A stretch of 64,000 bases of DNA from assembly GCF_023074835.1 (NCBI RefSeq), contig NZ_JALLGW010000002.1, positions 372,001-436,000 of the forward strand, written 5' to 3'. The notes below the pieces were generated by a model that ran no database searches, was not told the origin of the DNA, and worked only from the letters and a program-made list of their open reading frames with translations. The stretch comes from Halomarina salina (GTDB lineage: Archaea; Halobacteriota; Halobacteria; Halobacteriales; Haloarculaceae). Positions 1-64,000 of this stretch are shown piece by piece. The stretch's first letter is position 1, and every line of letters starts with the position of its first letter. Position numbers and translations under genes: made by a program.

Positions 1-149
1 TAGTTCGAATCCAAAGGTACCGTTCGTCCTGCTGCGAATCGGACGAACCGTGATGGAAAGCCGGCTCTGGTCCCTCGTCACTTAGGGGTTCGTCCCGCTT
101 CTGGGGTGTCCATCTCCGATACTCGACCGACACGGTTCGGATGGAAAGG

Positions 150-156
150 TATATAA
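150..156 (+). promoter_or_regulatory. TATA-like box for the lipoprotein gene
   Basis: The A/T-rich heptamer tatataa lies about 27-30 bases before the ATG at 183. This is the usual archaeal TATA-to-TSS spacing, so transcription probably begins at or next to the start codon. Confidence 0.55.
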
Positions 157-182
157 TCAGAATATTCACAAGAATCGGACAG

Positions 183-1040
183 ATGAGACGAACGATAGCG
201 TCAGTTCTCGTACTCGTACTGCTGGTGACGACGGCCGGTTGTTCCAGCGTCACGGGGAGCGATTCGGCCGACGCCACTCAGACGGAGACCACCGACGGAG
301 CGGAGGAACTCGCCGCCGACCAGACGGAGACGAGCGACGGAGACGACGAACGCACTGCGGCTCGGACGGAGACGACTGCTCGGGCGTATCCGGTCGGCTT
401 CGACGAATCCGGTGCGGCGGAGGTCGACGCGGCGCTGGAGAACCACCTGGCGTCACTGACCGAGCAGGGGACGTTCACCGTCGTCCTCAGCGCGAACAGC
501 TCCGTCGTGGTCGACGGCTCGGTCCAACAGGGGGGAGAGCGGGTCGCGACGCGACTCGTCGACGTGCACAACCAGCGGGCGCTGACCACCGAAGAGTGGT
601 CCGGAGAGACGACCGAACAGTACGCCACTCGGAACGCGACGTTCGTGTACACGAACTCGTCCGACGAGCCCTACGACGTCCTGCGGGAGACGTTCAACGC
701 CTCGAAGTCCGCCGCGAGCGACGAACTCGCGACGGTCGTCTCCAGTACCTCGTACGATGCAGTGACGACGCACGAGAACGGGTCGGTGACCTACTCGGAG
801 GCGAGCGTGCGCCCGGGTAGTCCGCTGGCGGGGGACGACGAGATCGTCGTCGAGACGTTCTCCTCGACGATGCACGTGACGGAGTCGGGGCAGATCAGTT
901 CGCTCAGCCTCCACATCGTGCGGGCGCTGGACGGCGGCGACTACGAGTCGGAGCTCTCGTTCGACATCACCTACCGAGACGTCGGCTCGACGACCGTCGA
1001 GGACCCCCACTGGATGGACGAACTCCGAGAGCGGCTCTGA
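183..1040 (+). CDS. Secreted lipoprotein of unknown function
   Basis: Predicted exported lipoprotein, 285 aa. The N-terminus has two arginines, a hydrophobic stretch (about residues 5-17) and a T-A-G-C lipobox with the acceptor cysteine at residue 20. Residues 21-70 are a Thr/Glu/Asp-rich tether typical of halophile surface proteins. The remainder looks like a beta-rich globular domain that I do not recognise. I chose the ATG at 183 over the in-frame ATG at 141 because a TATA-like box sits at 150-156, about 27-30 bases upstream, which fits a leaderless mRNA and would put the ATG at 141 before the promoter. No function follows from the neighbours. Confidence 0.8.
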   Translation: MRRTIASVLVLVLLVTTAGCSSVTGSDSADATQTETTDGAEELAADQTETSDGDDERTAARTETTARAYPVGFDESGAAEVDAALENHLASLTEQGTFTVVLSANSSVVVDGSVQQGGERVATRLVDVHNQRALTTEEWSGETTEQYATRNATFVYTNSSDEPYDVLRETFNASKSAASDELATVVSSTSYDAVTTHENGSVTYSEASVRPGSPLAGDDEIVVETFSSTMHVTESGQISSLSLHIVRALDGGDYESELSFDITYRDVGSTTVEDPHWMDELRERL

Positions 1041-1147
1041 GGTTCGGACTCGCTGCCGGCGGTCCAGTCGACCGCTGCTCGGGTACCCAAGACGGAGTTT
1101 CGTAGGCCAGCCAACCATTCTTAACCTCAACGGTCGTCCATGAGGGT

Positions 1148-1405
1148 GTGACGAATTATCCGCTCCTCGACCTCGAACACAACGAGCCACTCATCAAAGA
1201 CCGGCTACTCTCGGTCTACGACGTCGTGAGCGTCATCGGTCGCCAGGACCTCGAACGCCAGTACGACCGGTGGCATCTGGAGCCTGCGGAGATCACACAG
1301 GCGCTCCGCTACTATCTCGACCAGGCGGGCAAGGAGGTGCAACGGCTCGACCACATCGACGCGAGCGAGGTCTCACGGACGATAGAACGCTACGAACGAG
1401 TCTGA
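1148..1405 (+). CDS. Small haloarchaeal hypothetical protein
   Basis: 85 aa, predicted mostly helical, acidic, no transmembrane segment and no motif I recognise. It begins with GTG at 1148. The ATG at 1140 is in another frame and stops after three codons. A TATA-like ttcttaacc around 1116-1124 is about 27 bases upstream, supporting a leaderless GTG start. Amino-acid composition is typical of a real haloarchaeal gene. Function unknown. Confidence 0.7.
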   Translation: MTNYPLLDLEHNEPLIKDRLLSVYDVVSVIGRQDLERQYDRWHLEPAEITQALRYYLDQAGKEVQRLDHIDASEVSRTIERYERV

Positions 1406-1502
1406 AGGAGCTGGCGAGCAGTAATCACGCGAATCGAACGGGTCCCGTGCAGCGATGGTCGCTCATGTGTGCGTTTAATATAACGCCGTACTGCCCCGGT
1501 TC

Positions 1503-1742
1503 GTGGACAAGACAGACACGAAGACCATCGTCCGAATCAACGTCTCCGAGGGCACCGACGACTTCGTCGTCGACGAGATAGAGAGCTTCGGGGACTGGGT
1601 TCGCATCATCCCGGCGGGGCACATCGAGGTGCGGAACACCGACGAGAACTCGGAGAGCCACAAGGAGAGCGAAGAGGTGGTCTCGTTCCGCTTCCCCCGC
1701 GAGAAGGTGGACTCGATACGAGTGGTCAGAGACGAGTCGTAG
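1503..1742 (+). CDS. Small acidic haloarchaeal hypothetical protein
   Basis: 79 aa, acidic, alternating hydrophobic pattern suggesting a small beta-rich fold; not recognised. The start is the GTG at 1503, which lies about 25-28 bases after the TATA-like tttaatata at 1474-1482, as in a leaderless transcript. No Cys or membrane segment. Probably a conserved cytoplasmic haloarchaeal protein; function unknown. Confidence 0.7.
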   Translation: MDKTDTKTIVRINVSEGTDDFVVDEIESFGDWVRIIPAGHIEVRNTDENSESHKESEEVVSFRFPREKVDSIRVVRDES

Positions 1743-1788
1743 CGAGCCACCACCGACGTTCGCACGCGCCCATCGGCCGCCAGCGTCC

Positions 1789-2292
1789 CTACTCCACGAC
1801 CTCGCTCGTCTCCTCGTAGCGCTTCGCCAGTTCGACGTAGTGGTCCGCGGCGGCCGTCCACGGCGACTCGGGGACCTCCTTCACGACGCTGGCGGGCGTC
1901 CCGGCGACGAGCGTCTCCGGGGGGACGTCTGTCCCCTCGGTGACGACGCTCCCCGCGGCGACGAGCGCACGTTCGCCGACGGTCGAGTCGTCGAGGACGA
2001 CAGCGCCCATGCCGACCAGCGCGCTCTCCTCGACGGTGCAGGCGTGGACGATGGCGTTGTGGCCGACCGTCACCGACGGGCCGACGGTCGCGCCCTCGTG
2101 GACGACCGCACCGTCCTGAACGTTCGCACTGTCGTGGACGTGGATGTGGCCCGAGTCGCCGCGCAACACCGCGTTGGGCCAGATGCTCGCCTCGGCCTCG
2201 ATGGTCACGTCCCCGATGACGGTGGCTGCGGGGTCGACGCGGGCGCTCTCGTGGACGGTCGGTTCGGTCCCGTCGAACGTGCGAATCGTCAT
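1789..2292 (-). CDS. Gamma-carbonic-anhydrase-like hexapeptide-repeat protein
   Basis: 167 aa left-handed beta-helix protein of the gamma-carbonic anhydrase / CaiE-YrdA family. The hallmark pieces are present in order: LRGD, then NVQDGAVVH (first metal histidine), then VGHNAIVH, which supplies the two other histidine ligands expected for a trimeric zinc site. It may hydrate CO2, but many family members have no proven activity. The ATG at 2292 was chosen because an upstream in-frame extension to 2406 is Arg-rich and does not look like part of the fold. The gene is monocistronic by spacing. Confidence 0.85.
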   Translation of the reverse strand: MTIRTFDGTEPTVHESARVDPAATVIGDVTIEAEASIWPNAVLRGDSGHIHVHDSANVQDGAVVHEGATVGPSVTVGHNAIVHACTVEESALVGMGAVVLDDSTVGERALVAAGSVVTEGTDVPPETLVAGTPASVVKEVPESPWTAAADHYVELAKRYEETSEVVE

Positions 2293-2435
2293 ACCGGGAG
2301 ACGGCGGGCCACCGACATAACCGTACGGCCGGGCGGTGACCGACCGACGTGTCACCGGGCGAACTGTTGACCCAAACTGACCGTTCGAGCGGACGCTCAC
2401 CCCCATTCACGGTCGTTCGGGGCGTTCGATGGGAT

Positions 2436-2525
2436 ATGGTGTCCGACGACTCCACCACGACCGAATCGAACTGTGACTGCTGTGGCGAGGCGAACTGCAC
2501 CTGCTCCTGTTGCGGCGGGGAGTGA
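2436..2525 (+). CDS. Tiny cysteine-rich, metallothionein-like peptide
   Basis: A 29-codon reading frame (ATG at 2436, or GTG at 2439) encoding a peptide with seven cysteines in its last 17 residues, spaced C-x-C-C-x4-C-x-C-x-C-C, after an Asp/Ser/Thr-rich start. C-x-C and C-C clusters are the signature of metal-thiolate clusters in metallothioneins. Haloarchaea are known to encode many very small zinc-finger proteins. It sits between the divergent carbonic-anhydrase-like gene and the BtpA gene. Reading-frame composition and the Cys pattern argue for a real gene; role in metal or thiol handling is inference. Confidence 0.6.
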   Translation: MVSDDSTTTESNCDCCGEANCTCSCCGGE

Positions 2526-2597
2526 GTAGTCGGTAGACGACCAGTCCGACTCTCACCGACCGACGTACTCTTCTGCCGGCCACGCGCCGACCGGAGT

Positions 2598-3392
2598 ATG
2601 AGCGACTCGTTCCTCGACGCGACGGTCGTCGGGATGGTCCACCTGCCACCGCTACCGGGTGCGCCGCGCTACGGCGGCGACCGGGCCGCTATCCGCGACC
2701 GTGCGCTGGCGGACACGCGGGCACTGACGGCGGGCGGTGTCGACGCCGTGATGGTGGAGAACTTCGGCGACGCGCCGTTCTACCCCGACGACGTCCCGAA
2801 ACACGTCGTCGCCGAGATGACCGCGCTCGTCGGGGCGGTCCGCGATGCGACGCCGCTCCCGGTCGGCGTGAACGTCCTGCGGAACGACGCCGCGGCGGCG
2901 CTGTCGGTGGCCGCCGCGACGGGCGCGTCCGCCGTCCGGGTCAACGTCCACAGCGGCGCGAGAGTGACCGACCAGGGCATCGTCGAGGGGAAGGCACACG
3001 AGACGATGCGCCTGCGCGACAGACTCGACTGCGAGGTCGCTCTGCTCGCCGACGTGGCGGTCAAACACAGCACGCCGCTCGGCGAGGAGAACGTCGTCGC
3101 GGCGACCCGCGACGTGGCCGAACGCGGCCTCGCGGACGCCGTCGTCGTCTCCGGGGCGGGAACGGGGCGAGCGATTCACGCCGGACAGCTGTCGAAAGTC
3201 GCCGACGCGGCGAGCGAGGTCGGGGTCCCGACGTTCGTCGGGAGCGGCGTCACCCCGGAGACCGCGCCGGGCATCCTCACCGTCGCCGACGGCGCAATCG
3301 TCGGGACGGCGCTGAAGGCGGGCGACGAACCGGGCGACCCAGTCGACGAGGCGCGGGTACGGCGTCTGGTGGACGCGGTCGACGACCGATGA
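2598..3392 (+). CDS. BtpA/SgcQ family TIM-barrel protein
   Basis: 264 aa, normal length for the BtpA/SgcQ family, a TIM-barrel group named after a cyanobacterial protein affecting photosystem I. The N-terminal VVGMVHLPPLPGAP and the internal VENFGDAPF and GVNVLRND segments are family-typical, and the C-terminal phosphate-site-like strand reads VGSGVTPE. Archaeal members have no settled reaction; nucleoside or sugar-phosphate metabolism has been suggested for relatives. The ATG at 2598 gives a full-length first strand. Single gene, followed 82 bases later by a small hypothetical. Confidence 0.85.
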   Translation: MSDSFLDATVVGMVHLPPLPGAPRYGGDRAAIRDRALADTRALTAGGVDAVMVENFGDAPFYPDDVPKHVVAEMTALVGAVRDATPLPVGVNVLRNDAAAALSVAAATGASAVRVNVHSGARVTDQGIVEGKAHETMRLRDRLDCEVALLADVAVKHSTPLGEENVVAATRDVAERGLADAVVVSGAGTGRAIHAGQLSKVADAASEVGVPTFVGSGVTPETAPGILTVADGAIVGTALKAGDEPGDPVDEARVRRLVDAVDDR

Positions 3393-3474
3393 ACCGGTCG
3401 ACGAGGACGGTGACCGCCGCCGAACTCGGGGAACCGGGGGTAACGTACATCGTCGTCGGAGTAGAACGAAAGCC

Positions 3475-3756
3475 ATGGCACTCAGCTACGAGCTGGCCAG
3501 TGAGATGGTCAGTGACGTCTCTCGGCCGTGGTTCGCCGACCTGCACTCCGACGTCGAGATGCGATGGCGGACCGGCGACGATCGGTTCGTCGTCTCGGTC
3601 CGCGACGAGGACAGCTACGTCGTCGGCGTCCGCCGCGAGGCCCGCCCGGAACGGGTCTACGAGACGAGCGCGCGGTTCGAGCGGTGGGCCGCGACGCTGG
3701 AGGAGGCGGTGGGCCACGCCGACGAGTTCATCCGTTACCCCGAGGACTACGTCTGA
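3475..3756 (+). CDS. Haloarchaeal hypothetical protein
   Basis: 93 aa, no signal or membrane segment. The sequence alternates short strands (residues 25-55) with an amphipathic C-terminal helix containing two tryptophans; I recognise no family. ATG start at 3475. Composition is that of a normal haloarchaeal cytosolic protein. It lies between the BtpA gene and a PLP enzyme on the same strand but with gaps of 80 bases on each side, so operon membership is unclear. Confidence 0.65.
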   Translation: MALSYELASEMVSDVSRPWFADLHSDVEMRWRTGDDRFVVSVRDEDSYVVGVRREARPERVYETSARFERWAATLEEAVGHADEFIRYPEDYV

Positions 3757-3837
3757 GGTACGCCGAGCACGCGGTCCGACCACCGGACCGGCGAAACCGT
3801 CCGGTTTATTACGGCTATCGGTGCAAGTTTTGCCCAG

Positions 3838-4824
3838 ATGACCACCCACCGCGAGCCGCTGTCGTCGGTGCTGGAGACGGTCGGTGAGACCCCGCTGGTC
3901 GCCGTCCACGCCGCCCCCGACGAGGTGCCCGTCTACGCCAAACTGGAGTCGTTCAACCCCGGCGCGAGCGTGAAGGACCGCATCGGGACGTACATGCTCG
4001 AACGGATGCTCGACGACGGCACCGTCGAACCGGGCGACACCGTCGTCGAACCCACCGCCGGAAACACCGGTATCGGGTTCGCCGTCGCCGCCGGACAGCT
4101 CGACGTCGAGGCGGTCTTCGTCGTCCCCGAGCGGTTCAGCGAGGAGAAGCAGCAACTCATGCGCGCACTCGGAGCCGAGGTGGTCAACACGCCGACGGAG
4201 GAGGGGATGGAGGGAGCCATCCGGCGCGCCGGTGAACTCGCCGACGAGCGCAACGGCGTCGTCCCCCAGCAGTTCTCGAACCCGCTCAACGTCGAGACGC
4301 ACTACGAGCGAACCGCCCCCGAGATAGACGAGGCGCTCGACGGCGAGGTCGGAGCCGTCGTGGCCGGCTGTGGCACAGCCGGGACGCTGATGGGCATCGC
4401 GCGGTACTTCCGCGAGCGCGACCCCGACACCTACGTCGCGGCCGTCGAACCCGAAGGGAGCGTCTACGAGCGGTTCTTCCAGGACGATCCAGACGGGCCG
4501 ACCCACGGCGAGTACAAGACCGAAGGCATCGGCACGAGCGACATCGCCACGAACGAACTGTTCGACCCGGCGATGGTCGACGAACTCGTCACCGTCCCCG
4601 ACGAGCGGGCACAGGAGGAACTCAAGCGACTCGCCCGCGAGGAGGGTCAGCTGGTCGCCTCGTCGGCGGGCGCGGCGAGCGTCGCCGCACGACAGGTCGC
4701 CGAGCAGATTCGCGACGGCGAGGTCGACGCCCCCTACGACTCCGTCGTGACCGTGTTCCCAGACTCCTCCGAGCGCTACCTCTCGAAGGGCATCTACGAC
4801 TCATTCGAGGAGTGGCAGGGCTGA
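3838..4824 (+). CDS. Cysteine synthase / cystathionine beta-synthase family PLP enzyme
   Basis: 328 aa fold-type II PLP enzyme. The Schiff-base lysine is in SVKDR (Lys46). The substrate loop PTAGNTGIG follows at about 75-83, and the glycine-rich phosphate loop CGTAGTLMG further on; the length fits a CBS-domain-free cysteine synthase. It would condense serine or O-acetylserine (or O-phosphoserine) with sulfide or homocysteine; sequence alone does not decide. A TATA-like tttatta at 3805-3811 lies 27 bases upstream of the ATG. A cystathionine gamma-synthase-like gene at 6884 suggests a shared sulfur amino-acid role. Confidence 0.85.
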   Translation: MTTHREPLSSVLETVGETPLVAVHAAPDEVPVYAKLESFNPGASVKDRIGTYMLERMLDDGTVEPGDTVVEPTAGNTGIGFAVAAGQLDVEAVFVVPERFSEEKQQLMRALGAEVVNTPTEEGMEGAIRRAGELADERNGVVPQQFSNPLNVETHYERTAPEIDEALDGEVGAVVAGCGTAGTLMGIARYFRERDPDTYVAAVEPEGSVYERFFQDDPDGPTHGEYKTEGIGTSDIATNELFDPAMVDELVTVPDERAQEELKRLAREEGQLVASSAGAASVAARQVAEQIRDGEVDAPYDSVVTVFPDSSERYLSKGIYDSFEEWQG

Positions 4825-4895
4825 GCGCGCGACTCGTCTCCTCGACTGATTGCTACCGCGCCAGCGCTTATCCCACCGTGCGACGAGGCGGCGGT

Positions 4896-5450
4896 ATGGC
4901 GACCACCGACGACGACGCTCGCGTCGCACTGCTCGACCCCACCGACGTCCCCGAGGAGTACCGCTACCTCTACGACGACGACGTGCTCGGCGAGTTGAAC
5001 CTGTTCCGGGCGATGGGCCACGTCCCGCGAGCGATGCAGGCGTACATGCGGTTCGGGGCGGCGCTCTGGAGCGTCGGCGACCTCTCGACGCGCGAACGGG
5101 AACTCGCCATCCTCGCCGTCGCCCGGTCACAGCGGTCGCGCTACGAGTGGCACCAGCACGTCGACATCGGTCGGGAAGCGGGCGTCTCGACCGAGGAGCT
5201 CCGTCACCTCGCCCGCGACGACGATTCGGTGTTCTCCGAGCGAGAGCAGGCCATCGTACGGTACGCGGAGGCGGTCGCCGCGGGCACCGTCACCGGACCG
5301 CTGTTCGAGGCTGCACGGACCGTCACGGACACCGAGACGGTCGTCGGTCTGACGCTGCTCGCTAGTCACTACCTCCTCACCGCCCGGTTCCTCGACGCTC
5401 TCTCGATTCCGACCGAGACGGCGTTCGCGGGGTGGCTCCCCGAGGAGTGA
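4896..5450 (+). CDS. Carboxymuconolactone decarboxylase-family protein
   Basis: 184 aa all-helical protein of the CMD/AhpD-like superfamily. The family core ELAILAVARSQRSRYEW followed by HQHV is clear, but the C-x-x-C redox pair of AhpD-type peroxidase partners is absent (serines there), so peroxiredoxin-type disulfide chemistry is unlikely. Such Cys-free haloarchaeal members have unknown substrates. Start at ATG 4896; the longer in-frame version from 4812 would overlap the previous gene and lacks family similarity in the added part. Confidence 0.8.
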   Translation: MATTDDDARVALLDPTDVPEEYRYLYDDDVLGELNLFRAMGHVPRAMQAYMRFGAALWSVGDLSTRERELAILAVARSQRSRYEWHQHVDIGREAGVSTEELRHLARDDDSVFSEREQAIVRYAEAVAAGTVTGPLFEAARTVTDTETVVGLTLLASHYLLTARFLDALSIPTETAFAGWLPEE

Positions 5451-5490
5451 CCGGGAGAAGTGCGCTACCAGGCGGTCGCTCCGCTTGTGG

Positions 5491-6768
5491 CTAGAACTCC
5501 CCGTTGATGATGTCCGCGACGCGCTGGTGGTCGAACAGCTGTTCCTCGCTCGATAGCTCGGGATACGGCCCCGTGTCGTACAGCGGCCACTCCCCGAACT
5601 GCTCGGGGAAGAGCTGTTTCGCCGTCATCTCGGTCTGGAACAGGTTGAGAATCGGTCCCTGGTAGCGCGCGGCCTGCGCGTACACCCGGTCGTTCTGCAC
5701 GGCGGAGAGGTCGCCGCCGACGGGGTGGTCCTCGATCGCCTGCCGCGTCGCGCTCATCGGTCGCTCCGGGTGCATCCCGCCCATCACGATGATGGCGTCG
5801 GGGTCGGCCGCCACCATGGCCTCCATGTCGACCGCGGCCCCAGAGGCGACGTCGTCGCCGAACGCGTCGACGAGGCCGAACGGCCGCGTGTGCGACGCGA
5901 GGAAGCCCGGCACGTTCACCTTGTAGACGTAGATGCTCTCGAGGTCGCTCGTTCCCGCCATCGTCACCGTCGGCCGCTCGCTCTCGGGCGGAAGGTTCCC
6001 CTCGATGGTCGCGACCATGTCGTCGCGAATCGACGCCAGCGCCTCGTAGCGCTCCCGCTCCTGGAACACCTCGGCGACCGTCTCGAACTGCTCCCAGAGC
6101 GTGTAGTACTCGTACCGGTCCGCCCACGCCTCGGGCGGGTCCTGGTGGCGAGCGCTGAGGCTGTTGCCGAACCACGGTCCCACGTTCTCGGCTATCTCGT
6201 CGATGTCGGACTCGTCCCAGTTCTCCAGCGCGTCGACGCTCGCCGGGTCGGCGAGGTGGACGTCGCTGTCGAGTTCGTAGAGGTGCTCCTTGTCGACCTG
6301 CCACGAGGAGTAGAGGCCGCTCCAGTCGAGTTCGACCCCCGGAAGACGGGGCGTGAACAGGTTCCAGATGGCGTCGTACCAGTCCGGCGCGTGCATCGCG
6401 TTCACGTCGTTCCCGCGACCCAGCGCGAACGCCATCCCCGCGTGGTGGGTCAGTCGCGTGAAGATGCTCGTCGGGACGCGCTCGAACTCGACCTCACCCA
6501 TCGGTGCCATCGACACGGTGTACGGGCCGTCGGCCGACGACTCGGTCTCGCTCCGCGCGCCGTCCGTCGTCTCGGAACCGTCAGCCCCGCCGGACTCGCT
6601 GGTCTGAGACTCACCCGCAGCCGAGGTGGTGTCGTCCGTCCCGTTCCCCTCCGAAGCCGGGCCGCTCTCCGTCGAACAGCCGGCCAGCGCTCCGCTGGCG
6701 ACGACCGCCCCGCCGGACGCGAGGTACGCACGCCGTGTCAGTCCGCGGTCACCGTCGTTCTCTCTCAT
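5491..6768 (-). CDS. ABC transporter substrate-binding lipoprotein, iron/siderophore/cobalamin type
   Basis: 425 aa. The N-terminus has a twin-arginine motif (RRAYL), a hydrophobic stretch and an L-A-G-C lipobox near residue 31, so the protein is probably Tat-exported and lipid-anchored. A long Ser/Thr/Glu/Asp tether follows to about residue 82, then a two-lobed class III binding-protein fold of the FecB/BtuF type. No permease or ATPase gene is adjacent, so it is an orphan binding protein. Two DtxR/IdeR-like palindromes lie in its promoter, the first only 7 bases before the ATG, which strongly suggests iron- or manganese-dependent repression. Confidence 0.85.
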   Translation of the reverse strand: MRENDGDRGLTRRAYLASGGAVVASGALAGCSTESGPASEGNGTDDTTSAAGESQTSESGGADGSETTDGARSETESSADGPYTVSMAPMGEVEFERVPTSIFTRLTHHAGMAFALGRGNDVNAMHAPDWYDAIWNLFTPRLPGVELDWSGLYSSWQVDKEHLYELDSDVHLADPASVDALENWDESDIDEIAENVGPWFGNSLSARHQDPPEAWADRYEYYTLWEQFETVAEVFQERERYEALASIRDDMVATIEGNLPPESERPTVTMAGTSDLESIYVYKVNVPGFLASHTRPFGLVDAFGDDVASGAAVDMEAMVAADPDAIIVMGGMHPERPMSATRQAIEDHPVGGDLSAVQNDRVYAQAARYQGPILNLFQTEMTAKQLFPEQFGEWPLYDTGPYPELSSEEQLFDHQRVADIINGEF

Positions 6769-6774
6769 CGTGGT

Positions 6775-6788
6775 TTAGGGCGGCCTAA
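6775..6788. promoter_or_regulatory. DtxR/IdeR-like operator, proximal box
   Basis: Palindrome TTAGG-N4-CCTAA, 14 bases, immediately upstream of the binding-protein ATG (6768, minus strand). The outer half-sites match those of the DtxR/IdeR iron box (TTAGG...CCTAA). Haloarchaea encode several DtxR-family metal repressors. Its position over the transcription start would block initiation. Confidence 0.65.
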
Positions 6789-6810
6789 TAGTACAAACCA
6801 GTTCCGAATT

Positions 6811-6824
6811 TTTGGCGCGCCTAA
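6811..6824. promoter_or_regulatory. DtxR/IdeR-like operator, distal box
   Basis: TTTGG-N4-CCTAA, the same spacing as the box at 6775-6788 with one half-site base changed. Centre-to-centre distance is 36 bases. It overlaps the A/T-rich taaagtatt that may serve as TATA box for the divergent gene at 6884, so one repressor could act on both directions. Confidence 0.55.
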
Positions 6825-6883
6825 AGTATTTCCTGCCGTCGTCGAACGGCAAGAGACTCCACCCAGGACGCCGGACGACCCGC

Positions 6884-8065
6884 ATGGACGACCACGAGGC
6901 TCCCGAGGACCAGGAGTTCGCGTTCGAGACGCAGGCCATCCACGCCGGGCAGGAACCGGACCCGCGGACCGGTGCGGTGATGACGCCCATCTACGCCAGC
7001 ACGACCTTCGAGCAGGACGCCCCCGGCGAGGACCGTGGCTACGAGTACTCCCGGACGGGCAACCCGACGCGGGCCGCGCTCGAAGCCAACGTCGCCGCGC
7101 TGGAGGGCGGCGAGTACGGCCGCGCGTTCTCCTCCGGGATGGGCTCCATCAACACCGTGATGAACCTCCTCGAAGCGGGCGACCACGTCGTCACGGGCGA
7201 CGACGTCTACGGCGGTACGCACCGCCTGTTCACGCAGGTGTACGACCAGTACGACGTCGAGTTCTCGTTCGTCGACACGACCGACCCGGACGCCGTCAGC
7301 GAGGCGATACGCCCCGAGACGGCGCTCGTCTGGACGGAAACGCCGACGAACCCGCTGATGCGCGTCGTCGACATCGAGGCTATCGCCGATATCGCACACG
7401 ACGGCGACGCGCTCTGTGCGGTCGACAACACGTTCGCCACGCCGTACCTCCAGCGACCGCTCGAACACGGTGCCGACATCGTGAGCCACTCGCTGACGAA
7501 GTACCTCGGCGGCCACTCGGACGTGGTCGGCGGCGCGCTCGTCACGAACGACGGGACCATCGACGAGCGCATCGGCTTCTACCAGAACTCCGTCGGGGCG
7601 ACGCCCGACCCGTTCGCCTGCTTCCTCGTCCTCCGCGGCACGAAGACGCTCCCCGTGCGGATGGACCGCCACTGCGAGAACGCCCGCGACCTCGCCTCGT
7701 GGCTCGACGGCCACCCCGACGTCGACGAGGTGTTCTACCCCGGTCTGGAGTCGCACCCACAGCACGACGTCGCGGCCCGGCAGATGGACGACTTCGGCGG
7801 GATGCTCTCGTTCGAACTCGACGGCACGCTGGAGGAGGCGTCGGCCCTCGTCAGTTCCACGGAGGTGTTCACGCTCGCGGAGTCCCTCGGCGGCGTCGAG
7901 AGCCTCGTCGAACAGCCAGCGCCGATGACCCACGGCGCGATTCCGAAGGAGGAACGCGAGGCAGCAGGGCTCACCGACGGCCTCATCCGGGTCAGCGTCG
8001 GCCTGGAGAGCGTCGACGACCTGCGTGACGACCTGGAGCAGGCCATCGACGGCGCGGTGAACTGA
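6884..8065 (+). CDS. Cystathionine gamma-synthase / gamma-lyase family PLP enzyme
   Basis: 393 aa fold-type I Cys/Met-metabolism PLP enzyme of normal length. Family landmarks are [11 protein letters not shown] (about 54-64), the SSGMGS phosphate-binding loop, ETPTNP, and the Schiff-base lysine in [13 protein letters not shown] (Lys206). Family members make or cleave cystathionine, or act on O-acyl-homoserine; the exact substrate cannot be read here. ATG 6884 was chosen; an extension to 6812 would run through the second DtxR-like box. With the CBS/CysK-like gene upstream it suggests transsulfuration. Confidence 0.85.
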
Positions 8066-8196
8066 AGCCGTCCTCGAGTGCGCTCGACTGTCAGTCGGAA
8101 CCGAACCACGCCTCCTGCTCACACCGACGGGTAACCGACCCGCTCTCGTTACCGAATGAGGAACCCTTACACTCGTCCCCTGTGATGACGACTCGT

Positions 8197-8685
8197 ATGA
8201 AGAAGGTGGCGCTGGACGAGATTCGCAACGAGCCGAACCCGCTGCAGGTCCACGAGGTGCGCAAGCCCGTCTCGAAGGTGCTCGGGACGGAAGACTTCGC
8301 GATGAACTACTTCGAACTCGACGAGGGGGAGTCGTTCTCGGGGGGCCTGCACACCCACCACGACCAGGAGGAGGTGTTCTACATCCAGGAGGGGACCGCG
8401 ACGTTCGAGATCCGCGACGAGGTGGACGACGAGACCACCGAGGTCGAGGTCGGACCCGACGCGGCTATCCGATTCGCCCCCGGCGAGTTCCAGCAGGGGA
8501 GCAACGAGGGTGACGGAGAGGTCGTCGGCCTCGCTCTCGGCGCACCCGGTGCGATGCACGACTGGGACGACATCGAGTCCATCGTCTACTGCCCGGAGTG
8601 CGGCGAGGAGACGGGCCACGACCTAGCGTTAGAGGACGGGCGGTTCGAGATGACCTGTGGCGAGTGCGGCTACGAACACGCCTGA
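8197..8685 (+). CDS. Cupin protein with C-terminal zinc ribbon
   Basis: 162 aa. Residues about 30-115 form a cupin barrel with the metal motif GGLHTHHDQEEVFYI followed by the second motif GEFQQGSNEGDG. The C-terminal 35 residues contain two Cys pairs, CPECG and CGECG, a zinc ribbon. The combination of a small-molecule-sensing or enzymatic cupin with a zinc ribbon is recurrent in haloarchaea, function unproven. The ATG at 8197 is preferred over GTG 8182 or ATG 8185 because the TATA-like cccttacac is about 27 bases before it. Confidence 0.8.
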   Translation: MKKVALDEIRNEPNPLQVHEVRKPVSKVLGTEDFAMNYFELDEGESFSGGLHTHHDQEEVFYIQEGTATFEIRDEVDDETTEVEVGPDAAIRFAPGEFQQGSNEGDGEVVGLALGAPGAMHDWDDIESIVYCPECGEETGHDLALEDGRFEMTCGECGYEHA

Positions 8686-8809
8686 CTCGGTACTCGTTCA
8701 CCAGCGGGCGTCTGGCGTCTCCCACTGGCCGCCGAGGAACTTCCGACCCTCGAACATTCGTCGCTATACAAGCAACACGTTTAGTCGGCCACACGGCCTC
8801 ACTCGATGT

Positions 8810-8962
8810 ATGTCGAGAGATAGCGACTCGGAAATGGACGCCCCGCCCTACATCTACGAGTGTGTCGACTGTGGGGAGCGAGAAGAGGCCGACCAGCAAC
8901 CGGTCGCGTGCTCGGAGTGTGGCGGGGAGATGCGGAACCTCAGCAGGCCGAGCGAGCAGTAG
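8810..8962 (+). CDS. Small rubrerythrin-like zinc-ribbon protein
   Basis: 50 aa acidic protein with CVDCG and CSECGG knuckles, 17 residues apart, resembling the metal-binding C-terminal domain of rubrerythrin. Proteins annotated as rubrerythrin-like domain are widespread small zinc proteins in haloarchaea. The ATG at 8810 lies about 27 bases behind the TATA-like cacgtttagtc, so the longer frame from 8657 is unlikely. Probable structural zinc site; biological role unknown. Confidence 0.8.
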   Translation: MSRDSDSEMDAPPYIYECVDCGEREEADQQPVACSECGGEMRNLSRPSEQ

Positions 8963-9025
8963 TCCGGTCCGGAGATGCGCTCGACGACGTGGCTGCAACG
9001 GAGAGCGTGAGCGCCGCCGGCCGGT

Positions 9026-9994
9026 TCAGAACAGCGCTTCGCTCTCGTCGAGGACGCGGGCCGGGCCACCGACCTCCCAGACGCGCGTCGGGACCAACTC
9101 GGAGAGTTCGGACTCCACGCGGTCGACGTACTCCTCGGTGGTGTTGACGTACACCGACGCGCCGGTGTCAGTCGAGTAGTAGACCGGGACGCCGTCGTCG
9201 CGCATGTCGCGCACCGCGTTGAATATCTCGAGCGTCTCGGGCTGCCAGTACACCCACGCGGAGGGGCCGGTCATCGTCGTCGCCGCGAGCGACAGCGAGT
9301 CGTGTTCGGCGAGTTCGAACGCGTCGTCGAAGTCCGCCCGGTGGAGCGCGTCGCGCATCTCCGCTATCTGGTCGTGGATGTGCGCGAGTCGGGCCTCGAA
9401 CATGTGGCTGTCGGCGGCCTCCTCGTGGGCCTGCTCGGTGTGTTTGAACGCCGGGACCTCACACGCGACGATGCGGAGGTCCTCCTCCAGGTCCGTCTCG
9501 ATGCGCTCGGCGTAGCAGTCCTCGTCGTTCAGGCCGTCGTAGAGGATGGAGACCCCGCCGGTGACCGCTCGGGCGGCCGACGAGGAGCCGCGTCGGGCGA
9601 CCGTCGACAGTTCCTCGGGGCTCAGGTCGAGGCCAGCGGCCTCACAGAGCGCGACGGCGGCGGCCGCGAACCCCGAGGAGGAGGAGCCGAAGCCGATGTT
9701 GGTCGGGAACGACGACTCGCTCTCGAAGCGGACGCGGTCGTCGATGCCCGCCAGGTCGCGGACGTGGTCGACGACGTGGTCGACGCGTTCGCGGCCTCGT
9801 CCCGTCACGTTCTCGCCGTCGATGACGACGCGGTCCTCGTCGAACGACGGGTCAAACTCGGCCGTCGTCGTCGTGTTCGAGGGTGCGGTGCAGACGCTGA
9901 TGGAGTCGTGGTACGGGAGTCGCAGTTCCGGGTCGCGCATCCCGTGGTACTTCACGAGCCCCTGAATCGGGTGGGCACGTGCGGTCGCTTTCAT
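9026..9994 (-). CDS. mvaD: Phosphomevalonate / diphosphomevalonate decarboxylase
   Basis: 322 aa GHMP-superfamily decarboxylase. The ATP-binding loop reads PTNIGFGSSSSG (about 100-111), followed by ALCEAAGL and RRGSSSAARA, which are typical of the decarboxylase branch. In Haloferax the orthologous protein decarboxylates mevalonate 5-phosphate to isopentenyl phosphate, the alternative archaeal mevalonate route that feeds lipid isoprenoids. By similarity I expect that substrate here, but diphosphomevalonate use cannot be excluded from sequence. Cytoplasmic, monocistronic, convergent with the upstream zinc-ribbon gene. Confidence 0.88.
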   Translation of the reverse strand: MKATARAHPIQGLVKYHGMRDPELRLPYHDSISVCTAPSNTTTTAEFDPSFDEDRVVIDGENVTGRGRERVDHVVDHVRDLAGIDDRVRFESESSFPTNIGFGSSSSGFAAAAVALCEAAGLDLSPEELSTVARRGSSSAARAVTGGVSILYDGLNDEDCYAERIETDLEEDLRIVACEVPAFKHTEQAHEEAADSHMFEARLAHIHDQIAEMRDALHRADFDDAFELAEHDSLSLAATTMTGPSAWVYWQPETLEIFNAVRDMRDDGVPVYYSTDTGASVYVNTTEEYVDRVESELSELVPTRVWEVGGPARVLDESEALF

Positions 9995-10104
9995 ACGCGA
10001 CGGTCCGGGGGCCGGGTCTTTGCAGTTGCGTTGTCCGGTGGCTCGCCCCGGAGACGCGCCCTCACGACCACAACGGCCATACCGCTCCGCTCGTCAGGGC
10101 GACC

Positions 10105-10416
10105 ATGACGCTGGTCCTGCCGGTCGTCCTGCTGTCCTCGGCGGCCGTCACGGCGCTGTTCGGGTGGGTCGTCTACCGGGGCGACCCGACGCTCGTCGCG
10201 GGCTACGACCCCGAACGGGTCACAGACGAGGCGGGACTCACGCGGTTCGTCGGTCGCGGGACGCTCCTCGTCGCCGCGCTGACGGCCGCGCTCGGCGTCC
10301 TGACGCTGTTCACGACGCCGGACCTGCTCACGGTCGGCGTCTATACGGGCGCGGTGCTCCTCGTCTCGGCGTGGCTGGTGGTCGGGACGAAGCGGTTCGA
10401 GAAGCGAGGCCCGTAG
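10105..10416 (+). CDS. Small membrane protein, DUF3784-like
   Basis: 103 aa with three predicted membrane helices (about 2-20, 50-70 and 75-93) and a short polar loop containing a G-Y-D-P-E-R segment between helices 1 and 2. Length and layout resemble the DUF3784 family of small membrane proteins. The ATG at 10105 gives a hydrophobic first helix at once; the in-frame extension from 9979 overlaps the divergent decarboxylase start. Function unknown. Confidence 0.7.
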   Translation: MTLVLPVVLLSSAAVTALFGWVVYRGDPTLVAGYDPERVTDEAGLTRFVGRGTLLVAALTAALGVLTLFTTPDLLTVGVYTGAVLLVSAWLVVGTKRFEKRGP

Positions 10417-10438
10417 GTGGAGAAGCGGTACCCGGAGA

Positions 10439-11698
10439 TTACGGCCAGGTGCCGCTCTGCTGGTAGGCGCGGACGACGCGTTCGATGGCGACGACGTAGG
10501 CGGCGGTGCGGAAGTTCGGCGTGCCCTTCTCCTCGTAGGCGTCGGTGAGCGCGTCGAACGCCTCGGTGATGACGCGTTCGAGTTCGTCGTTGACGCGCTT
10601 CTCCGTCCAGTAGAACCGCTGGCGGTTCTGGACCCACTCGAAGTACGAGACGGTGACGCCGCCCGCGTTGGCGAGGATGTCGGGCAGCACCTCGACGTCA
10701 CGCTCGGTGAGGATGTCGTCCGCGTCGGGCGTGATGGGGCCGTTCGCCGCCTCGACGACGACGTCGGCCTGCACGTCCTCGGCCAGGTCGGCGTCGATGG
10801 CGTTCTCGAGCGCCGCGGGGATGAGCAGGTCGACGTCGAGTGTCAGCAGCTCCTCGTTGGTGAGTTCCTCGGCGGCCTGCGAGAACCCGGTGACGCTCCC
10901 CGTCTCGTCCTTGTAGTCCTTCGCGGCGGCGGCGGCGAACCCGTCCTCGTTGTAGATGGCCCCCGAGGAGTCGCTGGCGGCGACGACGGTGCCGCCGAGT
11001 TCGTCCTCGATGAGTCGCGCGGCGATGGAGCCGGCGTTCCCGTAGCCCTGCACCGCGACGGTGGCGTCCTCGATGTCCTTGTCGAGGTAGTCGAACGCCT
11101 CGCGGGCGGTGAGCATCACCGACCGACCCGTCGCCTCGACGCGACCCGCGGAGCCGCCGGAGTCGGGGGCCTTCCCGGTGATGACGCCCGGTGCGGTGGT
11201 GTTCTCCAGCGTCTCGTACGTGTCCTTGATCCAGTTCATCTCCCGCTGGCCGGTGTTGACGTCCGGTGCGGGGATGTCCTTGTCCTCGCCGATGAGGGGC
11301 CGGAGTTCGTCGGCGAACGCCCGGGTGAGGCGCTCTATCTCGCCGTCGGAGTAGTCGCGCGGGTCGACGACGATGCCGCCCTTCCCGCCGCCGTAGGGGA
11401 TGTCGACGACGGCCGTCTTGTACACCATCCACCCCGAGAGCGCCTTCACCTCGTCGCGGCTGACACCGGGGTGGTAGCGGATGCCGCCCTTGTAGGGACC
11501 GCGGTCGCCGTTGAACTGCGAACGGAACGCCTTGAACACCTGTAGTTCACCGTCGTCCATCTCGACGGTGAGGTTGGTTTCGAGGATTCGCTCGGGGTGC
11601 TTCAGTCGTTCCAGAAGATCCGTCCGGACGTCGAGGAACTCGGCCGCGTCGTCGACCTGTTCCTGCAGACTCTCGAACGGGTTGGCCTCGCCAGACAT
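10439..11698 (-). CDS. gdhA: Glutamate dehydrogenase
   Basis: 419 aa hexameric-type Glu/Leu/Phe dehydrogenase. The substrate-binding glycine-rich motif [12 protein letters not shown] carries the conserved lysine (about 105-116). Further landmarks are [11 protein letters not shown], the dinucleotide fold [14 protein letters not shown] and [11 protein letters not shown]. It interconverts glutamate with 2-oxoglutarate and ammonia using NAD(P). The ATG at 11698 is chosen over GTG 11716 because a TATA-like motif (plus-strand ggttaagtatg, 11722-11732) sits about 28 bases upstream. The CitE-like gene lies upstream on the same strand, 105 bases away. Confidence 0.93.
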
Positions 11699-11803
11699 AG
11701 CTTTCGAGTCGGTCACTCGGCGGTTAAGTATGTCGGAATTAATACCCGTGCTAGGACCTTATATTCGGGTGCAGAACGTTCCTACTGCCAGATAGCGGAC
11801 GCT

Positions 11804-12634
11804 TCAGCGCACCCCCGCGCGGTCGAGGACGTTCTCGGCACGCGAGATGAGCGGGGCGTCGACCATCTCACCGTCGACGCGGAACACGCCCTCGCCGTCG
11901 TGGTCGTCGCGGGCGTCGAGGACGCGTCGTGCCCACGCGACCTGCTCCTCGCTCGGTGTGAACGCCTCGTTTATCACCGGGACCTGCGCGGGGTGGATGG
12001 CTATCTTCCCGTCGTAGCCGAGGTCACGGGCGAAGGTGGTCTCTTCGGCGAGTCGGTCGGTGTCGTCGATGTCGGTGAACACCGTGTCGATGGCGTCGAC
12101 GCCCGCCGCACTGGCGGCGAGGACGACGTGCTCGCGGGCGTACAGCACCTCGGTTCCCTCCTCGGTTCGGTTCGCGCCGATGTCCGCCGAGAGGTCCTCC
12201 GCGCCGAAGGCGACCGCCGTCGTGGCGTCGGCGCTGGCGATGGCCTCCGCGTGGAGCACCCCGGCGGCCGTCTCGCAGAGCGCGAACACTGGTAACGACG
12301 CGTCGCGTTCCTCCAGCATCGCCGCGAGCGTCGCCACGTCCTCGGCGGACTCCGCCTTCGGGAGCATCACGGCGTCCAGACGCGCCTCGTCGTCGAGCAC
12401 TGCCGCCAGGTCCGCGCTCGCCGCGTCCGTCGAGACGCGGACGCACACCTCGCAGTCGGGGTCGAACGAGGGGTCGGTCAGCACGCCGTGGACCGCCTCG
12501 CGACCCTCCTCCTTCTTCCCCGGTGCGACGGCGTCTTCGAGGTCGTAGACGACCACGTCGGCGCCCGTGCCGGGGGCTTTCCGCATCAGTTCCGGTCTGT
12601 CGCCGGGTGAGAACAGCACGCTCCGTCGAGCCAT
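11804..12634 (-). CDS. CitE-like CoA ester lyase (HpcH/HpaI aldolase family)
   Basis: 276 aa TIM-barrel protein of the citrate-lyase-beta/malyl-CoA lyase family. Landmarks are VVYDLEDAV, the metal-binding glutamate in CETAAG and the aspartate in FGAEDLSADIG, and IHPAQVPVIN. In haloarchaea, CitE paralogues act as beta-methylmalyl-CoA lyase or malyl-CoA thioesterase in the methylaspartate cycle. The neighbouring glutamate dehydrogenase and the nearby MaoC hydratase fit that pathway but do not prove it. ATG 12634 follows a TATA-like acatatagg about 36 bases upstream. Confidence 0.83.
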   Translation of the reverse strand: MARRSVLFSPGDRPELMRKAPGTGADVVVYDLEDAVAPGKKEEGREAVHGVLTDPSFDPDCEVCVRVSTDAASADLAAVLDDEARLDAVMLPKAESAEDVATLAAMLEERDASLPVFALCETAAGVLHAEAIASADATTAVAFGAEDLSADIGANRTEEGTEVLYAREHVVLAASAAGVDAIDTVFTDIDDTDRLAEETTFARDLGYDGKIAIHPAQVPVINEAFTPSEEQVAWARRVLDARDDHDGEGVFRVDGEMVDAPLISRAENVLDRAGVR

Positions 12635-12760
12635 GTCGAACCCCTCGACGGTCGACGGCTTCAAACCCCTATATGTGTTGCCGCGCTCGCGCGGTCGCGC
12701 CACCATCGTAGCCCACGGAGGCAGGTGTGGGTCGCCGTACCACGAGACGAGGACAGTCCC

Positions 12761-13594
12761 ATGTCACAGCGCCGCGACCCGACCGACCGGACATCGCCGC
12801 TCGCCCCGTCTCCTGCGCCGTCGACCGAGATAGCGCCGCCCGTACCGACCGGCGACGCAGAGCAGCGGGCGTCCCCGGCCGACGGAGCGGACCAGCGAGA
12901 CGCCGATTCCCGTCTCGACGAGCCGTTCTGCCGGCGTATCGACCGCGAGGGCGGGACGACCCTCCACCTCGTCGGTGTCGTCCACGACCACCCCGCCAGC
13001 GTCGCTCGGGTCCGTCGCGTCGTCGCGGCGACGACGCCCGATGCCCTCGCACTCGAACTCCCCGACGGGTCGCTGCCGCTGTACCGTCAGTTCGCCGAGC
13101 GTGACGGCGACTCGCGACGTGGCGGCGAGATGAGCGCGGCCGTCGACGCCGCCCCCGACGCACGCGTGGTCGGTATCGACCCGCTCGACGCCCGGTTCGT
13201 CCGGTCGATGGCCGCGACGGTCGTTCGGGAGCGTCACGACCGCAGAACCGCGTGGAGTCTCGCGAAGCGGACGGTCGGCATCGCGCGGCGCATCGCTCAC
13301 CACCGACTCGCGGCGGCCGGACTCCGCGACCGCTCGACGGTCGACGACCCGACGACGTACGGCTGTGAGGACGCGTCTCCCGACGAGCAGGCAGACCACG
13401 AATCGGAGCACGTCTCCCGGTGTTGCCTGTTCCGCGGGGTAACCGAACGGCCGCCCGCCGTCGAGATTACGACCGACGCCCGCGAGCGACGGATGGCGGA
13501 GCGACTCGACGCACTCGACGCCGAGACGGTCGTCGCCGTCGTCGGGTGGGGTCACCTCGACGCGCTGGTCAGGCGACTCGGTAGCGCTCGGTGA
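12761..13594 (+). CDS. TraB/PrgY-like domain protein
   Basis: 277 aa. After a Pro/Ser/Thr-rich, probably disordered N-terminus (1-60), residues about 65-110 read like the opening of the TraB/PrgY/GumN fold: TLHLVGVVHDHPASVARV and then DALALELPDG. A C-terminal piece, VVAVVGWGHLDALV, resembles the second conserved histidine motif of that family. Unlike membrane-bound archaeal TraB proteins there is no clear C-terminal transmembrane region, and the middle is basic. Possibly a metal-dependent hydrolase-like protein; function unknown. Confidence 0.65.
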   Translation: MSQRRDPTDRTSPLAPSPAPSTEIAPPVPTGDAEQRASPADGADQRDADSRLDEPFCRRIDREGGTTLHLVGVVHDHPASVARVRRVVAATTPDALALELPDGSLPLYRQFAERDGDSRRGGEMSAAVDAAPDARVVGIDPLDARFVRSMAATVVRERHDRRTAWSLAKRTVGIARRIAHHRLAAAGLRDRSTVDDPTTYGCEDASPDEQADHESEHVSRCCLFRGVTERPPAVEITTDARERRMAERLDALDAETVVAVVGWGHLDALVRRLGSAR

Positions 13595-13632
13595 CCGGCG
13601 CTCGTTCCACGGACGTCTCCCGAACACGGCAC

Positions 13633-13875
13633 TCAGACGGTGCGACTGATGCGTATCTCGTCGTCGGTGATGGCCTCGACCGACGACTCGTCGATGGCGA
13701 ACGTGTCGCCGTCGGCGTCCCCCAGGCCGAGTTTCGACCGGACCGTGTCCGTCATCCCCGGGTCGGGGTCGACGTGTGCGGTCCCGCCAGCCACCTCGAC
13801 GACCCGGCCCACGACGTTGTCCTGGTCGTCGACGACACGCTTGCCCTCGTCCTCGTCGGTGAATCGTGCCGTCAT
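13633..13875 (-). CDS. PRC-barrel-like small protein
   Basis: 80 aa beta-rich protein. The start TARFTDEDEGKRVVDDQD followed by NVVGRVVEVAGG is typical of haloarchaeal PRC-barrel-like proteins, a fold first known from photosynthetic reaction centres and from RimM. No membrane segment. A TATA-like aactataac on the minus strand (plus 13900-13908) is about 27 bases upstream of the ATG. Probable small cytosolic adaptor; precise role unknown. Confidence 0.75.
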   Translation of the reverse strand: MTARFTDEDEGKRVVDDQDNVVGRVVEVAGGTAHVDPDPGMTDTVRSKLGLGDADGDTFAIDESSVEAITDDEIRISRTV

Positions 13876-14019
13876 CGAGACGACGCTTTTCGCGGGGGCT
13901 GGTTATAGTTACCTCCAGTCGGAGCGAGCGCGTCGTCTCGAACGCTGAGCCGGCACGGGGGTCGGGCCGGTCGTCGCTGGACGCGCGGACTTTTCACGCC
14001 ACCCACCGACGACTCGCCC

Positions 14020-14499
14020 ATGACCGGGCTGTACTACGAGGAGTTCGAGGTCGGCGAGACCATCGAGCACGAGCGACGGCGCACCGTCAGCGAGAGCGAC
14101 AACCAGCGCTTCTGCGACATGACGATGAACCAGCAGCCGCTCCACCTCGACGAGCAGTTCGCGGGGGAGACGCAGTTCGGCGAGCGTCTCGTCAACGGGC
14201 TCTACACGATGAGCCTCGCCGTCGGCGTCTCCATCCCCGAGACCACCGACGGCACCATCGTCGCCAACCTCTCGTACGACGACGTCTCCCACCCGAATCC
14301 CGTGTTCCACGGCGACACCATCCGCGCGCAGTCCACCGTCACCGACAAGCGCGAGACCAGCGACGGCGACCGCGGCGTCGTCACGATGCACGTCGAGGCG
14401 TTCGCGGTCAATCGCGAGGACGACGACGGCGACGAACTGCTCGTCTGCGAGTTCGACCGGACCGCGCTGTCGCTCAAGAAGGAGAACGTCGAAGAGTAG
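14020..14499 (+). CDS. MaoC-family acyl-CoA hydratase
   Basis: 159 aa hot-dog-fold protein. The hydratase-2 signature is present: NQQPLHLDEQFA with catalytic Asp/His, then FGERLVNGLYTMSL. MaoC proteins hydrate enoyl-CoA or mesaconyl-CoA/C4-type substrates. Lying 1.4 kb from the CitE-type lyase and close to acyl-CoA carboxylase, it may serve mesaconyl-CoA/methylmalyl-CoA interconversion or beta-oxidation; the substrate is inference. Convergent with the DUF5658 gene, with hairpin-rich DNA between. Confidence 0.83.
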   Translation: MTGLYYEEFEVGETIEHERRRTVSESDNQRFCDMTMNQQPLHLDEQFAGETQFGERLVNGLYTMSLAVGVSIPETTDGTIVANLSYDDVSHPNPVFHGDTIRAQSTVTDKRETSDGDRGVVTMHVEAFAVNREDDDGDELLVCEFDRTALSLKKENVEE

Positions 14500-14533
14500 C
14501 AGCCGAGGGAGCGTTCGAATCGAGCACCAGCGT

Positions 14534-14699
14534 CCGCGCGAGCGGAGCGAGCGCGGTTCACCGTGAGGCGCGCAAGCGCCGAGCGGCCCTTTTTCGTCCC
14601 ATTGTGAGACGCTTCGCGTCTCACAGGCTCCCAGGAGCTTCACTCGCTGGGAGAGGGTTTTGCGAGGAGTGGTGCCCGCAGCGAGCGCGAAGCGCTCGC
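14534..14699. repeat. Run of five perfect hairpins in a convergent intergenic region
   Basis: Five inverted repeats follow one another: 14534-14556 (6-base arms), 14567-14580 (5-base arms, loop gcaa), 14604-14624 (9-base arms, loop ttc), 14628-14653 (6-base arms), 14681-14699 (8-base arms, loop gaa). They lie between the stop codons of MaoC (+) and the DUF5658 gene (-). A T-run (ttttt) at 14590-14594 could end transcription from the left. Function may be termination or a repetitive extragenic palindrome family. Confidence 0.6.
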
Positions 14700-14731
14700 G
14701 AGGACACCCGACGAGTAAAACGGTGGGGGTT

Positions 14732-15082
14732 CTAGAGCGAGGCGATGGTCAGGACGTTGAGACCGGCCGCGAGCGCCCACGGCATCCCGAGTGCGACGGG
14801 GACCAGCGCCCCGAAGTCGTCCGGGACGAGGCGTCGACCGACGAGGGCGACGCCGACGCCGACGAGTTTCAGCGCCACCATGCCGACGATGTAGTACTCC
14901 GCGATGACCCACCGGGCGACGGGGTTGAGTTCCACCGCTCCCTGTTCGAGGCCGTACGCGGTGAGCAGGATGTCGGCGACGAGTGCGGCGATGGCGAACG
15001 CCCAGAGTCCGCGCTCGTGTCGCGCGGCGAACTGGAGCGTCCCTGACTGCGTGGTCGGTGGGGTCTCTGTCTGAAGTGACAT
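14732..15082 (-). CDS. DUF5658-like small membrane protein
   Basis: 116 aa with four hydrophobic segments after a polar 25-residue N-terminus. The sequence ELNPVARW between helix 1 and helix 2 is characteristic of DUF5658-type proteins. The ATG at 15082 was preferred over an in-frame start at 15133, which adds a basic extension unlike the family. Function unknown; single gene between hairpin DNA and a divergent DoxX-like gene. Confidence 0.75.
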   Translation of the reverse strand: MSLQTETPPTTQSGTLQFAARHERGLWAFAIAALVADILLTAYGLEQGAVELNPVARWVIAEYYIVGMVALKLVGVGVALVGRRLVPDDFGALVPVALGMPWALAAGLNVLTIASL

Positions 15083-15322
15083 GGGTCGAGATGCCCGGAC
15101 GGGCTTGCACTGACGGACATCACCGACACGCATTGTTATCAGCGCCTTACGAGGAGAACACAGACCGTACTGTTCCGAGGAGTGTCCGCAAGCGAGAGGA
15201 TAACCGGCAGTTCTGGTGACCGTGCACGAGTGACACGCGAGTGGCGTCGACAGGTCGCTCCAGCACTCGAACGACCGTTATCAGCGGACGAACCTTTCAG
15301 TACGGCACCCTTATCGGGAGCG

Positions 15323-15742
15323 ATGGGTACGTTCCACGACCTCGACCGACGAGGACGGCGACTCGCGGGCCGGTCGCCGGACCCGGCGACGCTCGCCCGC
15401 CTCGCACTCGGCGCGATGGTGCTCCTCGCCGGGGTCCACAAACTGCTCGACCCCGAGGCGTGGGCCGTCTACGTGGTCGACTGGCTCGCTCCCTGGCTCG
15501 TCGTCTCGCCGGTCGTCTTCGTGCTCGTCAACGGGGTGCTGGAAGTCGGGTTCGGACTCGCGCTGCTCGCCGACCGCTACACCGCGTTCGCCAGCCTCGT
15601 CGCGGCGGTGTCGCTGACCGCGACGGTGGGGTACCTCCTCGTCGTCTGGGTGCTGTCGGGACGGTTCGGCGACGTGGTGGCGCGAGACGTCGGGCTGGCG
15701 GGACTGGCGTGGGCGGTGGTCGTCGAGGCGCTGCGCGAGTGA
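15323..15742 (+). CDS. DoxX-like membrane protein
   Basis: 139 aa with four predicted membrane helices. LARLALGAMVLLAGVHKLLDP followed by a Trp-rich loop and the glutamate in NGVLEVGFGLALL are typical of the DoxX/quinol-oxidase-like superfamily. These proteins are often linked to redox or thiosulfate metabolism, but most haloarchaeal members are uncharacterised. The ATG at 15323 follows a TATA-like ttatcg region, and the longer frame from 15182 is basic and non-membrane. It is convergent with the MFS gene. Confidence 0.75.
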   Translation: MGTFHDLDRRGRRLAGRSPDPATLARLALGAMVLLAGVHKLLDPEAWAVYVVDWLAPWLVVSPVVFVLVNGVLEVGFGLALLADRYTAFASLVAAVSLTATVGYLLVVWVLSGRFGDVVARDVGLAGLAWAVVVEALRE

Positions 15743-15762
15743 GTGGACGACGCAGGTAGGGT

Positions 15763-16950
15763 TCAATCGGCTCTCGCGGTCTCGGCCGACTCCGTCCGAA
15801 ACGGGTCGCCGAGCGCACCCACCACGGCGACGACGGCGACTGCCCCGAACCCGAACAGCGTGAGTGCGACCAGCGGCGTCGTGCGGTCGGCGAGGCTCCC
15901 GCCGAGGAAGCGCGCGGTCATGAACGCGAGCGAGTACACCAGCGACGCGGCGCTCAGCGTCGTCGCCCGGCCGCGCGAGACGATGCGGTCGTTGAGTTCC
16001 GAGCTGGCGAGCGTCGAGGTGAGCGCGTCCACGCCGCGCGAGACGGCGAACGCGGGGAGCGCGACGGCCGGGACGACCGCCCCCAGCGCGAACGTCGCGG
16101 CGAGAAACAGCGGTCCGACGGCGAACCACCGGGCGACGCCCAGTCGTTCCGTGCGCTCGGCGGCCGCCGAGCCGACTGCGGCGACCAGCATCAGGACGCA
16201 GTAGAGCGGCCCCAGCGCGGCGGGGCGGAGTCCAGCGGCCGTGGCGACCGGCTGGACGAACACCTCCGCGGTCTCTGGGACGGCGCGGACGACGGCGACC
16301 ACCAGCACGAACCGGCGGAGCGACCGCGACCCGGCGATGGTACCGAGGGCGTCGCGGGCTTCCGCGAGCGTGAATCGGTCGCTCTCGGCCGTCACGGCGG
16401 GCTCCGGGAGCGTCAGCACGACGAGGCCGGAGAGGAGGCTCGTCACCGCCGCCGCGACGAACGGCAGCGAGTGACCCACCTCGTAGAGGACGCCCCCGGC
16501 GAGCGCCGTGACGCCCGCGGTGACGAGATACGCGGAGAAGCCGCGCCCGCGAACGCGCGTGAAGGCGTCCGTGGCGTCGGCCTCCGCGAGCGAGTCGTAG
16601 AGCCAGGCGTCGGCGCTCCCGGTCCGGAACGTCGAGCCGACGCCCCAGAGTCCCCAGCTAGCGACGAACGCCGGCAGTGACGACGAGAGCGCGAACCCGG
16701 CGTGAGCGGTAGCGACGACCAGACTCCCGAGCAGGAGGCTGTTCCGTCGCCCGACGCGGTCGCCGACGTAGCCCGTCGGAATCTCCGCGAGGAGCGTGCC
16801 CGCGAAGAAGGCCCCGCCGGCCAGTCCGACGCCCGCGAGGCTCACGTCCTGTGCGAGGAGGTAGAGCGTGAGCACGGGCATGACGAACCCGCTCGCGGAG
16901 AGCGCCCGGTAGGCGTAGAACCGACCCACGAGACGCCGGAGTGAGGACAC
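15763..16950 (-). CDS. Major facilitator superfamily transporter
   Basis: 395 aa, about 11-12 hydrophobic helices. The loop between helices 2 and 3 reads EIPTGYVGDRVGRRNSL, the classical MFS signature GxxxDRxGRR. A similar, weaker motif, FLGGSLADRTTPL, occurs in the C-terminal half. Closest in look to drug/sugar efflux-type MFS proteins; substrate unknown. It is followed on the same strand by nothing and preceded 116 bases upstream by the carboxylase gene, so it may have its own promoter. Confidence 0.85.
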   Translation of the reverse strand: MSSLRRLVGRFYAYRALSASGFVMPVLTLYLLAQDVSLAGVGLAGGAFFAGTLLAEIPTGYVGDRVGRRNSLLLGSLVVATAHAGFALSSSLPAFVASWGLWGVGSTFRTGSADAWLYDSLAEADATDAFTRVRGRGFSAYLVTAGVTALAGGVLYEVGHSLPFVAAAVTSLLSGLVVLTLPEPAVTAESDRFTLAEARDALGTIAGSRSLRRFVLVVAVVRAVPETAEVFVQPVATAAGLRPAALGPLYCVLMLVAAVGSAAAERTERLGVARWFAVGPLFLAATFALGAVVPAVALPAFAVSRGVDALTSTLASSELNDRIVSRGRATTLSAASLVYSLAFMTARFLGGSLADRTTPLVALTLFGFGAVAVVAVVGALGDPFRTESAETARAD

Positions 16951-17065
16951 GAGCCAGTGGGCGTCCGACGGCAGAAAAAGCGTATCTATCGCCCCGTCGG
17001 CGGAGGCGAATCGTTCGTCGGGTCGTCGGGTCGTCGAGTCACCGAGTCGCCGAGCGAGCGGACCG

Positions 17066-18778
17066 CTACAGCACCGTCCCGTGTTTCTTGCTCGGGAGGT
17101 CCTTCTCGACGGTCTCGTAGAACGCGAACCGGTTGGCGAGTTCCTCTCGAAGCGACGCGGGCGGGACGATCTCGTCCACCACGACCTCGCTGGCCATCCG
17201 GTGGATGTCGATGTCCTCGCGGTACTCCTCGCGGAGTTCGGCCTCGCGCTCGGCGCGCTCCTCGGGGTCGTCGATGGCGTTGAGCTTGTTCGCGTACACC
17301 GCGTTGATGGCCGCCTCGGGACCCATGATACCGATCTCGCCAGCGGGCAGGCCGATGACGCTCTCGGGGTCGTAGGCCGGGCCGCTCATCGCGTAGATAC
17401 CCGCGCCGTACGCCTTCCGGACGACGACGGACTGTTTGGGGACCGTCGCCGAGGAGGTGGCGTAGATCATCTTCTTGCCCTGTTCCAGGATGCCCTCCTT
17501 CTCGACGTCCGACCCGGCCATGAAGCCGGGCGTGTCACAGAGGTAGAGCAGCGGGATGGAGAACGCGTCGCACTTCCAGATGAACTCGGCGGCCTTCTCG
17601 GCGGCGTCGGGGAAGATAGCGCCCGCGCGCTGTGCGGGCTGGTTGGCGACGATACCGACGGGTCGGCCGTCGATGCGGGCGAACGCGGTGATTATCTCGC
17701 CGCCGTAGTTCGGCTGGAGTTCGAGCACCGAGTCCGCGTCGACGACCCGCTCGATGAGGTCGTGCATGTCGTAGCCCTTGTTCGGCTCCTCGGGGACTAC
17801 CCGGTCGATACCCGCCGGAGCGGCGGCGGGAGCCGTCCCCTCGGTCTGGGGCGGGTCCTGGTCGGCGTTGTCCGGGAGGTAGGTGACGAGCTGGCTGACC
17901 AGTTCGCGGGCGTGCTCCTCGTCGCGGGCGACGAGGTCCGCGCTGCCGGAGTGACGGGCGTGAATCTGCGGGCCGCCGAGGTCCTGCATGTCGATGTCCT
18001 CGCCCGTGACCATCTTCACCATCCGCGGCGAGGCGATGGCCATCGCGCTCATCCCCTCGACCATGACGGTGAAGTCGGCGAACACTGGCGTGTACGCCGC
18101 GCCAGCGATACACGGACCGTAGAGGACGCATATCTGCGGGACGCGTCCGGAGAGCATCGAGTGGTTGTAGTAGTACTTCCCGATGCCCTCGCGGTTGGCG
18201 AAGAAGCCGGTCTGCTGGTCGATGCGACCCCCGGAGGAGTCCATCAGGTAGAGCACCGGCTTCCCGGTCTTCAGCGCGCGCTGTTGCATCCGGAGGAACT
18301 TCTCGACGCCCTTCGCGGCCATCGACCCCGCCTTGACGGTGAAGTCGTTGGCCATGAAGTGGACGTCTCGGCCCTCGAACTCCGCCGCACCCGTGATCAT
18401 CCCGTCCGCGGGCAGGCGGTCCTCGGCGTCGAACTCCGCGAACTTGCCGTCCTCGAAGAGGAGTCCGTCGTCCCCGAACCAGAGGTCCATCCGGTCGCGG
18501 ACGAACAGTTTGCCCTGGTCTGCGAGGCGCTGCTTGTACTTCTCGTGACCGCCCTGCTCGATGGCGGCTATCTCTTCGAGCAGCGCGATCTCGCGCTCGG
18601 TCGGCCCGATGTCGTCGTTCGGGACGGCGTCGCCGACGTGCTGGGCGTCGTGGACGACGGCCGGTTCGTCGGCGTCGCCGACGTACACCTCGACCTCCTC
18701 GACGGCGTGTCGCGCGAGTGCGGCCGCGATGGCCCGGGCCTCCTCCTCGCTCGCCTCCCTGGCGATGCGCACCTTCAT
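17066..18778 (-). CDS. Acyl-CoA (propionyl-CoA type) carboxylase, carboxyltransferase subunit with epsilon-like N-terminus
   Basis: 570 aa. Residues about 60-570 form the biotin-dependent carboxyltransferase (crotonase-fold) dimer domain, with oxyanion-hole segments such as YGPCIAGAAYTP and GAGIYAMSGPAYDPE. It would carboxylate propionyl-CoA or another acyl-CoA with a separate biotin carboxylase/BCCP subunit not encoded here. The first 55 residues, EASEEEARAIAAALARH and following, do not belong to a usual PccB and resemble the small acyl-CoA carboxylase epsilon/PccX subunit, suggesting a fusion. Methylmalonyl-CoA mutase parts lie 16 kb away. Confidence 0.85.
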   Translation of the reverse strand: MKVRIAREASEEEARAIAAALARHAVEEVEVYVGDADEPAVVHDAQHVGDAVPNDDIGPTEREIALLEEIAAIEQGGHEKYKQRLADQGKLFVRDRMDLWFGDDGLLFEDGKFAEFDAEDRLPADGMITGAAEFEGRDVHFMANDFTVKAGSMAAKGVEKFLRMQQRALKTGKPVLYLMDSSGGRIDQQTGFFANREGIGKYYYNHSMLSGRVPQICVLYGPCIAGAAYTPVFADFTVMVEGMSAMAIASPRMVKMVTGEDIDMQDLGGPQIHARHSGSADLVARDEEHARELVSQLVTYLPDNADQDPPQTEGTAPAAAPAGIDRVVPEEPNKGYDMHDLIERVVDADSVLELQPNYGGEIITAFARIDGRPVGIVANQPAQRAGAIFPDAAEKAAEFIWKCDAFSIPLLYLCDTPGFMAGSDVEKEGILEQGKKMIYATSSATVPKQSVVVRKAYGAGIYAMSGPAYDPESVIGLPAGEIGIMGPEAAINAVYANKLNAIDDPEERAEREAELREEYREDIDIHRMASEVVVDEIVPPASLREELANRFAFYETVEKDLPSKKHGTVL

Positions 18779-18832
18779 GATTCTGGGTGCGCGGACCGAC
18801 GTGAAAATCGTTGTCTTGTGGGAAGCGGCCGA

Positions 18833-19717
18833 CTACTCCAGCGCGAGTTCCAGTCGCTCGACGTACTCCTCGTTGCCGACGAAGACGGGCGTCCGCTCGT
18901 GGAGTTCGGCGGGCGTCTTCTCCAGCAGTGACCGCTCGCCGTCGCTGGAGCGCCCGCCAGCCGCCTCGATGATGGCCGCGACGGGGAGGCCCTCGAAGAG
19001 GAGTCGAAGCTTCCCCTGCTGGTGGTGGCGGAGCATCGGGTAGCCGAAGATACCACCGTAGGTGAGCACTTGGCTCACGTCGCCGATCATCGCGCCGCCG
19101 TAGCGGAGTTTCAGTTCGTCCTCGACGAGGCCGACGTAGCCCGCGAAGTCGTCGGTCCACTCGGGGACGCGCCCGCCGAACCCGTAGACGACGGGGTCGT
19201 CCGGGAGCGACAGGTCAGTGTCACTGACCCGGCGTTCACCGTCGACGACGGTGTACTCCGACACCTGCCCGTCGCAGGTGGCGACCATCGTCGTCAGCGG
19301 GCCGTACAGCACGAACCCGGCGGCGACGAGCGCGTCGCCGCCAGCGGGGAGCGGTTCGTCGTAGACGGCGACGATGGTCCCCATCACGTTGTTCGGCTTG
19401 ACGTTCGACGACCCGTCGAGCGGGTCGAGCGCGCAGTGGTAGTCGTCGTCGGAGGTGTCGTCCGCTTCGACGAGTCCCTCCCGCTCCTCGCTGGCGTAGC
19501 TCCCGACGCCGTCGAGTGCGAGCAGCGCCTCCTCGAACAGTTCGTCGGCGTAGACGTCCGCCTCCAGCTGTTGCTCGCCCGAGGGGTTCTCTCCCTCTTC
19601 GTATGTCCGGCGGCCGAGGAGGCTCTCGCGGACCTCGGGGGCGATGCGTGCCACCTCGGTGAACACCGCGTCGACGACCGGGTGACCGGCCGTCGCGTGG
19701 TCGTGGTCGGTGCTCAT
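18833..19717 (-). CDS. fbp: Fructose-1,6-bisphosphatase, class I
   Basis: 294 aa. The metal-binding motif DPLDGSSN is at 98-105 and the family signature GKLRLLFEGLPVA is near the C-terminus, so this is the eukaryote/bacterial-type (class I) enzyme, and not the archaeal bifunctional FBPase/aldolase. It removes the C1 phosphate of fructose 1,6-bisphosphate in gluconeogenesis. The ATG overlaps the stop of the upstream aldolase by four bases (ATGA), so the two are translated as one operon. Confidence 0.92.
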   Translation of the reverse strand: MSTDHDHATAGHPVVDAVFTEVARIAPEVRESLLGRRTYEEGENPSGEQQLEADVYADELFEEALLALDGVGSYASEEREGLVEADDTSDDDYHCALDPLDGSSNVKPNNVMGTIVAVYDEPLPAGGDALVAAGFVLYGPLTTMVATCDGQVSEYTVVDGERRVSDTDLSLPDDPVVYGFGGRVPEWTDDFAGYVGLVEDELKLRYGGAMIGDVSQVLTYGGIFGYPMLRHHQQGKLRLLFEGLPVAAIIEAAGGRSSDGERSLLEKTPAELHERTPVFVGNEEYVERLELALE

Positions 19718-20499
19718 TCGAGGGCCGCGTCGACAGAGGCCTCCTCGAAGATGACCTTCTCCAGCGAGTCGAGCAGCGCCTCCGGGTCCTCGCGCTGCCA
19801 GACGTTCCGGCCGACGGCGAGACCCTTCCCGCCAGCGTCCATCACGGCTTTCACCGACTGGAGGAACTCGCGGTCGCTGGTCTTCGACCCGCCGGACATG
19901 ACGACCTTGGTGGGACCGGCCATCTGCACCGCCTGCTCCATCCCCGCCTTGCTGCCAGGGTACTTCACCTTGGCAATGTCCGCACCGAGTTCGAGGGCGA
20001 GACGGGCCGCGTACGCGATGGTCGTGTCGCTCGTATCGTTCTTCAGGCCCTGACCGCGCGGGTACGACCACATGACGACGGGCATGTCGTGGTCGCGGGC
20101 GGCCTCCTGGGCGTCGCGGAACTCCTCGACCATCTCGATCTCGTTGTTCGACCCGCCGTAGACGGTGAAGCCGACCGACGACGCGCCGAGTTCGGCGGCG
20201 TAGTCGACCGTGCAGTTGACTGCCGAATCGGGTTCGCCCATCCAGAGGTTCGACGTGCCGTTGAGCTTCAACAGGAGGTTCACGTCGTCCTCGTACGACG
20301 GGTAGTACGCCTCCGCGATGCCCTTCTGGACGGCGACGGACGTGACGGCGGGGTGGGTCGCCGCCTCGAACGTGCGTTCGGGGTCCGCGCTCTCCGGGAG
20401 GTCCCCGAAGTCGACCGGCCCGTGTTCGAGGCCGTGGTCGTACGCGAGGATGAGCGCCTTCCCGTCCCGACAGAGCGGCGAGTCGTCGATGGGTAGCAT
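19714..20499 (-). CDS. fba: Archaeal class I fructose-bisphosphate aldolase
   Basis: 261 aa DhnA-type TIM barrel. LAYDHGLEHGP opens the active site, and the Schiff-base lysine lies in AKVKYPG (Lys177 by count, matching the position known in archaeal enzymes). It condenses triose phosphates to fructose 1,6-bisphosphate. A TATA-like agtaaaatac (minus strand, plus 20522-20531) lies about 26 bases before the ATG, so the fba-fbp mRNA is probably leaderless. The coupled gene pair makes a gluconeogenic unit. Confidence 0.92.
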   Translation of the reverse strand: MLPIDDSPLCRDGKALILAYDHGLEHGPVDFGDLPESADPERTFEAATHPAVTSVAVQKGIAEAYYPSYEDDVNLLLKLNGTSNLWMGEPDSAVNCTVDYAAELGASSVGFTVYGGSNNEIEMVEEFRDAQEAARDHDMPVVMWSYPRGQGLKNDTSDTTIAYAARLALELGADIAKVKYPGSKAGMEQAVQMAGPTKVVMSGGSKTSDREFLQSVKAVMDAGGKGLAVGRNVWQREDPEALLDSLEKVIFEEASVDAALE

Positions 20500-20640
20500 A
20501 CGGGTGGGTGTTCACCGACGGCGTATTTTACTGTTGGTGCAACGCGTCGCCGGTCCGACAGCGCCGTGACACGTGATACGTATTGACAGGCTCAGGGTAT
20601 TTCGGACAGATTCATATGTGGGAAACCCATCCGACCGTCC

Positions 20641-20673
20641 ATGATTTGGAACGACGACGAGGTGCGCGTGTGA
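20641..20673 (+). CDS. Possible 10-codon leaderless upstream ORF
   Basis: ATG at 20641 begins a ten-codon frame ending in TGA at 20671-20673. A TATA-like ttcatatg around 20611-20618 lies about 26 bases upstream, so the ATG would be at the 5' end of the mRNA. The last codons overlap the GTG start of the HAD gene (20670) by four bases. This is the arrangement expected for translation coupling or attenuation, but the peptide itself has no recognisable feature. Confidence 0.35.
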   Translation: MIWNDDEVRV

Positions 20674-21311
20674 CCTACGCCGCCGTCGTCCTCGACAACG
20701 ACGGGGTGCTCACGGAGCTCCCCAACCGCGAGACGATGTGGCGGGCGGCCGAGCGGACGTTCCAGCGCTTCGACCTCTCCGCGCCGTCGGGCGAGCAGGT
20801 CCGGGCGCTCGTCGCCGGGAACGTCGAGGCCATCCGCTCGCTCTGTCAGGAGCACCGCATCGACGCCAGCACGTTCTGCTACGAGGCGGCCGCCGCCGCC
20901 GTCCGCGAGCAGAAACGCGAACTCCGCGACGGTCTGCGGACGCTGTACGACGACACCAGCACGCTCTGGAACCTCGACGCGCCGCTCGGCCTCGTCAGCG
21001 ACAACCAGCACGAGACCATTCGGTTCATCCTCCGCTTCTTCGGCATCGAGGAGCGCTTCGACGCCGTCTACGGCAACCCGTACACGCCCGAGGGCCTGCA
21101 CCGGATGAAACCCGACCCGCACTACCTCGACGAGGCCCTCGACGACCTGGGCACGCGCGACGCACTCTACGTCGGCGACTCCGCGGTCGACGTCGAGGCG
21201 GCCGCGAACGCGGGCGTCGACTCGGCGCTCGTCGTCCGCGACGACGACGCGCCCGACTGCGAACCGACCCACCGAATCGAGTCGCTCGGCGAACTGTCGG
21301 CGCTGGTCTGA
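20670..21311 (+). CDS. HAD-superfamily hydrolase
   Basis: 213 aa phosphoglycolate-phosphatase-like HAD protein. Motif I is LDNDGVLTE (nucleophile Asp and general acid Asp), motif II is the Ser of VSDNQ, motif III the Lys in MKPDPHYL, and motif IV YVGDSAVDVEAA. It probably dephosphorylates a small phosphoester in the cytosol. The GTG start at 20670 places motif I at the normal distance from the N-terminus. An alternative start at ATG 20616 would fall inside the TATA-like box. Its translation may be coupled to the short upstream frame. Confidence 0.83.
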   Translation: MTYAAVVLDNDGVLTELPNRETMWRAAERTFQRFDLSAPSGEQVRALVAGNVEAIRSLCQEHRIDASTFCYEAAAAAVREQKRELRDGLRTLYDDTSTLWNLDAPLGLVSDNQHETIRFILRFFGIEERFDAVYGNPYTPEGLHRMKPDPHYLDEALDDLGTRDALYVGDSAVDVEAAANAGVDSALVVRDDDAPDCEPTHRIESLGELSALV

Positions 21312-21371
21312 GACGCCCAGCGGTCGGTCGCTCCACTGAGGGAGCCACACTGTCTCTCACGCTCTGACCCA

Positions 21372-22091
21372 CTACCACGGAATCCGTTCCCTGTCACGCC
21401 AGAACGACCCGCTCGGACCCTCCGGTGTGAACCTCGCCAACCAGAGCGGCGTCGCTGCTCCCTCGGCAGGTGTTCGCGGCGCGTCGTCGCTCCCCATGTC
21501 CGTCCGAACCGCCCCCGGACAGACCGCGTTCGCGACGAGTCCGTCGGACGCGTACTCGCCGTCGAGGTAGCGCGTGAACCCGTTGAGTCCCGCCTTCGAC
21601 ACCCGATAGGACGGGTAGCCGGGGCCGGCGACGCCGTGGTACCCCTCCTGTGGGTCCTCGAACGCGCCGTCGCCGCTCGACACGTTGACCACTCGGCCGC
21701 CGACGCCGTCGAGCAGGAGGGGGAGTGCCGCCCTCGTGACGACCATCGGCCCGCGCAGGTTCACCGAGAGCGTCGCGTCGATGTCGGCGGTGGTGGTCTC
21801 GTGGAGCGGAACGTTCGGCGGGGCGACGCCGGCGTTGTTGACGAGGACGTCGAGTCGCCCCGCTTCGTCGTCGACTCGGTCGACGGCAGCCTCGACGGTC
21901 GCGTCCTCGGTGACGTCGAGTCGTATCGGCCTCTGGTCGACTGCCGTCACGTCGTCCGCGTTCCGGGCACCGGCGTAGACGGTCGCCCCCAGGTCGACGA
22001 GTCCAGCGGCCACCGCCGCTCCGATGCCCCTCGTCGCCCCGGTGACGAGTGCGACCTGACCGTCCAGTGATTCGTACAGCGGCGTCTCCAT
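21372..22091 (-). CDS. Short-chain dehydrogenase/reductase
   Basis: 239 aa classical SDR. The cofactor loop TGATRGIG is at the N-terminus, NNAG in the middle, and the catalytic set Ser (VVNVSSG) plus YRVSK follows. The C-terminal PGAVRTDMG is typical as well. NAD(P)-dependent oxidoreductase of unknown substrate. ATG at 22091; upstream in-frame DNA overlaps the divergent 3-hydroxyacyl-CoA dehydrogenase gene region and is not conserved-looking. Confidence 0.88.
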   Translation of the reverse strand: METPLYESLDGQVALVTGATRGIGAAVAAGLVDLGATVYAGARNADDVTAVDQRPIRLDVTEDATVEAAVDRVDDEAGRLDVLVNNAGVAPPNVPLHETTTADIDATLSVNLRGPMVVTRAALPLLLDGVGGRVVNVSSGDGAFEDPQEGYHGVAGPGYPSYRVSKAGLNGFTRYLDGEYASDGLVANAVCPGAVRTDMGSDDAPRTPAEGAATPLWLARFTPEGPSGSFWRDRERIPW

Positions 22092-22176
22092 GTCTCGTCG
22101 GTCGCGCCGCGCCGATGAAAAAGGCGTACTCGCGACGGAGCGGCACGCTTTACCCACCGCACGGAGAGCGACGAGT

Positions 22177-23037
22177 ATGCGTGGATTCGACTCCATCGAC
22201 CGTATCGGCGTCGTCGGCGCGGGCACTATGGGCGGCGGCATCGCGCAGGTGTGCGCCCAGCAGGGCTACGACGTGGTCGTTCGAGACATCGAGCAGGAGT
22301 TCCTCGACCGCGGGTTCGAGAACATCGAGGACTCGCTGGACCGACTGGTGAACTCGGAGACGCTGACGCGCGAGGAGGCCGACGCCGCACGCGAGCGACT
22401 GACGGGGACGACCGAACTGTCGGACCTCGCGGACTGCGACTTCGTCGTCGAGGCGGCCGTCGAGAACATGGACATCAAACAGGACATCTTCGCGGACCTC
22501 GACGAGGCGGTGCCCGAGGACGTCGTCCTCGCCACGAACACCTCGACGCTCTCCATCACGACCATCGCCAGCGTCACCGAGCGCCCGGACCTCGTCGTCG
22601 GCCTGCACTTCATGAACCCCGTTCCGGTGATGAAGGGCGTCGAAGTCGTCACCGGCGAACACACGAGCGAAGAGGTGACGTCGCTGGCGCACGGCCTCGC
22701 GGAGGCCCTCGGTAAGGAGACCTGGGAGTCCGACGACAAGCCCGGCTTCGTCTCGAACCGCATCCTCATGCCGTGGATCAACGAGGGCGTCCGCGCGTTC
22801 GACGAGGGCGTCGCGACGAAGGAGGACATCGACCGCGGGATGAAACTCGGCACGAACGTCCCGATGGGACCGCTCGAACTCGCCGACCACATCGGCCTCG
22901 ACATCTGTCTGGACGCGACCGAGACGCTCCACGAGGAACTGGGCGACCGCTACCAGCCCGCGTACCTGCTCAAGCGGAAGGTCGACGCAGGCGACCTGGG
23001 GAAGAAGACCGGTCGCGGCTTCTACGACTACGAGTAG
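22177..23037 (+). CDS. 3-hydroxyacyl-CoA dehydrogenase
   Basis: 286 aa, the length of a monofunctional FadB-type dehydrogenase. The N-terminal Rossmann motif is GVVGAGTMGGGIAQV. The active-site stretch GLHFMNPVPVMKGVEVV includes the catalytic histidine, and SNRILMPWINEG leads into the C-terminal helical domain. It oxidises L-3-hydroxyacyl-CoA with NAD in beta-oxidation or 3-hydroxybutyryl-CoA metabolism. A TATA-like gctttaccc is about 27 bases before the ATG. Acyl-CoA dehydrogenase and thiolase genes follow within 6 kb. Confidence 0.92.
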   Translation: MRGFDSIDRIGVVGAGTMGGGIAQVCAQQGYDVVVRDIEQEFLDRGFENIEDSLDRLVNSETLTREEADAARERLTGTTELSDLADCDFVVEAAVENMDIKQDIFADLDEAVPEDVVLATNTSTLSITTIASVTERPDLVVGLHFMNPVPVMKGVEVVTGEHTSEEVTSLAHGLAEALGKETWESDDKPGFVSNRILMPWINEGVRAFDEGVATKEDIDRGMKLGTNVPMGPLELADHIGLDICLDATETLHEELGDRYQPAYLLKRKVDAGDLGKKTGRGFYDYE

Positions 23038-23322
23038 CGACGACGGTCGCCCAAAGACCTCGAAGCCGGTGGCGTAGCCCCGAACGACTTTCTCCGCGGG
23101 CGGACGACGACGAGCAGTCACGATGTCCTCACTCGACCGCCGACGGTACGAGCCGCCCGTCGACCGTATCGTCGCAGTCGGCGAGGTCCGGTCGACAGGG
23201 AGCGTCGGGAGCCTCACCCGGACGTACCGTTCGACCGGGTGTTCATCGGGCGTCGCTCCGATTCGGGCCGTGTCGGTTAGCTGGCGCAACAGTGTTATGA
23301 CCTACCCTTCACAACGCAGTCG

Positions 23323-23784
23323 ATGACGTGGAGGGTGAGGGGGTTCAGGCCGACGGACGCCGCAGCGGTGTGGGAGGTGCACGTGCAGGACCTGCAGGAC
23401 TCCATGCCGTTCTTCTCGCCGTCGTGGGCGACCGACCTGCACGACGTCGAGCGGACCTACCTCCGTCGGGGAACGTTCCTGGTCGCCGAGGACGACGGCG
23501 ACGTCGTCGCGACGGGCGGGTTCATCCCCGAGACCGACGACACGGCCTGGCTGCGACGCGTTCGGGTGCTCCCCGCCTGGAAGGGGAGCGATGTCGGCCG
23601 GGAACTGCTCGCGGAACTCGAACGGCGGGCGCGCCTCCACGGCTACGAGCGGGTGGTCGTCCACACGAGCGAGCACTTCGACACCGTGAACCGACTCGTC
23701 GACGCGCTGGGGTACGAGCAGGTCGACAGGAGCCATCGGCCGGAGTGGGGCGGTGACGTCCTCTACTTCGAGAAGTCGCTCTGA
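23323..23784 (+). CDS. GNAT family N-acetyltransferase, copy 1
   Basis: 153 aa GNAT-fold acetyltransferase. FRPTDAAAVWEVHVQDL opens the fold, and RRVRVLPAWKGSDVGRELL is the acetyl-CoA-binding motif A. The C-terminal HFDTVNRLVDALGYEQVDR is the usual motif B. Substrate unknown. A paralogue of the same length class starts 64 bases downstream, showing the pair arose by tandem duplication. Confidence 0.83.
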   Translation: MTWRVRGFRPTDAAAVWEVHVQDLQDSMPFFSPSWATDLHDVERTYLRRGTFLVAEDDGDVVATGGFIPETDDTAWLRRVRVLPAWKGSDVGRELLAELERRARLHGYERVVVHTSEHFDTVNRLVDALGYEQVDRSHRPEWGGDVLYFEKSL

Positions 23785-23847
23785 GCCGTCGCCCGCGTCT
23801 CCAGGGCAGCGCAAACGTGTTACAGGTCGGGACTCGTATCCGAACTC

Positions 23848-24315
23848 GTGTCTCACCCGACCGTCAGGCGCTACCGACCGACGGACGCGGCCGAGGTGTG
23901 GGACGTCCACGTTCGGGACCTCTCGGGGGTGTTGCCGGTGTTCTCGACCGACTGGGTGGAGGACCTCCACGACGTCGAACGGGTGTACCTGCCGACGGGC
24001 GACTTCCTCGTCGTCGAAGCGGACGACGGCATCGTCGCGACGGGCGGGCTCCTCCCCGAGACCGACGACACCGTGCGACTGGTGCGCGTCCGCGTCCTGC
24101 CGGAGTGGCGGGAGACCGAGGTCGTCGCCGACCTCCTCGCGGAACTCGAAAGTCTGGCCCGTGGCCGTGGCTTCGACAGCGTCGTCCTCGACACGAACGA
24201 GCGTCTCGCGGAGCGCAACCGAGCGGTCGAGTCGAGCGGGTACGAACTGACCGACAGGAGACCGCTCCCCGAGTGGGGCGTCGACCTCCTCGTCTACCGG
24301 AAGTCGCTCGACTGA
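23848..24315 (+). CDS. GNAT family N-acetyltransferase, copy 2
   Basis: 155 aa. Clearly paralogous to the gene just upstream: shared YRPTDAAEVWDVHVRDL, DLHDVERVYL, VATGGLLPETDDT and a C-terminal PEWG motif. Motif A is more divergent (LPEWRETEVVADLL lacks the glycine-rich pyrophosphate loop), so acetyl-CoA binding may be altered. The start is a GTG at 23848, about 27 bases behind a TATA-like gtgttacag, so it appears to have its own promoter. Confidence 0.8.
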   Translation: MSHPTVRRYRPTDAAEVWDVHVRDLSGVLPVFSTDWVEDLHDVERVYLPTGDFLVVEADDGIVATGGLLPETDDTVRLVRVRVLPEWRETEVVADLLAELESLARGRGFDSVVLDTNERLAERNRAVESSGYELTDRRPLPEWGVDLLVYRKSLD

Positions 24316-24385
24316 GCGCCCGCTACAACCACCCGCCAGCGGCAGTGATGCCAACAATGAAGTCCGGATGGGCCGGACGCGAGGT

Positions 24386-25528
24386 ATGGACTTCAGCTTC
24401 TCGCCCGAGCAGAAGCAGATCGAGGAGATGGTCACGGAGTTCGTCGACGAGGAGATCGTCCCTCGCGCGGCGGACATCGACCACGACGACGAGTTCCCCC
24501 ACGACCTCGTCGGCGAGATGGGCGACCTGGGCCTGATGGGGATGCCGTTCCCCGAGGAGTACGGCGGCGCGGGTCTCGACTACCACTCCTACGCGCTCGG
24601 TCTCGCCGAGATATCCCGCGGGTCGGGCGGCGTCGGCACCATCGTCGCCGCTCACACCTCGCTGGCGGGCAACATGCTCTACGAGTTCGGCGACGAGGAG
24701 CAGAAACAGGAGTACCTCACACCGCTGGCGGAAGGAACGGACATCGGCGCGTTCGCGCTCTCGGAGGCACAGGCCGGGAGCGACGTGCCCGCGATGGGCA
24801 CCACGGCGGAACGAGAGGGCGACGAGTACGTCGTCAACGGCGGCAAACTGTGGATATCGAACGGCTCGGCCGCCGACACGGTGACGCTGTTCGCGAAGAC
24901 CGACCCAGAGGCCGGGAACAAGGGCATCTCCTCGTTCGTCGTGCGACCCGAGGAGGACGACGGCTTCATCGTCGAGGGGACGGAGGACAAACTCGGCGAC
25001 AAGGGCTGTCCGACCGCGGAACTCCGGTTCGACGACCTGCGCATCCCCGCCGACCGGCGACTCGGCGAGGAGGGGCGCGGGTTCGTCCACGCGCTGAAGA
25101 CGCTCAACGGCGGGCGTATCACCATCGCCGCCCGCGGCGTCGGCATCGCGCAGGCCGCCCTCGACGAGGCGCTGGCGTACTCCCAGCAGCGCGAGCAGTT
25201 CGACCAGCCCATCAGCGAGTTCCAGAGCATCCAGCACAAACTCGCGGACATGGACACGAAGACCAGCGCGGCCCGCCTCCTGATGCACCAGGCCGCGGAC
25301 AAGAAGATACGCGGCGAGGACTTCGTGAAGGAGGCCGCGCAGGCGAAACTGTACGCCTCGGAAGTGTCCCGCGAGGTGGCGAACGAGGGGATCCAGATCC
25401 ACGGCGGGTACGGCTACACCAAGGACTTCCCCGCCGAGCGGTTCTACCGCGACGCGAAACTCAACGAGATATACGAGGGGACCAGCGAGGTCCTCCGCAA
25501 CACCATCGCCGCGCAGTTGCTGAACTGA
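24386..25528 (+). CDS. Acyl-CoA dehydrogenase
   Basis: 380 aa FAD enzyme of standard length. The ALSEAQAGSD motif contacts the flavin, GYGYTKDFPAER is the C-terminal signature, and the catalytic glutamate lies in YEGTSEVLRN. It introduces the alpha-beta double bond into acyl-CoA, passing electrons to an electron-transfer flavoprotein. Start ATG 24386, whose product begins DFSFSPEQKQ as in relatives. Fits with the 3-hydroxyacyl-CoA dehydrogenase upstream and thiolase downstream. Confidence 0.93.
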   Translation: MDFSFSPEQKQIEEMVTEFVDEEIVPRAADIDHDDEFPHDLVGEMGDLGLMGMPFPEEYGGAGLDYHSYALGLAEISRGSGGVGTIVAAHTSLAGNMLYEFGDEEQKQEYLTPLAEGTDIGAFALSEAQAGSDVPAMGTTAEREGDEYVVNGGKLWISNGSAADTVTLFAKTDPEAGNKGISSFVVRPEEDDGFIVEGTEDKLGDKGCPTAELRFDDLRIPADRRLGEEGRGFVHALKTLNGGRITIAARGVGIAQAALDEALAYSQQREQFDQPISEFQSIQHKLADMDTKTSAARLLMHQAADKKIRGEDFVKEAAQAKLYASEVSREVANEGIQIHGGYGYTKDFPAERFYRDAKLNEIYEGTSEVLRNTIAAQLLN

Positions 25529-25615
25529 GCGCTCCACCGCGCACTCGCTCTCTTTCACTTTCACTGGCCCTCTCGCGGAGGTTCAAGTCGTGGTCGTCCG
25601 CAGGTTCGGTCAGCG

Positions 25616-26008
25616 ATGTTCACCGACGTGACCCACGTGACCGTGTTCGTCGACGACCAGGACGAGGCGATTGCCTTCTACGCCGACGTACTGGGTTTCG
25701 AGGTCCGGGTAGACAGTCCGATGGGCGACGAGGGCCGCTGGGTAACCGTCGCGCCGCCGGGTGCGTCGGTACCGGAACTGACCCTCGTGGAGGCCGACAG
25801 CGACGGGAAACGGGAGCGTATCGGCTCGCAGGCCGCCGACCACGTGTTCCTCGTCCTCGAATCGAGCGACCTCTACGCGGATTACGAACGCCTGCAGGAG
25901 GCCAGCGTCGAGTTCCACGGCGAGATTCGCGAGGTGCCGTGGGGTATCGACGCCACGTTCGAGGACCCCTGGGGGAACGTCTACAACGTCGTCGAACCCG
26001 AGGGGTGA
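25616..26008 (+). CDS. VOC/glyoxalase-fold protein, copy 1
   Basis: 130 aa vicinal-oxygen-chelate protein with two beta-alpha-beta-beta-beta repeats. HVTVFVDDQDEAIAFYADVLGF is the typical first module; the metal-ligand positions are His near residue 8 and Glu near the end (VVEPEG). Could be a glyoxalase, dioxygenase-like or resistance protein; substrate unknown. A paralogue follows 115 bases downstream. Confidence 0.83.
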   Translation: MFTDVTHVTVFVDDQDEAIAFYADVLGFEVRVDSPMGDEGRWVTVAPPGASVPELTLVEADSDGKRERIGSQAADHVFLVLESSDLYADYERLQEASVEFHGEIREVPWGIDATFEDPWGNVYNVVEPEG

Positions 26009-26122
26009 GGCCATCCGCGGGCGGGATTCGCCGAGGCGGACACCGGACTCCCGTTCACGTTCAGTTTCGCTCTCCTCTCGGCGCATATTCATGTCCTCGA
26101 ACAATCAACAGAAAACTGCACC

Positions 26123-26569
26123 ATGATCGGCGAACTTTCGCACGTGACGCTGCTCGTCGAGGACCTCGACGAGGCGCTCGCGTACTACACCGACGTACTG
26201 GGCTTCGTCAAGCGCGACGATGTCGATATGGGCGAGATGGGCCGCTGGCTGACCGTCTCGCCCGGCGAACAGGAGCTCCCGCAGTTCTCGTTGATGGAAC
26301 CGGAGACGGACGAACAGCGCGAGCGCGTCGGCGCGCAGGTCCCCGGCTACGTGGCGTTCGTTCTCGGCACCGACGACTGCCGGGCGGAGTACGAGCGACT
26401 GACCGAGGCGGGCGTCGAGTTCGGTGGCGAACCCGAGGACAACCCGTGGGGCGTCGAGGCGCAGTTCACGGACCGCTACGGGAACGTGTTCGACCTCGTC
26501 GAACCTCACGAGATGGACGAGGAGGCGATGGCGGCCCTCACCGAGGGCGCAGACCCCACCGCTGACTGA
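26123..26569 (+). CDS. VOC/glyoxalase-fold protein, copy 2
   Basis: 148 aa, same fold as the preceding gene: HVTLLVEDLDEALAYYTDVLGF, MGRWLTVSPGEQ, and the terminal DRYGNVFDLVEP carrying the second glutamate ligand. It has an acidic C-terminal tail (about 133-148) missing from copy 1. A TATA-like gcatattca is about 35 bases upstream. Tandem duplication with divergence; substrate unknown. Confidence 0.83.
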   Translation: MIGELSHVTLLVEDLDEALAYYTDVLGFVKRDDVDMGEMGRWLTVSPGEQELPQFSLMEPETDEQRERVGAQVPGYVAFVLGTDDCRAEYERLTEAGVEFGGEPEDNPWGVEAQFTDRYGNVFDLVEPHEMDEEAMAALTEGADPTAD

Positions 26570-26584
26570 CCGCTCGTTCCCCCC

Positions 26585-26887
26585 TCACTCCCGTTTTTCG
26601 TCGCCCGAGTCGCTCGACTCGACGCACTCGGCGAGCCACGCCCGTTGCTCTCGGACCCCCCGCTTTCCAGCCTCGCTCAGCGAGTAGACGTCCTCCAGTC
26701 CGTCGACCCGGCGCTCGACGTGCCCCGACGATTCGAGCGCCGAGAGCCGGTCGTAGAACCGCTTCGAGTCGAGGCGACTGTCGTAGTGGCGTTCGAGCCG
26801 TCGCTTCAGTTCGGGACCACGCGCCTCGCCGAGAGCGAGGAGGGCCGCGCACATGTCCCGCCGGGTGCCGGATTCCAGCCAGCGCAT
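26585..26887 (-). CDS. PadR-like winged-helix regulator
   Basis: 100 aa. ELKRRLERHYDSRLDSKRFYDRLSALESSGHVERRVDG has the helix-turn-helix plus wing of small PadR/MarR-like regulators, followed by YSLSEAGKRGVREQ. There is no ligand domain. It would bind DNA as a dimer. ATG at 26887 chosen; the long in-frame extension upstream is antisense to the next gene. Its target is unknown; it sits convergent to the tandem glyoxalase genes. Confidence 0.75.
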   Translation of the reverse strand: MRWLESGTRRDMCAALLALGEARGPELKRRLERHYDSRLDSKRFYDRLSALESSGHVERRVDGLEDVYSLSEAGKRGVREQRAWLAECVESSDSGDEKRE

Positions 26888-27007
26888 GCCCGGAGGTGTG
26901 TCGCGGGGGACTCGGCCGTTGTGGTTCGAGGTCCATCGCGGCCCCGACTCCCGTCGGCCGCGAGCCGGAACCGACAGAGACGACGGGACGGCGCCCGAAC
27001 CGGTGGT

Positions 27008-27322
27008 ATGACCGACGCCGACGCGTCCGACGAATCCGACACGACCGACCACGCCGACACCGCCGAGTCCGACGGCATCACCGCTCGCTACCGCGAGACC
27101 GACGGCGAGCGGGTGCTGTCGTTCGAGTTCGAGGGTCGCACCGCCGCCGTCGCCCAGAACGTCGAGGGGTACGCTATGCTGAAAGTGCGCCCGACGCCGG
27201 ACGGCGACGAACTGGAGCGGTACTACGGGTTCGACATGGCGCTCGACCACGCCGCGGAACTGCTCGGCGTCGCGGTGGACGACCTGCCGGTTCCCGACGC
27301 GGCGGCCGACATGGGGATGTAG
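27008..27322 (+). CDS. Acidic haloarchaeal hypothetical protein
   Basis: 104 aa. Residues 1-22 are an Asp/Ser/Thr tail, residues about 24-70 look like a small antiparallel sheet (ITARYRETDGERVLSF, then VAQNVEGYAMLKVRP), and a helix follows. I recognise no named family with certainty. ATG at 27008; divergent from the PadR-like regulator with 120 bases between. Confidence 0.7.
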   Translation: MTDADASDESDTTDHADTAESDGITARYRETDGERVLSFEFEGRTAAVAQNVEGYAMLKVRPTPDGDELERYYGFDMALDHAAELLGVAVDDLPVPDAAADMGM

Positions 27323-27608
27323 GGCGAGTCTGACCGGTCGCTCGCCCCGGACGAGTCACGCCCGTCCGGACCAGCAGGAACAGTCCGGTGAGCGACCAGC
27401 AGGCGACGCCGAGGTGGTTGTTCGCGCGCGGGAGGCGAGAGAACCGTCTGGAGAACTGTCCGGCTCCGGACGGTACCCGCACGACCGGTTCATCTACGTC
27501 GTCTGTTAACACTTTGCAGTTTCCTGCAGAACATCGTAAACCGGCCGGTCGTGCGCGCTCGCGGGCACTCACGGCAGACATATACCTCGCAACCGACTAC
27601 GTGGACAC

Positions 27609-28778
27609 ATGTCAGAGGTACGTATCGCGGGCGTCGGACTGACGCCGTTCGGGCGGACGCCCGACCGCACGGGCCGAGACCTCTTCGCCGAGGCCGGCCT
27701 GGCCGCACTCGACGACGCGGGCGTCGCACCGCCGACCGTCGAGCACCTGTTCTTCGGGAACTTCATGGGGGAACTGGCGGAACACCAGGGCCATCAGGGA
27801 CCGCTGATGGCCGAGGCCGTGGGCGTGAACGCGCCCGCGACGCGCTTCGAGACGGCCTGTGCCTCCTCGGGCGTCGCCGTCCGCGAGGCGGTCAAGACCG
27901 TCCGCAACGGCGAGGCCGACGTCGTCCTCGTCGGCGGGATGGAGCGCATGACCAACATGGGGACCGCCGGGGCGACCGACGGCCTCTCCATCGCCGCGGA
28001 CGACCTCTACGAGATTCGGGCCGGGATGACCTTCCCCGCCGCGTACGCCCTGATGGCGCAGGCGTACTTCGACGAGTACGGCGGCGGCGTCGAGGACCTC
28101 GCACATATCGCGGTGAAGAACCACGACAACGCCTTGCCCAACGAGTACGCCCAGTACCGCAACGCCATCACCGTCGAACAGGCGCTCGACGCGCCGCGTA
28201 TCGCCGACCCACTCGGCCTGTTCGACTCCTGTCCCATCTCCGATGGCGCGAGCGCGGCCGTCCTCGTCAGCGACGAGTACGCCGAACGCGAGGGTCTCGA
28301 CGCGCCAGTCTCCATCACCGGCAGCGGGCAGGGCGGGGACAAACTCGCGCTCCACGACCGCGAGTGGCTCGCTCGCTCGCCCGCGACGGAGAGCGCGGCC
28401 GAGATGGCCTACGACGACGCCGGAATCGGTCCGGACGACGTCGAACTCGCGGAGGTGCACGACTGCTTCACCATCGCCGAGGTGCTCGCCATCGAGGCGC
28501 TCGGGTTCTACGAGTACGGGGAGGGCATCGATGCCGCCCGCGACGGCGAGACGACCCGCGACGGTCCTCTCCCGGTGAACGTCTCGGGCGGCCTGAAGGC
28601 GAAGGGTCACCCCGTCGGCGCGACGGGCGTCGCACAGATCGCCTCGCTGACGAAGCTCCTCGAAGGGAGACACCCGCGCTCGCCGGACCTCGACGACCCG
28701 CGCGTCGGACTGGCGCACAACGCGGGCGGCACCGTCGCCAGCGCGACGGTCCACGTCCTGGAGGTGAGCGACCGATGA
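27609..28778 (+). CDS. Thiolase family protein (SCP-x type acetyl-CoA acyltransferase)
   Basis: 389 aa. The acylated cysteine is Cys84 in TACASSG. HDCFTIAE and GGLKAKGHPVGATG supply the active-site histidines, while the last motif is AHNAGGTVAS, without the second cysteine of classical degradative thiolases, as in the archaeal/SCP-x group. It cleaves or condenses acyl-CoA thioesters. A TATA-like catatacc lies about 27-31 bases before the ATG. The stop overlaps the start of an OB-fold zinc protein by four bases, so the two are co-translated. Confidence 0.9.
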   Translation: MSEVRIAGVGLTPFGRTPDRTGRDLFAEAGLAALDDAGVAPPTVEHLFFGNFMGELAEHQGHQGPLMAEAVGVNAPATRFETACASSGVAVREAVKTVRNGEADVVLVGGMERMTNMGTAGATDGLSIAADDLYEIRAGMTFPAAYALMAQAYFDEYGGGVEDLAHIAVKNHDNALPNEYAQYRNAITVEQALDAPRIADPLGLFDSCPISDGASAAVLVSDEYAEREGLDAPVSITGSGQGGDKLALHDREWLARSPATESAAEMAYDDAGIGPDDVELAEVHDCFTIAEVLAIEALGFYEYGEGIDAARDGETTRDGPLPVNVSGGLKAKGHPVGATGVAQIASLTKLLEGRHPRSPDLDDPRVGLAHNAGGTVASATVHVLEVSDR

Positions 28779-29170
28779 GCGGTGAGGAGGCCGAGGCCCC
28801 GCGCGAGGACGGTTACGACGACCTGCTCGACGCCATCGAGGACGGGTCGGGCTACTACCTCTCGTGTCCGAACGGCCACGGGTCGCTGCCGCCGCGGCGG
28901 GTCTGCCCCCACTGCGGGTCGCAGGACCTCGACCAGAAGCCACTCCCCGAATCGGGCACCGTAGAGACGTTCACCGTCGTCCGCGTCGCCACGCCGCAGT
29001 TCGCGGACGACGCGCCGTACGTCACCGCCGTCGTCGACTTCGGCGAGGTCCGACTGACCGGTATCGTCGACGCCCCCATCGACAGCGTGTCCGTCGGGAT
29101 GACCGTCGGTGTCGGCGTGGGACACTCGAAGCCGACCGGCGACCGGATGCTGACGCTGGACCCGCGGTAA
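28775..29170 (+). CDS. Zn-ribbon OB-fold (DUF35) partner of thiolase
   Basis: 131 aa. The N-terminal part has cysteine/histidine zinc ligands (SCPNGHG, then CPHCGSQDL), followed by an OB-fold (about 65-131). DUF35 proteins sit in complexes with archaeal thiolases, shuttling the CoA substrate. The ATG at 28775 overlaps the thiolase stop by four bases. No HMG-CoA synthase gene is adjacent, so this pair is more likely catabolic or a free acetyl-CoA acyltransferase than part of the HMGS complex. Confidence 0.88.
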   Translation: MSGEEAEAPREDGYDDLLDAIEDGSGYYLSCPNGHGSLPPRRVCPHCGSQDLDQKPLPESGTVETFTVVRVATPQFADDAPYVTAVVDFGEVRLTGIVDAPIDSVSVGMTVGVGVGHSKPTGDRMLTLDPR

Positions 29171-29215
29171 GCCGCGACGGTAGTTCGTTCAGAACCGCAC
29201 TGACTCAGCCGAAAG

Positions 29216-29230
29216 ACTCGTGCCGCGAGT
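29216..29230. repeat. Island hairpin repeat R1
   Basis: actcg-tgccg-cgagt, a 5-base-arm hairpin with loop tgccg, 46 bases after the DUF35 stop codon. The same loop and closing arm recur at 30117-30133, 30751-30764, 31906-31922 and 32536-32550. Confidence 0.5.
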
Positions 29231-29347
29231 GTGTCACCGGGATTAGACGTTACTAGATAGAAAGTGTCAATTTCGTGAACAACTTCCATAGTAATGTCAG
29301 CCTTTTACGACCGACCATATCGTCGTTCTACGAGCTATGGGTAGATT

Positions 29348-30052
29348 ATGCGGCTGATAGTCACCGCGTCAGTGACACAACCGACACTACGTCAGGCGCT
29401 TCAAGATGTCCCCTCCACGCGAATCATCATCGAACAAGTGGAGACCGAATACTCTGGAGAGCGAACACTCACCTTCTGGGTCGAATCAGACGACTTCGCG
29501 GCATTTGAAACCGCGATGAGCGACGACCCAACGGTGACCGACGTCGAGTGTCTCACGACGTTCAGCGACCGGCGACTGTATCGGGCAACGCAGGTCGGGG
29601 AGGGACGGGCCAAGAGCCTCTATTCGGCGCTCACAACATCTGGGGGCGACCTTCAGAGTGTGATTGGCACCGCCACAGGGTGGGAGTATCGGGTGGCGTT
29701 TCCGGATAGTGGTGGCTTGTCACGACTCCGAGACATATGCGAAGAGTTCGGCCTCGACTTCACCCTCCTTCAGAAGTACCAACAGACAGTACACCTCGAT
29801 AGAATATCAAGCGCTGCGAATCAGGAGGTTCCTCCTGATCTCGGGTTAACACCCACCCAACGAGAGACGCTACTTCGCGCCGTTGACCAAGGGTACTATG
29901 CCATTCCTCGGGAAATCAGCCTCGTCGAACTCGCCTCCCAGTTGGGTGTATCCGACCAAGCGGTCACCGAACGACTTCGTCGAGCGATTGTCGCCTTGAC
30001 GACGAATGCATTCCTCCTAGCAGAGCAGGAATCGACGCCACACGATGACTAG
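29348..30052 (+). CDS. Bat-like HTH-10 transcriptional regulator
   Basis: 234 aa. Residues about 165-225 form the HTH_10 domain of the bacterio-opsin activator family: LTPTQRETLLRAVDQGYY followed by ELASQLGVSDQAVTERLRRA. The N-terminal 150 residues resemble the Bat-type sensory domain found with it. These regulators are abundant in haloarchaea and often control redox, light or oxygen responses. TATA-like ccatatcg at 29316 is about 30 bases upstream. Codon use and G+C (near 53 %) are lower than flanking genes, consistent with recent acquisition. Confidence 0.83.
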   Translation: MRLIVTASVTQPTLRQALQDVPSTRIIIEQVETEYSGERTLTFWVESDDFAAFETAMSDDPTVTDVECLTTFSDRRLYRATQVGEGRAKSLYSALTTSGGDLQSVIGTATGWEYRVAFPDSGGLSRLRDICEEFGLDFTLLQKYQQTVHLDRISSAANQEVPPDLGLTPTQRETLLRAVDQGYYAIPREISLVELASQLGVSDQAVTERLRRAIVALTTNAFLLAEQESTPHDD

Positions 30053-30116
30053 GTACTGAGCAGCAACGTGCGAGTAAAAGCGGCACCCTCTGAGTGTGTC
30101 GAACGACCCGAGGGGG

Positions 30117-30133
30117 GACGCGTGCCGCGAGTC
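30117..30133. repeat. Island hairpin repeat R2
   Basis: gacgcg-tgccg-cgagtc, following the HTH gene by about 65 bases. It is identical over all 17 bases to the copy at 31906-31922. A preceding segment (ctctgagtgtgtcgaacg, 30088-30105) is a diverged form of the left half seen in the other copies. Confidence 0.55.
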
Positions 30134-30240
30134 GTTCAGCCGACAGTTCGACAATGAATCCGGAATGGGCAGAGTGTCTGACGTTTGTATCAGATAGCAA
30201 CGGCAAGCAACATACTTTATGGCAGCCATCCGCCAGTGGA

Positions 30241-30385
30241 TAGTGGACTTACTCACACCGCTGCTAACTGCATGGGGACGACAGTGACGGTGGAAGCGGT
30301 TCCCGGGACGCTCCGGGTGAGTGAGTCCGGCCACGCGGCAGCGACCGTGTGCCTCTGACGACCTCGACCTGCTGTCGCGTGGCCC
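30241..30385 (+). ncRNA. Structured RNA-like element, copy A
   Basis: About 145 bases, paralogous to 30511-30658. A TATA-like catactttat (30211-30220) ends about 21 bases before the conserved start. Predicted pairing: P1 30245-30256 with 30317-30328 (12 pairs, one G-U); P2 30257-30262 with 30295-30300 (accgct/agcggt); P3 30302-30306 with 30313-30317 region (cccgg/ccggg); P4 30331-30341 with 30372-30382 (11 pairs, one G-U). Short reading frames in it are not conserved between copies. No known RNA family recognised; function unknown. Confidence 0.6.
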
Positions 30386-30510
30386 TTGCTCTCGACACCG
30401 AGGGTGCCAGAGGGAGAGCGCCTACGAGATATCAATAACGACACATTTGTCAGACGTTTCTATTACTGGAAACTTACACGAGTTTTTATTATCCCTGCGC
30501 TGTCAGTCGA

Positions 30511-30658
30511 TTGTGGACTCGCTCACACCGCTCGCAAGAGGATGGGGACGAGAACGAAGGTGGAAGCGGTTCCCGGCACGCTCCGGGTGAGCGGGTCCAG
30601 CCACGTGACAGCCGACGTGTGCCTCTGACAGCCCGTTTAGTGCTGTCCCGTGGCCTTC
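30511..30658 (+). ncRNA. Structured RNA-like element, copy B
   Basis: Second copy, same order of elements. TATA-like tttttatta (30483-30491) is about 26 bases before the shared start when measured centre to start. P1 is 30515-30526 with 30587-30598, P2 30527-30532 with 30565-30570, P4 30601-30611 with 30643-30653 (one mismatch). In P1 an A-U pair of copy A (30251/30322) is a G-C pair here (30521/30592), a compensatory double change, and two other pairs change between canonical and wobble. This supports selection on RNA structure. Confidence 0.6.
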
Positions 30659-30725
30659 AATTCACTAAGGAGACGCAGACATATTAGATGTGTACCTGGC
30701 TTGTAAAGTCATCCGCTCGGTGCAA

Positions 30726-30764
30726 GACTCACGCTCTGAGTCTATCGATAGACCTGTGCCGCGT
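30726..30764. repeat. Island repeat R3 with perfect palindrome
   Basis: Contains acgctctgagtctatcgatagac, whose end gtctatcgatagac (30740-30753 region) is a perfect 14-base palindrome, followed by ctgtgccgcg. Nearly identical to 32508-32550. It lies between RNA-like copy B and the hydrolase gene. Confidence 0.55.
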
Positions 30765-30929
30765 GTATATCAAACCGAACGAGGGTCGAGGTAGTAGTCG
30801 GGTTTGTGAACGTCCAACTTTACATCCCTTTCCAGAAACTCATCCGCATCAGCAGAATATGATAACGCGAATAGCTTGGATTTTGACTAAGTATTTATAC
30901 ATACAGGCACCAGATGGTTGGCTGTCATT

Positions 30930-31733
30930 ATGGCCCGAATAGACGTTGATGATGGAGTACAACTGTTCGTTCAGGACTGGGGCTCGGGAACACCCATCGT
31001 GTTCGTTCATGGGTGGCCACTGAGCCACCGGATGTTCGAATATCAGTACATCCGGCTTCCGAGGGAGGGCGTCCGGTGTATCGGTATCGACCTCCGTGGC
31101 TACGGCCAGTCGAGCAAACCATGGAGTGAGTACGACTTCGACCTGTTCGCCGACGACCTCAAAGCGGTCCTCGACGAGCTCGATGTAGCGGATGTCACGC
31201 TCGCAGGCTTCTCGATGGGTGGAGGTGTGGTCACCCGGTACATGAGTCGCCACGACGAAGAGCACGTGGCGAAGTTGGCGCTGCTTGGCGCTGCGAGCCC
31301 CGTTCTGGCCAAGAAACCCGACTTTCCGGATGGTGTCGACGAGACCGCATTCGTGGACCTCGCACAGGGTTGTTACGAGGACCGGGCGAAGGTGAGCAGT
31401 GACTTTGCCGATTCGATGTTTCACTCCGCACCGAGTCCCGAGTTGAAGGAGTGGCTCCAGAACATGAGCATGGAATCCTCACCACAGGCCATGGCTGATT
31501 CGATCGAAGCGGTCGGCGAGATGGACCTTCGGTCCGACCTCGCGGACATCTCCGTGCCGACGCTCATCTGTCACGGTGTGCACGACGAGGCCTGCCCGTT
31601 CGAGCTGACGGCCGAGAAGCTCCACGAGGGCATCGAGAACACGGAACTCGTCCGCTTCGAGGAGAGCAGCCACGCACTCTTCTACGAGGAGAAAGAGAAA
31701 CTGAATCAGGAGCTGGTGAACTTCAGTACGTGA
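30930..31733 (+). CDS. Alpha/beta hydrolase (haloperoxidase/esterase-like)
   Basis: 267 aa alpha/beta hydrolase. HGWPLSHRMFE supplies the oxyanion region, the nucleophile is Ser95 in GFSMGGG, the acid lies in HGVHDEACPF, and the base in EESSHALFYEE. This is the layout of non-heme chloroperoxidase-like esterases. Substrate unknown. TATA-like tatttatac at 30889-30898 is about 32 bases before the ATG. The gene belongs to the lower-G+C island and is flanked on both sides by copies of the island repeat. Confidence 0.87.
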   Translation: MARIDVDDGVQLFVQDWGSGTPIVFVHGWPLSHRMFEYQYIRLPREGVRCIGIDLRGYGQSSKPWSEYDFDLFADDLKAVLDELDVADVTLAGFSMGGGVVTRYMSRHDEEHVAKLALLGAASPVLAKKPDFPDGVDETAFVDLAQGCYEDRAKVSSDFADSMFHSAPSPELKEWLQNMSMESSPQAMADSIEAVGEMDLRSDLADISVPTLICHGVHDEACPFELTAEKLHEGIENTELVRFEESSHALFYEEKEKLNQELVNFST

Positions 31734-31868
31734 CTCCAACCGACTGTCCCAGCCCCCTCGCTCTCCCATCTTCGGCCGACTGCTGTACGATGTTGTTGGC
31801 ACGGGGGTTTCTATGCCGCCATCCTGCTCACTGGCGGCACACCGGCATCGGCCTCCTCACCTCACTCT

Positions 31869-31922
31869 GACAGACCCACGCTCTGCGTCTCTCGAACGGA
31901 CGAGTGACGCGTGCCGCGAGTC
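31869..31922. repeat. Island hairpin repeat R4
   Basis: gacagacccacgctctgcgtctctcg... ending in gacgcg-tgccg-cgagtc (31906-31922), the same 17 bases as R2. It lies midway between the hydrolase stop and the lipoprotein start. Confidence 0.55.
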
Positions 31923-31969
31923 TAACACTTTCACAGAACACACTTACTAATCGTTGACTGAGTCGTAGT

Positions 31970-32485
31970 ATGAATCGCCGCGTTCTCCTCTCATCGCTTG
32001 GCGTGTGTGCCACAGCGAGCCTCGCTGGGTGCTCGTCACTGCTCGACGACCCAACGGGAGGTATTGACGGAGGCGCTCCCCCTGCAGGAACGCTTCAGTT
32101 CATCAACGACGGCGACCGATCCTACACCATCGAGGTGGCTGTCGTCGACGTCGGGACAGACTCTACCATCACCAGCGAGGAGCACGTCGTCACCGGAGAA
32201 GTACCGACGCGATTCCCACCCGAGCAGCGGACGCTCGTGGTCACAAAAACGATAGAATCCGACCAGCGACGAGCGTTCCCAAACACGTTCACCGAGCCGG
32301 TGACGTACGTGCTCGAATGCACGCTGAGCGACTCGGTTCCGTGGGCAGAGCCGGAATCGCACCTGTTCAATCCTGCTCCGGCCAACTACGATTATGGGTA
32401 TATCGCCAGAGCGCGTGTCTCGGAGTCTAATACGCTCAGTCTCGGTAGTCGCTCGACTGACGACCTTGGTCCCTTCGAGAAGTGA
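31970..32485 (+). CDS. Small haloarchaeal lipoprotein
   Basis: 171 aa. The leader is RRVLLSSLGVCATASLAGC, with lipobox L-A-G-C and acceptor Cys at residue 21; RR followed by VLL may allow Tat export. The mature part (about 35-165) is beta-rich and contains LQFINDGDRSYTIEVAVVD, resembling the Ig-like exported domains common in haloarchaeal lipoproteins. Function unknown. Within the lower-G+C island, flanked by repeats R4 and R5. Confidence 0.8.
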   Translation: MNRRVLLSSLGVCATASLAGCSSLLDDPTGGIDGGAPPAGTLQFINDGDRSYTIEVAVVDVGTDSTITSEEHVVTGEVPTRFPPEQRTLVVTKTIESDQRRAFPNTFTEPVTYVLECTLSDSVPWAEPESHLFNPAPANYDYGYIARARVSESNTLSLGSRSTDDLGPFEK

Positions 32486-32507
32486 CATCCACCCGTGCAG
32501 CCCTTTG

Positions 32508-32550
32508 ATAGACCCATGCTCTGAGCCTATCGATAGACCTGTGCCGTGAG
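32508..32550. repeat. Island repeat R5
   Basis: gatagacccatgctctgagcctatcgatagacctgtgccgtgag in two segments: the left half matches R3 (cgctctgag.ctatcgatagacctgtgcc) nearly base for base, and the right end is a variant of the tgccg-cgagt arm. It starts 22 bases after the lipoprotein stop. Confidence 0.55.
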
Positions 32551-32600
32551 TAAATCAGCAGGGGAGTCGAGACCGACGGAGGGGAGGAATAGAAGTCGAC

Positions 32601-33077
32601 TTACAGCCAGTCACGAAGGTGGGTGACTTCCTGGACCGGTGGTGACCCGACGACGATGCATCGTTCGTCGATGTCCGTGGAGACGACGGAGCCAGCTGCC
32701 ACGACTGCATTCGGTCCGATTTCGACACCGGGAGCGATTACAGCGCCTGCACCGACGAACGCCCCGTCGTGGAGAATAATTCGCTCGAACACATCGTCGC
32801 GGAGTTCCATACCGTCTTCACCGAGATCGTGCGTGACCCCCACGATACTGCAGTTTGGACCGACCTGTACTTCGTCACCGATCTCGGCGTTTTCGACGAA
32901 ACAGCCTGCGTTGATGTCAACGCTATCGCCCACGTGGCACTTCTTGAGCGATGTCCGCTCGTAGATGCCACAGTCGTCTCCTACCGTGGAGTCATGAACG
33001 GTCACGTATTCACGAACCATCGATTCACCGATTTCAGACTCTACGACCCGTGTCGAGTCGTCAACATCACGTGCCAT
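32601..33077 (-). CDS. Hexapeptide-repeat acyltransferase
   Basis: 158 aa left-handed beta-helix protein built from repeated I/V-G-x4 units (for example VGDDCGIYERTSLKKCHVG and IGDEVQVGPNCSIVGVTHD, then GAFVGAGAVIAPGVEIG). The end, GSVVSTDIDERCIVVGSPP, is the usual acyltransferase cap. Likely a sugar O- or N-acyltransferase of the WbbJ/LpxA-like group; substrate unknown. Lower G+C than the flanking chromosome; marks the right part of the island. Confidence 0.83.
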   Translation of the reverse strand: MARDVDDSTRVVESEIGESMVREYVTVHDSTVGDDCGIYERTSLKKCHVGDSVDINAGCFVENAEIGDEVQVGPNCSIVGVTHDLGEDGMELRDDVFERIILHDGAFVGAGAVIAPGVEIGPNAVVAAGSVVSTDIDERCIVVGSPPVQEVTHLRDWL

Positions 33078-33163
33078 ACACTTGACGCAAATTCCCTCCG
33101 CTAATCAGTACCGGTTACTCACTGCTGATAGCCGAGAACGCTGTTCACCCTCGACGCTGCCGT

Positions 33164-34120
33164 TCAGGCCTCGACGTACTCCAGGTCGTCCACGTCCTCG
33201 CCGCGGACCACGGCGACGAACTCGCCGGGGTGTTCGTAGTGAGGCAGGAGCAGAGCGTCGTCGAACACGACGAGTCGGGCGTCCGCGGCCTCGGCCAGGT
33301 CGTGCCCGCGTTCGACCGGGAGCATGTCGGTGGCGTTCCGTCCCCAGACGAGCGTGACGGGGATATCCAGGTCGGCGAGCGTCGCCTCCAGGTCGGCGTC
33401 CGAGTCGAGGAAGCCGCCGACGAACGACGCGGGCGCGAACCGCGCGCCGGGCTGGTGGGCCAACTGCCAGCGGTACTCCGTCCACTCCGGGTCGGCGTGG
33501 CTGGTGTCGTAGAAGCCGTGGTCGGCCTGGAAGTACTGTAACGAGCGCTTGCTCGCCAGCAGGTTGAACAGGCCCTCGCCGACGAGCGGTGCGCGCAGCA
33601 GCGACCGGAGCCACGTGCGCCGCCCCGGTACCGTCGTCGTCGTGGGGCTGACGAGGACGAGTTCGCGCACGTCGAGGTCGCCCTCCGCCACCGAACGAGC
33701 GACGTACGCCGAGGAAAGCGACGACCCGACGACGGTGGCGTCCTCGCTGGTGTCTCGCAGGAAGTCGGCGACGAACGTCTCGTACAGCGACGCGGAGTAC
33801 ATCAGCGGTGGCCGGTCCGAGAGGCCGAACCCCGGCAGGTCGGGTGCGAGGACGTGGTACTCCTCGGCCAGCGCGTCGAACACCGGGACGAACTCGGCCG
33901 ACGAGGCGGCGGCGTTGACGCCGTGGAACAGGACGAGGTCCGGGTCGTCCGGGTCGCCCGCCTCGGTGTACGAGACGTCGAACCCGCGCCAGCGGTACGT
34001 CTGGGTCGCTCGGCCCAGCGGCGTGTGCGGCGTCGACGCCCGGTCCGACAGCAGTCGGTTGGCGACGGCTGTCCCCCCGAGGCCGGCGACCGCACCGACG
34101 AGAAGCTTACGAATGCGCAT
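33164..34120 (-). CDS. Alpha/beta hydrolase with N-terminal membrane segment
   Basis: 318 aa. A hydrophobic N-terminal helix (about 5-21) may be a membrane anchor or signal. The hydrolase core has LFHGVNAAASSAEF, the nucleophile in VGSSLSSAYV, LVWGRNATDMLPVERGHDL with the acid, and a late HYEHPGEF carrying the histidine. Esterase or epoxide-hydrolase-like; substrate unknown. G+C returns to about 68 % here, so it lies outside the island. Confidence 0.82.
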   Translation of the reverse strand: MRIRKLLVGAVAGLGGTAVANRLLSDRASTPHTPLGRATQTYRWRGFDVSYTEAGDPDDPDLVLFHGVNAAASSAEFVPVFDALAEEYHVLAPDLPGFGLSDRPPLMYSASLYETFVADFLRDTSEDATVVGSSLSSAYVARSVAEGDLDVRELVLVSPTTTTVPGRRTWLRSLLRAPLVGEGLFNLLASKRSLQYFQADHGFYDTSHADPEWTEYRWQLAHQPGARFAPASFVGGFLDSDADLEATLADLDIPVTLVWGRNATDMLPVERGHDLAEAADARLVVFDDALLLPHYEHPGEFVAVVRGEDVDDLEYVEA

Positions 34121-34271
34121 GGTCTCCGTAGGACGGTCGGGCGCTTAATCCCTGTCCACGCGGTGTCAGTTCCCTCGCCGCACGTGACCGTCTCGCTCGC
34201 TCCGACGTCGCCTCGACCCAGGTCGCCTCGGCCGAGTCTTCTCAGTCGAAGCCACCTCGACCGTACTCGCC

Positions 34272-35312
34272 TCAGCCGTCGCGTTCGGCGTCGACGCACT
34301 CCTCGATGGGCGTGACGAGTTCGTCCGCGACGGCGTACGGGTCGGTCTCGCGGGCCAGCACGCGCTCGACGTACTCCTCGATTCCGCCGCGGGCGGCGAG
34401 TTCGCCCGCGACGAGCTGGTTGACGTCCTCGCGGAGGAGCGTGCGTATCTCCTCGGCGTAGCGCTGGCGCGCCCGCTCCTCGCCGGTCCCCGACTCCTCC
34501 AGGTATCGGGCGTGGTCCGCGAGCGTCTCGACGAGTTCCTCGACGCCGGTTCCCTCCTCGGCGACCGTCTCCAGGACGACCGGCTCCCAGCCCTCCTCGT
34601 CCGCCTCGCTCTGGGTGACGCGCTCCATCGCGGCCGCCGCGTCGCCCCCGTGGTGCTCGGCGGTCTCGGTGTAGTCGTTCCGGGTGTCGATCATCTCCCG
34701 GAGTTCCATCACGGTGCGGTCCGAGCCGGGCAGGTCGGCCTTGTTGACGACGAACACGTCGCCGATTTCGAGGATGCCCGCTTTGAGCATCTGCACGTCG
34801 TCGCCGCTGCCGGGCGGGACGAGGACGGCGACCGTGTCGGCGGTCTTCACGATGTCTATCTCGTTCTGCCCCGCGCCGACCGTCTCGACGATGACCTTGT
34901 CCTTGCCGAACGCGTCGAGGGCCTTGACGGCGTCCGCGGTGGCCGTCGAGAGGCCGCCGAGGCTGCCGCGAGCGCTCATCGACCGGAAGAACACGTCCAT
35001 GTCGCCCGAGACGCTCGCCATCCGGATTCGGTCACCCAGGACGGAGCCGCCGGTGAACGGCGAGGAGGGGTCGATGGCGATGACGCCGACGGTGAGACCC
35101 TCGTCGCGGTAGTGCTTCGCGAGTTTGTCGACGAGCGTCGACTTCCCCGCGCCCGGCGACCCGGTGACGCCGATGACGTCGGCGTCCCCCGTGTGCTGGT
35201 ACAGTTCGCTGACGAGGTCGCGGTAGCCCGGCGTGCGGTTCTCTATACGTGTGATGGCGCGGGCGAGCGCTCGGTGCTTCCCCGCGAGCAGGTCGTCGAT
35301 GAGGTCGCCCAT
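34272..35312 (-). CDS. meaB: MeaB-type G-protein chaperone of methylmalonyl-CoA mutase
   Basis: 346 aa P-loop GTPase of the MeaB/ArgK family. Walker A GSPGAGKST is at 51-59, DPSSPFTGGSVLGDR and the switch region ETVGAGQNE follow, and the guanine-specificity motif is NKAD. The protein loads and protects the B12 cofactor of methylmalonyl-CoA mutase. Its ATG overlaps the stop of the B12-binding subunit gene by one base (TGATG), so the two are translated together. Confidence 0.93.
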   Translation of the reverse strand: MGDLIDDLLAGKHRALARAITRIENRTPGYRDLVSELYQHTGDADVIGVTGSPGAGKSTLVDKLAKHYRDEGLTVGVIAIDPSSPFTGGSVLGDRIRMASVSGDMDVFFRSMSARGSLGGLSTATADAVKALDAFGKDKVIVETVGAGQNEIDIVKTADTVAVLVPPGSGDDVQMLKAGILEIGDVFVVNKADLPGSDRTVMELREMIDTRNDYTETAEHHGGDAAAAMERVTQSEADEEGWEPVVLETVAEEGTGVEELVETLADHARYLEESGTGEERARQRYAEEIRTLLREDVNQLVAGELAARGGIEEYVERVLARETDPYAVADELVTPIEECVDAERDG

Positions 35313-35731
35313 CAGTCGCGCTGGGGAGCGTTCTCGCGGACGAACTCGACCGCCTCCTCCATCGACGCGCCGGGGCCGAAGATACCGCCGACGCCCGCCT
35401 CCTTCAGTTCGGGCCGGTCGTCTTCGGGGATGATGCCGCCGACGACGACGAGCGTGTCGTCCAGCGCGTCGTACTCCTCGAGCCCCTCGAGAATCTTCGG
35501 GACGAGCGTGTTGTGCGCCCCCGAGAGGATGGAGATGCCCAGCACGTCGACGTCCTCCTGGACGGCGGCCTGGACGACCTCGTCGGGCGACCGGTGGAGC
35601 CCCGAGTAGATGACTTCGAACCCGGCGTCGCGGAACGCCCGCGCGATGACGTGTGCCCCCCGGTCGTGACCGTCCAGCCCGACTTTCGCTACCAGACAGC
35701 GGATGGTCCGCTGGTCCGTATCTGCGCTCAT
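35312..35731 (-). CDS. Methylmalonyl-CoA mutase, B12-binding (small) subunit
   Basis: 139 aa cobalamin-binding domain. The DxHxxG motif is DGHDRG (Asp20, His22, Gly25), giving His-on/base-off cobalamin binding. SGLHRSPDEVV, ILSGAHN and VVGGIIPEDD are the other conserved loops. With a separate catalytic subunit it would rearrange methylmalonyl-CoA to succinyl-CoA; that large-subunit gene is not in the window. ATG 35731; an eight-residue extension to 35755 is less likely. Confidence 0.9.
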   Translation of the reverse strand: MSADTDQRTIRCLVAKVGLDGHDRGAHVIARAFRDAGFEVIYSGLHRSPDEVVQAAVQEDVDVLGISILSGAHNTLVPKILEGLEEYDALDDTLVVVGGIIPEDDRPELKEAGVGGIFGPGASMEEAVEFVRENAPQRD

Positions 35732-35930
35732 GACCCCCGCTTCACGGGGTGGCACATTGACTCTAACGAACTGTCTAAGGAGACCGGAGCGGGGCGACCG
35801 GACCGACTAGGACCTACCGGTCGGACTGCGACTGCTCTGTACGGACGTCTCGGTCGTGTGACGTCGAGTCGGTCGAAAAAGTGACGCCTGCGGGGCCGGT
35901 GGGACCGACCCGACCACGTGGTTCTGCGGA

Positions 35931-37229
35931 TTACGCGGGCGCGCTCGCGTCGACCTCGTCGCCGTCGGGCAACTCGACGGTGAGGGAGTACTCGCCGGGG
36001 CCGAACGTCCCGGTGGACGCGTCGACCATCTCCTGCGAGACGCCCCGGTCGAAGCCAGCGCCGGGCTTCTCGTAGCTCACGAGGCTCAGCGTGAGTTCAC
36101 AGCCGTCGTCGACGGCGAACGATATCGTCGCCGTGCCGTCTTCGACCTGGACGTAGCCCGCGTCGAGGCAGGCCGCCGCGTCGTCGGCGAGCGTCGGTGT
36201 CGACCCGCTGCGGGTCGTCCGGTCGTCGACGCCGTGCGCGTACCGGACGAGGCGCTGCTCGTCGCTGTAGAACCCGTCGTCGGGTCCGACGTGCGATTTC
36301 GGTTCGCCGACGACGAAGTCGACCTGGAAGTAGGTCGACTCGCCGTCGTCACCATCGTCGCCGTCCGTACCGTCATCGGGTGTCTCCGTCGGCTGTTCGG
36401 TGGGCTGCTCGGTGGGTTCTTCCGTCGGCTCCTCGGTGGTCGACGGTGGCTCCTCAGTCGTCGCCGGCGGTTCGTCGGTCGTCGCCGGGGGTTCTTCCGT
36501 GGTCGTTGGCGGCTCCTCCGTGGTCGTTGGCGGTTGCTCCGTAGTGGTCGGCGGTTGCTCCGTGGTCGCCGGTGGCTGTTCGGTCGTCGCTGGCGGTTCT
36601 TCCGTGGTGGCCGGCGGTTCGTCGGTCGTCGCCGGTGGCTGTTCGGTCGGTTCGTCGGTGGTCACCGGCGGCTCGTCCGTGGTCGCTGGTGGCTCCTCCG
36701 TGGGCTGGTCCGTCGACGACCCGACGGTGAGCGACGAGTCGCTCACGCTGGTGACGGCGAGACTCGCGCCCGCGGCGTCGCCCGCGGCGACGTCGAAGAG
36801 GTCGATGCCGGTCTGGCCGTCGGCGGTGCCCACGACGGTCACCGTCGCGACGACGACGCTGCTCCCGGTGAGCGGGTCGTTGCCGTAGATGGCCTCGAAC
36901 GCGGCCGAGTCACCGTCGGCCGCGACGCGGGCACTCTCCAGTGCCGGCGACCCGCCCAGCGAGACGGCGGTTATCTCGGCGACCGAGGGGTTCGTCAGCG
37001 CGACGTCGCCCTCGATGGCTCCGACGGTGTCCGCGCCCTCGACGACGACGTCGAAGGTGACGCTCTCGCCGTTCGCTATCGTCGGGTTCGCGGGCGACGC
37101 GGCGACGGTCACTCCGTCCTCCTGAGCGAGGGCGATGGGGGTCATCGCCCCGACGAGGAGCAGGAGTACTCCCAGTATCGCCAGTGTCTGCGTGCGGTAC
37201 GTCGGTCGGGTCCTGTGTTTCGGTGTCAT
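35931..37229 (-). CDS. Secreted cohesin-domain protein with long P/T-rich spacer
   Basis: 432 aa exported protein. Signal peptide 1-36 (hydrophobic 17-35, cleavage near ALAQ). Residues 39-172 form one cohesin-like domain (NPTIANGESVTFDVVVEGAD, VGAIEGDVALTNPSVAEI, ATVTVVG). A Thr/Pro/Glu spacer of about 125 residues made of TTEEPP/TTEQPP units follows (173-298), then an unrecognised beta-rich C-terminal domain (299-432) with two cysteines. There is no dockerin and no obvious membrane or PGF-CTERM anchor. Last gene of the four-gene set. It could be the base scaffold that receives dockerin-bearing partners. Confidence 0.82.
   Translation of the reverse strand: MTPKHRTRPTYRTQTLAILGVLLLLVGAMTPIALAQEDGVTVAASPANPTIANGESVTFDVVVEGADTVGAIEGDVALTNPSVAEITAVSLGGSPALESARVAADGDSAAFEAIYGNDPLTGSSVVVATVTVVGTADGQTGIDLFDVAAGDAAGASLAVTSVSDSSLTVGSSTDQPTEEPPATTDEPPVTTDEPTEQPPATTDEPPATTEEPPATTEQPPATTEQPPTTTEQPPTTTEEPPTTTEEPPATTDEPPATTEEPPSTTEEPTEEPTEQPTEQPTETPDDGTDGDDGDDGESTYFQVDFVVGEPKSHVGPDDGFYSDEQRLVRYAHGVDDRTTRSGSTPTLADDAAACLDAGYVQVEDGTATISFAVDDGCELTLSLVSYEKPGAGFDRGVSQEMVDASTGTFGPGEYSLTVELPDGDEVDASAPA
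36368..36713 (-). repeat. Tandem repeat encoding TTEEPP/TTEQPP spacer
   Basis: Imperfect tandem copies of a unit of about 18-21 bases centred on cctccgtggtcg, in frame inside the cohesin gene. Repeats of this kind change length easily, so spacer length may vary between strains. Confidence 0.75.
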
Positions 37230-37286
37230 CGGTTGGTGTGTCGTCTATCGCTGTGTGCTGGTCGTCGGCTGTGCTGTGGTGTGGTC

Positions 37287-39062
37287 TCAGTCACTGGTCT
37301 GGGCGAAGAGGTTCTGGACGTCGACGACGTTGAACTGGCCGTCGCCGTTGTAGTCGAACAGGAGCGGGTCGCCGGTGACGACGCCGGAGTCGCGGTTGAC
37401 GAACAGCGCCTGCACGTCGCTGGCGGTCAGTTCGCCGTCACCGTTGACGTCCTCGTAGACGCCGTCGCCGTCGAGGTCCTGTGGCGGTCCGGCGTAGCTG
37501 TCGTCGATGAGCGCGAGAGTGACCGCGACGGTCCCGGTCGCCTCGTCGTCGACGGTGAACACGCCGTAGTCGTACTCGCCTGGCGCGAGGGAGTCGGGAA
37601 TCGCGGCGCTGAGCGGGACCGAGTCGGTCACGCCGGCACCGAGGGTGACGGGCGCGGACGCGACGGTCTCGCCGGGCGCGAGCGTCCCGTCGCCGTTCAG
37701 GTCGAAGCGGAGCGAGACGGTCTTGGTCGTCTCCAGGCTCCCGTCGTTCGTGACGTCGGCCGTCACGGTGAGCGACTCGCCGCGGACGACGCTGTCGGGG
37801 CCGTCGAGGTTCGAGACGAGGAACTCCGCCGGGACGACGGACAGCGTCGCGTCGGACGTGCCGGTCACGTCGTAGGTCTCGACGCCGTCTTCGGTCCCGA
37901 GGACCGCCGAGGAGACGGAGAGCGTCGTCGAGTCGACGCTCGCCCCTTCGACGGTCACCGTCGCCACCGTCACCGCGCCGGTGTCGGCCGTGTCCATTCC
38001 GACGGCGGCGATGGACGCCGAGGAGCCGTCGCCGGCCACGCTCGCGTCCTCGAAGCCGGTCGCCGGCGAGTCGATGCCGACGATCTCCGCCGTGGCGGTG
38101 TCGCCGATTGCCACGTCCAGGTCGATGGCACCGACGCCGCCGTCGGCGTTCTCGACGACCACGTCGAAGGTGGCCGTGCCGCCGACGCCGACGGTCTGCT
38201 CGGACGGCGAGAGGCTCACGGCCGTCGCCGGCCCGTCGCCGCCACCGCCGGAGGACGCGGCGACGCTCAGTGCGGCCGTCGCGCTGTCGTCGTCGCTGTA
38301 CACGCCGTGGGTGTAGCTGCCCGCGCTGGCGCTGCCGGGGACGGTCACGTCGAACGTGACGGCCTGGGACTGCCCGGCGTCGAGCGTCACCTGCTCGGAG
38401 TCGAGCGTCTGCCCGTCGAACTGGTAGACGACGGTCTGGGTCCCGCTCTCGCCGCCGTCGTTCGTGACGGTCGCCGAGACGGAGATGGACTCGCCCGCGT
38501 CGGCGCTTCCCGGTGCCTGCAGGTTCGAGACCTGGAAGTCTGCCGGGTCCACCGCGACCGGTTCGACGGTCAGCGTCGCGCCGTTCGTGCCGGTCACGTC
38601 GTAGGAGTTGCCGGGCAGGTCACTGAGGTCGGCGTCGGTGATGCTGAGGCCGGTCGACCCCTCGGCGACACCCTCGACGGTGACGGTCGCTATCGTCGGA
38701 CTCGCCCCCGCGATGGGGTTGTTGCCGTAGACGGCCTGGAAGCCGGCCGACGACCCGTCGGCGGCGACGTCGGTGTTCACGAAGCCGGGGCTGCCGGCGA
38801 CGCTGACGGCCGTGATCTCCGCCACTGACGGATCCGTCAGTTCGAGGTCGACGTCGGACGCCCCGACGTCGCCGTCGGTGGTCTCGACGACCACGTCGAA
38901 CGTCGTCGTCTGGCCGACGGTGACGGTCTGGCTGTTCGGTGCGATGCTGACTTCGGTGCTCGTCGCGCCCATGGCGACGCCCGGGACGCCCGCCGCGGCG
39001 ACGAGCATCGTCGCGAGTACGAGGGCCGCGACCGCCCTGAGTGTCGATGTATCGTGGTTCAT
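37287..39062 (-). CDS. Scaffoldin-like secreted protein: cohesin-CARDB-cohesin-CARDB-dockerin
   Basis: 591 aa. Signal peptide 1-32; cohesin-like 1 at 36-167 (EVSIAPNSQTVTVGQTTTFD); CARDB-like Ig domain 1 at 172-267 (DFQVSNLQAPGSADAGES); cohesin-like 2 at 279-410 (VSLSPSEQTVGVGGTATFD); CARDB-like 2 at 411-517 (EFLVSNLDGPDSVVRGES); dockerin 529-589 with the calcium loops DVNGDGELTASD and DYNGDGQFNVVD. Two cohesins plus a dockerin is the plan of an adaptor scaffoldin. Spaced 57 bases from the downstream cohesin gene; probably one transcription unit. Confidence 0.82.
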   Translation of the reverse strand: MNHDTSTLRAVAALVLATMLVAAAGVPGVAMGATSTEVSIAPNSQTVTVGQTTTFDVVVETTDGDVGASDVDLELTDPSVAEITAVSVAGSPGFVNTDVAADGSSAGFQAVYGNNPIAGASPTIATVTVEGVAEGSTGLSITDADLSDLPGNSYDVTGTNGATLTVEPVAVDPADFQVSNLQAPGSADAGESISVSATVTNDGGESGTQTVVYQFDGQTLDSEQVTLDAGQSQAVTFDVTVPGSASAGSYTHGVYSDDDSATAALSVAASSGGGGDGPATAVSLSPSEQTVGVGGTATFDVVVENADGGVGAIDLDVAIGDTATAEIVGIDSPATGFEDASVAGDGSSASIAAVGMDTADTGAVTVATVTVEGASVDSTTLSVSSAVLGTEDGVETYDVTGTSDATLSVVPAEFLVSNLDGPDSVVRGESLTVTADVTNDGSLETTKTVSLRFDLNGDGTLAPGETVASAPVTLGAGVTDSVPLSAAIPDSLAPGEYDYGVFTVDDEATGTVAVTLALIDDSYAGPPQDLDGDGVYEDVNGDGELTASDVQALFVNRDSGVVTGDPLLFDYNGDGQFNVVDVQNLFAQTSD

Positions 39063-39105
39063 TCGTCTTCTGTCGTGGTCGTTCGCGCTGCTGGTCGAGT
39101 CGTGT

Positions 39106-39208
39106 CCGTTCGGCGGCCGAACGGGGTCGATGGGGCGACGTGGCGGGGAGAGGTTGACCTCTGGAGTCCGGCCGCCGGTCGCGCATCGGAGCGGTGATCG
39201 GCCGCTCC
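39106..39208. repeat. Intergenic hairpin cluster after the 1032-aa cohesin gene
   Basis: Three inverted repeats in the 163-base gap: 39106-39124 (8-base arms, loop cgg), 39156-39170 (gac/gtc arms around ctctgga) and 39189-39208 (gagcgg...ccgctc). The last two recur in the next gap at 42416-42430 and 42464-42483. On the transcribed minus strand they sit just after the stop codon, as terminator or processing sites would. Confidence 0.6.
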
Positions 39209-39225
39209 GTGGCTGTGGCGCTGGC

Positions 39226-42200
39226 TCACGAGTTTCCTCCCTGGAGTGCGACGAACAGCGCCTGCACGTCCGAGATGGTCACCGAGCCGTCGCCGTTGAC
39301 GTCGAAGGCGTCCTCGTTGGCCTGGACGACGCCGTCCTCGAAGTTCTGGAAGAACGCTTGCACGTCGGAGACGGTGAACGAACCGTCGCCGTTGACGTCC
39401 TCGTAGACGCCGTCACCGTCGGGGTCGGTCGGCGGCGAGGTGAACTCGCCCACCGGTCCGGGACCGTCGTCGCCCGTGCTGGACGGGTCGTACCGGAGGA
39501 CGACGTAGTTCGAGGCGAATCCGGGGTCGCCGTCGCCGTCCTCGACGGCCGCGACGAAGTAGTTCAGGCCGCCGTCGGCCGAGGAGTTGGTCAGGTCGAC
39601 CGCGACGGTCGCCTGGCCGGTCGCGTCGGTCGTGGTCGAGTAGTACTCGACGACGACCGCCTTGTTGGCCTCGTAGTCCTCCACGTCGTACGGCGTCGGG
39701 ACGTCGCTCAGGTCGAGGACGCCCTCGACGCGCACGAGCGTGACCGGCGCGTTCGCCGGACCGCTGACCGTGACGGTCTGGGCCTGTTCGTTCACCGTCG
39801 CGCCGGCGTGGCGCGCGGAGAGTATCGAGTCGTCGAGGGAGACGCCGTCGACGCCGATGGTCGGCGCCGGGGCGACGTCACCGTCGAGGGACGCCTCGGC
39901 CCCGCCGGCGCTCCCGTCGCCGACGAGGTCGGCGGTAGTCGCGCCCGCCTCGTTGGCGACCGTGACGGTCGCCCCCGAGAGCTCCAGTCCGGAGACCGGA
40001 CCGGCGGCCTGCGAGCCGAGCGGCGTGCTGCTGATGCTGGTCGGGTCGTTGTCGACCGAGAACGTCATCGTCTCGCCGGGGTCGAACCCGTCGAGCGTGA
40101 CGACCAGCGAGTCGTAGCCCGCCGTGTCGTCGACGCCGTTGTGGAAGTCGGCGTACTCGACGTTCGTGACGGTGACCGCACCGCCGTCGAGGCTGAACTC
40201 CTTCCCGACGTTGTCGCCGGCGGTGTTGTACGGGTCGAACACCATGTCCGGCAGCATCGTCGGCGCGAGGTCGAGCGTGAGCGTCTCGATGGCCGACTCG
40301 CCGGTGTTGGTCACCTGGAACGACCCACCCGTGTACGTGGTCGCGTCGACGCCCGAGTCGGGGGTGACGGCCACCGACGCGTTGGGTGCGACGGGTCCGC
40401 CGCCGCTGCCGTCCTCGACGGAGCGTACGACGATGGCGCTGACCTTCGCGTTGTCCGCGCTGGCGCTGAACTCGACGTTCAGTTCGCCGTCGGTCACCTC
40501 GACGGTGTACGTCCGCTCGGTCGCGGAGAGCGGACCGACGTCCGCGTAGATGTCGTAGTCCACCAGTTCGACCGCACCGCCCTCGACGTTCGCGCTGAAC
40601 ACGCGGTCGCCGATCTGGTCCGTGTCGCCGTCGTTCGGCGAGACGCCCTGGTAGATCTCGGCGAACTGCAGGGTCACCTCGTAGACGCCGTTCTCGACGG
40701 GCACGTCGTAGCTGAACGGGTCGCCGTAGCGCTCGGTGTGGTAGAGCGCGTCGTCGTCCGTGTTCGCGACGTCCGGCGCGCCGGAGACGCTGTACGTGCT
40801 CCCGCCGCCGAAGTTCGTGTCCGCCGCGTACTCCGTGCCGTCGGTGGCCGTGTACTGGTTCCCGCCGGCGTTCACCGCGAACACCACCTCACCGTCGGAC
40901 GGTCCCGACGGAGCGTCCGAGTCGTACTCCAGAATCACCGTCTGGGAGGTGCGACCGGAGTTCTCGCCCGCGACCGCCGCGAGGAAGTAGTCGTAGTCGC
41001 CCTCCGAGAGGGAGACCGCGACCGTCGCGCTCCCGTCGGAGCCGAGCGCGACCGTCTGCGTGGAGACGCTCGCGGCCATGTTCGCCTCGTAGTCGTCGAC
41101 GTCGTAGCCGGCGGCGGGTGCCGGCGTCCCGACGACGTGGAGCAGGGTGACGCTCTCGCCGGCCGGTCCGTCGACGGTGAGCGTCTGGCTCTGGTCGCCG
41201 ACCGTCGCGGCCGCGTGGGCCGGGAAGTCGGTCCCGCCCAGCGTGACGCCCTGAACGCCGAGCGTGGGCGCTGCGGCGACGTCGCCGTTCGCGGTCGCCT
41301 GGGCGCCGCCGGCGCTTCCGTCGGTGAACAGGTCGTTCGTGACGCTCCCGTCGGCCGAGGTGACGGTGACGGTGCTGCCCGCGAGTTCGAGGCCGGAGAC
41401 CGACCCGGCCCCGCCCGAACTGTCGACGTCCTTGATGCTCGTCGGGTCGATGTCGACCGAGAACGTCAGCGTCTCGCCGGGCTGGAAGTCGTCGAACGCG
41501 ATGGTCAGCACGTCGTAGCCGTCCTCGCCGTCCACGCCGTTGTGGGGGGCCGAGAACGTGCCGTCGACGAGACCGGTCGCGCTCGCGCCGCCGTCGGGGC
41601 TGAACCCCTTGGCGACCGCGTCGCCGGCGGTCCCGTCGGGGTCGAACACGACGTCGGGCACGACGCTCTCCGAGAGGTCGATGGTGACCGACTCGACGTC
41701 GGTCTCGCCGTCGTTGGTGATGGCGAACGAGCCGCCGCCGTAGGTGCTCGCCGCGATGCCCTCGCCGTCGTTGGCGGTGACGGTCGCGCTGGTGGCATCG
41801 TCGCTGCCCTCGACGGTCAGCGTCGCGCCGTTGGTCGCCGTGACGTCGTAGCCCGACCCCGCGTCGTCGAAGACGAGGAACTCGGCGAGGTCGACGCCGG
41901 TCTGCCCGGCGGCGGTCCCCTCGACGGTCACGGTCAGGACCGTGACGCTCGGGCCGTCACCCGCGAGGGAGTTCGACCCGTAGAACGCCGCGAAGGTGGC
42001 CGAGCCACCGTCCGAGGCGACGTCCACGTTCGTGCTCGCCGGACTACCGGCGTAGCTCACGTCGGTTATCTGGGCGACCGAGGAGTCGGTGAGCGTCACC
42101 TCCCCTTCCGCCGCCCCGACGTCGCCGTCGGTGTTCTCGACGACGACCTCGAACGTGGCCGTCTGGCCGACGTCGACCGTCTGGCTGGTCGCGAGGACGC

Positions 42201-42324
42201 TGACCTCGGTGCTGGTCGCCGCGAAGGCGACCCCGGCCGCGCCCGCGGAGACGACGAGCATCGCCGCGAAGACGATGGCCGCGAGTGGTCTGAGGGCCGT
42301 TCCGGCCCCTCTGTTTCTTGTCAT
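39226..42324 (-). CDS. Secreted cohesin / malectin / dockerin protein
   Basis: 1032 aa. Signal peptide 1-36; cohesin-like 38-173 (VDVGQTATFEVVVEN); unknown domain X copy 1 about 179-468; malectin-like carbohydrate-binding domain 478-637 (FAVNAGGNQYTATDG, LQFAEIY, GDRVFSANVEG, DNAKVSAIVV); domain X copy 2 about 649-947; dockerin 964-1026 with loops DPDGDGVYED, DVNGDGSFTVSD and DVNGDGSVTISD. Domain X repeats share PDVVFDP/PDMVFDP, AGSVSGLEL/GPVSGLEL and DYEAN. Predicted calcium-dependent partner binding plus glycan binding outside the cell. Confidence 0.82.
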   Translation of the reverse strand: MTRNRGAGTALRPLAAIVFAAMLVVSAGAAGVAFAATSTEVSVLATSQTVDVGQTATFEVVVENTDGDVGAAEGEVTLTDSSVAQITDVSYAGSPASTNVDVASDGGSATFAAFYGSNSLAGDGPSVTVLTVTVEGTAAGQTGVDLAEFLVFDDAGSGYDVTATNGATLTVEGSDDATSATVTANDGEGIAASTYGGGSFAITNDGETDVESVTIDLSESVVPDVVFDPDGTAGDAVAKGFSPDGGASATGLVDGTFSAPHNGVDGEDGYDVLTIAFDDFQPGETLTFSVDIDPTSIKDVDSSGGAGSVSGLELAGSTVTVTSADGSVTNDLFTDGSAGGAQATANGDVAAAPTLGVQGVTLGGTDFPAHAAATVGDQSQTLTVDGPAGESVTLLHVVGTPAPAAGYDVDDYEANMAASVSTQTVALGSDGSATVAVSLSEGDYDYFLAAVAGENSGRTSQTVILEYDSDAPSGPSDGEVVFAVNAGGNQYTATDGTEYAADTNFGGGSTYSVSGAPDVANTDDDALYHTERYGDPFSYDVPVENGVYEVTLQFAEIYQGVSPNDGDTDQIGDRVFSANVEGGAVELVDYDIYADVGPLSATERTYTVEVTDGELNVEFSASADNAKVSAIVVRSVEDGSGGGPVAPNASVAVTPDSGVDATTYTGGSFQVTNTGESAIETLTLDLAPTMLPDMVFDPYNTAGDNVGKEFSLDGGAVTVTNVEYADFHNGVDDTAGYDSLVVTLDGFDPGETMTFSVDNDPTSISSTPLGSQAAGPVSGLELSGATVTVANEAGATTADLVGDGSAGGAEASLDGDVAPAPTIGVDGVSLDDSILSARHAGATVNEQAQTVTVSGPANAPVTLVRVEGVLDLSDVPTPYDVEDYEANKAVVVEYYSTTTDATGQATVAVDLTNSSADGGLNYFVAAVEDGDGDPGFASNYVVLRYDPSSTGDDGPGPVGEFTSPPTDPDGDGVYEDVNGDGSFTVSDVQAFFQNFEDGVVQANEDAFDVNGDGSVTISDVQALFVALQGGNS

Positions 42325-42415
42325 TTTTGTGTTGTGTCTGTGTTGGCTGTCACGCCGACCCGAGTCGGCGAACCGTTCTCCTGCAGGTGGCCGCCGCGAG
42401 CGACGGGTGATGGCG

Positions 42416-42483
42416 GACCTCTGGAGTCCGTCCGTCGCCGCCGACGACCCGCGAGAACTGCGAGAGCGGTGATCGGCCGCTCC
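42416..42483. repeat. Second copy of the intergenic hairpin pair
   Basis: gacctctggagtccg (42416-42430) and gagcggtgatcggccgctcc (42464-42483) are base-for-base the same as at 39156-39170 and 39189-39208, while the DNA between them differs. They lie just after the stop codon of the 1468-aa gene. Confidence 0.65.
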
Positions 42484-42496
42484 CGGTTGCGGTCGC

Positions 42497-45400
42497 TCAG
42501 CTACTGGTCGCCTCCTGGAACAGGGCCTGGACGTCGCCGACGTTGACCGAGCCGTCGCCGTTGACGTCGAACGCGTCGACGTTGTCCTGGACCGTGCTAC
42601 CCTCGTAGTTCTGGAAGAACGCCTGGACGTCGCCGACGTCGAACGAGCCGTCGCCGTTGACGTCCTCGTAGACGCCGTCGCCGTCGGTGTCGGTCGGCGG
42701 CGAGGTGAACTCGCCCACCGGTCCGGGGCCGTCGTCGCCGACGGCCACTATCTCGATGGCGTTGATCTGCGGGTTCTCGGCGAGACCGTGGAGCAGCTCC
42801 ACGTCGACGCTGTCGTCGGTCGGCGTGACGGTGAACGACTCCATGCCGCCGGTGTTGTCGCCGTAGGCGACGATGGGGTCGAAGTCGGTCAGGACCTGCT
42901 GGCCCTCTACCGAGACGTCGAACACCCGGTCGCCGGGGTCGCTCGTCCCGCTGTAGCCGTCGTGGAAGTACAGCCTGGCCTCGTAGGTCGTCCCGGACTG
43001 CGCCGAGAAGCTCCAGAGCATCTCGTCGCCGCTGTCGGGGTCGTACCGTTCGGTCCCGAACACCGCGGTCGGCGTATCCGAGGACACCGACGCGTCGACA
43101 CCGCCGACCGCGTACGGGAGGCCGCCGGGTATCGACCCGCCGGCGACGAGGTACGGCGACGGACTGCCGCTGGTGTCCGCACTCCAGACCGGCCCGTCGT
43201 CGGTCGCGGCCAGTTCGGGACCGCCCACGTTCACGCGGTGGACGACCGTGCCGTCGGCGGGTTCGCCGTCGGCGTCCTCGACGGTCACGGTCACCGTGTC
43301 GGTGTCCGAGAACTCGCCGTCGGAGACGCTGACCTGGAAGGTGAGCGTCTGGTCGCCGTCGACGTCGGGAGCGGTGAACGACACCGACTCCGAGTCGAAG
43401 AAGTCGAGGCCCGCGTCGGGGCCGTCGAGCTGTGACCAGGTGAACCCGAGCGTGTCCGCGTTCGGGTCGCTGGAGCCGGACGCGTCGAGGGTGACCTGCT
43501 GGCCCTCCTCGACGGTGACGTCCGCGCCGGCGTCGGCCACCGGCGGCTGGTTGGCGGGCGGCGTGACGTACTCGACGACGAGGTCGGTCCACGTCGCGTC
43601 GAACGTCGACCCCGCGTTGTAGGACGTCGCGACGACGCCCACCGCGAGACCGCTGCCGTCGGCGCTGTCGAGCCAGGACGACGGCACCGTCGTCTCGCCG
43701 ACGTACGTCTTCTCGCCGCCGGGCGGCGTGTAGTACGCCTTCACCGTCTCGTTGCTCGGGAAGACGGTCAGCGAGAGGTCCGTGTTGCTGCTCGGCCCCG
43801 TGACGCTCCCGTCGGTGACGTGCTGGTCGTACTCGCCGAACGAGCCGTCGACCTCCTTGGCGAACTGGATACCACCGTCGCCGCCCTCCGCGGAGAGGAT
43901 GAGCTTCAGGTAGTTGTCCTGGTCGCCGTTCCCGACGTAGATACCGAGCCCCTGGTAGTTCTGGGGGTCGGCCGGGAAGCCGTTGACCGTCGTCGAGACG
44001 GTGAACGGCTGGTCGGGGGCGTCGACACCGCGCTGGAACGCGAACTGCTGGGCGTTCTGGTCGTTGACCGCGTCGCCCGAGGGGACGTTCTCGACCGTCA
44101 GGACCTGCGCCGCGCCGCCGACCGTCATCTGGTCGGGGTCGTAGAGGTCCAGGTAGTCGTCCTGCCCGTTGGTCATCAGGCCCGTCCAGCCCTGGCCGTT
44201 CGGACCGAACAGCTGGGTCTCGGAGAGGTCCATGGTGACCGGCAGGGACGTCGAGGTGCCGTCGTCGGCGTCGAGCGCGAACGGGTCGGCCGTGTCGGGC
44301 GTGCCGTCGTCGTCGTCGTCCGCGTCGTTGACGTTCGAGGTGCCGTCACCGTCGAAGTCCGCGGGCGTCGAGGCCGCCGAACACGGGTCGGTGCCCGCGT
44401 CGAGTTCGTCGGCGTTGTCGTAGCCGTCCTCGTCCTCGTCGAGGGCCACGTCGTCGGCCGCGGTACACTGGTTGCCACCGCCGCCGCTACCCTCGTAGTC
44501 GGTCGGCTCGAACACCGTGATGCCGCCGCGGGCGGTCCAGACGGTCCCCGGGAAGGGGCCGTCGTCGCCCTGCGCGGCGATGCCGAGCGCGCTGAGGTCG
44601 CTGAAGAAGTTGCCGCTCTGTTCGGTGACGCCGGTGCCGTCGGCGGTCAGTTCGACGCGGGTGACGGAGCTGGAGCCCACGACGACCAGCAGGTCGCCCT
44701 GCATCTGGCCGCCGAAGTTCGAGGCGGTGTACTCCTCGATACCGCCCGTCCAGCCGAACTCGTCGCCGAGGGAGTTGTCCTCGTTCGCGCCCTGGTAGTC
44801 GCACTCGATGGGGTTCACCTTCGAGGCGGGAACGGGGCTGTTCGACTCGGTGATGTCGTAGACGAGGTTCCCCGCCGCGTCGTAGATGTCCGCGCCGGTC
44901 GGGTTGCCCCGGATGGGAGCGGGGTGACCGCCGTAGCTCCCCTCGCTGGCGAGGTGGAGCTGGTCACCGTCCCCGGAGCCGGGGTCGTTCGGTTCGTTCG
45001 TACAGACCCCGCCCGAACCCTCGCCGATGGGCTGGCCGCCCCAGCCACCGTTCGGGCCGTTGTCGATAGTGTAGAGTCGGTCGTCCTCGGTCAGGACCAG
45101 GTCGTACGGGTTCCGGTAGCCCGAGGAGTGGACCTGAACGGGACCGTCCTCGACCCACTTCGCCTGGTTGACGCCGTCGTCGCCGCCGAACGGCAGGTCG
45201 TCGCCGTCGGTGGCGTCGTCGGTCTGGATGGTCGGAATCGCGTACAGGAACTCGACGTCCGGGTAGGCGCTGTCGTAGTCCTGCAGGTTCTTCGGCTGGT
45301 AGTTCTGGTCGATCTGCTGGAGGTCGACCGAGAGCACCGCGGCCGAGAGCGCGTACTCGGACGTGTGGCCGAAGTTGTTGCTGGGCGCACCCTGGTTCGT

Positions 45401-46903
45401 GTGGCCGCCCTGCGCGACGAACAGCGTCGTGCCGTCGTCGCTGAGGTCCATCCCGTTCGTGGCGTGGTTCTCCTCGGAGCGGGGGAGGCCGAGGACGAGC
45501 ACCTCGTGGTCGACCCCGTTCAGGCTCCCGTCGCCGTTCCAGTCGAACGTGAGCCGGGAGATGGCCCCCGAGTTCGTGTCCGTGTCGTCGTCGTCCGTCC
45601 CGACGTCGATGGTCGGGTCGGACGAGGAGACGTAGACGACGGGCGTCTCGGCGGTGCCGCCGACCGTCAGGCCGGTGACCTGCCGCGTGTTCTCGCCGGA
45701 GACGTAGTTCCCGTTGTCGTCGTGGTTCGGGATGTCCTTGATGGCGTCGACGCTCTCCTGAGAGACCACGTCGTACGAGTTCTCGCCGTCGCGGGTCACC
45801 TCCAGCGCGTAGACGTCGCCGTCCTGTTGGGCGACGTAGAGGCGACCGTCGGGGCCGAACTCCAGCGCCGTGAGCGACCCCTGGCCGAAGCCCTGGAGGC
45901 CGCTCTTCCCGAAGCCGACCTGCGCCGAACTCGCGCCCTCACCCGAGAGGGCGACGGTCAGCGGCGAGTTGCTCCCGGAGTGGCTCACTTCGAGCGTCGC
46001 GCTCTTGGCCTGTGCGTCGGCCGGAATGAACGTCACCGGGATGGTCGCGGACTCGCCGGGGGCCAGCGACCCCTGCGAGGGACCGCCGGCCGCGAACTCG
46101 TCGGCGTCGGGTCCCGTGACCGAGACGCCCGAGACGTCGATGCTCGGGTCGCCGCTGCCACCGAGGTTGGTGACGGTCACGGTCTTCGCCTCGCTGTCGC
46201 CGGTGAGCACCGACCCGAAGTCGACGGCCGAGGGGCCGCCGAGCGTGTCGGGCTCCGGCTCGGCCGGGACGATCTCGATGGCCGAGACCTTCGCGTTGTC
46301 CGTGACGGTCGTGAGTCCGACGGCTATCGTCCCGTCGGTCGGCGTCACGGTGAACGACTTCATCACGGCGGTCTCCGCACCGATGTCGGCGTAGATGTCG
46401 TAGCCGTCGAGGACCGTCTCGCCCTGGACGCTCACGTCGAAGACGCGGTCGCCGACCTGACCGTCGCCGCCGTCGTCGTTGTCGGCGTGGCCGTCGACGT
46501 GGTATATCTCGGCGAAGTAGAGGCGCACCTCGTACGGCGTCCCGCTCTGGATGCCGTCGTCGAACGTCCACTGCTGGTCGCCGTATATCTCGCTGGTGAA
46601 CAGGTCGGTCGGTGTCCCCGCCGGAACGGAGCTACCGAGAGAGACCGACGCGCTCGCCGAGTAGGTCGTCCCCCCGCTGAGACTCACCCCTGTCGTACTT
46701 CCCGGGGGTGTCCAGTCGGTGCCGCCGTCGGTGGCGGCGACGGTCCCGGACCCGGCGTTCACTCGATAGAGCGCCGGCGTCTCCTCCTGAGCGAACACGC
46801 CCGCGACGCCGAACGCGAGTCCGGCCGTCGCGGTGGAGAGCACCATGAGGAACGTGAAAGTTACTGCAATCGTCCGTCGTCGCACGTCGTCAGGTGGTTG
46901 CAT
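42497..46903 (-). CDS. Giant secreted malectin / sugar-dehydrogenase-like / PKD / dockerin protein
   Basis: 1468 aa from ATG 46903. Numbering from that start: signal region to about 38; malectin-like 1 at 42-213; anchor-D/HYDIN-like Ig domain 218-322; six-bladed sugar (sorbosone/glucose) dehydrogenase-like propeller about 325-800, with SGYRNPYDLVLTEDDRLY and DNGPNGGWGG; thrombospondin type 3-like Asp-rich calcium repeats 820-880; LamG/jelly-roll-like domain about 885-1113; PKD/Ig domain 1118-1210; malectin-like 2 at 1219-1387; dockerin 1405-1463. A TATA-like motif near 46930-46940 favours ATG over an upstream TTG at 46948. First gene of the set; the only member with an enzyme-like domain. Confidence 0.82.
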   Translation of the reverse strand: MQPPDDVRRRTIAVTFTFLMVLSTATAGLAFGVAGVFAQEETPALYRVNAGSGTVAATDGGTDWTPPGSTTGVSLSGGTTYSASASVSLGSSVPAGTPTDLFTSEIYGDQQWTFDDGIQSGTPYEVRLYFAEIYHVDGHADNDDGGDGQVGDRVFDVSVQGETVLDGYDIYADIGAETAVMKSFTVTPTDGTIAVGLTTVTDNAKVSAIEIVPAEPEPDTLGGPSAVDFGSVLTGDSEAKTVTVTNLGGSGDPSIDVSGVSVTGPDADEFAAGGPSQGSLAPGESATIPVTFIPADAQAKSATLEVSHSGSNSPLTVALSGEGASSAQVGFGKSGLQGFGQGSLTALEFGPDGRLYVAQQDGDVYALEVTRDGENSYDVVSQESVDAIKDIPNHDDNGNYVSGENTRQVTGLTVGGTAETPVVYVSSSDPTIDVGTDDDDTDTNSGAISRLTFDWNGDGSLNGVDHEVLVLGLPRSEENHATNGMDLSDDGTTLFVAQGGHTNQGAPSNNFGHTSEYALSAAVLSVDLQQIDQNYQPKNLQDYDSAYPDVEFLYAIPTIQTDDATDGDDLPFGGDDGVNQAKWVEDGPVQVHSSGYRNPYDLVLTEDDRLYTIDNGPNGGWGGQPIGEGSGGVCTNEPNDPGSGDGDQLHLASEGSYGGHPAPIRGNPTGADIYDAAGNLVYDITESNSPVPASKVNPIECDYQGANEDNSLGDEFGWTGGIEEYTASNFGGQMQGDLLVVVGSSSVTRVELTADGTGVTEQSGNFFSDLSALGIAAQGDDGPFPGTVWTARGGITVFEPTDYEGSGGGGNQCTAADDVALDEDEDGYDNADELDAGTDPCSAASTPADFDGDGTSNVNDADDDDDGTPDTADPFALDADDGTSTSLPVTMDLSETQLFGPNGQGWTGLMTNGQDDYLDLYDPDQMTVGGAAQVLTVENVPSGDAVNDQNAQQFAFQRGVDAPDQPFTVSTTVNGFPADPQNYQGLGIYVGNGDQDNYLKLILSAEGGDGGIQFAKEVDGSFGEYDQHVTDGSVTGPSSNTDLSLTVFPSNETVKAYYTPPGGEKTYVGETTVPSSWLDSADGSGLAVGVVATSYNAGSTFDATWTDLVVEYVTPPANQPPVADAGADVTVEEGQQVTLDASGSSDPNADTLGFTWSQLDGPDAGLDFFDSESVSFTAPDVDGDQTLTFQVSVSDGEFSDTDTVTVTVEDADGEPADGTVVHRVNVGGPELAATDDGPVWSADTSGSPSPYLVAGGSIPGGLPYAVGGVDASVSSDTPTAVFGTERYDPDSGDEMLWSFSAQSGTTYEARLYFHDGYSGTSDPGDRVFDVSVEGQQVLTDFDPIVAYGDNTGGMESFTVTPTDDSVDVELLHGLAENPQINAIEIVAVGDDGPGPVGEFTSPPTDTDGDGVYEDVNGDGSFDVGDVQAFFQNYEGSTVQDNVDAFDVNGDGSVNVGDVQALFQEATSS

Positions 46904-47477
46904 GCGACGAGACGGTTCGAATTTCGGCGGATAGTTATTCTGAACCAACAGGAACTCCCGCCGCCACGATTGACAGATTCGTTACAGTACCCTGTGGATA
47001 GTTGACAACCACCAAAACCGGCAACCGTCGGTTCTGCAATCACGGACTAACTGTCGTAAGAGAGAGTCGACTCGCTTTATTACTCTAGTAATGACTATCT
47101 AGATATTATGGTCAGTTGATTGTCTATTCCGGGATGCAGACCAGATAGTATTTCGACTCGTTCGCTCTGACGCAACGACACGAGGGGTGGATGTTTCTCA
47201 TCTCACGTCGAATCGCTAGCCGGGGTCAGGACGTACACCGATTCGCCGTATTATACTCGAATGTCCAGTTCGCGCGCGGGGACTGTCCGATAGTACGCTG
47301 TCTGGTCGAGAACCCGAGTCAACGTTCGACACGGTGGCGATTCAGTGCGTCAGACGCGCGGTTATCGCGGTCGGGCGCACGGTTGTCGCCGTCGAGCGCG
47401 CTGCGTCCACGATTCCTCGACGCCCTGCACTCGGTCGGAAGCGAAGCGGCCATACTCCTCGCCTCCCGACTGCGAGT
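46904..47477. other. 574-base divergent gap upstream of the cohesin/dockerin cluster
   Basis: No protein gene seen. It holds the presumed promoter of the minus-strand cluster (plus-strand atagttattc at 46931-46940), and an AT-rich stretch at 47070-47160 with the palindrome attact-ct-agtaat (47079-47092) and atctagat close by. The right part (47200-47470) is G+C rich and precedes the DUF420 gene. Confidence 0.5.
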
Positions 47478-48152
47478 ATGGCAACTGCCTCCTCCGGGAG
47501 CGTCGTCAAGGAGCACCCGCGTGCGGTGACCGCGGCGCTCTCCGTCGTCGGCTACGCGCTCGTCCTCGGCGCGTTCGCCGGGGTTATCCCGCTGTTCCCC
47601 GACCTCTCGCGGGACACGGTCGTCCTGTTCTCGGACCTCATCGCCGTCGTCAACACGCTCGCGTTCACCACCCTCCTCGTCGGCTGGCGGTTCATCCGCC
47701 GCGGCGACGTCCGCAAGCACCGCGCGGCGATGCTGACCGCGTTCGGGCTCATCTGCCTGTTCCTCGTCCTCTACCTCTGGAAGGTCGGCGGCGGGTTCGA
47801 GAAGTCGTTCGTCGTCCAGGACGGGCAGTTCCTCTCGCAGTACGCGGGCATCGTCGAACCGCTCTACCTCGCCATGCTCGCCATCCACATCCTGCTCTCG
47901 GTGCTCGCGGTGCCCGTGGTGCTGTACGCCATCGTCCTCGGACTGACCCACACACCCGCCGAACTCCGGGACACCGCCCACGCGCGCGTCGGCCGCATCG
48001 CCGTCGTCTCGTGGTCGCTGAGCCTCTTCCTCGGCGTCGTCACCTACGTCATGCTCAACCACGTCTACTCGTGGGTGCCGCGGGGCCACGAGGCGATGCT
48101 CCTCCTGCTGGCCGTCCCGGCGTTCGCCGCGAACCGTGGCGACGACGAGTAG
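47478..48152 (+). CDS. DUF420 membrane protein
   Basis: 224 aa with five to six predicted membrane helices. VVNTLAFTTLLVGWRFIRRGDV followed by KHRAAMLTAFGLICLFLVLY is typical of DUF420/YozB proteins, which in several genomes accompany cytochrome oxidase assembly genes. Two conserved histidines (KHR and NHVYS) could bind a metal or heme. The ATG at 47478 was chosen; the in-frame 5' extension from 47334 is basic and not membrane-like. Function not established. Confidence 0.82.
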   Translation: MATASSGSVVKEHPRAVTAALSVVGYALVLGAFAGVIPLFPDLSRDTVVLFSDLIAVVNTLAFTTLLVGWRFIRRGDVRKHRAAMLTAFGLICLFLVLYLWKVGGGFEKSFVVQDGQFLSQYAGIVEPLYLAMLAIHILLSVLAVPVVLYAIVLGLTHTPAELRDTAHARVGRIAVVSWSLSLFLGVVTYVMLNHVYSWVPRGHEAMLLLLAVPAFAANRGDDE

Positions 48153-48295
48153 CGTCTCGGCACTCGAACTGTCGCCTCCCACGTCAGTGCGTGCGTGACA
48201 CCAACTCGCACGCCAGTTATCACTCGCTCTCGCTTACCTCCGGTTAGTCCGCCGAGGGCGGTCGATTCTCGTCGAAGCGTCGCGGCGGCCACACC

Positions 48296-49330
48296 ATGAG
48301 CGAGGAGACACGCTATCAGGAGCTGTACCGGACGACCATCCCCTCGGTCGTCTCCATCTACATCGCGGGCAACGGGCGCAGACCGGGCGGTGCGGGGTCC
48401 GGGTTCGTCCACGAGACGGCCGACGGCGACCCGGTAGTCGTGACGAACCAGCACGTCGTCGGCCGAGAGACGGCGGTCGACGTGCGATTCGCGGACGGGC
48501 AGTGGCGGGTCGGCGAGGTGGTCGGCAGCGACGCGTACACCGACCTCGCCGTCGTCCGCGTCCCGGACCTCCCCGACGACGCCGAACCGCTCGCGTTCGC
48601 GCCGGAGAACCCCGTTTCGGGGACGCGCGTCGCCGCCCTCGGCAACCCGATGGGTCTGGAAGGGTCGCTGTCGGTCGGCGTCGTCAGCGGCGCGTCGCGG
48701 TCGATGGTCACGCGGTCGGGGTTCGTCATCCCCGATACGGTCCAGACGGACGCCCCCATCAACCCCGGTAACTCGGGTGGGCCGCTGGTCGACCTCGACG
48801 GACGAGTCGTCGGCGTCAACCGCGCCCGCGGCGGCGACAACATCGGGTTCGCCGTGAGCGCGGAGGTGGCCGCCCGCGTCGTGCCGTCGCTCGTCCGCGA
48901 CGGTGAGTACCGCCACCCGTACCTCAAGGTGCGGACGCTCGACGTCTCGCCGAGCGTCGCGCAGGCCAACCGCCTCGACCGGCCGCGGGGCGTCCTCGTC
49001 GTCGACGTGGACGACGGGCCGGCCCGAGGCGTCCTCCGGGGCAGTCGGGGAACGCGCCGCGTGCGTGGCCACGACGTGCCGGCGGGCGGCGACGTCGTCG
49101 TGAGCATCGACGGCGAACCCGTCGACGCCCACGAGGAACTGATGCGCCACCTGCTCATCGAGACCCGCCCCGGCGACGAGGTGACGCTCGAACTGATTCG
49201 GAACGGCGAGCGCGTCGAGGAGCGAGTCCGACTGGACGAACGGCCGATGCCGGAGGCCCGTAGCGGGCGGCGTCCCCGACAGCGAGGGCGAGGGCGACGG
49301 CCGAGCGGGCAGGACGTCCCGGTTCGCTGA
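48296..49330 (+). CDS. HtrA/DegP-like serine protease with PDZ domain
   Basis: 344 aa trypsin-like protease. The catalytic triad is His53 (TNQHVV), Asp83 (YTDLAVV) and Ser160 (NPGNSGGP). The C-terminal half (about 205-310) is a PDZ domain for substrate recognition. There is no signal peptide, so it is probably cytosolic, unlike bacterial periplasmic DegP. The last 35 residues are Arg-rich and look disordered. Likely protein quality control; single gene. Confidence 0.9.
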   Translation: MSEETRYQELYRTTIPSVVSIYIAGNGRRPGGAGSGFVHETADGDPVVVTNQHVVGRETAVDVRFADGQWRVGEVVGSDAYTDLAVVRVPDLPDDAEPLAFAPENPVSGTRVAALGNPMGLEGSLSVGVVSGASRSMVTRSGFVIPDTVQTDAPINPGNSGGPLVDLDGRVVGVNRARGGDNIGFAVSAEVAARVVPSLVRDGEYRHPYLKVRTLDVSPSVAQANRLDRPRGVLVVDVDDGPARGVLRGSRGTRRVRGHDVPAGGDVVVSIDGEPVDAHEELMRHLLIETRPGDEVTLELIRNGERVEERVRLDERPMPEARSGRRPRQRGRGRRPSGQDVPVR

Positions 49331-49400
49331 GGGTGTCCGTGGCGTCGGTCGGTGACGAGCAGTAACACAGAGTTCTCTGGGCCGTCTCCGGGAACGCGAG

Positions 49401-50207
49401 CTAGTCCGTTCGCGGGAGCGCGAACGCGCCGACGGCGAAGAAGGCGACGGCGAGCACCGTCAGCACGACGAGGTTCAACAGCCACGGGGCGACGGCGGGA
49501 CCGTGCTGGACGAGGATGCCGCCGTCGGCGTACGCCGCCATCTGCGGCGTCGTGACCTCGCGAACCCCCCGCGAGAAGTACGTCAGCGGCGAGAGGTCGA
49601 GGACGGGGACGAACCAGTCTGGCAGTTGCTCGGGCGTCACGAACGTCTCCGAGAGGAACAGCAGCGGGATGGCGATGCCGTTGGCCGCCGCGATGACCCC
49701 GTCCTGCGACCCCGCGACGCTGCCGAGGATGGCCCCCACGCCGCAGAACAGCGTGACCGCGAGCGCCACGAACGGGACGAGCGCCAGCAGTTCCGGCCCG
49801 ACGGCCACTTGCGCGCCCGAGACGAACACGACCAGCGCGAAGATGACGAGCGCCGCCGCGCCGATGATGGCCACGTTGACGGCCGTCTGGGCGAGCAGCC
49901 ACTCCCAGCGACGCAGCGGCGTCGTCGCCAGCTTCTCGAAGCGGTTGTCGTCGCGGTGACGGGCCACCTCGCTGCCCACGCGAGAGAGCGGCGTGAACAG
50001 CACCACGACGCCGATGTAGGCCGGCAGGTAGTAGACGGGCGGTTCGGAGAACAGCCCGCCGCCGGTCGGGTTCGTCTGGACGAGCGCCCCGAAGATGAGG
50101 ATGATGATGACCGGGAAGAAGAACGTGAAGAAGACGGCCGTCCGACGGCGGAGGAACCCCAGCGCGGCCGCCGTCGTCTCGGCGCGGACGCGACTGACGA
50201 ACGTCAC
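49401..50207 (-). CDS. ABC-2 type transporter permease
   Basis: 268 aa with six predicted helices. The first helix FFTFFFPVIIILIFGALV, the cytoplasmic loop LATTPLRRWEWLLAQ and the late DLSPLTYFSRGVREV motif are those of ABC-2 exporters. With the ATPase encoded upstream it would form a drug, lipid or polysaccharide exporter; substrate unknown. Its start overlaps the ATPase stop by four bases. Confidence 0.9.
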   Translation of the reverse strand: MTFVSRVRAETTAAALGFLRRRTAVFFTFFFPVIIILIFGALVQTNPTGGGLFSEPPVYYLPAYIGVVVLFTPLSRVGSEVARHRDDNRFEKLATTPLRRWEWLLAQTAVNVAIIGAAALVIFALVVFVSGAQVAVGPELLALVPFVALAVTLFCGVGAILGSVAGSQDGVIAAANGIAIPLLFLSETFVTPEQLPDWFVPVLDLSPLTYFSRGVREVTTPQMAAYADGGILVQHGPAVAPWLLNLVVLTVLAVAFFAVGAFALPRTD

Positions 50208-51139
50208 GCCGCGGCCTCCTCGCGTTCGACCGCTTCACCCGTCTCCGTCACGCCCGTCCCGGTGAGCGCGAGGTAGACCGATTCGAGGTCCGGACGCTCC
50301 CAGCGCAGGGCGTGGTACGACACGTCGGCCGCTCCGAGGGCGTCGACGATGGGCGCGATGTCCTCGGGCATCGCGTCCCGGACGACGATACCCCGACCCG
50401 TCGTGGCGACGCGGTAGCCCGCTCCCTCGACGGCGCTCGCGGCCGCGTCGGCGACCGCCCCCTCGGTGTCGACGGTCAGCCGCGACTGGCCGCCGTACGC
50501 TTCGACGAGTTCGCGGGGCGTCCCCTCGGCGACGAGGTCGCCGTCGGCGAGCAGGCCGACCCGGTCGGCGAGGCGTTCGGCCTCGGCCATCGAGTGGGTC
50601 GTCAGGAGCACCGTCGTCCCGCCCGCGACGAGCGAGTCGAGCAGGTCCCAGAGCGACCGGCGACCCGCCGGGTCGATGGCCGTCGTCGGTTCGTCGAGGA
50701 CCAGCAGGTCCGGGTCGTTGACCAGCGCGACGGCGACGCAGGTGCGACGCTGCTGGCCCCCCGAGAGCTTCTCGTACCACGTGTCGGCGTGCTCGGCCAT
50801 CCCGACGTCGGCGAGCACCTCGTCGGTCGGCCGGGCGTGGTCGTAGAGGCCGCCGTAGTAGTCGACCAGTTCGCGGGCGGTGAGTCGCTCCGGCGGCGAG
50901 AACGACTGCGGGAGCAGGCCGAGGCGCTCGGCGTCGGCCGTCTGCGGGTCGGTCCCGAACAGTTCGACGCGCCCCTCGTAGTCGGTGGTGCCCGTCAGCG
51001 CGCGGATGAGCGTCGTCTTCCCCGCGCCGTTCGGCCCGATGAGCGCGTACACCTCGCCGTCGTCGATGGAGAGCGAGACGCCGTCGAGCGCGACGGTGTC
51101 GCCGTACTCCCTGCGGACGTCCTCGGCGACGATGACCAT
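50204..51139 (-). CDS. ABC transporter ATP-binding protein
   Basis: 311 aa. Walker A GPNGAGKT at 35-42, Q-loop LLPQSF, signature LSGGQQRR, Walker B LLVLDEPTTAIDP and the switch histidine in TTHSMAEAE. The C-terminal extension (about 225-311) is the regulatory tail seen in ABC-2 exporter ATPases. Cytoplasmic partner of the permease overlapping it downstream. Confidence 0.92.
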   Translation of the reverse strand: MVIVAEDVRREYGDTVALDGVSLSIDDGEVYALIGPNGAGKTTLIRALTGTTDYEGRVELFGTDPQTADAERLGLLPQSFSPPERLTARELVDYYGGLYDHARPTDEVLADVGMAEHADTWYEKLSGGQQRRTCVAVALVNDPDLLVLDEPTTAIDPAGRRSLWDLLDSLVAGGTTVLLTTHSMAEAERLADRVGLLADGDLVAEGTPRELVEAYGGQSRLTVDTEGAVADAAASAVEGAGYRVATTGRGIVVRDAMPEDIAPIVDALGAADVSYHALRWERPDLESVYLALTGTGVTETGEAVEREEAAA

Positions 51140-51214
51140 GTGGCCGGTCCGGCCGTCCAGCGCCTAAGAGTTCCGGGTTGGACAGGTGTCAGCCGTCGTG
51201 TGCGAGACGGCTCG

Positions 51215-51955
51215 TCACTCCTCGCGGTTCACGTCGAGCGCGACGTCCTCGCGCCGACGTTCGAGTTCGCGGATCTGTCGGAGGTAGTACAGCGCGCCGG
51301 CGATGCCCGCGACGGTGAGGATGCCCGCCAGCGCCCCGAAGATGAGCAGGTCCCGGTCGAGGTAGTAGCGCACCGAGACGTCGCGGGAGACGGAGTCCCA
51401 GTAGATGTGGATGCGCCCGTCCTCGTCGGTCGTCCTCGTGGGACTCGGGTCGACGCTGGAGAGCAGTGGCACCGCCACGTCCGTCTTCGGCGGCAGCGCC
51501 GCCTCGTAGGAGACGCCCTCGATGAACGCCGGGACGCCGAACGACTTGCCGCTCTTCGGCGCGGTGAACGCGAGCGTGCCGTTCGCCTCGGGGACGGTGA
51601 TGCGCAACTGCTCGCGCCCCTGGTCGACCGTGAAGTTGGCGTGCTGGTCGGTGCTGACGACGGTACCGTTGTCGAAGCGATACCGGAGGCCGCTGATGTC
51701 GAGCGGCCGTTCGAGGCCGAACGCGTTGCGGCCGAACACCTGTAACGTCGTGCGGTTCTCGCCCAGGTCGTAGACGGCGCGGTAGTCGTTCGACCGCACG
51801 TCGATGTAGACCTGGGCGTCCTGCTGCCAGACGTCGTCGTAGGTGGCGTTCTCGTTCAACTGGTCGTCGCTCACCTCGCCGGGGCCGAAGAGGCTGGTAC
51901 AGCCCGCGCTCACCGTCAACAGGACGAGCAGACAGAGCGCGAGCGCACGCCTCAT
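51215..51955 (-). CDS. DUF5803-like membrane lipoprotein
   Basis: 246 aa. N-terminal lipobox S-A-G-C (Cys at about 19) follows a hydrophobic leader; a large extracytoplasmic domain (30-205) ends in a C-terminal membrane helix (LLIFGALAGILTVAGIAGALYYL region, cut here to its centre) and a basic-acidic cytoplasmic tail. Resembles the haloarchaeal DUF5803 family. The start overlaps the stop of the DUF2110 gene by four bases, so it is the last member of the tfe operon. Function unknown. Confidence 0.8.
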   Translation of the reverse strand: MRRALALCLLVLLTVSAGCTSLFGPGEVSDDQLNENATYDDVWQQDAQVYIDVRSNDYRAVYDLGENRTTLQVFGRNAFGLERPLDISGLRYRFDNGTVVSTDQHANFTVDQGREQLRITVPEANGTLAFTAPKSGKSFGVPAFIEGVSYEAALPPKTDVAVPLLSSVDPSPTRTTDEDGRIHIYWDSVSRDVSVRYYLDRDLLIFGALAGILTVAGIAGALYYLRQIRELERRREDVALDVNREE

Positions 51956-52623
51956 GGGACCACGCAGAGCAGTTCGGCTGGGAGGTACTCCCCGACGCTG
52001 GCGAGCAGTCCGGGCGGGTCCGTCCCCTCCGTGCAGACGACCGACTGTTCGAGCAACCCGAGACGCTCGACGGTGACGACGTCCCGTGCGTGACCGGCGC
52101 GGTTCATCGTCGCCCGCACCTCCGCGCGGGTCGCGCTGTTGACGTTGAGCCGACCGGTGTCGGCGCGGGTCCAGTCGTACAGTCGGTCCCGCTCGCTGTC
52201 GGCGAGTCGCGGCGCGTCGTCGTCGTAGACGAACCGGAGCGGGACGTGCTGGACGAGGCCGAACCGTTTGCGAATCTGGGCGGGCGACCCCTGCCCGAGG
52301 CCGAGTTCGCTCGCGGGGATACGGACGCGTTCGCCCGCGTCGAGTACGAACCCCTCGTCGTCCCACGACTCCAGGGTGCCGACGTACTCCTCGCCGGCCT
52401 CGAAGGTCGGCGTGATGGCACCCCACTCCTCGCGGAGCAGGTTCCGGGCGACCACCTCGTCGTCACCCTCGACGGTCACCGAGGGGAAGCCGTCCTCCCG
52501 GACGCCGAGCGTCCACTCGACGTCCAGGTCCGCCAGGTCGTTGGCGACGAGCGAGCGCAGCGAGTCGACCGCACGCTCGCGCGCGTCGCCTTCGACGTAG
52601 AGTTTCGTCGCGAGGACGACCAT
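51952..52623 (-). CDS. DUF2110 family protein
   Basis: 223 aa cytosolic protein matching in length and context the archaeal DUF2110 family. KLYVEGDARERAVDSLRS near the start and an OB-like segment, VGTLESWDDEGFVLDAG, around 80-97 are visible. The start codon directly abuts the tfe stop (52624), and the end overlaps the DUF5803 gene by four bases. The link to the transcription factor gene suggests a role in gene expression, but this is not shown. Confidence 0.82.
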   Translation of the reverse strand: MVVLATKLYVEGDARERAVDSLRSLVANDLADLDVEWTLGVREDGFPSVTVEGDDEVVARNLLREEWGAITPTFEAGEEYVGTLESWDDEGFVLDAGERVRIPASELGLGQGSPAQIRKRFGLVQHVPLRFVYDDDAPRLADSERDRLYDWTRADTGRLNVNSATRAEVRATMNRAGHARDVVTVERLGLLEQSVVCTEGTDPPGLLASVGEYLPAELLCVVP

Positions 52624-53160
52624 CTACGCCTGGGCCTCGTCGGCCGACTCGACGTTGAGTTCCTCGCGGAGCGCCGCGATGCGCTCGTCCATCGCCCGGA
52701 TCAACTGGTCGTTGCTCATCGACTCCAGGTCGGCACCGCAGGAGGGACACTCGAAGGTGAACTCCATCGCCTCACCGAACTCGAAGCGGATGGACTCCTC
52801 CGGACAGAGGTAGAACTCGTTGTCCGCCTCGTAGTCCTTGCGGGTCTCCAGCGCCTCCAGGAGGTGGTACATCTCCTCTTCGAGAATCTCGGGGACCTGG
52901 TCGTACTCGAACGTCCAGAGGTACGTCAGCCACCCGGAGTCCTCGTCGCGGACGCGGCGGTACGACGCGAGGTCGTTCTCGTAGAGGATGAACAGCGCGC
53001 GCCGGACGTCGTTGAGTTCCAGTCCGAGGTCCTCGGCGAGTTCCTCGTCTGTCACCTCGCCGTCGGGAGGGGCGGCGGCGACGGGCATCCCCGTCGGTCC
53101 AACCAGCTCGTGTAGATACTTCTGGATGACGGGGTCGTTCAGTAGCTCCTCGAAAGCCAT
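52624..53160 (-). CDS. tfe: Transcription initiation factor TFE (TFIIE alpha)
   Basis: 178 aa. The N-terminal winged helix (about 5-95) includes VTDEELAEDLGLELNDVRRAL and LYENDLASYRR. The C-terminal zinc-ribbon-like part reads YLCPEES and FECPSCGADLE: only three of the four usual cysteines are present, the second being Glu. TFE helps TBP/TFB open promoters by contacting the RNA polymerase clamp. A TATA-like cctttaggc (minus strand) lies about 30 bases before the ATG. First gene of a three-gene operon with DUF2110 and DUF5803. Confidence 0.93.
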   Translation of the reverse strand: MAFEELLNDPVIQKYLHELVGPTGMPVAAAPPDGEVTDEELAEDLGLELNDVRRALFILYENDLASYRRVRDEDSGWLTYLWTFEYDQVPEILEEEMYHLLEALETRKDYEADNEFYLCPEESIRFEFGEAMEFTFECPSCGADLESMSNDQLIRAMDERIAALREELNVESADEAQA

Positions 53161-53334
53161 TACGGAGTTGTGCGCTAGACTCGTGCCTAAAGGTTGCGCT
53201 CTCGCGGCAGAACCCGCCCGGAACAGCGCGTAGCGTCACACCCGGACGGAGTCACTCACCACCCGTCGACGACCCGGCTCGACACCCGTGACGACCAGCC
53301 GACGGTTTAGGGTCGTCCATCGTCAACACCTTGC

Positions 53335-53658
53335 ATGGACGACCCGACACCGCCCGACGACCTCCCCGAAGCGGTCGCCAGCACGCTCCAGAGCCTCGAC
53401 GGGCACGACCTGCGCGGGGCCGTGGTCTACGCCCAGGAACTGCTCCGTGCCCGCCACGAGCCGCTCCCGACCGTCGAGCCGCGGACGGACGAGGAGGTCG
53501 TCCGCGTCGAGGAGCGCGACGGCTACCTCGTGGTCCACAAGCGCCAGCGTGACGCGGCCGGCGACTTCGGCGACGTGTACGTCTACCACGTCTCGACGGA
53601 ACGCCACCCCGACGGCAGCGTCCACCACCACTGGTCGCTCATCGGGCGCGAGGAGTAG
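53335..53658 (+). CDS. Haloarchaeal hypothetical protein
   Basis: 107 aa acidic protein. A predicted helix (10-45) is followed by an antiparallel sheet with a VRVEERDGYLVVHKRQR strand pair and YVYHVSTERHPDGSVHHHW, a His-rich hairpin. Not recognised. The ATG lies about 27 bases behind TATA-like cggtttagg (53301-53309), supporting a leaderless gene divergent from tfe. Confidence 0.72.
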   Translation: MDDPTPPDDLPEAVASTLQSLDGHDLRGAVVYAQELLRARHEPLPTVEPRTDEEVVRVEERDGYLVVHKRQRDAAGDFGDVYVYHVSTERHPDGSVHHHWSLIGREE

Positions 53659-54285
53659 CGAGGCCGACTACCGGAGGCCTCGGGAGTCGAACGGTGAGCG
53701 CCAGCGAGCGGTGAAAGGGGGATTTCGGAGTTCCCCCGAGCGCTACGGGAGCACGGAAGACGAACCGCGCGGACCGAAGGTCCCGCCGGAATCCGGCGAC
53801 GCTGTCGTTCACGAGACGAAGCGAATCTTCAGGAGTGAGGGAGTGAACCGACGACCGTCAGGTTTGTAGTCGGTGGCCGACTCCCCAAAGACGTTGAACA
53901 ACGGCTTCGAGTCGACCCCGTCGTTCGTCGCGTGACGCTCGTGGCGAGTGGGTTCGGCTGGCTCGCCGACTGTGGGCGTTCCGATTCCCGACCGTGAGCG
54001 CGGTCGGTGACGGTTCACGTCGGAGCGTCGCGCTGTTCGGTACACGGTTCGCACGCGCCGCGTAGCGTCGCGTCGACCGATGTCCTCGGTGGTTCTCGAC
54101 GGTCGCGGAGCGTGCTGGCTGTCTCGTTTCCGACCGACCTGAGCCACCGACCCATCGTCGATGCACGAACCACGTCCGACACGACCCGCGGACGACACCC
54201 GTCGTCCACAGAACAGCGACAGCTCCACCGACCACGATACCCCCGACCACGAACACCTCGGCCGCGACCACGCAGGAGGGGGCCG
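53659..54285. other. 627-base gap with hairpins, no credible protein gene
   Basis: The hypothetical gene is followed at once by cgaggcc...ggcctcg (53659-53682, 7-base arms), a likely terminator, and by ggggga...tccccc (53717-53737). Reading frames farther right are Arg/Ser/His-rich on one strand and basic on the other, without gene-like codon bias. The last bases carry a strong ribosome-binding site for the next gene. Confidence 0.5.
54274..54279 (+). promoter_or_regulatory. Strong Shine-Dalgarno site aggagg
   Basis: Full aggagg six bases before the ATG at 54286. Most genes in this window look leaderless, so this one is exceptional and decides the start. Confidence 0.65.
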
Positions 54286-55413
54286 ATGAACCGCGCGCCC
54301 TACAGCCTCGCACTGAAGTCGCGCGTCGCCGACGGTCCGGCGACCTATCGGTTCCAGACGGCCGACGGCGTCCCGTCGAAGGAGTCCTTCCGACCCACCG
54401 AACTCCTCCTGCTCGACCACCTCTGGGGGACGGACCCAGGCGTCGTCCTCTGTCCCGAGGCGAACTACGGGGTCGTCGGCACCGTCCTGTCCGGGCGGGC
54501 CGACGCCGTCCACCTCACCGAGACGAGCGCCCGCGCCGCTCGCCTCTCCGAGACGAACCTGCGACGGAACGACGCGGAGGCGACGGTCGAGGTTCGCGCC
54601 GACCTCGCAGGCCTCGACCGTCGGTTCGACGCCGTCGCACACGCGCCGATGCCGTCCACACCGATACCGGTCGCGAAGCAGCGACTCCGCGACGCCCTGT
54701 CGAGACTCCACCCCCACGGCGTCTACTATCTGTCGGCGACGGACCAGTCCGGCCTGCCGAGGTACGCCGACTGCCTCAGGGACCTCGGAGCACGCGTCGA
54801 ACGCGTTCGAACGGACGGCGCGTGTGCACTGCTCCGCGCGGAGCGCCCCGACACCGTCCCGCCGCGGTCCTACGTGACTCCCCGACGACTCCGCCCGGCC
54901 GTGAGCGGGGTCGAACTCCCGCTGGTGTCGGTGCCCGGCACGTTCTCCGTGGGGTCGCTCGACGACGGAACTCGACTGCTCGTCGAGGCGGCGAGCGTCG
55001 AGGACGGGGACCGGGTGCTCGACCTCTGCTGTGGGTACGGGGCGATCGGTCTCTACGCTGGGCGGACCGCGGACTGCGACCTCTGGCTCACCGACGACGA
55101 CCGGGTCGCGACGACCTGTGCCGCCGGTAACCTCCGTGCAGCGGGGGTCGACGGCACCGTCGTCACCGCCGACTGTCTCGACGGTGTCGCCGACCGGGCG
55201 TTCGACCGTGTCCTCTGTAACCCGCCGACGCACGCCGGCGACGGCGTTCTCGCAGAGTTGTTCGCCGACGCACACGACGTACTCGCGCCAGAAGGTCTAC
55301 TGAGCGTCGTCCACCACCGCGCACTCGACCTCCACGAGCACCTGCGCCACTACAGTTCGGTCGAGAAGCGCCGCACGAGAGCCGAGCACGTCGTTCTGGA
55401 GGCGAGACTGTAG
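54286..55413 (+). CDS. RsmC/RlmG-like class I methyltransferase
   Basis: 375 aa with two Rossmann-like halves, as in RsmC/RlmG RNA guanine methyltransferases. The N-terminal half (1-190) looks degenerate, lacking a proper SAM loop. The C-terminal half has VLDLCCGYGAIGLYAG (motif I) and CNPPTHAG (motif IV, NPPx), the sign of base N-methylation. Likely modifies rRNA; the target base is unknown. The strong aggagg site fixes the start, and the in-frame upstream extension to 54007 is not gene-like. Confidence 0.83.
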   Translation: MNRAPYSLALKSRVADGPATYRFQTADGVPSKESFRPTELLLLDHLWGTDPGVVLCPEANYGVVGTVLSGRADAVHLTETSARAARLSETNLRRNDAEATVEVRADLAGLDRRFDAVAHAPMPSTPIPVAKQRLRDALSRLHPHGVYYLSATDQSGLPRYADCLRDLGARVERVRTDGACALLRAERPDTVPPRSYVTPRRLRPAVSGVELPLVSVPGTFSVGSLDDGTRLLVEAASVEDGDRVLDLCCGYGAIGLYAGRTADCDLWLTDDDRVATTCAAGNLRAAGVDGTVVTADCLDGVADRAFDRVLCNPPTHAGDGVLAELFADAHDVLAPEGLLSVVHHRALDLHEHLRHYSSVEKRRTRAEHVVLEARL

Positions 55414-55536
55414 CGCAGCGGCGTACTCGTCGGTGAGGACGGTCGCCGCACACCGACGAATCGGTATAGCAGATGGCAGTGTATCACGAGGACGAGAGAC
55501 CGCTGCTCGAAGCCACAGAACCACCGGTAGAAAGCG

Positions 55537-56079
55537 TTACTCCTCCGAATCGGCCGGGACGACCTTCTTCCCGGTCGCCATCGGGACGACGTGCCGGTCG
55601 GCACCCTCCCAGGAGCGGTCGAGCTCCCGCCCCTCGAACAGTCTGTCGAGGAGGACGGCGAGCCCCGCTACCTCCGAGTGCGGCTGGTTCGTCACGCCCA
55701 CGTTCCAGTCGGCGGCCTCGTAGACGTCGAACGACACCTTCTCCGCGCCGACGACCACCAGCAGCGGTTCGTTCGCGTGCGCGTCTCGGAGTTCTCCCGC
55801 TACCTCCTGGACGGGAAGCCCGTACATCGTCAGGTGGACGACGCGGCCGGGGAACTCCCGGACGACGCGCTTCGGTTCGTCGGTCTGTTCGACGGCGAAC
55901 GGCCCGCCGAAGCGGTCGGTGATGTCCTCGATGGTCGCTCGCGACTGGGTGGCGTCGCCCGCCAGCACCACGCGGTCGGCTCCCAGCGCCCGGGCGGTGA
56001 GACCGACGTGGGTCGTCATCCGGTTGTCTCGCCCCGGCCGGTGGCCCAGTCGGAGCACCGCGACCTCGTGTTCGTCCAT
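55537..56079 (-). CDS. trm56: tRNA (cytidine(56)-2'-O)-methyltransferase
   Basis: 180 aa SPOUT-class enzyme of the archaea-specific aTrm56 family. Start EVAVLRLGHRPGRDNRMTTH is diagnostic, LTMYGLPV and VVVGAEKV are in the middle, and the trefoil-knot SAM site follows (VTNQPHSEVAGLAVLLDRL). It 2'-O-methylates C56 in the T-loop of tRNAs. ATG 56079 chosen since the conserved block starts at once. Monocistronic by spacing. Confidence 0.93.
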   Translation of the reverse strand: MDEHEVAVLRLGHRPGRDNRMTTHVGLTARALGADRVVLAGDATQSRATIEDITDRFGGPFAVEQTDEPKRVVREFPGRVVHLTMYGLPVQEVAGELRDAHANEPLLVVVGAEKVSFDVYEAADWNVGVTNQPHSEVAGLAVLLDRLFEGRELDRSWEGADRHVVPMATGKKVVPADSEE

Positions 56080-56265
56080 GACGAACCTTCGCGCCGCGCA
56101 GTGAAGGGGTTTCGAATCGGCGGCCACTGCGCTCCAGCGGCGAGACGCCGGGCACTGACTGGTCGAGACGAGAGAGGAGTGCCACCCGTCGAACCGTGAC
56201 CTACCAGCGACGTGGAGGAAGGGGGAGTGTGATCTGGTGGAACCCAGCTCCGTCGGCGCGGCCGC

Positions 56266-56592
56266 TCACTCGACCGAGAACGTCGTCTCGGCCGTGCAGT
56301 CGCCCTCCGGTCGCAACTCGGCGCGGGCGGTGTACTCACCCGGCTCCGGTGGCTCCCACTCGAACCCGTAGCGGAGCGTCTCGCCGGGTTCGACCGTCTC
56401 GTGTTCGATGGCCTGCGTGAACATCTGACCGACGGACCACCGCCACACCTCGTCGTCGCCGTCGTAGACAGCGCAGTCCGCGTGGCCACCGTTGCGGAAC
56501 GTCACCTCTTCCGGGTCCTCACCTGTGTTCTCGACCTCGAAGACGAATCGGACCGTGCCGTCCGTCTCGACCGCCAACTCGCCTGTGAGCAT
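56266..56592 (-). CDS. BsuPI-like proteinase-inhibitor domain protein
   Basis: 108 aa single Ig-like domain. VRFVFEVENTGEDPEEVTFRN, CAVYDGDDEVWRWS and the end GEYTARAEL are typical of the BsuPI (intracellular proteinase inhibitor) family. No signal peptide from ATG 56592, so cytosolic; might inhibit a halophilic serine protease, but this is untested. The longer in-frame version upstream is basic and unlikely. Confidence 0.8.
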   Translation of the reverse strand: MLTGELAVETDGTVRFVFEVENTGEDPEEVTFRNGGHADCAVYDGDDEVWRWSVGQMFTQAIEHETVEPGETLRYGFEWEPPEPGEYTARAELRPEGDCTAETTFSVE

Positions 56593-56969
56593 GGGCGGTC
56601 GTTGGGTGCGGAGGGGGATAGCGTTACGGCCGGTGAATCGTATGTCGCGATAGCAAATCAGTGGTCGTGCGTCAGAAGACTCGGGGACAAGACGCTCGAG
56701 AACGGCCACTCTCGGGGAAACTCCGAGGTTGACCGTCGACGAGCGACTCTCCAGTTCCAGCACCGGAGGCGGAGAAGGCAGACTCGATACCCGATGCCGA
56801 GTGAGCGCCGACCGTCGTCGGAATGCGACCGACGAACCGGTGTCAGTCGGAAGCCGAGAGAATGCCGACGTTCTAGCACTCGTATCGGAATGCATTTACA
56901 TCCAACCAATTAAATACGGAAAAATTTTAGTATCTTTTTCGAGTTCGCTCTGGCGACACTCTCCGAACA
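56593..56969. other. 377-base divergent gap
   Basis: No gene seen. The right end is AT-rich (56895-56935, with aattaaatac and attttagtatc), which probably contains the promoter of the GntP-type permease; the left part is ordinary G+C-rich DNA. Confidence 0.4.
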
Positions 56970-58427
56970 ATGTTTACAGTTCTTCAATTGACGGAGCTGT
57001 CGTACAGTCCGCTGATCACGTTCGTGGTCGGGTTGCTCGCAGTCATCGCGCTGCTCGTGTGGCTCGACCTCCCGGCGTTCATAGGGCTCATCATCGCGGC
57101 GTTCTTCGTCGGCGTCGTCAACTCGGTGTTCCTGCCGGAGTTCACGACGGCCGACGCGGCGACCCAGGTCGCCACGGCGTTCGGGAACGGGATGGCGGGA
57201 ATCGGTATCCCGATCCTCATGGCGGCCGTCATCGGCAAGTCGATGCTCGAGAGCGGGTCCGCCCAGCGGATCGTCAGGGGGTTCCAGAGCCTCCTGGGCA
57301 GGGACAACTCCGACATCGCGCTGCTGAGCAGTAGCACCGTGCTGGCGGTGCCGGTGTTCTTCGACAGCGTGTTCTACCTGATGGCGCCGCTGGCGCGCTC
57401 GACGCGGGCGCGACTCGGCCGGGACTACACGCTGTTCATCGTCGTCGTCGGGGCGGGTGCTGCGGCCGCGCACGTCTTCGTCCCGCCGACGCCGGGGCCG
57501 CTCGCCGTCGCCGACGAGATCGGCAGCAACCTCGGTATCACTATCCTGATCGGACTCATCGTGGCGATTCCGGCCGCGCTCGTCTCCGGTCTCCTCTACG
57601 GTCGGTGGATCAACGCCCGACTCGACATCCCGCTCCGGGACACGATGTCGACGACGACGGAGGAACTGGAGTCGGTCGCCCAGAAACCGACGAGCGCGCT
57701 GCCGGGCATGGGCGAGTCGCTGCTGCCCATCCTCCTCGCGGTCGTCCTCATCGCGTCGTCGACGTTCGTCAACACGTTCGTCGACGCTCCGTCGGCGCTC
57801 GGATTCATCGCCGACATCCTCGGGGAAGCGACCGTCGAGCAGATACTGACGACCGCCCAACCGTACACCGACTTCGTCGGCGACAAGAACGTGGCGCTGA
57901 CCATCGCGGCGCTCGCGGCCGCGTACACGTTCTACCGGTACACCGGGCTGACCAGTAGCGAGTGGAACGACGAGTTGACCGAGGCGCTGAAGAGCGGTGG
58001 CAACATCGCCGCCATCACCGCGGCCGGTGGTGCGTTCGGTGCGCTGCTCGCGGCGTCGGGCATCGGCGACTATATCGCCGGCGGGTTACAGGAGCTCGGT
58101 ATCCCGCTCATCGTCACGGCGTGGCTCATCGCCGCCATCGTCCGCATCGCCCAGGGGTCGGCGACCGCCGCGATGCTGACCGCCGCGGGCATCATGGCCC
58201 CGCTGACGGGTCAGCTCGCTGTCCACCCGGCGTACCTCGTGATGGCCATCGGAGCGGGCGGGAACATCTGCTCGTGGTACAACGACTCCGGGTTCTGGCT
58301 CGTGAAGGAGATCGGCGGGCTGACCCTGGGAGAGACGCTGAAGACCTGGACCGCGCTCACGACGCTCATCTCCGTGGCGGGGCTCCTCACGGTGCTGGCC
58401 GTCTCGACGGTCATGCCACTCGCGTGA
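56970..58427 (+). CDS. GntP-family (gluconate-type) permease
   Basis: 485 aa integral membrane protein with about 12-14 helices. FGNGMAGIGIPILMAAVIGK, VLAVPVFFDSVFYLMAPLA and VFVPPTPGPLAVAD are strong signatures of the GntP/gluconate permease family, and RIAQGSATAAMLTAAGIM of the second half. Family members import gluconate, D-glycerate, lactate-like or related acids with protons. In this window a sugar-oxidising extracellular protein (42.5-46.9 kb) would yield such acids, but the link is speculative. AT-rich promoter upstream. Confidence 0.92.
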   Translation: MFTVLQLTELSYSPLITFVVGLLAVIALLVWLDLPAFIGLIIAAFFVGVVNSVFLPEFTTADAATQVATAFGNGMAGIGIPILMAAVIGKSMLESGSAQRIVRGFQSLLGRDNSDIALLSSSTVLAVPVFFDSVFYLMAPLARSTRARLGRDYTLFIVVVGAGAAAAHVFVPPTPGPLAVADEIGSNLGITILIGLIVAIPAALVSGLLYGRWINARLDIPLRDTMSTTTEELESVAQKPTSALPGMGESLLPILLAVVLIASSTFVNTFVDAPSALGFIADILGEATVEQILTTAQPYTDFVGDKNVALTIAALAAAYTFYRYTGLTSSEWNDELTEALKSGGNIAAITAAGGAFGALLAASGIGDYIAGGLQELGIPLIVTAWLIAAIVRIAQGSATAAMLTAAGIMAPLTGQLAVHPAYLVMAIGAGGNICSWYNDSGFWLVKEIGGLTLGETLKTWTALTTLISVAGLLTVLAVSTVMPLA

Positions 58428-58594
58428 GGGTACGCGCGACCGCTCGGTGAGCGAACCGCGCCGACGCCCGCAGAACCGCTCGGCGTACCGAGCGTTCGAC
58501 GTCGTTCGTCACCCACCGACTCGCCGAGGGCGAAGGGACGTCCCTCTTCGGCAGGCGACGTACCTTTGAGGCCCCGTCCGGTTAGGAGGGGTAC

Positions 58595-59560
58595 ATGCAG
58601 CAGCAGGGGTTTTCTATCGAGGACGAACCGGTCGCCGGGGCGATGCCCCAGGCCGACGGCGAGCGGTGGCTCGTCCTCAACCCGACGAGCGGGACGGCAG
58701 ACCACACGGAGGTGGTGCGAGAGCTGGCGACCGAACGCGGCTACCGAATCGAGGAGACGACGGGTGAGGGCCACGCGACCGAACTCGCCCGCGACGCGGC
58801 CGCGAACGACGTGCACCTGCTCGCCGTCGCCGGCGGTGACGGGACGCTCCACGAGGTCGTCGTCGGCCTCGCGGAGGCGGAGGCGCTCGACACGACGACG
58901 GTCGCCGTCGTGCCGGTCGGAACCGAGAACATCTTCGCGACGAACATCGGCATCCGCGACGCAGAGCACGCCTTCGAGGTGGTCGAGACGGGCGCACGCC
59001 GTCGGGTGGACATCGGCGTCGCGGACGGCGAACCGTTCGTGATGTCCTGTATCGCGGGGTTGCTGGCCGACGCCAGCGTCGCGACGAGCAGCGAGCAGAA
59101 AGAGCGGTTCGGGTCGCTCGCGTTCGTCGCGAGCGGGCTGAAGCAGGCCGCCTCCTTCGACGGCCTCCACATCGACCTCACCGCCATCTCCGACGGCGAG
59201 ACGGTGTCGTGGTCGGGCGACGCGCTCGCGGCGCTCGTCGGAAACTCGCGGCGGTTCGTCGAGGAGGGCGGACAGGCGGAACTGGAAGACGGCCTGCTCG
59301 AAGTCGTCGTCATCGAGCGGATGCCCGCCGGTGACATCGTCGCGGAGGCGTTCGCCCAGCGGGTACTCGGCCGGACGACGGACCACGTGTTCCACACACA
59401 GGCGAGTCAGCTCAGCATCCGGGGGGCCGACGGCGACCCCATCGACTTCAGCCTCGACGGCGAGCCACGGCGACACGACGAACTCCGCCTCCACACCAGA
59501 CCGTTCGCGCTCCGGGTCTGCGTCGGCCCGGCGTACGACGTCGAACCGACGAGGTCGTGA
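58595..59560 (+). CDS. Diacylglycerol kinase-family lipid kinase
   Basis: 321 aa YegS/DgkB-like lipid kinase. NPTSG at about 29-33 and the ATP-site AVAGGDGTLHEVV at 78-90 are clear, GTENIFA is the usual PxGTxNdfA motif, and the C-terminal domain ends with IDFSLDGEP. Would phosphorylate a diacylglycerol-like or archaeal isoprenoid lipid. aggaggg six bases before the ATG is an unusually good ribosome site for this genome, so the mRNA is probably leadered. Confidence 0.87.
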   Translation: MQQQGFSIEDEPVAGAMPQADGERWLVLNPTSGTADHTEVVRELATERGYRIEETTGEGHATELARDAAANDVHLLAVAGGDGTLHEVVVGLAEAEALDTTTVAVVPVGTENIFATNIGIRDAEHAFEVVETGARRRVDIGVADGEPFVMSCIAGLLADASVATSSEQKERFGSLAFVASGLKQAASFDGLHIDLTAISDGETVSWSGDALAALVGNSRRFVEEGGQAELEDGLLEVVVIERMPAGDIVAEAFAQRVLGRTTDHVFHTQASQLSIRGADGDPIDFSLDGEPRRHDELRLHTRPFALRVCVGPAYDVEPTRS

Positions 59561-59627
59561 GATCGAGTCGGGCGAGACGACGACGAGAACCGGACCACGT
59601 ATCGTCCCTGCGGAAGTTCCCTCACGG

Positions 59628-60206
59628 ATGACGACCCTCCTGTTCGTCCGTCACGCGCACTCGCCGTGGGTTCCGAACCGCGAAGCCGAGCGGCCACTCT
59701 CCACGGCAGGTCGGGTCGCCGCCCAGCGAGTCGCCGACCAGTTGGACGACCGGCGTATCGACGCCGTCGTCTCCAGTCCGTACGAGCGCGCTCGGCAGAC
59801 GGTCGAACCGCTCGCCGTGCGTCGTGACCTCGACGTGCGAACGGACGACGGGTTCCGCGAACGGGCGCTGGCCGACGGCCCCGTCGAGACGGTCGGCGAG
59901 ACGTTCGAGAGCGCCGTCGACGCCGTGTGGAGCGACTGGTCGTTCGCGTGGCCGGGTGGCGAGTCCAGCGACGAGGCGCAGGCCCGTGGCGTCGCCGCCG
60001 TCGAGCGGATACTGGACCGACACGAGGGAGAGACGGTCGCCGTCGGCACGCACGGCCAACTGCTGACGGCGACGCTGCACCACTACGACGACCGGTTCGA
60101 CCGCACGTTCTGGCGCGAGGCGTTGACGACGCCGGATGTCTACGAGGCGCGCTTCGAGGGGGCAGAGATGGCGGCGATTCGACGGCTGTACGAACCGGCC
60201 GAGTAG
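59628..60206 (+). CDS. Histidine phosphatase (phosphoglycerate-mutase-like)
   Basis: 192 aa. RHAHSPW (RHG-type motif with Ala for Gly) near the N-terminus holds the phosphorylated histidine; the second core histidine lies in VGTHGQLL, and Arg in SSPYERARQT. Small single-domain phosphatase of broad specificity; substrate unknown. ATG 59628; convergent with the lipoprotein at 60276. Confidence 0.87.
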   Translation: MTTLLFVRHAHSPWVPNREAERPLSTAGRVAAQRVADQLDDRRIDAVVSSPYERARQTVEPLAVRRDLDVRTDDGFRERALADGPVETVGETFESAVDAVWSDWSFAWPGGESSDEAQARGVAAVERILDRHEGETVAVGTHGQLLTATLHHYDDRFDRTFWREALTTPDVYEARFEGAEMAAIRRLYEPAE

Positions 60207-60275
60207 CGCGTCAGCCCGCGAACGACTGTAGGTCGAACTCGTGACCCCACTCGTTTCGGACCGTGGCCACCGGCC

Positions 60276-61364
60276 TCACTTAGCGGTGAACGTCACGTCG
60301 GGCATCCCGTCGCCCAGCAGGCCGCCGAACGCCGTCTCGTAGCCCTCGTGGCGGGCGGTCTGTGGCCACGTCGTCACCGAGAGCGTCACGTCGTCGCCCG
60401 ACTGGAGGCTCTCGACGGGTGCGCCGTAGTGGTAGCCGAGGTCCGGGTCGAACGTTCGGACGAGTTCGCCCTCGAACACCGACTGGCCGTCGCGTGTGAC
60501 CGCTCCGTCGAGGCCCATCGCGGGGACGACCATCCGGTTGTACGGCGTCCGCGCAGAGACGGCGAGGTACTGGCCGTCACCGTCGACGCCCTCCGGCGGC
60601 GCGTCGAGGACGGTGGTGACGAGCACCGCGTCGTTGCTCGTCCCCTGCCCGACCACTCGACCCGGCAGGTCCTCGACGGCGGGGGCGGTGGAGTCGGCGT
60701 CCATCATCGAGTTCGGTTCGAGCGCCCCCTTCTCCCCCGCGTCGTCGCGGGTCTCGAACGAGAGGCCGTCCTTGCGCTGGCTGCTGTACTCGAACTCGAT
60801 GGTCGTGCTCGCGGGGTCGGCGAACCTCTCGGCGAACGACCCCGTCCGGCGCGTCGACATCCCGCCGACGCTGACGTTCACGTCGTACGTGCCGTCGCCC
60901 TCCAGCGTGAAGTTCGCGCCGTAGTGGAAGCCCATCACCTGGCTGAGCATCGGGTAGATGGTCTCCTGGGAGACGAACTCCCCGTCCCTGCTGATGTCGA
61001 CGTCCATCCCGGTCTCCGGCAGTGCGAGCTTCGTCTCCGGGTCCCAGACGACCGCCATCAGGTGGACGGCGTCGTCGCCGCTCGACTCGACGCCGGTCTT
61101 CTCCACGTCCCGACCGTTGACGTTCCAGAACCGGTGGGCGAAGCTGTACATCAGCCCGAACTCGTAGTCGCCCGCCGTCCCCATACCGACCGACGCCATC
61201 CCCTCCTCGTGGCTGGGGACGTAGACGGCGTCGGGACGGTTCTCGGGGACCGGCGGTATCCCGGCGGGCTGCGTCTCGAACACGCCGAGACACCCGGCCG
61301 AAGCGGTCGTCGCGCCGGCAGCCGCGAGACCCAGCCCCGCCCGGAGGAACCTCCGTCGTCGCAT
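60276..61364 (-). CDS. P19/Tp34-like metal-binding lipoprotein, two-domain
   Basis: 362 aa. Tat-like leader RRRRFLRAG, then S-A-G-C lipobox (Cys about 24). Residues about 70-190 and 240-355 each look like a P19/Tp34 iron-transport domain: first VHLMAVVWDPE and MGFHYGANFTLEGDG, second LAVSARTPYN and LGYHYGAPVESLQSGDD. Met/His pairs of that fold bind copper and iron. Thus a tandem domain duplication in a secreted metal-binding protein. Regulation unknown, but an inverted repeat lies at 61437-61457. Confidence 0.78.
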   Translation of the reverse strand: MRRRRFLRAGLGLAAAGATTASAGCLGVFETQPAGIPPVPENRPDAVYVPSHEEGMASVGMGTAGDYEFGLMYSFAHRFWNVNGRDVEKTGVESSGDDAVHLMAVVWDPETKLALPETGMDVDISRDGEFVSQETIYPMLSQVMGFHYGANFTLEGDGTYDVNVSVGGMSTRRTGSFAERFADPASTTIEFEYSSQRKDGLSFETRDDAGEKGALEPNSMMDADSTAPAVEDLPGRVVGQGTSNDAVLVTTVLDAPPEGVDGDGQYLAVSARTPYNRMVVPAMGLDGAVTRDGQSVFEGELVRTFDPDLGYHYGAPVESLQSGDDVTLSVTTWPQTARHEGYETAFGGLLGDGMPDVTFTAK

Positions 61365-61436
61365 ACACGTACTCGGGGAGTCCGACGAAAGGGCGTTCTG
61401 GTCCGACCGTCGAACGCTCGTGTCCGCACCGGAGAA

Positions 61437-61457
61437 CGTGTGTCGCGGCCACACACG
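61437..61457. promoter_or_regulatory. Inverted repeat upstream of P19-like gene
   Basis: cgtgtgt-cgcggcc-acacacg, perfect 7-base arms, 73 bases before the ATG at 61364 (minus). Position and symmetry suit an operator; it does not match the TTAGG-type box of 6775-6824. Confidence 0.4.
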
Positions 61458-61541
61458 GCTTCGTGAACGATGGGGGGGTCGGATGGTCCGGGACGGATGG
61501 GTGGTCGGAAGGCGAGCGGACGGGGGGTCCCGGACAGCGAC

Positions 61542-62054
61542 TCACTCCTCCAGCAGGTGGTCGATGAGTCGGGTGAACCGGTCGACGAGTCTGCCCGGGA
61601 GCGACGGCGTCGCCCGGCGGAGCAGTCGGGCGGTCTCCTCGGGGCGGGCGAGTGCCAGCGTGACGCGGTTGCGCGCGTCGCGCTCCTTCCGGACGAGGTC
61701 CTGCTCGACGAGTCGGTCGAGGTGCCACTCCAGCGTGCTCCGGGCGATGCCGACTCGCTCGGCGACGGCGCTCGGGCGGGCGGTACCCTCGTCCAGCAGG
61801 GCGGCGACGACGTCCGACGCCGTCTCGCGGGAGAGCAGCGCCAGCGCCCGGCGCTCCCACTCGTCGTACGACGGCGGGTAGTAGTGCGTCCGGCCGTAGA
61901 GGCGCTGTTCGGCGATGGAGTCGGCCGACCGCAGACGGCCGAGGTGGTACTGGACCTGCCCCGGCGCGAGGTCCAGCGCCCGGACGAGTCCGTTGAAGTG
62001 GATACCCGGCGTCTCGCGGACCTGCGCGGCGACCCGGTCGCGCGTCTCGCTCAT
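61542..62054 (-). CDS. Tandem winged-helix transcriptional regulator
   Basis: 170 aa with two wHTH units: 1-60 (TPGIHFNGLVRALDLAPGQV then QYHLGRL) and about 75-135 (RPSAVAERVGIARSTLEWHLDRL). Two-wHTH proteins of this type are frequent haloarchaeal regulators. Its start overlaps the stop of the membrane protein gene upstream by four bases, so it is co-translated with it. Confidence 0.83.
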   Translation of the reverse strand: MSETRDRVAAQVRETPGIHFNGLVRALDLAPGQVQYHLGRLRSADSIAEQRLYGRTHYYPPSYDEWERRALALLSRETASDVVAALLDEGTARPSAVAERVGIARSTLEWHLDRLVEQDLVRKERDARNRVTLALARPEETARLLRRATPSLPGRLVDRFTRLIDHLLEE

Positions 62055-62362
62055 CGGCGCTCACCCGTGGCTCGCGCGCGGTCCGACCGGACGGAGTAGA
62101 CGGCGACCAGCAGGAACCCGACCAGCGCCACGTCGAGGACGTGTTCGAGCGTGTGGTGGACGCCGTCGGCGAGGAGTCCGTCGAGCATGAGCAGTCCGGC
62201 GACGGTCCGAGCGAGCAGCGTCGCGAGCGCGAGGAGGACGAGCAGGTACGACCGGGAGCGCCGCTGGACGTACGCGACGCCAGCGAGACCGACGAGCAGC
62301 AGCGACCCGCCGCCCGCGAGGACCAGCGAGAGCGCGAGTCCCGACCCGTGTCCTGCACCCAT
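62051..62362 (-). CDS. Small four-helix membrane protein (DUF7471-like)
   Basis: 103 aa with three to four hydrophobic helices, a Gly-rich start and basic tail. HHTLEHVLDVALVG has conserved-looking histidines. Proteins of this size commonly pair with a winged-helix regulator in haloarchaea, as here (four-base overlap). A role as membrane sensor or target of the regulator is inference. Confidence 0.72.
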   Translation of the reverse strand: MGAGHGSGLALSLVLAGGGSLLLVGLAGVAYVQRRSRSYLLVLLALATLLARTVAGLLMLDGLLADGVHHTLEHVLDVALVGFLLVAVYSVRSDRARATGERR

Positions 62363-62441
62363 TGCTACCGACCGTAGCCGCTCGACCGGCTTTCGGGTTC
62401 TGGTTCGCGCGTCGAAACGGTCGGCAGTCGGTGGTTCGCAG

Positions 62442-63107
62442 TCAGAGGTCGGCGACCATCTCGCTCACGACCTGTAGCTCCTCCTCGTTGACGCCGTGGC
62501 CCATCGCCTCGTAGATGCGCTCGTCCACCTCGCCGCCCAGCCCCTCGAATATCTCGCGCGTCTCGTGGACCCGTTCGAGCGGGATGTGCGGGTCCCGGTC
62601 CGAACAGCCGAGGAAGACCGGCGTGCCGTCGAGCGACCCGTCGTAGTCCCGCGGCGTGTCGTCCGGGCCGACGACGCCCCCCGACAGTGCGGCGTGCCCG
62701 CCGCGACGCTGCGCGTTGCGCGCGAGGAACTCGCTGGAGATGCACGCCCCCTGCGAGAAGCCGACCGTCATCACCTTCTCGGGGGGGACGCCTGCGTCCG
62801 TTGCGGTCGCGATGGCGTCGGCGATAGCCTGTAACCCGGAGTCGAGACCGGGCTGGTTCGACTCGGTGGGTTCGAGGAAGGAGTTCGGGTACCAGGTGTT
62901 CCGCGCGGCCTGCGGCGCGAGCAGTGCCACGTCGTCTCGCCCCTGGCTCACCTGCCGAGCGAGGTCGAGGATGCTCCGCGCCGTCGCGCCGCGCCCGTGG
63001 ATGGCGACGACGGCGGCCTCGGCCTCCGCCGGGTCCGCGCCGCCCGTCACGAGCGGCTGGGACTGGTGTGGTCCGTCCACCGGGTCGTCGGGACCGAGCG
63101 AACTCAT
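62442..63107 (-). CDS. Phospholipase/carboxylesterase-family hydrolase
   Basis: 221 aa alpha/beta hydrolase of the acyl-protein thioesterase-like group. HGRGATARS is the oxyanion loop, GFSQGACIS the nucleophile elbow, DRDPHIP the acid and GHGVNEEE the base. Acts on a small ester; substrate unknown. ATG at 63107; divergent from an HxlR regulator across a 109-base gap with a palindrome. Confidence 0.87.
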   Translation of the reverse strand: MSSLGPDDPVDGPHQSQPLVTGGADPAEAEAAVVAIHGRGATARSILDLARQVSQGRDDVALLAPQAARNTWYPNSFLEPTESNQPGLDSGLQAIADAIATATDAGVPPEKVMTVGFSQGACISSEFLARNAQRRGGHAALSGGVVGPDDTPRDYDGSLDGTPVFLGCSDRDPHIPLERVHETREIFEGLGGEVDERIYEAMGHGVNEEELQVVSEMVADL

Positions 63108-63181
63108 CGGGCGTCCCTCCCGTCGGTCGACCGGTTTCGTAGTTGCATCGATAAACCTGGTTACGAGGCGAACTACTTTAA

Positions 63182-63199
63182 CCGTTCGCGGACGAACGG
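63182..63199. promoter_or_regulatory. Palindromic operator-like site between carboxylesterase and HxlR genes
   Basis: ccgttcg-cgga-cgaacgg, 7-base arms, 18-35 bases before the HxlR ATG and next to a TATA-like actttaac. A dimeric HxlR protein could bind here and repress itself and the divergent esterase. Confidence 0.5.
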
Positions 63200-63216
63200 G
63201 ACACCAGGTGACATCG

Positions 63217-63594
63217 ATGTCAGGGGAGCAGTACACCGAGGAGGCCTGTGTCGTCATCGACTCCATCGAGCAGATCGGCTCGCAGTGGCGACTGGTCGTC
63301 CTGCACGACCTGCAGGAGGGAGAGAAGCGGTTCAACGAACTGAAGCGCTCGACGGGAGCGTCCTCGCGGACGCTCTCGCGGGTGCTCAGCGACCTGCAGG
63401 AGACGGGCTTCGTCGACCGCAGACTGGAGGAGGACGCGCCGGTCGCGACGTACTACTCGCTGACGGAGAAGGGCTGTTCGCTCCGCCCCGTGTTCGAGGA
63501 GATAGAGTGCTGGGCGAACGACTGGCTCGACGAGAGCGTCGTGGACCCGGAGACGACGCCCGCCGAACCCGAGGCGGACGCGCCCGCCGAGTGA
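63217..63594 (+). CDS. HxlR-family transcriptional regulator
   Basis: 125 aa. Family hallmarks IGSQWRLVVLHDLQEGEKRFNEL are split by the winged helix, then TGASSRTLSRVLSDLQETGFVDRR and YYSLTEKG. There is an N-terminal cysteine (Cys11) as in redox- or aldehyde-sensing members, and an acidic Pro-rich tail. Divergent from the carboxylesterase, with a palindrome between. Confidence 0.88.
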   Translation: MSGEQYTEEACVVIDSIEQIGSQWRLVVLHDLQEGEKRFNELKRSTGASSRTLSRVLSDLQETGFVDRRLEEDAPVATYYSLTEKGCSLRPVFEEIECWANDWLDESVVDPETTPAEPEADAPAE

Positions 63595-63628
63595 CGTCGG
63601 GGGGCCCTACTGACGTACTGTTCGTCCC

Positions 63629-64000
63629 TCAGTCCGGGCGTTCGAGCCTGAACCGGTCCTCTGTCGTGCTGTAGTAGCTCCCCGCGAGGCGACCGACCGC
63701 GTCGAGTTTCCTGACGTCCGGTTTCCCGTCCGTGAGCAGGTCGTCGTCGACGTGGGCGTGGACCACCTCGCCGAACACGAGCGTCTGGCGGCCGATCTCC
63801 TGCGTGTCGTACAGTTCGCACTCCAGCACGACCGGCACGTCCGCGATTCGTGGTGCATCGACGCGCGTGGCGTCGACGCGTTCGAGGTGCGCGTGCTCGA
63901 ACTCGTCCTCGCCGGGCGCGAGCGTCGCACTCGTCGCGTTCATCGCTTCGGCGAAGTCACGGGTGACGACGTGGACGGTGAACGTCTCGCTCTCGATGGC
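63629..64000 (-). CDS. Flavin reductase-like protein, 5' end cut by window
   Basis: The frame stays open to the last base of the window, so the true start lies beyond it; about 124 residues are visible. VVLECELYDTQEIGRQTLVFGEVVHAHVD and the end RLAGSYYSTTEDRF are typical of flavin-reductase/FMN-binding split-barrel proteins, which bind FMN or reduce flavins with NAD(P)H. An internal ATG at 63943 is not the start. Confidence 0.85.
   Translation of the reverse strand, partial: AIESETFTVHVVTRDFAEAMNATSATLAPGEDEFEHAHLERVDATRVDAPRIADVPVVLECELYDTQEIGRQTLVFGEVVHAHVDDDLLTDGKPDVRKLDAVGRLAGSYYSTTEDRFRLERPD

Follow-up and report, generated by a model that had tools for sequence, protein, structure and literature searches.

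Units A and B, which lie in tandem in the 64,000-nt stretch of Halomarina salina DNA analysed here (the window), are confirmed as two members of a family of about 16 copies of a structured RNA of about 145 nt, far larger than the pair first noted. These copies form a previously undescribed family of small-RNA genes in this genome, and nearly all of them carry the same conserved loop. Observed for the family were a covarying structure, conservation of the loop across scaffolds, a fixed upstream element and an association with regulator genes.

Structure and copies of the RNA family

The sequence-only reading had described A and B as paralogous units that share a start and an order of stems. Pairwise alignment gave a common 5′ end, stems and core, and direct reading showed the reported P1 changes from A to B (U-A to U-G, U-G to C-G and A-U to G-C) to be exact, P2 to be accgct/agcggt in both units, and P4 to be present in both. 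The TATA-like stretches ahead of the two units were also found (Table 1). The single-sequence fold of unit A was better than those of shuffled sequences (z -4.1, 0 of 200), while that of unit B was weaker (z -2.1, 3 of 200).

Table 1. Positions of units A and B, their parts and the adjacent regulator gene in the window
Feature	Position	Strand	Evidence
BAT/HTH_10 transcription regulator gene, directly upstream of A/B, same strand	29348..30052	+	Pfam PF04967 E 5e-16, PF15915 E 5e-11
Upstream element TGTCTGAC, -67 of unit A	30175..30182	.	
TATA-like box, unit A	30213..30219	+	sequence
RNA unit A (P1, P2, P3, P4; loop GUGCCUCUGACGACC)	30242..30385	+	covariance model R2 142 bits, E 4e-22; fold
P1 arms, unit A	30245-30256/30317-30328		
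P4 arms, unit A	30329-30342/30371-30384		
Loop motif GCCTCTGACGACC, unit A	30351-30363		
Upstream element TGTCAGAC, -64 of unit B	30448..30455	.	
TATA-like box, unit B	30483..30492	+	sequence
RNA unit B (P1, P2, P3, P4; loop GUGCCUCUGACAGCC)	30512..30656	+	covariance model R2 153 bits, E 7e-24; fold
P1 arms, unit B	30515-30526/30587-30598		
P4 arms, unit B (one mismatch)	30600-30612/30642-30654		
Loop motif GCCTCTGACAGCC, unit B	30621..30633	+	17 copies in own genome vs 1 control; order-wide enrichment

BLAST with unit A identified 8 places in the H. salina genome, two of which (C1:2067999 and 2068265) form another tandem pair. A first covariance model, built from 8 copies, detected 14 copies in this genome and 4 in Halomarina rubra at E<=0.01, and no further copies elsewhere among 146 genomes of the same family. 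With the refined model R2 (E<=0.05), 16 copies were found in H. salina, 5-6 in H. rubra and one weak copy in genome G002; under stricter filters, 392 genomes of the order yielded no full Halomarina-type RNA beyond the genus. The homologues in H. salina and H. rubra keep the P1 and P4 pairing on which the first reading depended. The only haloarchaeal match in a pattern scan of genome_contigs was to H. rubra; the rest were bacterial and chance-like, and plasmid BLAST gave no match. The canonical loop was divergent in L074 and L077 and absent from L072 (1501-1641); these three may be decaying paralogs. The copy L073 is located immediately 3′ of a tRNA gene.

As the first reading supposed, no known family was recognised: the window and 20 related loci had no match in Rfam release 15 at the gathering threshold and only one, at chance level, when the threshold was relaxed, and a tRNA/tmRNA scan detected none. 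The criteria for C/D or H/ACA guide RNAs were not met; paired RUGAUGA/CUGA and a 3′ ACA were not found on reading of alignment A5, and a kink-turn or guide RNA assignment was rejected on reading of the sequences.

A and B alone provide thin evidence of selection on the RNA, but the further paralogs raise the support far above chance. Across 18 copies, double-sided compensatory changes occurred at 22 of 35 base pairs, compared with 11.2 pairs after shuffling (0 of 500 shuffles reached the observed value), and cells with double-sided changes and pairing kept numbered 59 versus 20 in shuffles. Paired cells amounted to 88.6%, versus 78.5% when shuffled and 32-45% with slid partners. The 18-copy alignment is biased towards the structure, to which it was fitted; in an unfitted MAFFT alignment, 10 double-sided pairs were already present. 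Five copies held out of the R2 build matched the model, and L078 retained a long P1 in which most bases differ. The covariation and the held-out matches bear out the RNA-level selection that had been inferred from two copies and satisfy one of the criteria for a trans-acting sRNA, a conserved structure selected at the RNA level.

The P4 loop and its occurrence in other scaffolds

Conservation is highest in the apical loop of P4 (GYGCCUCUGACARCC), the conserved core of the family, which the first reading overlooked, as it did the upstream element and the adjacent HTH_10 gene described below. The 13-mer GCCTCTGACARCC of the loop occurs 17 times in the H. salina genome (control, 1) and is present in 8/8 Halomarina genomes. 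In 392 haloarchaeal genomes, about 136 hits were obtained with the 15-mer GTGCCTCTGACARCC and about 11 with a reversed-pattern control. At 108 sites the motif was less paired than with shuffled flanks (unpaired fraction 0.58 vs 0.45).

Reading of the motif contexts revealed several sRNA-like scaffolds of different builds, and at least 10 nt of the loop are unchanged between unrelated ones. A widespread single-copy sRNA (signature of the GCCGGGG-UGCCUCUGACAA-CCGGC type) has, in order, a TATA-rich promoter, CGANGGGTGANG, a hairpin GCCGG-[GGUGCCUCUGACAA]-CCGGC and a hairpin with the loop UGCCCGGA; within Halomarina the gene is syntenic, located at C1:2725366 in H. salina, and its 3′ hairpins covary. 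Another scaffold has CCCGGG...CCCGGG flanking the loop. In G198, a genome from another family, each RNA contains the motif twice, with the first copy in a clear GACUCAG/CUGAGUC hairpin loop, whereas most Halomarina copies carry it once.

The loop UGCCCGGA is a second conserved hairpin loop in the 3′ part of L251-L270 (the widespread sRNA) and is absent from the Halomarina multicopy type. In one genus of family f17 (L157-L167), a different conserved sRNA-like gene has a motif able to pair with GUCGCAGGC upstream of it, and then a GGGGCGG/CCGCCCU hairpin. Matches in viral contigs were mostly due to chance, in coding-like DNA; only two IMG/VR contigs, L242 (13620-13634) and L243 (3764-3778), look haloviral. 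In both, a G-rich stretch precedes a GTGGTGCCTCTGACAACC motif in a manner that resembles the haloarchaeal sRNAs, and these are possibly halovirus-encoded copies.

Upstream element and neighbouring HTH_10 genes

The sequence TGTCWGAC was observed upstream of seven Halomarina copies. Counted from where P1 begins, it lies at -64 to -67 in six of them (A, B, E, M75, r84, r85) and at -81 in the seventh (J71). Its expected number is 0.0045 per 160 nt, and it is rare elsewhere in about 248 kb of Halomarina flanks. Its occurrence within a 5-nt window in 6 of 23 copies corresponds to a binomial p of about 1e-18 if the copies are independent; since r84/r85 and A/B are related, this value is overstated. 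The element precedes the TATA box by about 38 nt, a distance at which archaeal activators usually bind. A TATA-like box in most copies, together with the fixed upstream element, fits a promoter, as judged from sequence in the absence of promoter-activity data.

The coding region common to the upstream flanks of A/B, F and r86 is that of a BAT-HTH_10 regulator, and independent scaffolds of other genera also adjoin HTH_10 genes in divergent, convergent or tandem arrangement. The H. salina genome contains about 70 HTH_10 domains. Its test set comprised 29 GCCTCTGACA loci from 34/35 sites (control, 5); nine of them lay within 1 kb of an HTH_10 gene versus 0.93 expected, a number reached in none of 20000 simulations. 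Some of the 29 loci are coding sequence, so true RNA genes probably adjoin HTH_10 genes at a higher rate; no HTH_10 gene lies that close to the other 20 loci, and the link is thus not universal. The association was replicated in G198 (6/6 within 1.5 kb, expected 0.41) and in H. rubra (G007; 4/10 within 1 kb, expected 0.30, p 3e-4), although the p values of the replications are approximate because a few contig extents were estimated and HTH_10 genes are clustered. In Halomarina, the widespread single-copy type is instead divergent from a FilR1/HVO_A0261_N regulator. The HTH_10 association is one of neighbourhood and does not establish control.

In L286 and L169 of G198, two motif-bearing segments stand in tandem, each adjoining BAT-HTH_10 genes. 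The window also contains another dispersed intergenic repeat, roughly TGACTCAGCTGATAGACTTGTGCCGCGTGTGTATCA, at about 29210-29260 and 30730-30775; it recurs, often near the same HTH_10/sRNA loci, in L139, L147 (4206, 3211), L153 (6266), L154 (5837) and L156.

Possible action of the RNAs

With moderate confidence, A and B can be regarded as genes of a haloarchaeal family of regulator-controlled, trans-acting sRNAs that work via the common loop; transcription, HTH_10 control, action in trans and the partner are inferred. Each RNA would be transcribed from its own TATA promoter and, in Halomarina, turned on by a regulator at the activator-type element TGTCWGAC; in many loci this regulator is plausibly the neighbouring HTH_10/BAT protein. 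The P1-P2-P3 domain, with its conserved core GAAGGUGGAAGCG, may serve as the scaffold, and the P4 hairpin would display the nearly invariant loop to one common partner, either target RNAs that contain the complement UGUCAGAGGC or a shared RNA-binding protein. With a single common partner, many regulators responding to different signals would feed one output.

An antisense-seed partner is slightly favoured over a protein. An RNA partner under the seed model would carry UGUCAGAGG. Sites with the sequence TGTCAGAGG were few in the examined loci, and the two that coincide with gene starts (ATGTCAGAGGC), where the loop complement UGUCAGAGGC occurs, are insufficient evidence for a target. Bacterial multicopy sRNAs with a common seed include LhrC1-7, Qrr and the cuckoo RNAs. 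Like these, the present RNAs have several paralogs per genome and the same exposed loop and, as inferred from sequence and gene neighbourhood, would have their own promoters under regulator control; unlike these, they are archaeal, place the loop in unrelated scaffolds and often adjoin HTH_10/BAT genes, and no Hfq dependence or target is known.

Literature searches gave nothing relevant on the motif or on sRNAs beside bacterio-opsin-activator genes. Haloferax volcanii sRNA132, s479 and H225.2R are haloarchaeal intergenic sRNAs, and some deletions of such sRNAs give phenotypes (PMC6560208, PMC8155600, PMC3956466); H225.2R, htsf_359 and hts10 are conserved H. volcanii sRNAs (PMC3956466). In the available portions of these papers, none of sRNA132, s479 and H225.2R is described with the present loop or regulator association. 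The antisense RNA hvo_1211s (PMC13286277) is a different thing from the present family. Haloarchaea have many sRNAs that are poorly conserved and of which few functions are known. Their HTH_10/BAT regulators, mostly of unknown role, number in the dozens (about 50-70 per genome here); a loop motif found order-wide on several RNA scaffolds and linked to regulators ties these two problems together. The short handle GCCUCUGACA would allow this class of regulatory RNA to be found, deleted and pulled down in genetically tractable species.

The main rival to the antisense-seed model is that the loop binds a shared RNA-binding protein, which the many copies titrate as CsrB/RsmY do with CsrA in bacteria. 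CsrB and RsmXYZ are protein-sequestering RNAs, and the present family resembles them in a repeated identical loop motif, multiple genes and regulator control (inferred for Halomarina). Invariance of the loop across unrelated scaffolds, two loops in each G198 RNA, about 16 copies per genome and the absence of an obvious complementary target in the examined loci would all fit such a sponge. It is held with lower confidence than the main reading. Against it, a candidate protein is lacking, the motif differs from that of CsrB/RsmXYZ and usually occurs once per RNA, as in most Halomarina copies, and the sponge model does not specially predict an association with transcription regulators. The sequence TCTGACA is common to the loop (CUCUGACAR) and the upstream element (TGTCTGACA), which would allow the RNAs to bind their own DNA-binding regulators; that the loop mimics the DNA operator and the RNAs act as decoys for these or related HTH_10 proteins is given only small weight. 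If true, such mimicry would constitute an archaeal regulator-RNA feedback class of HTH_10-sRNA pairs.

Readings other than a trans-acting RNA fit the data poorly. The position of the motif upstream of a same-strand HTH_10 gene in L133 and L125 and the tandem arrangement of A and B could suggest a cis-acting leader or riboswitch-like element that governs the next gene; however, downstream genes vary in kind and strand, many copies lie downstream of their nearest gene or converge with it, and the next gene in the window begins about 260 nt past B behind its own AT-rich stretch, which makes a leader very improbable. Rated lower still is a non-autonomous, MITE-like mobile element whose hairpins are DNA inverted repeats. 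Although the copies are dispersed, numerous and rich in hairpins, and some have flanking HTH_10 DNA in common, most share only the RNA and its promoter, the promoter geometry is fixed, and the stems covary while the loops do not change; terminal inverted repeats common to all copies, the criterion for a MITE, were not seen on comparison of the flanks. The least credible reading is a small-protein gene, an open frame of about 28 aa that ends in VCL and a stop codon and overlaps the RNA. This frame, from the GTGGAA core to the TGA in the loop, is intact in B, C, D, F, G, K73 and others but broken in eight copies (E, J71, P78, Q79, r83, r85, r89 and the G002 copy), in line with the initial statement that no protein frame is conserved, and conservation continues beyond the TGA into CAGCC.
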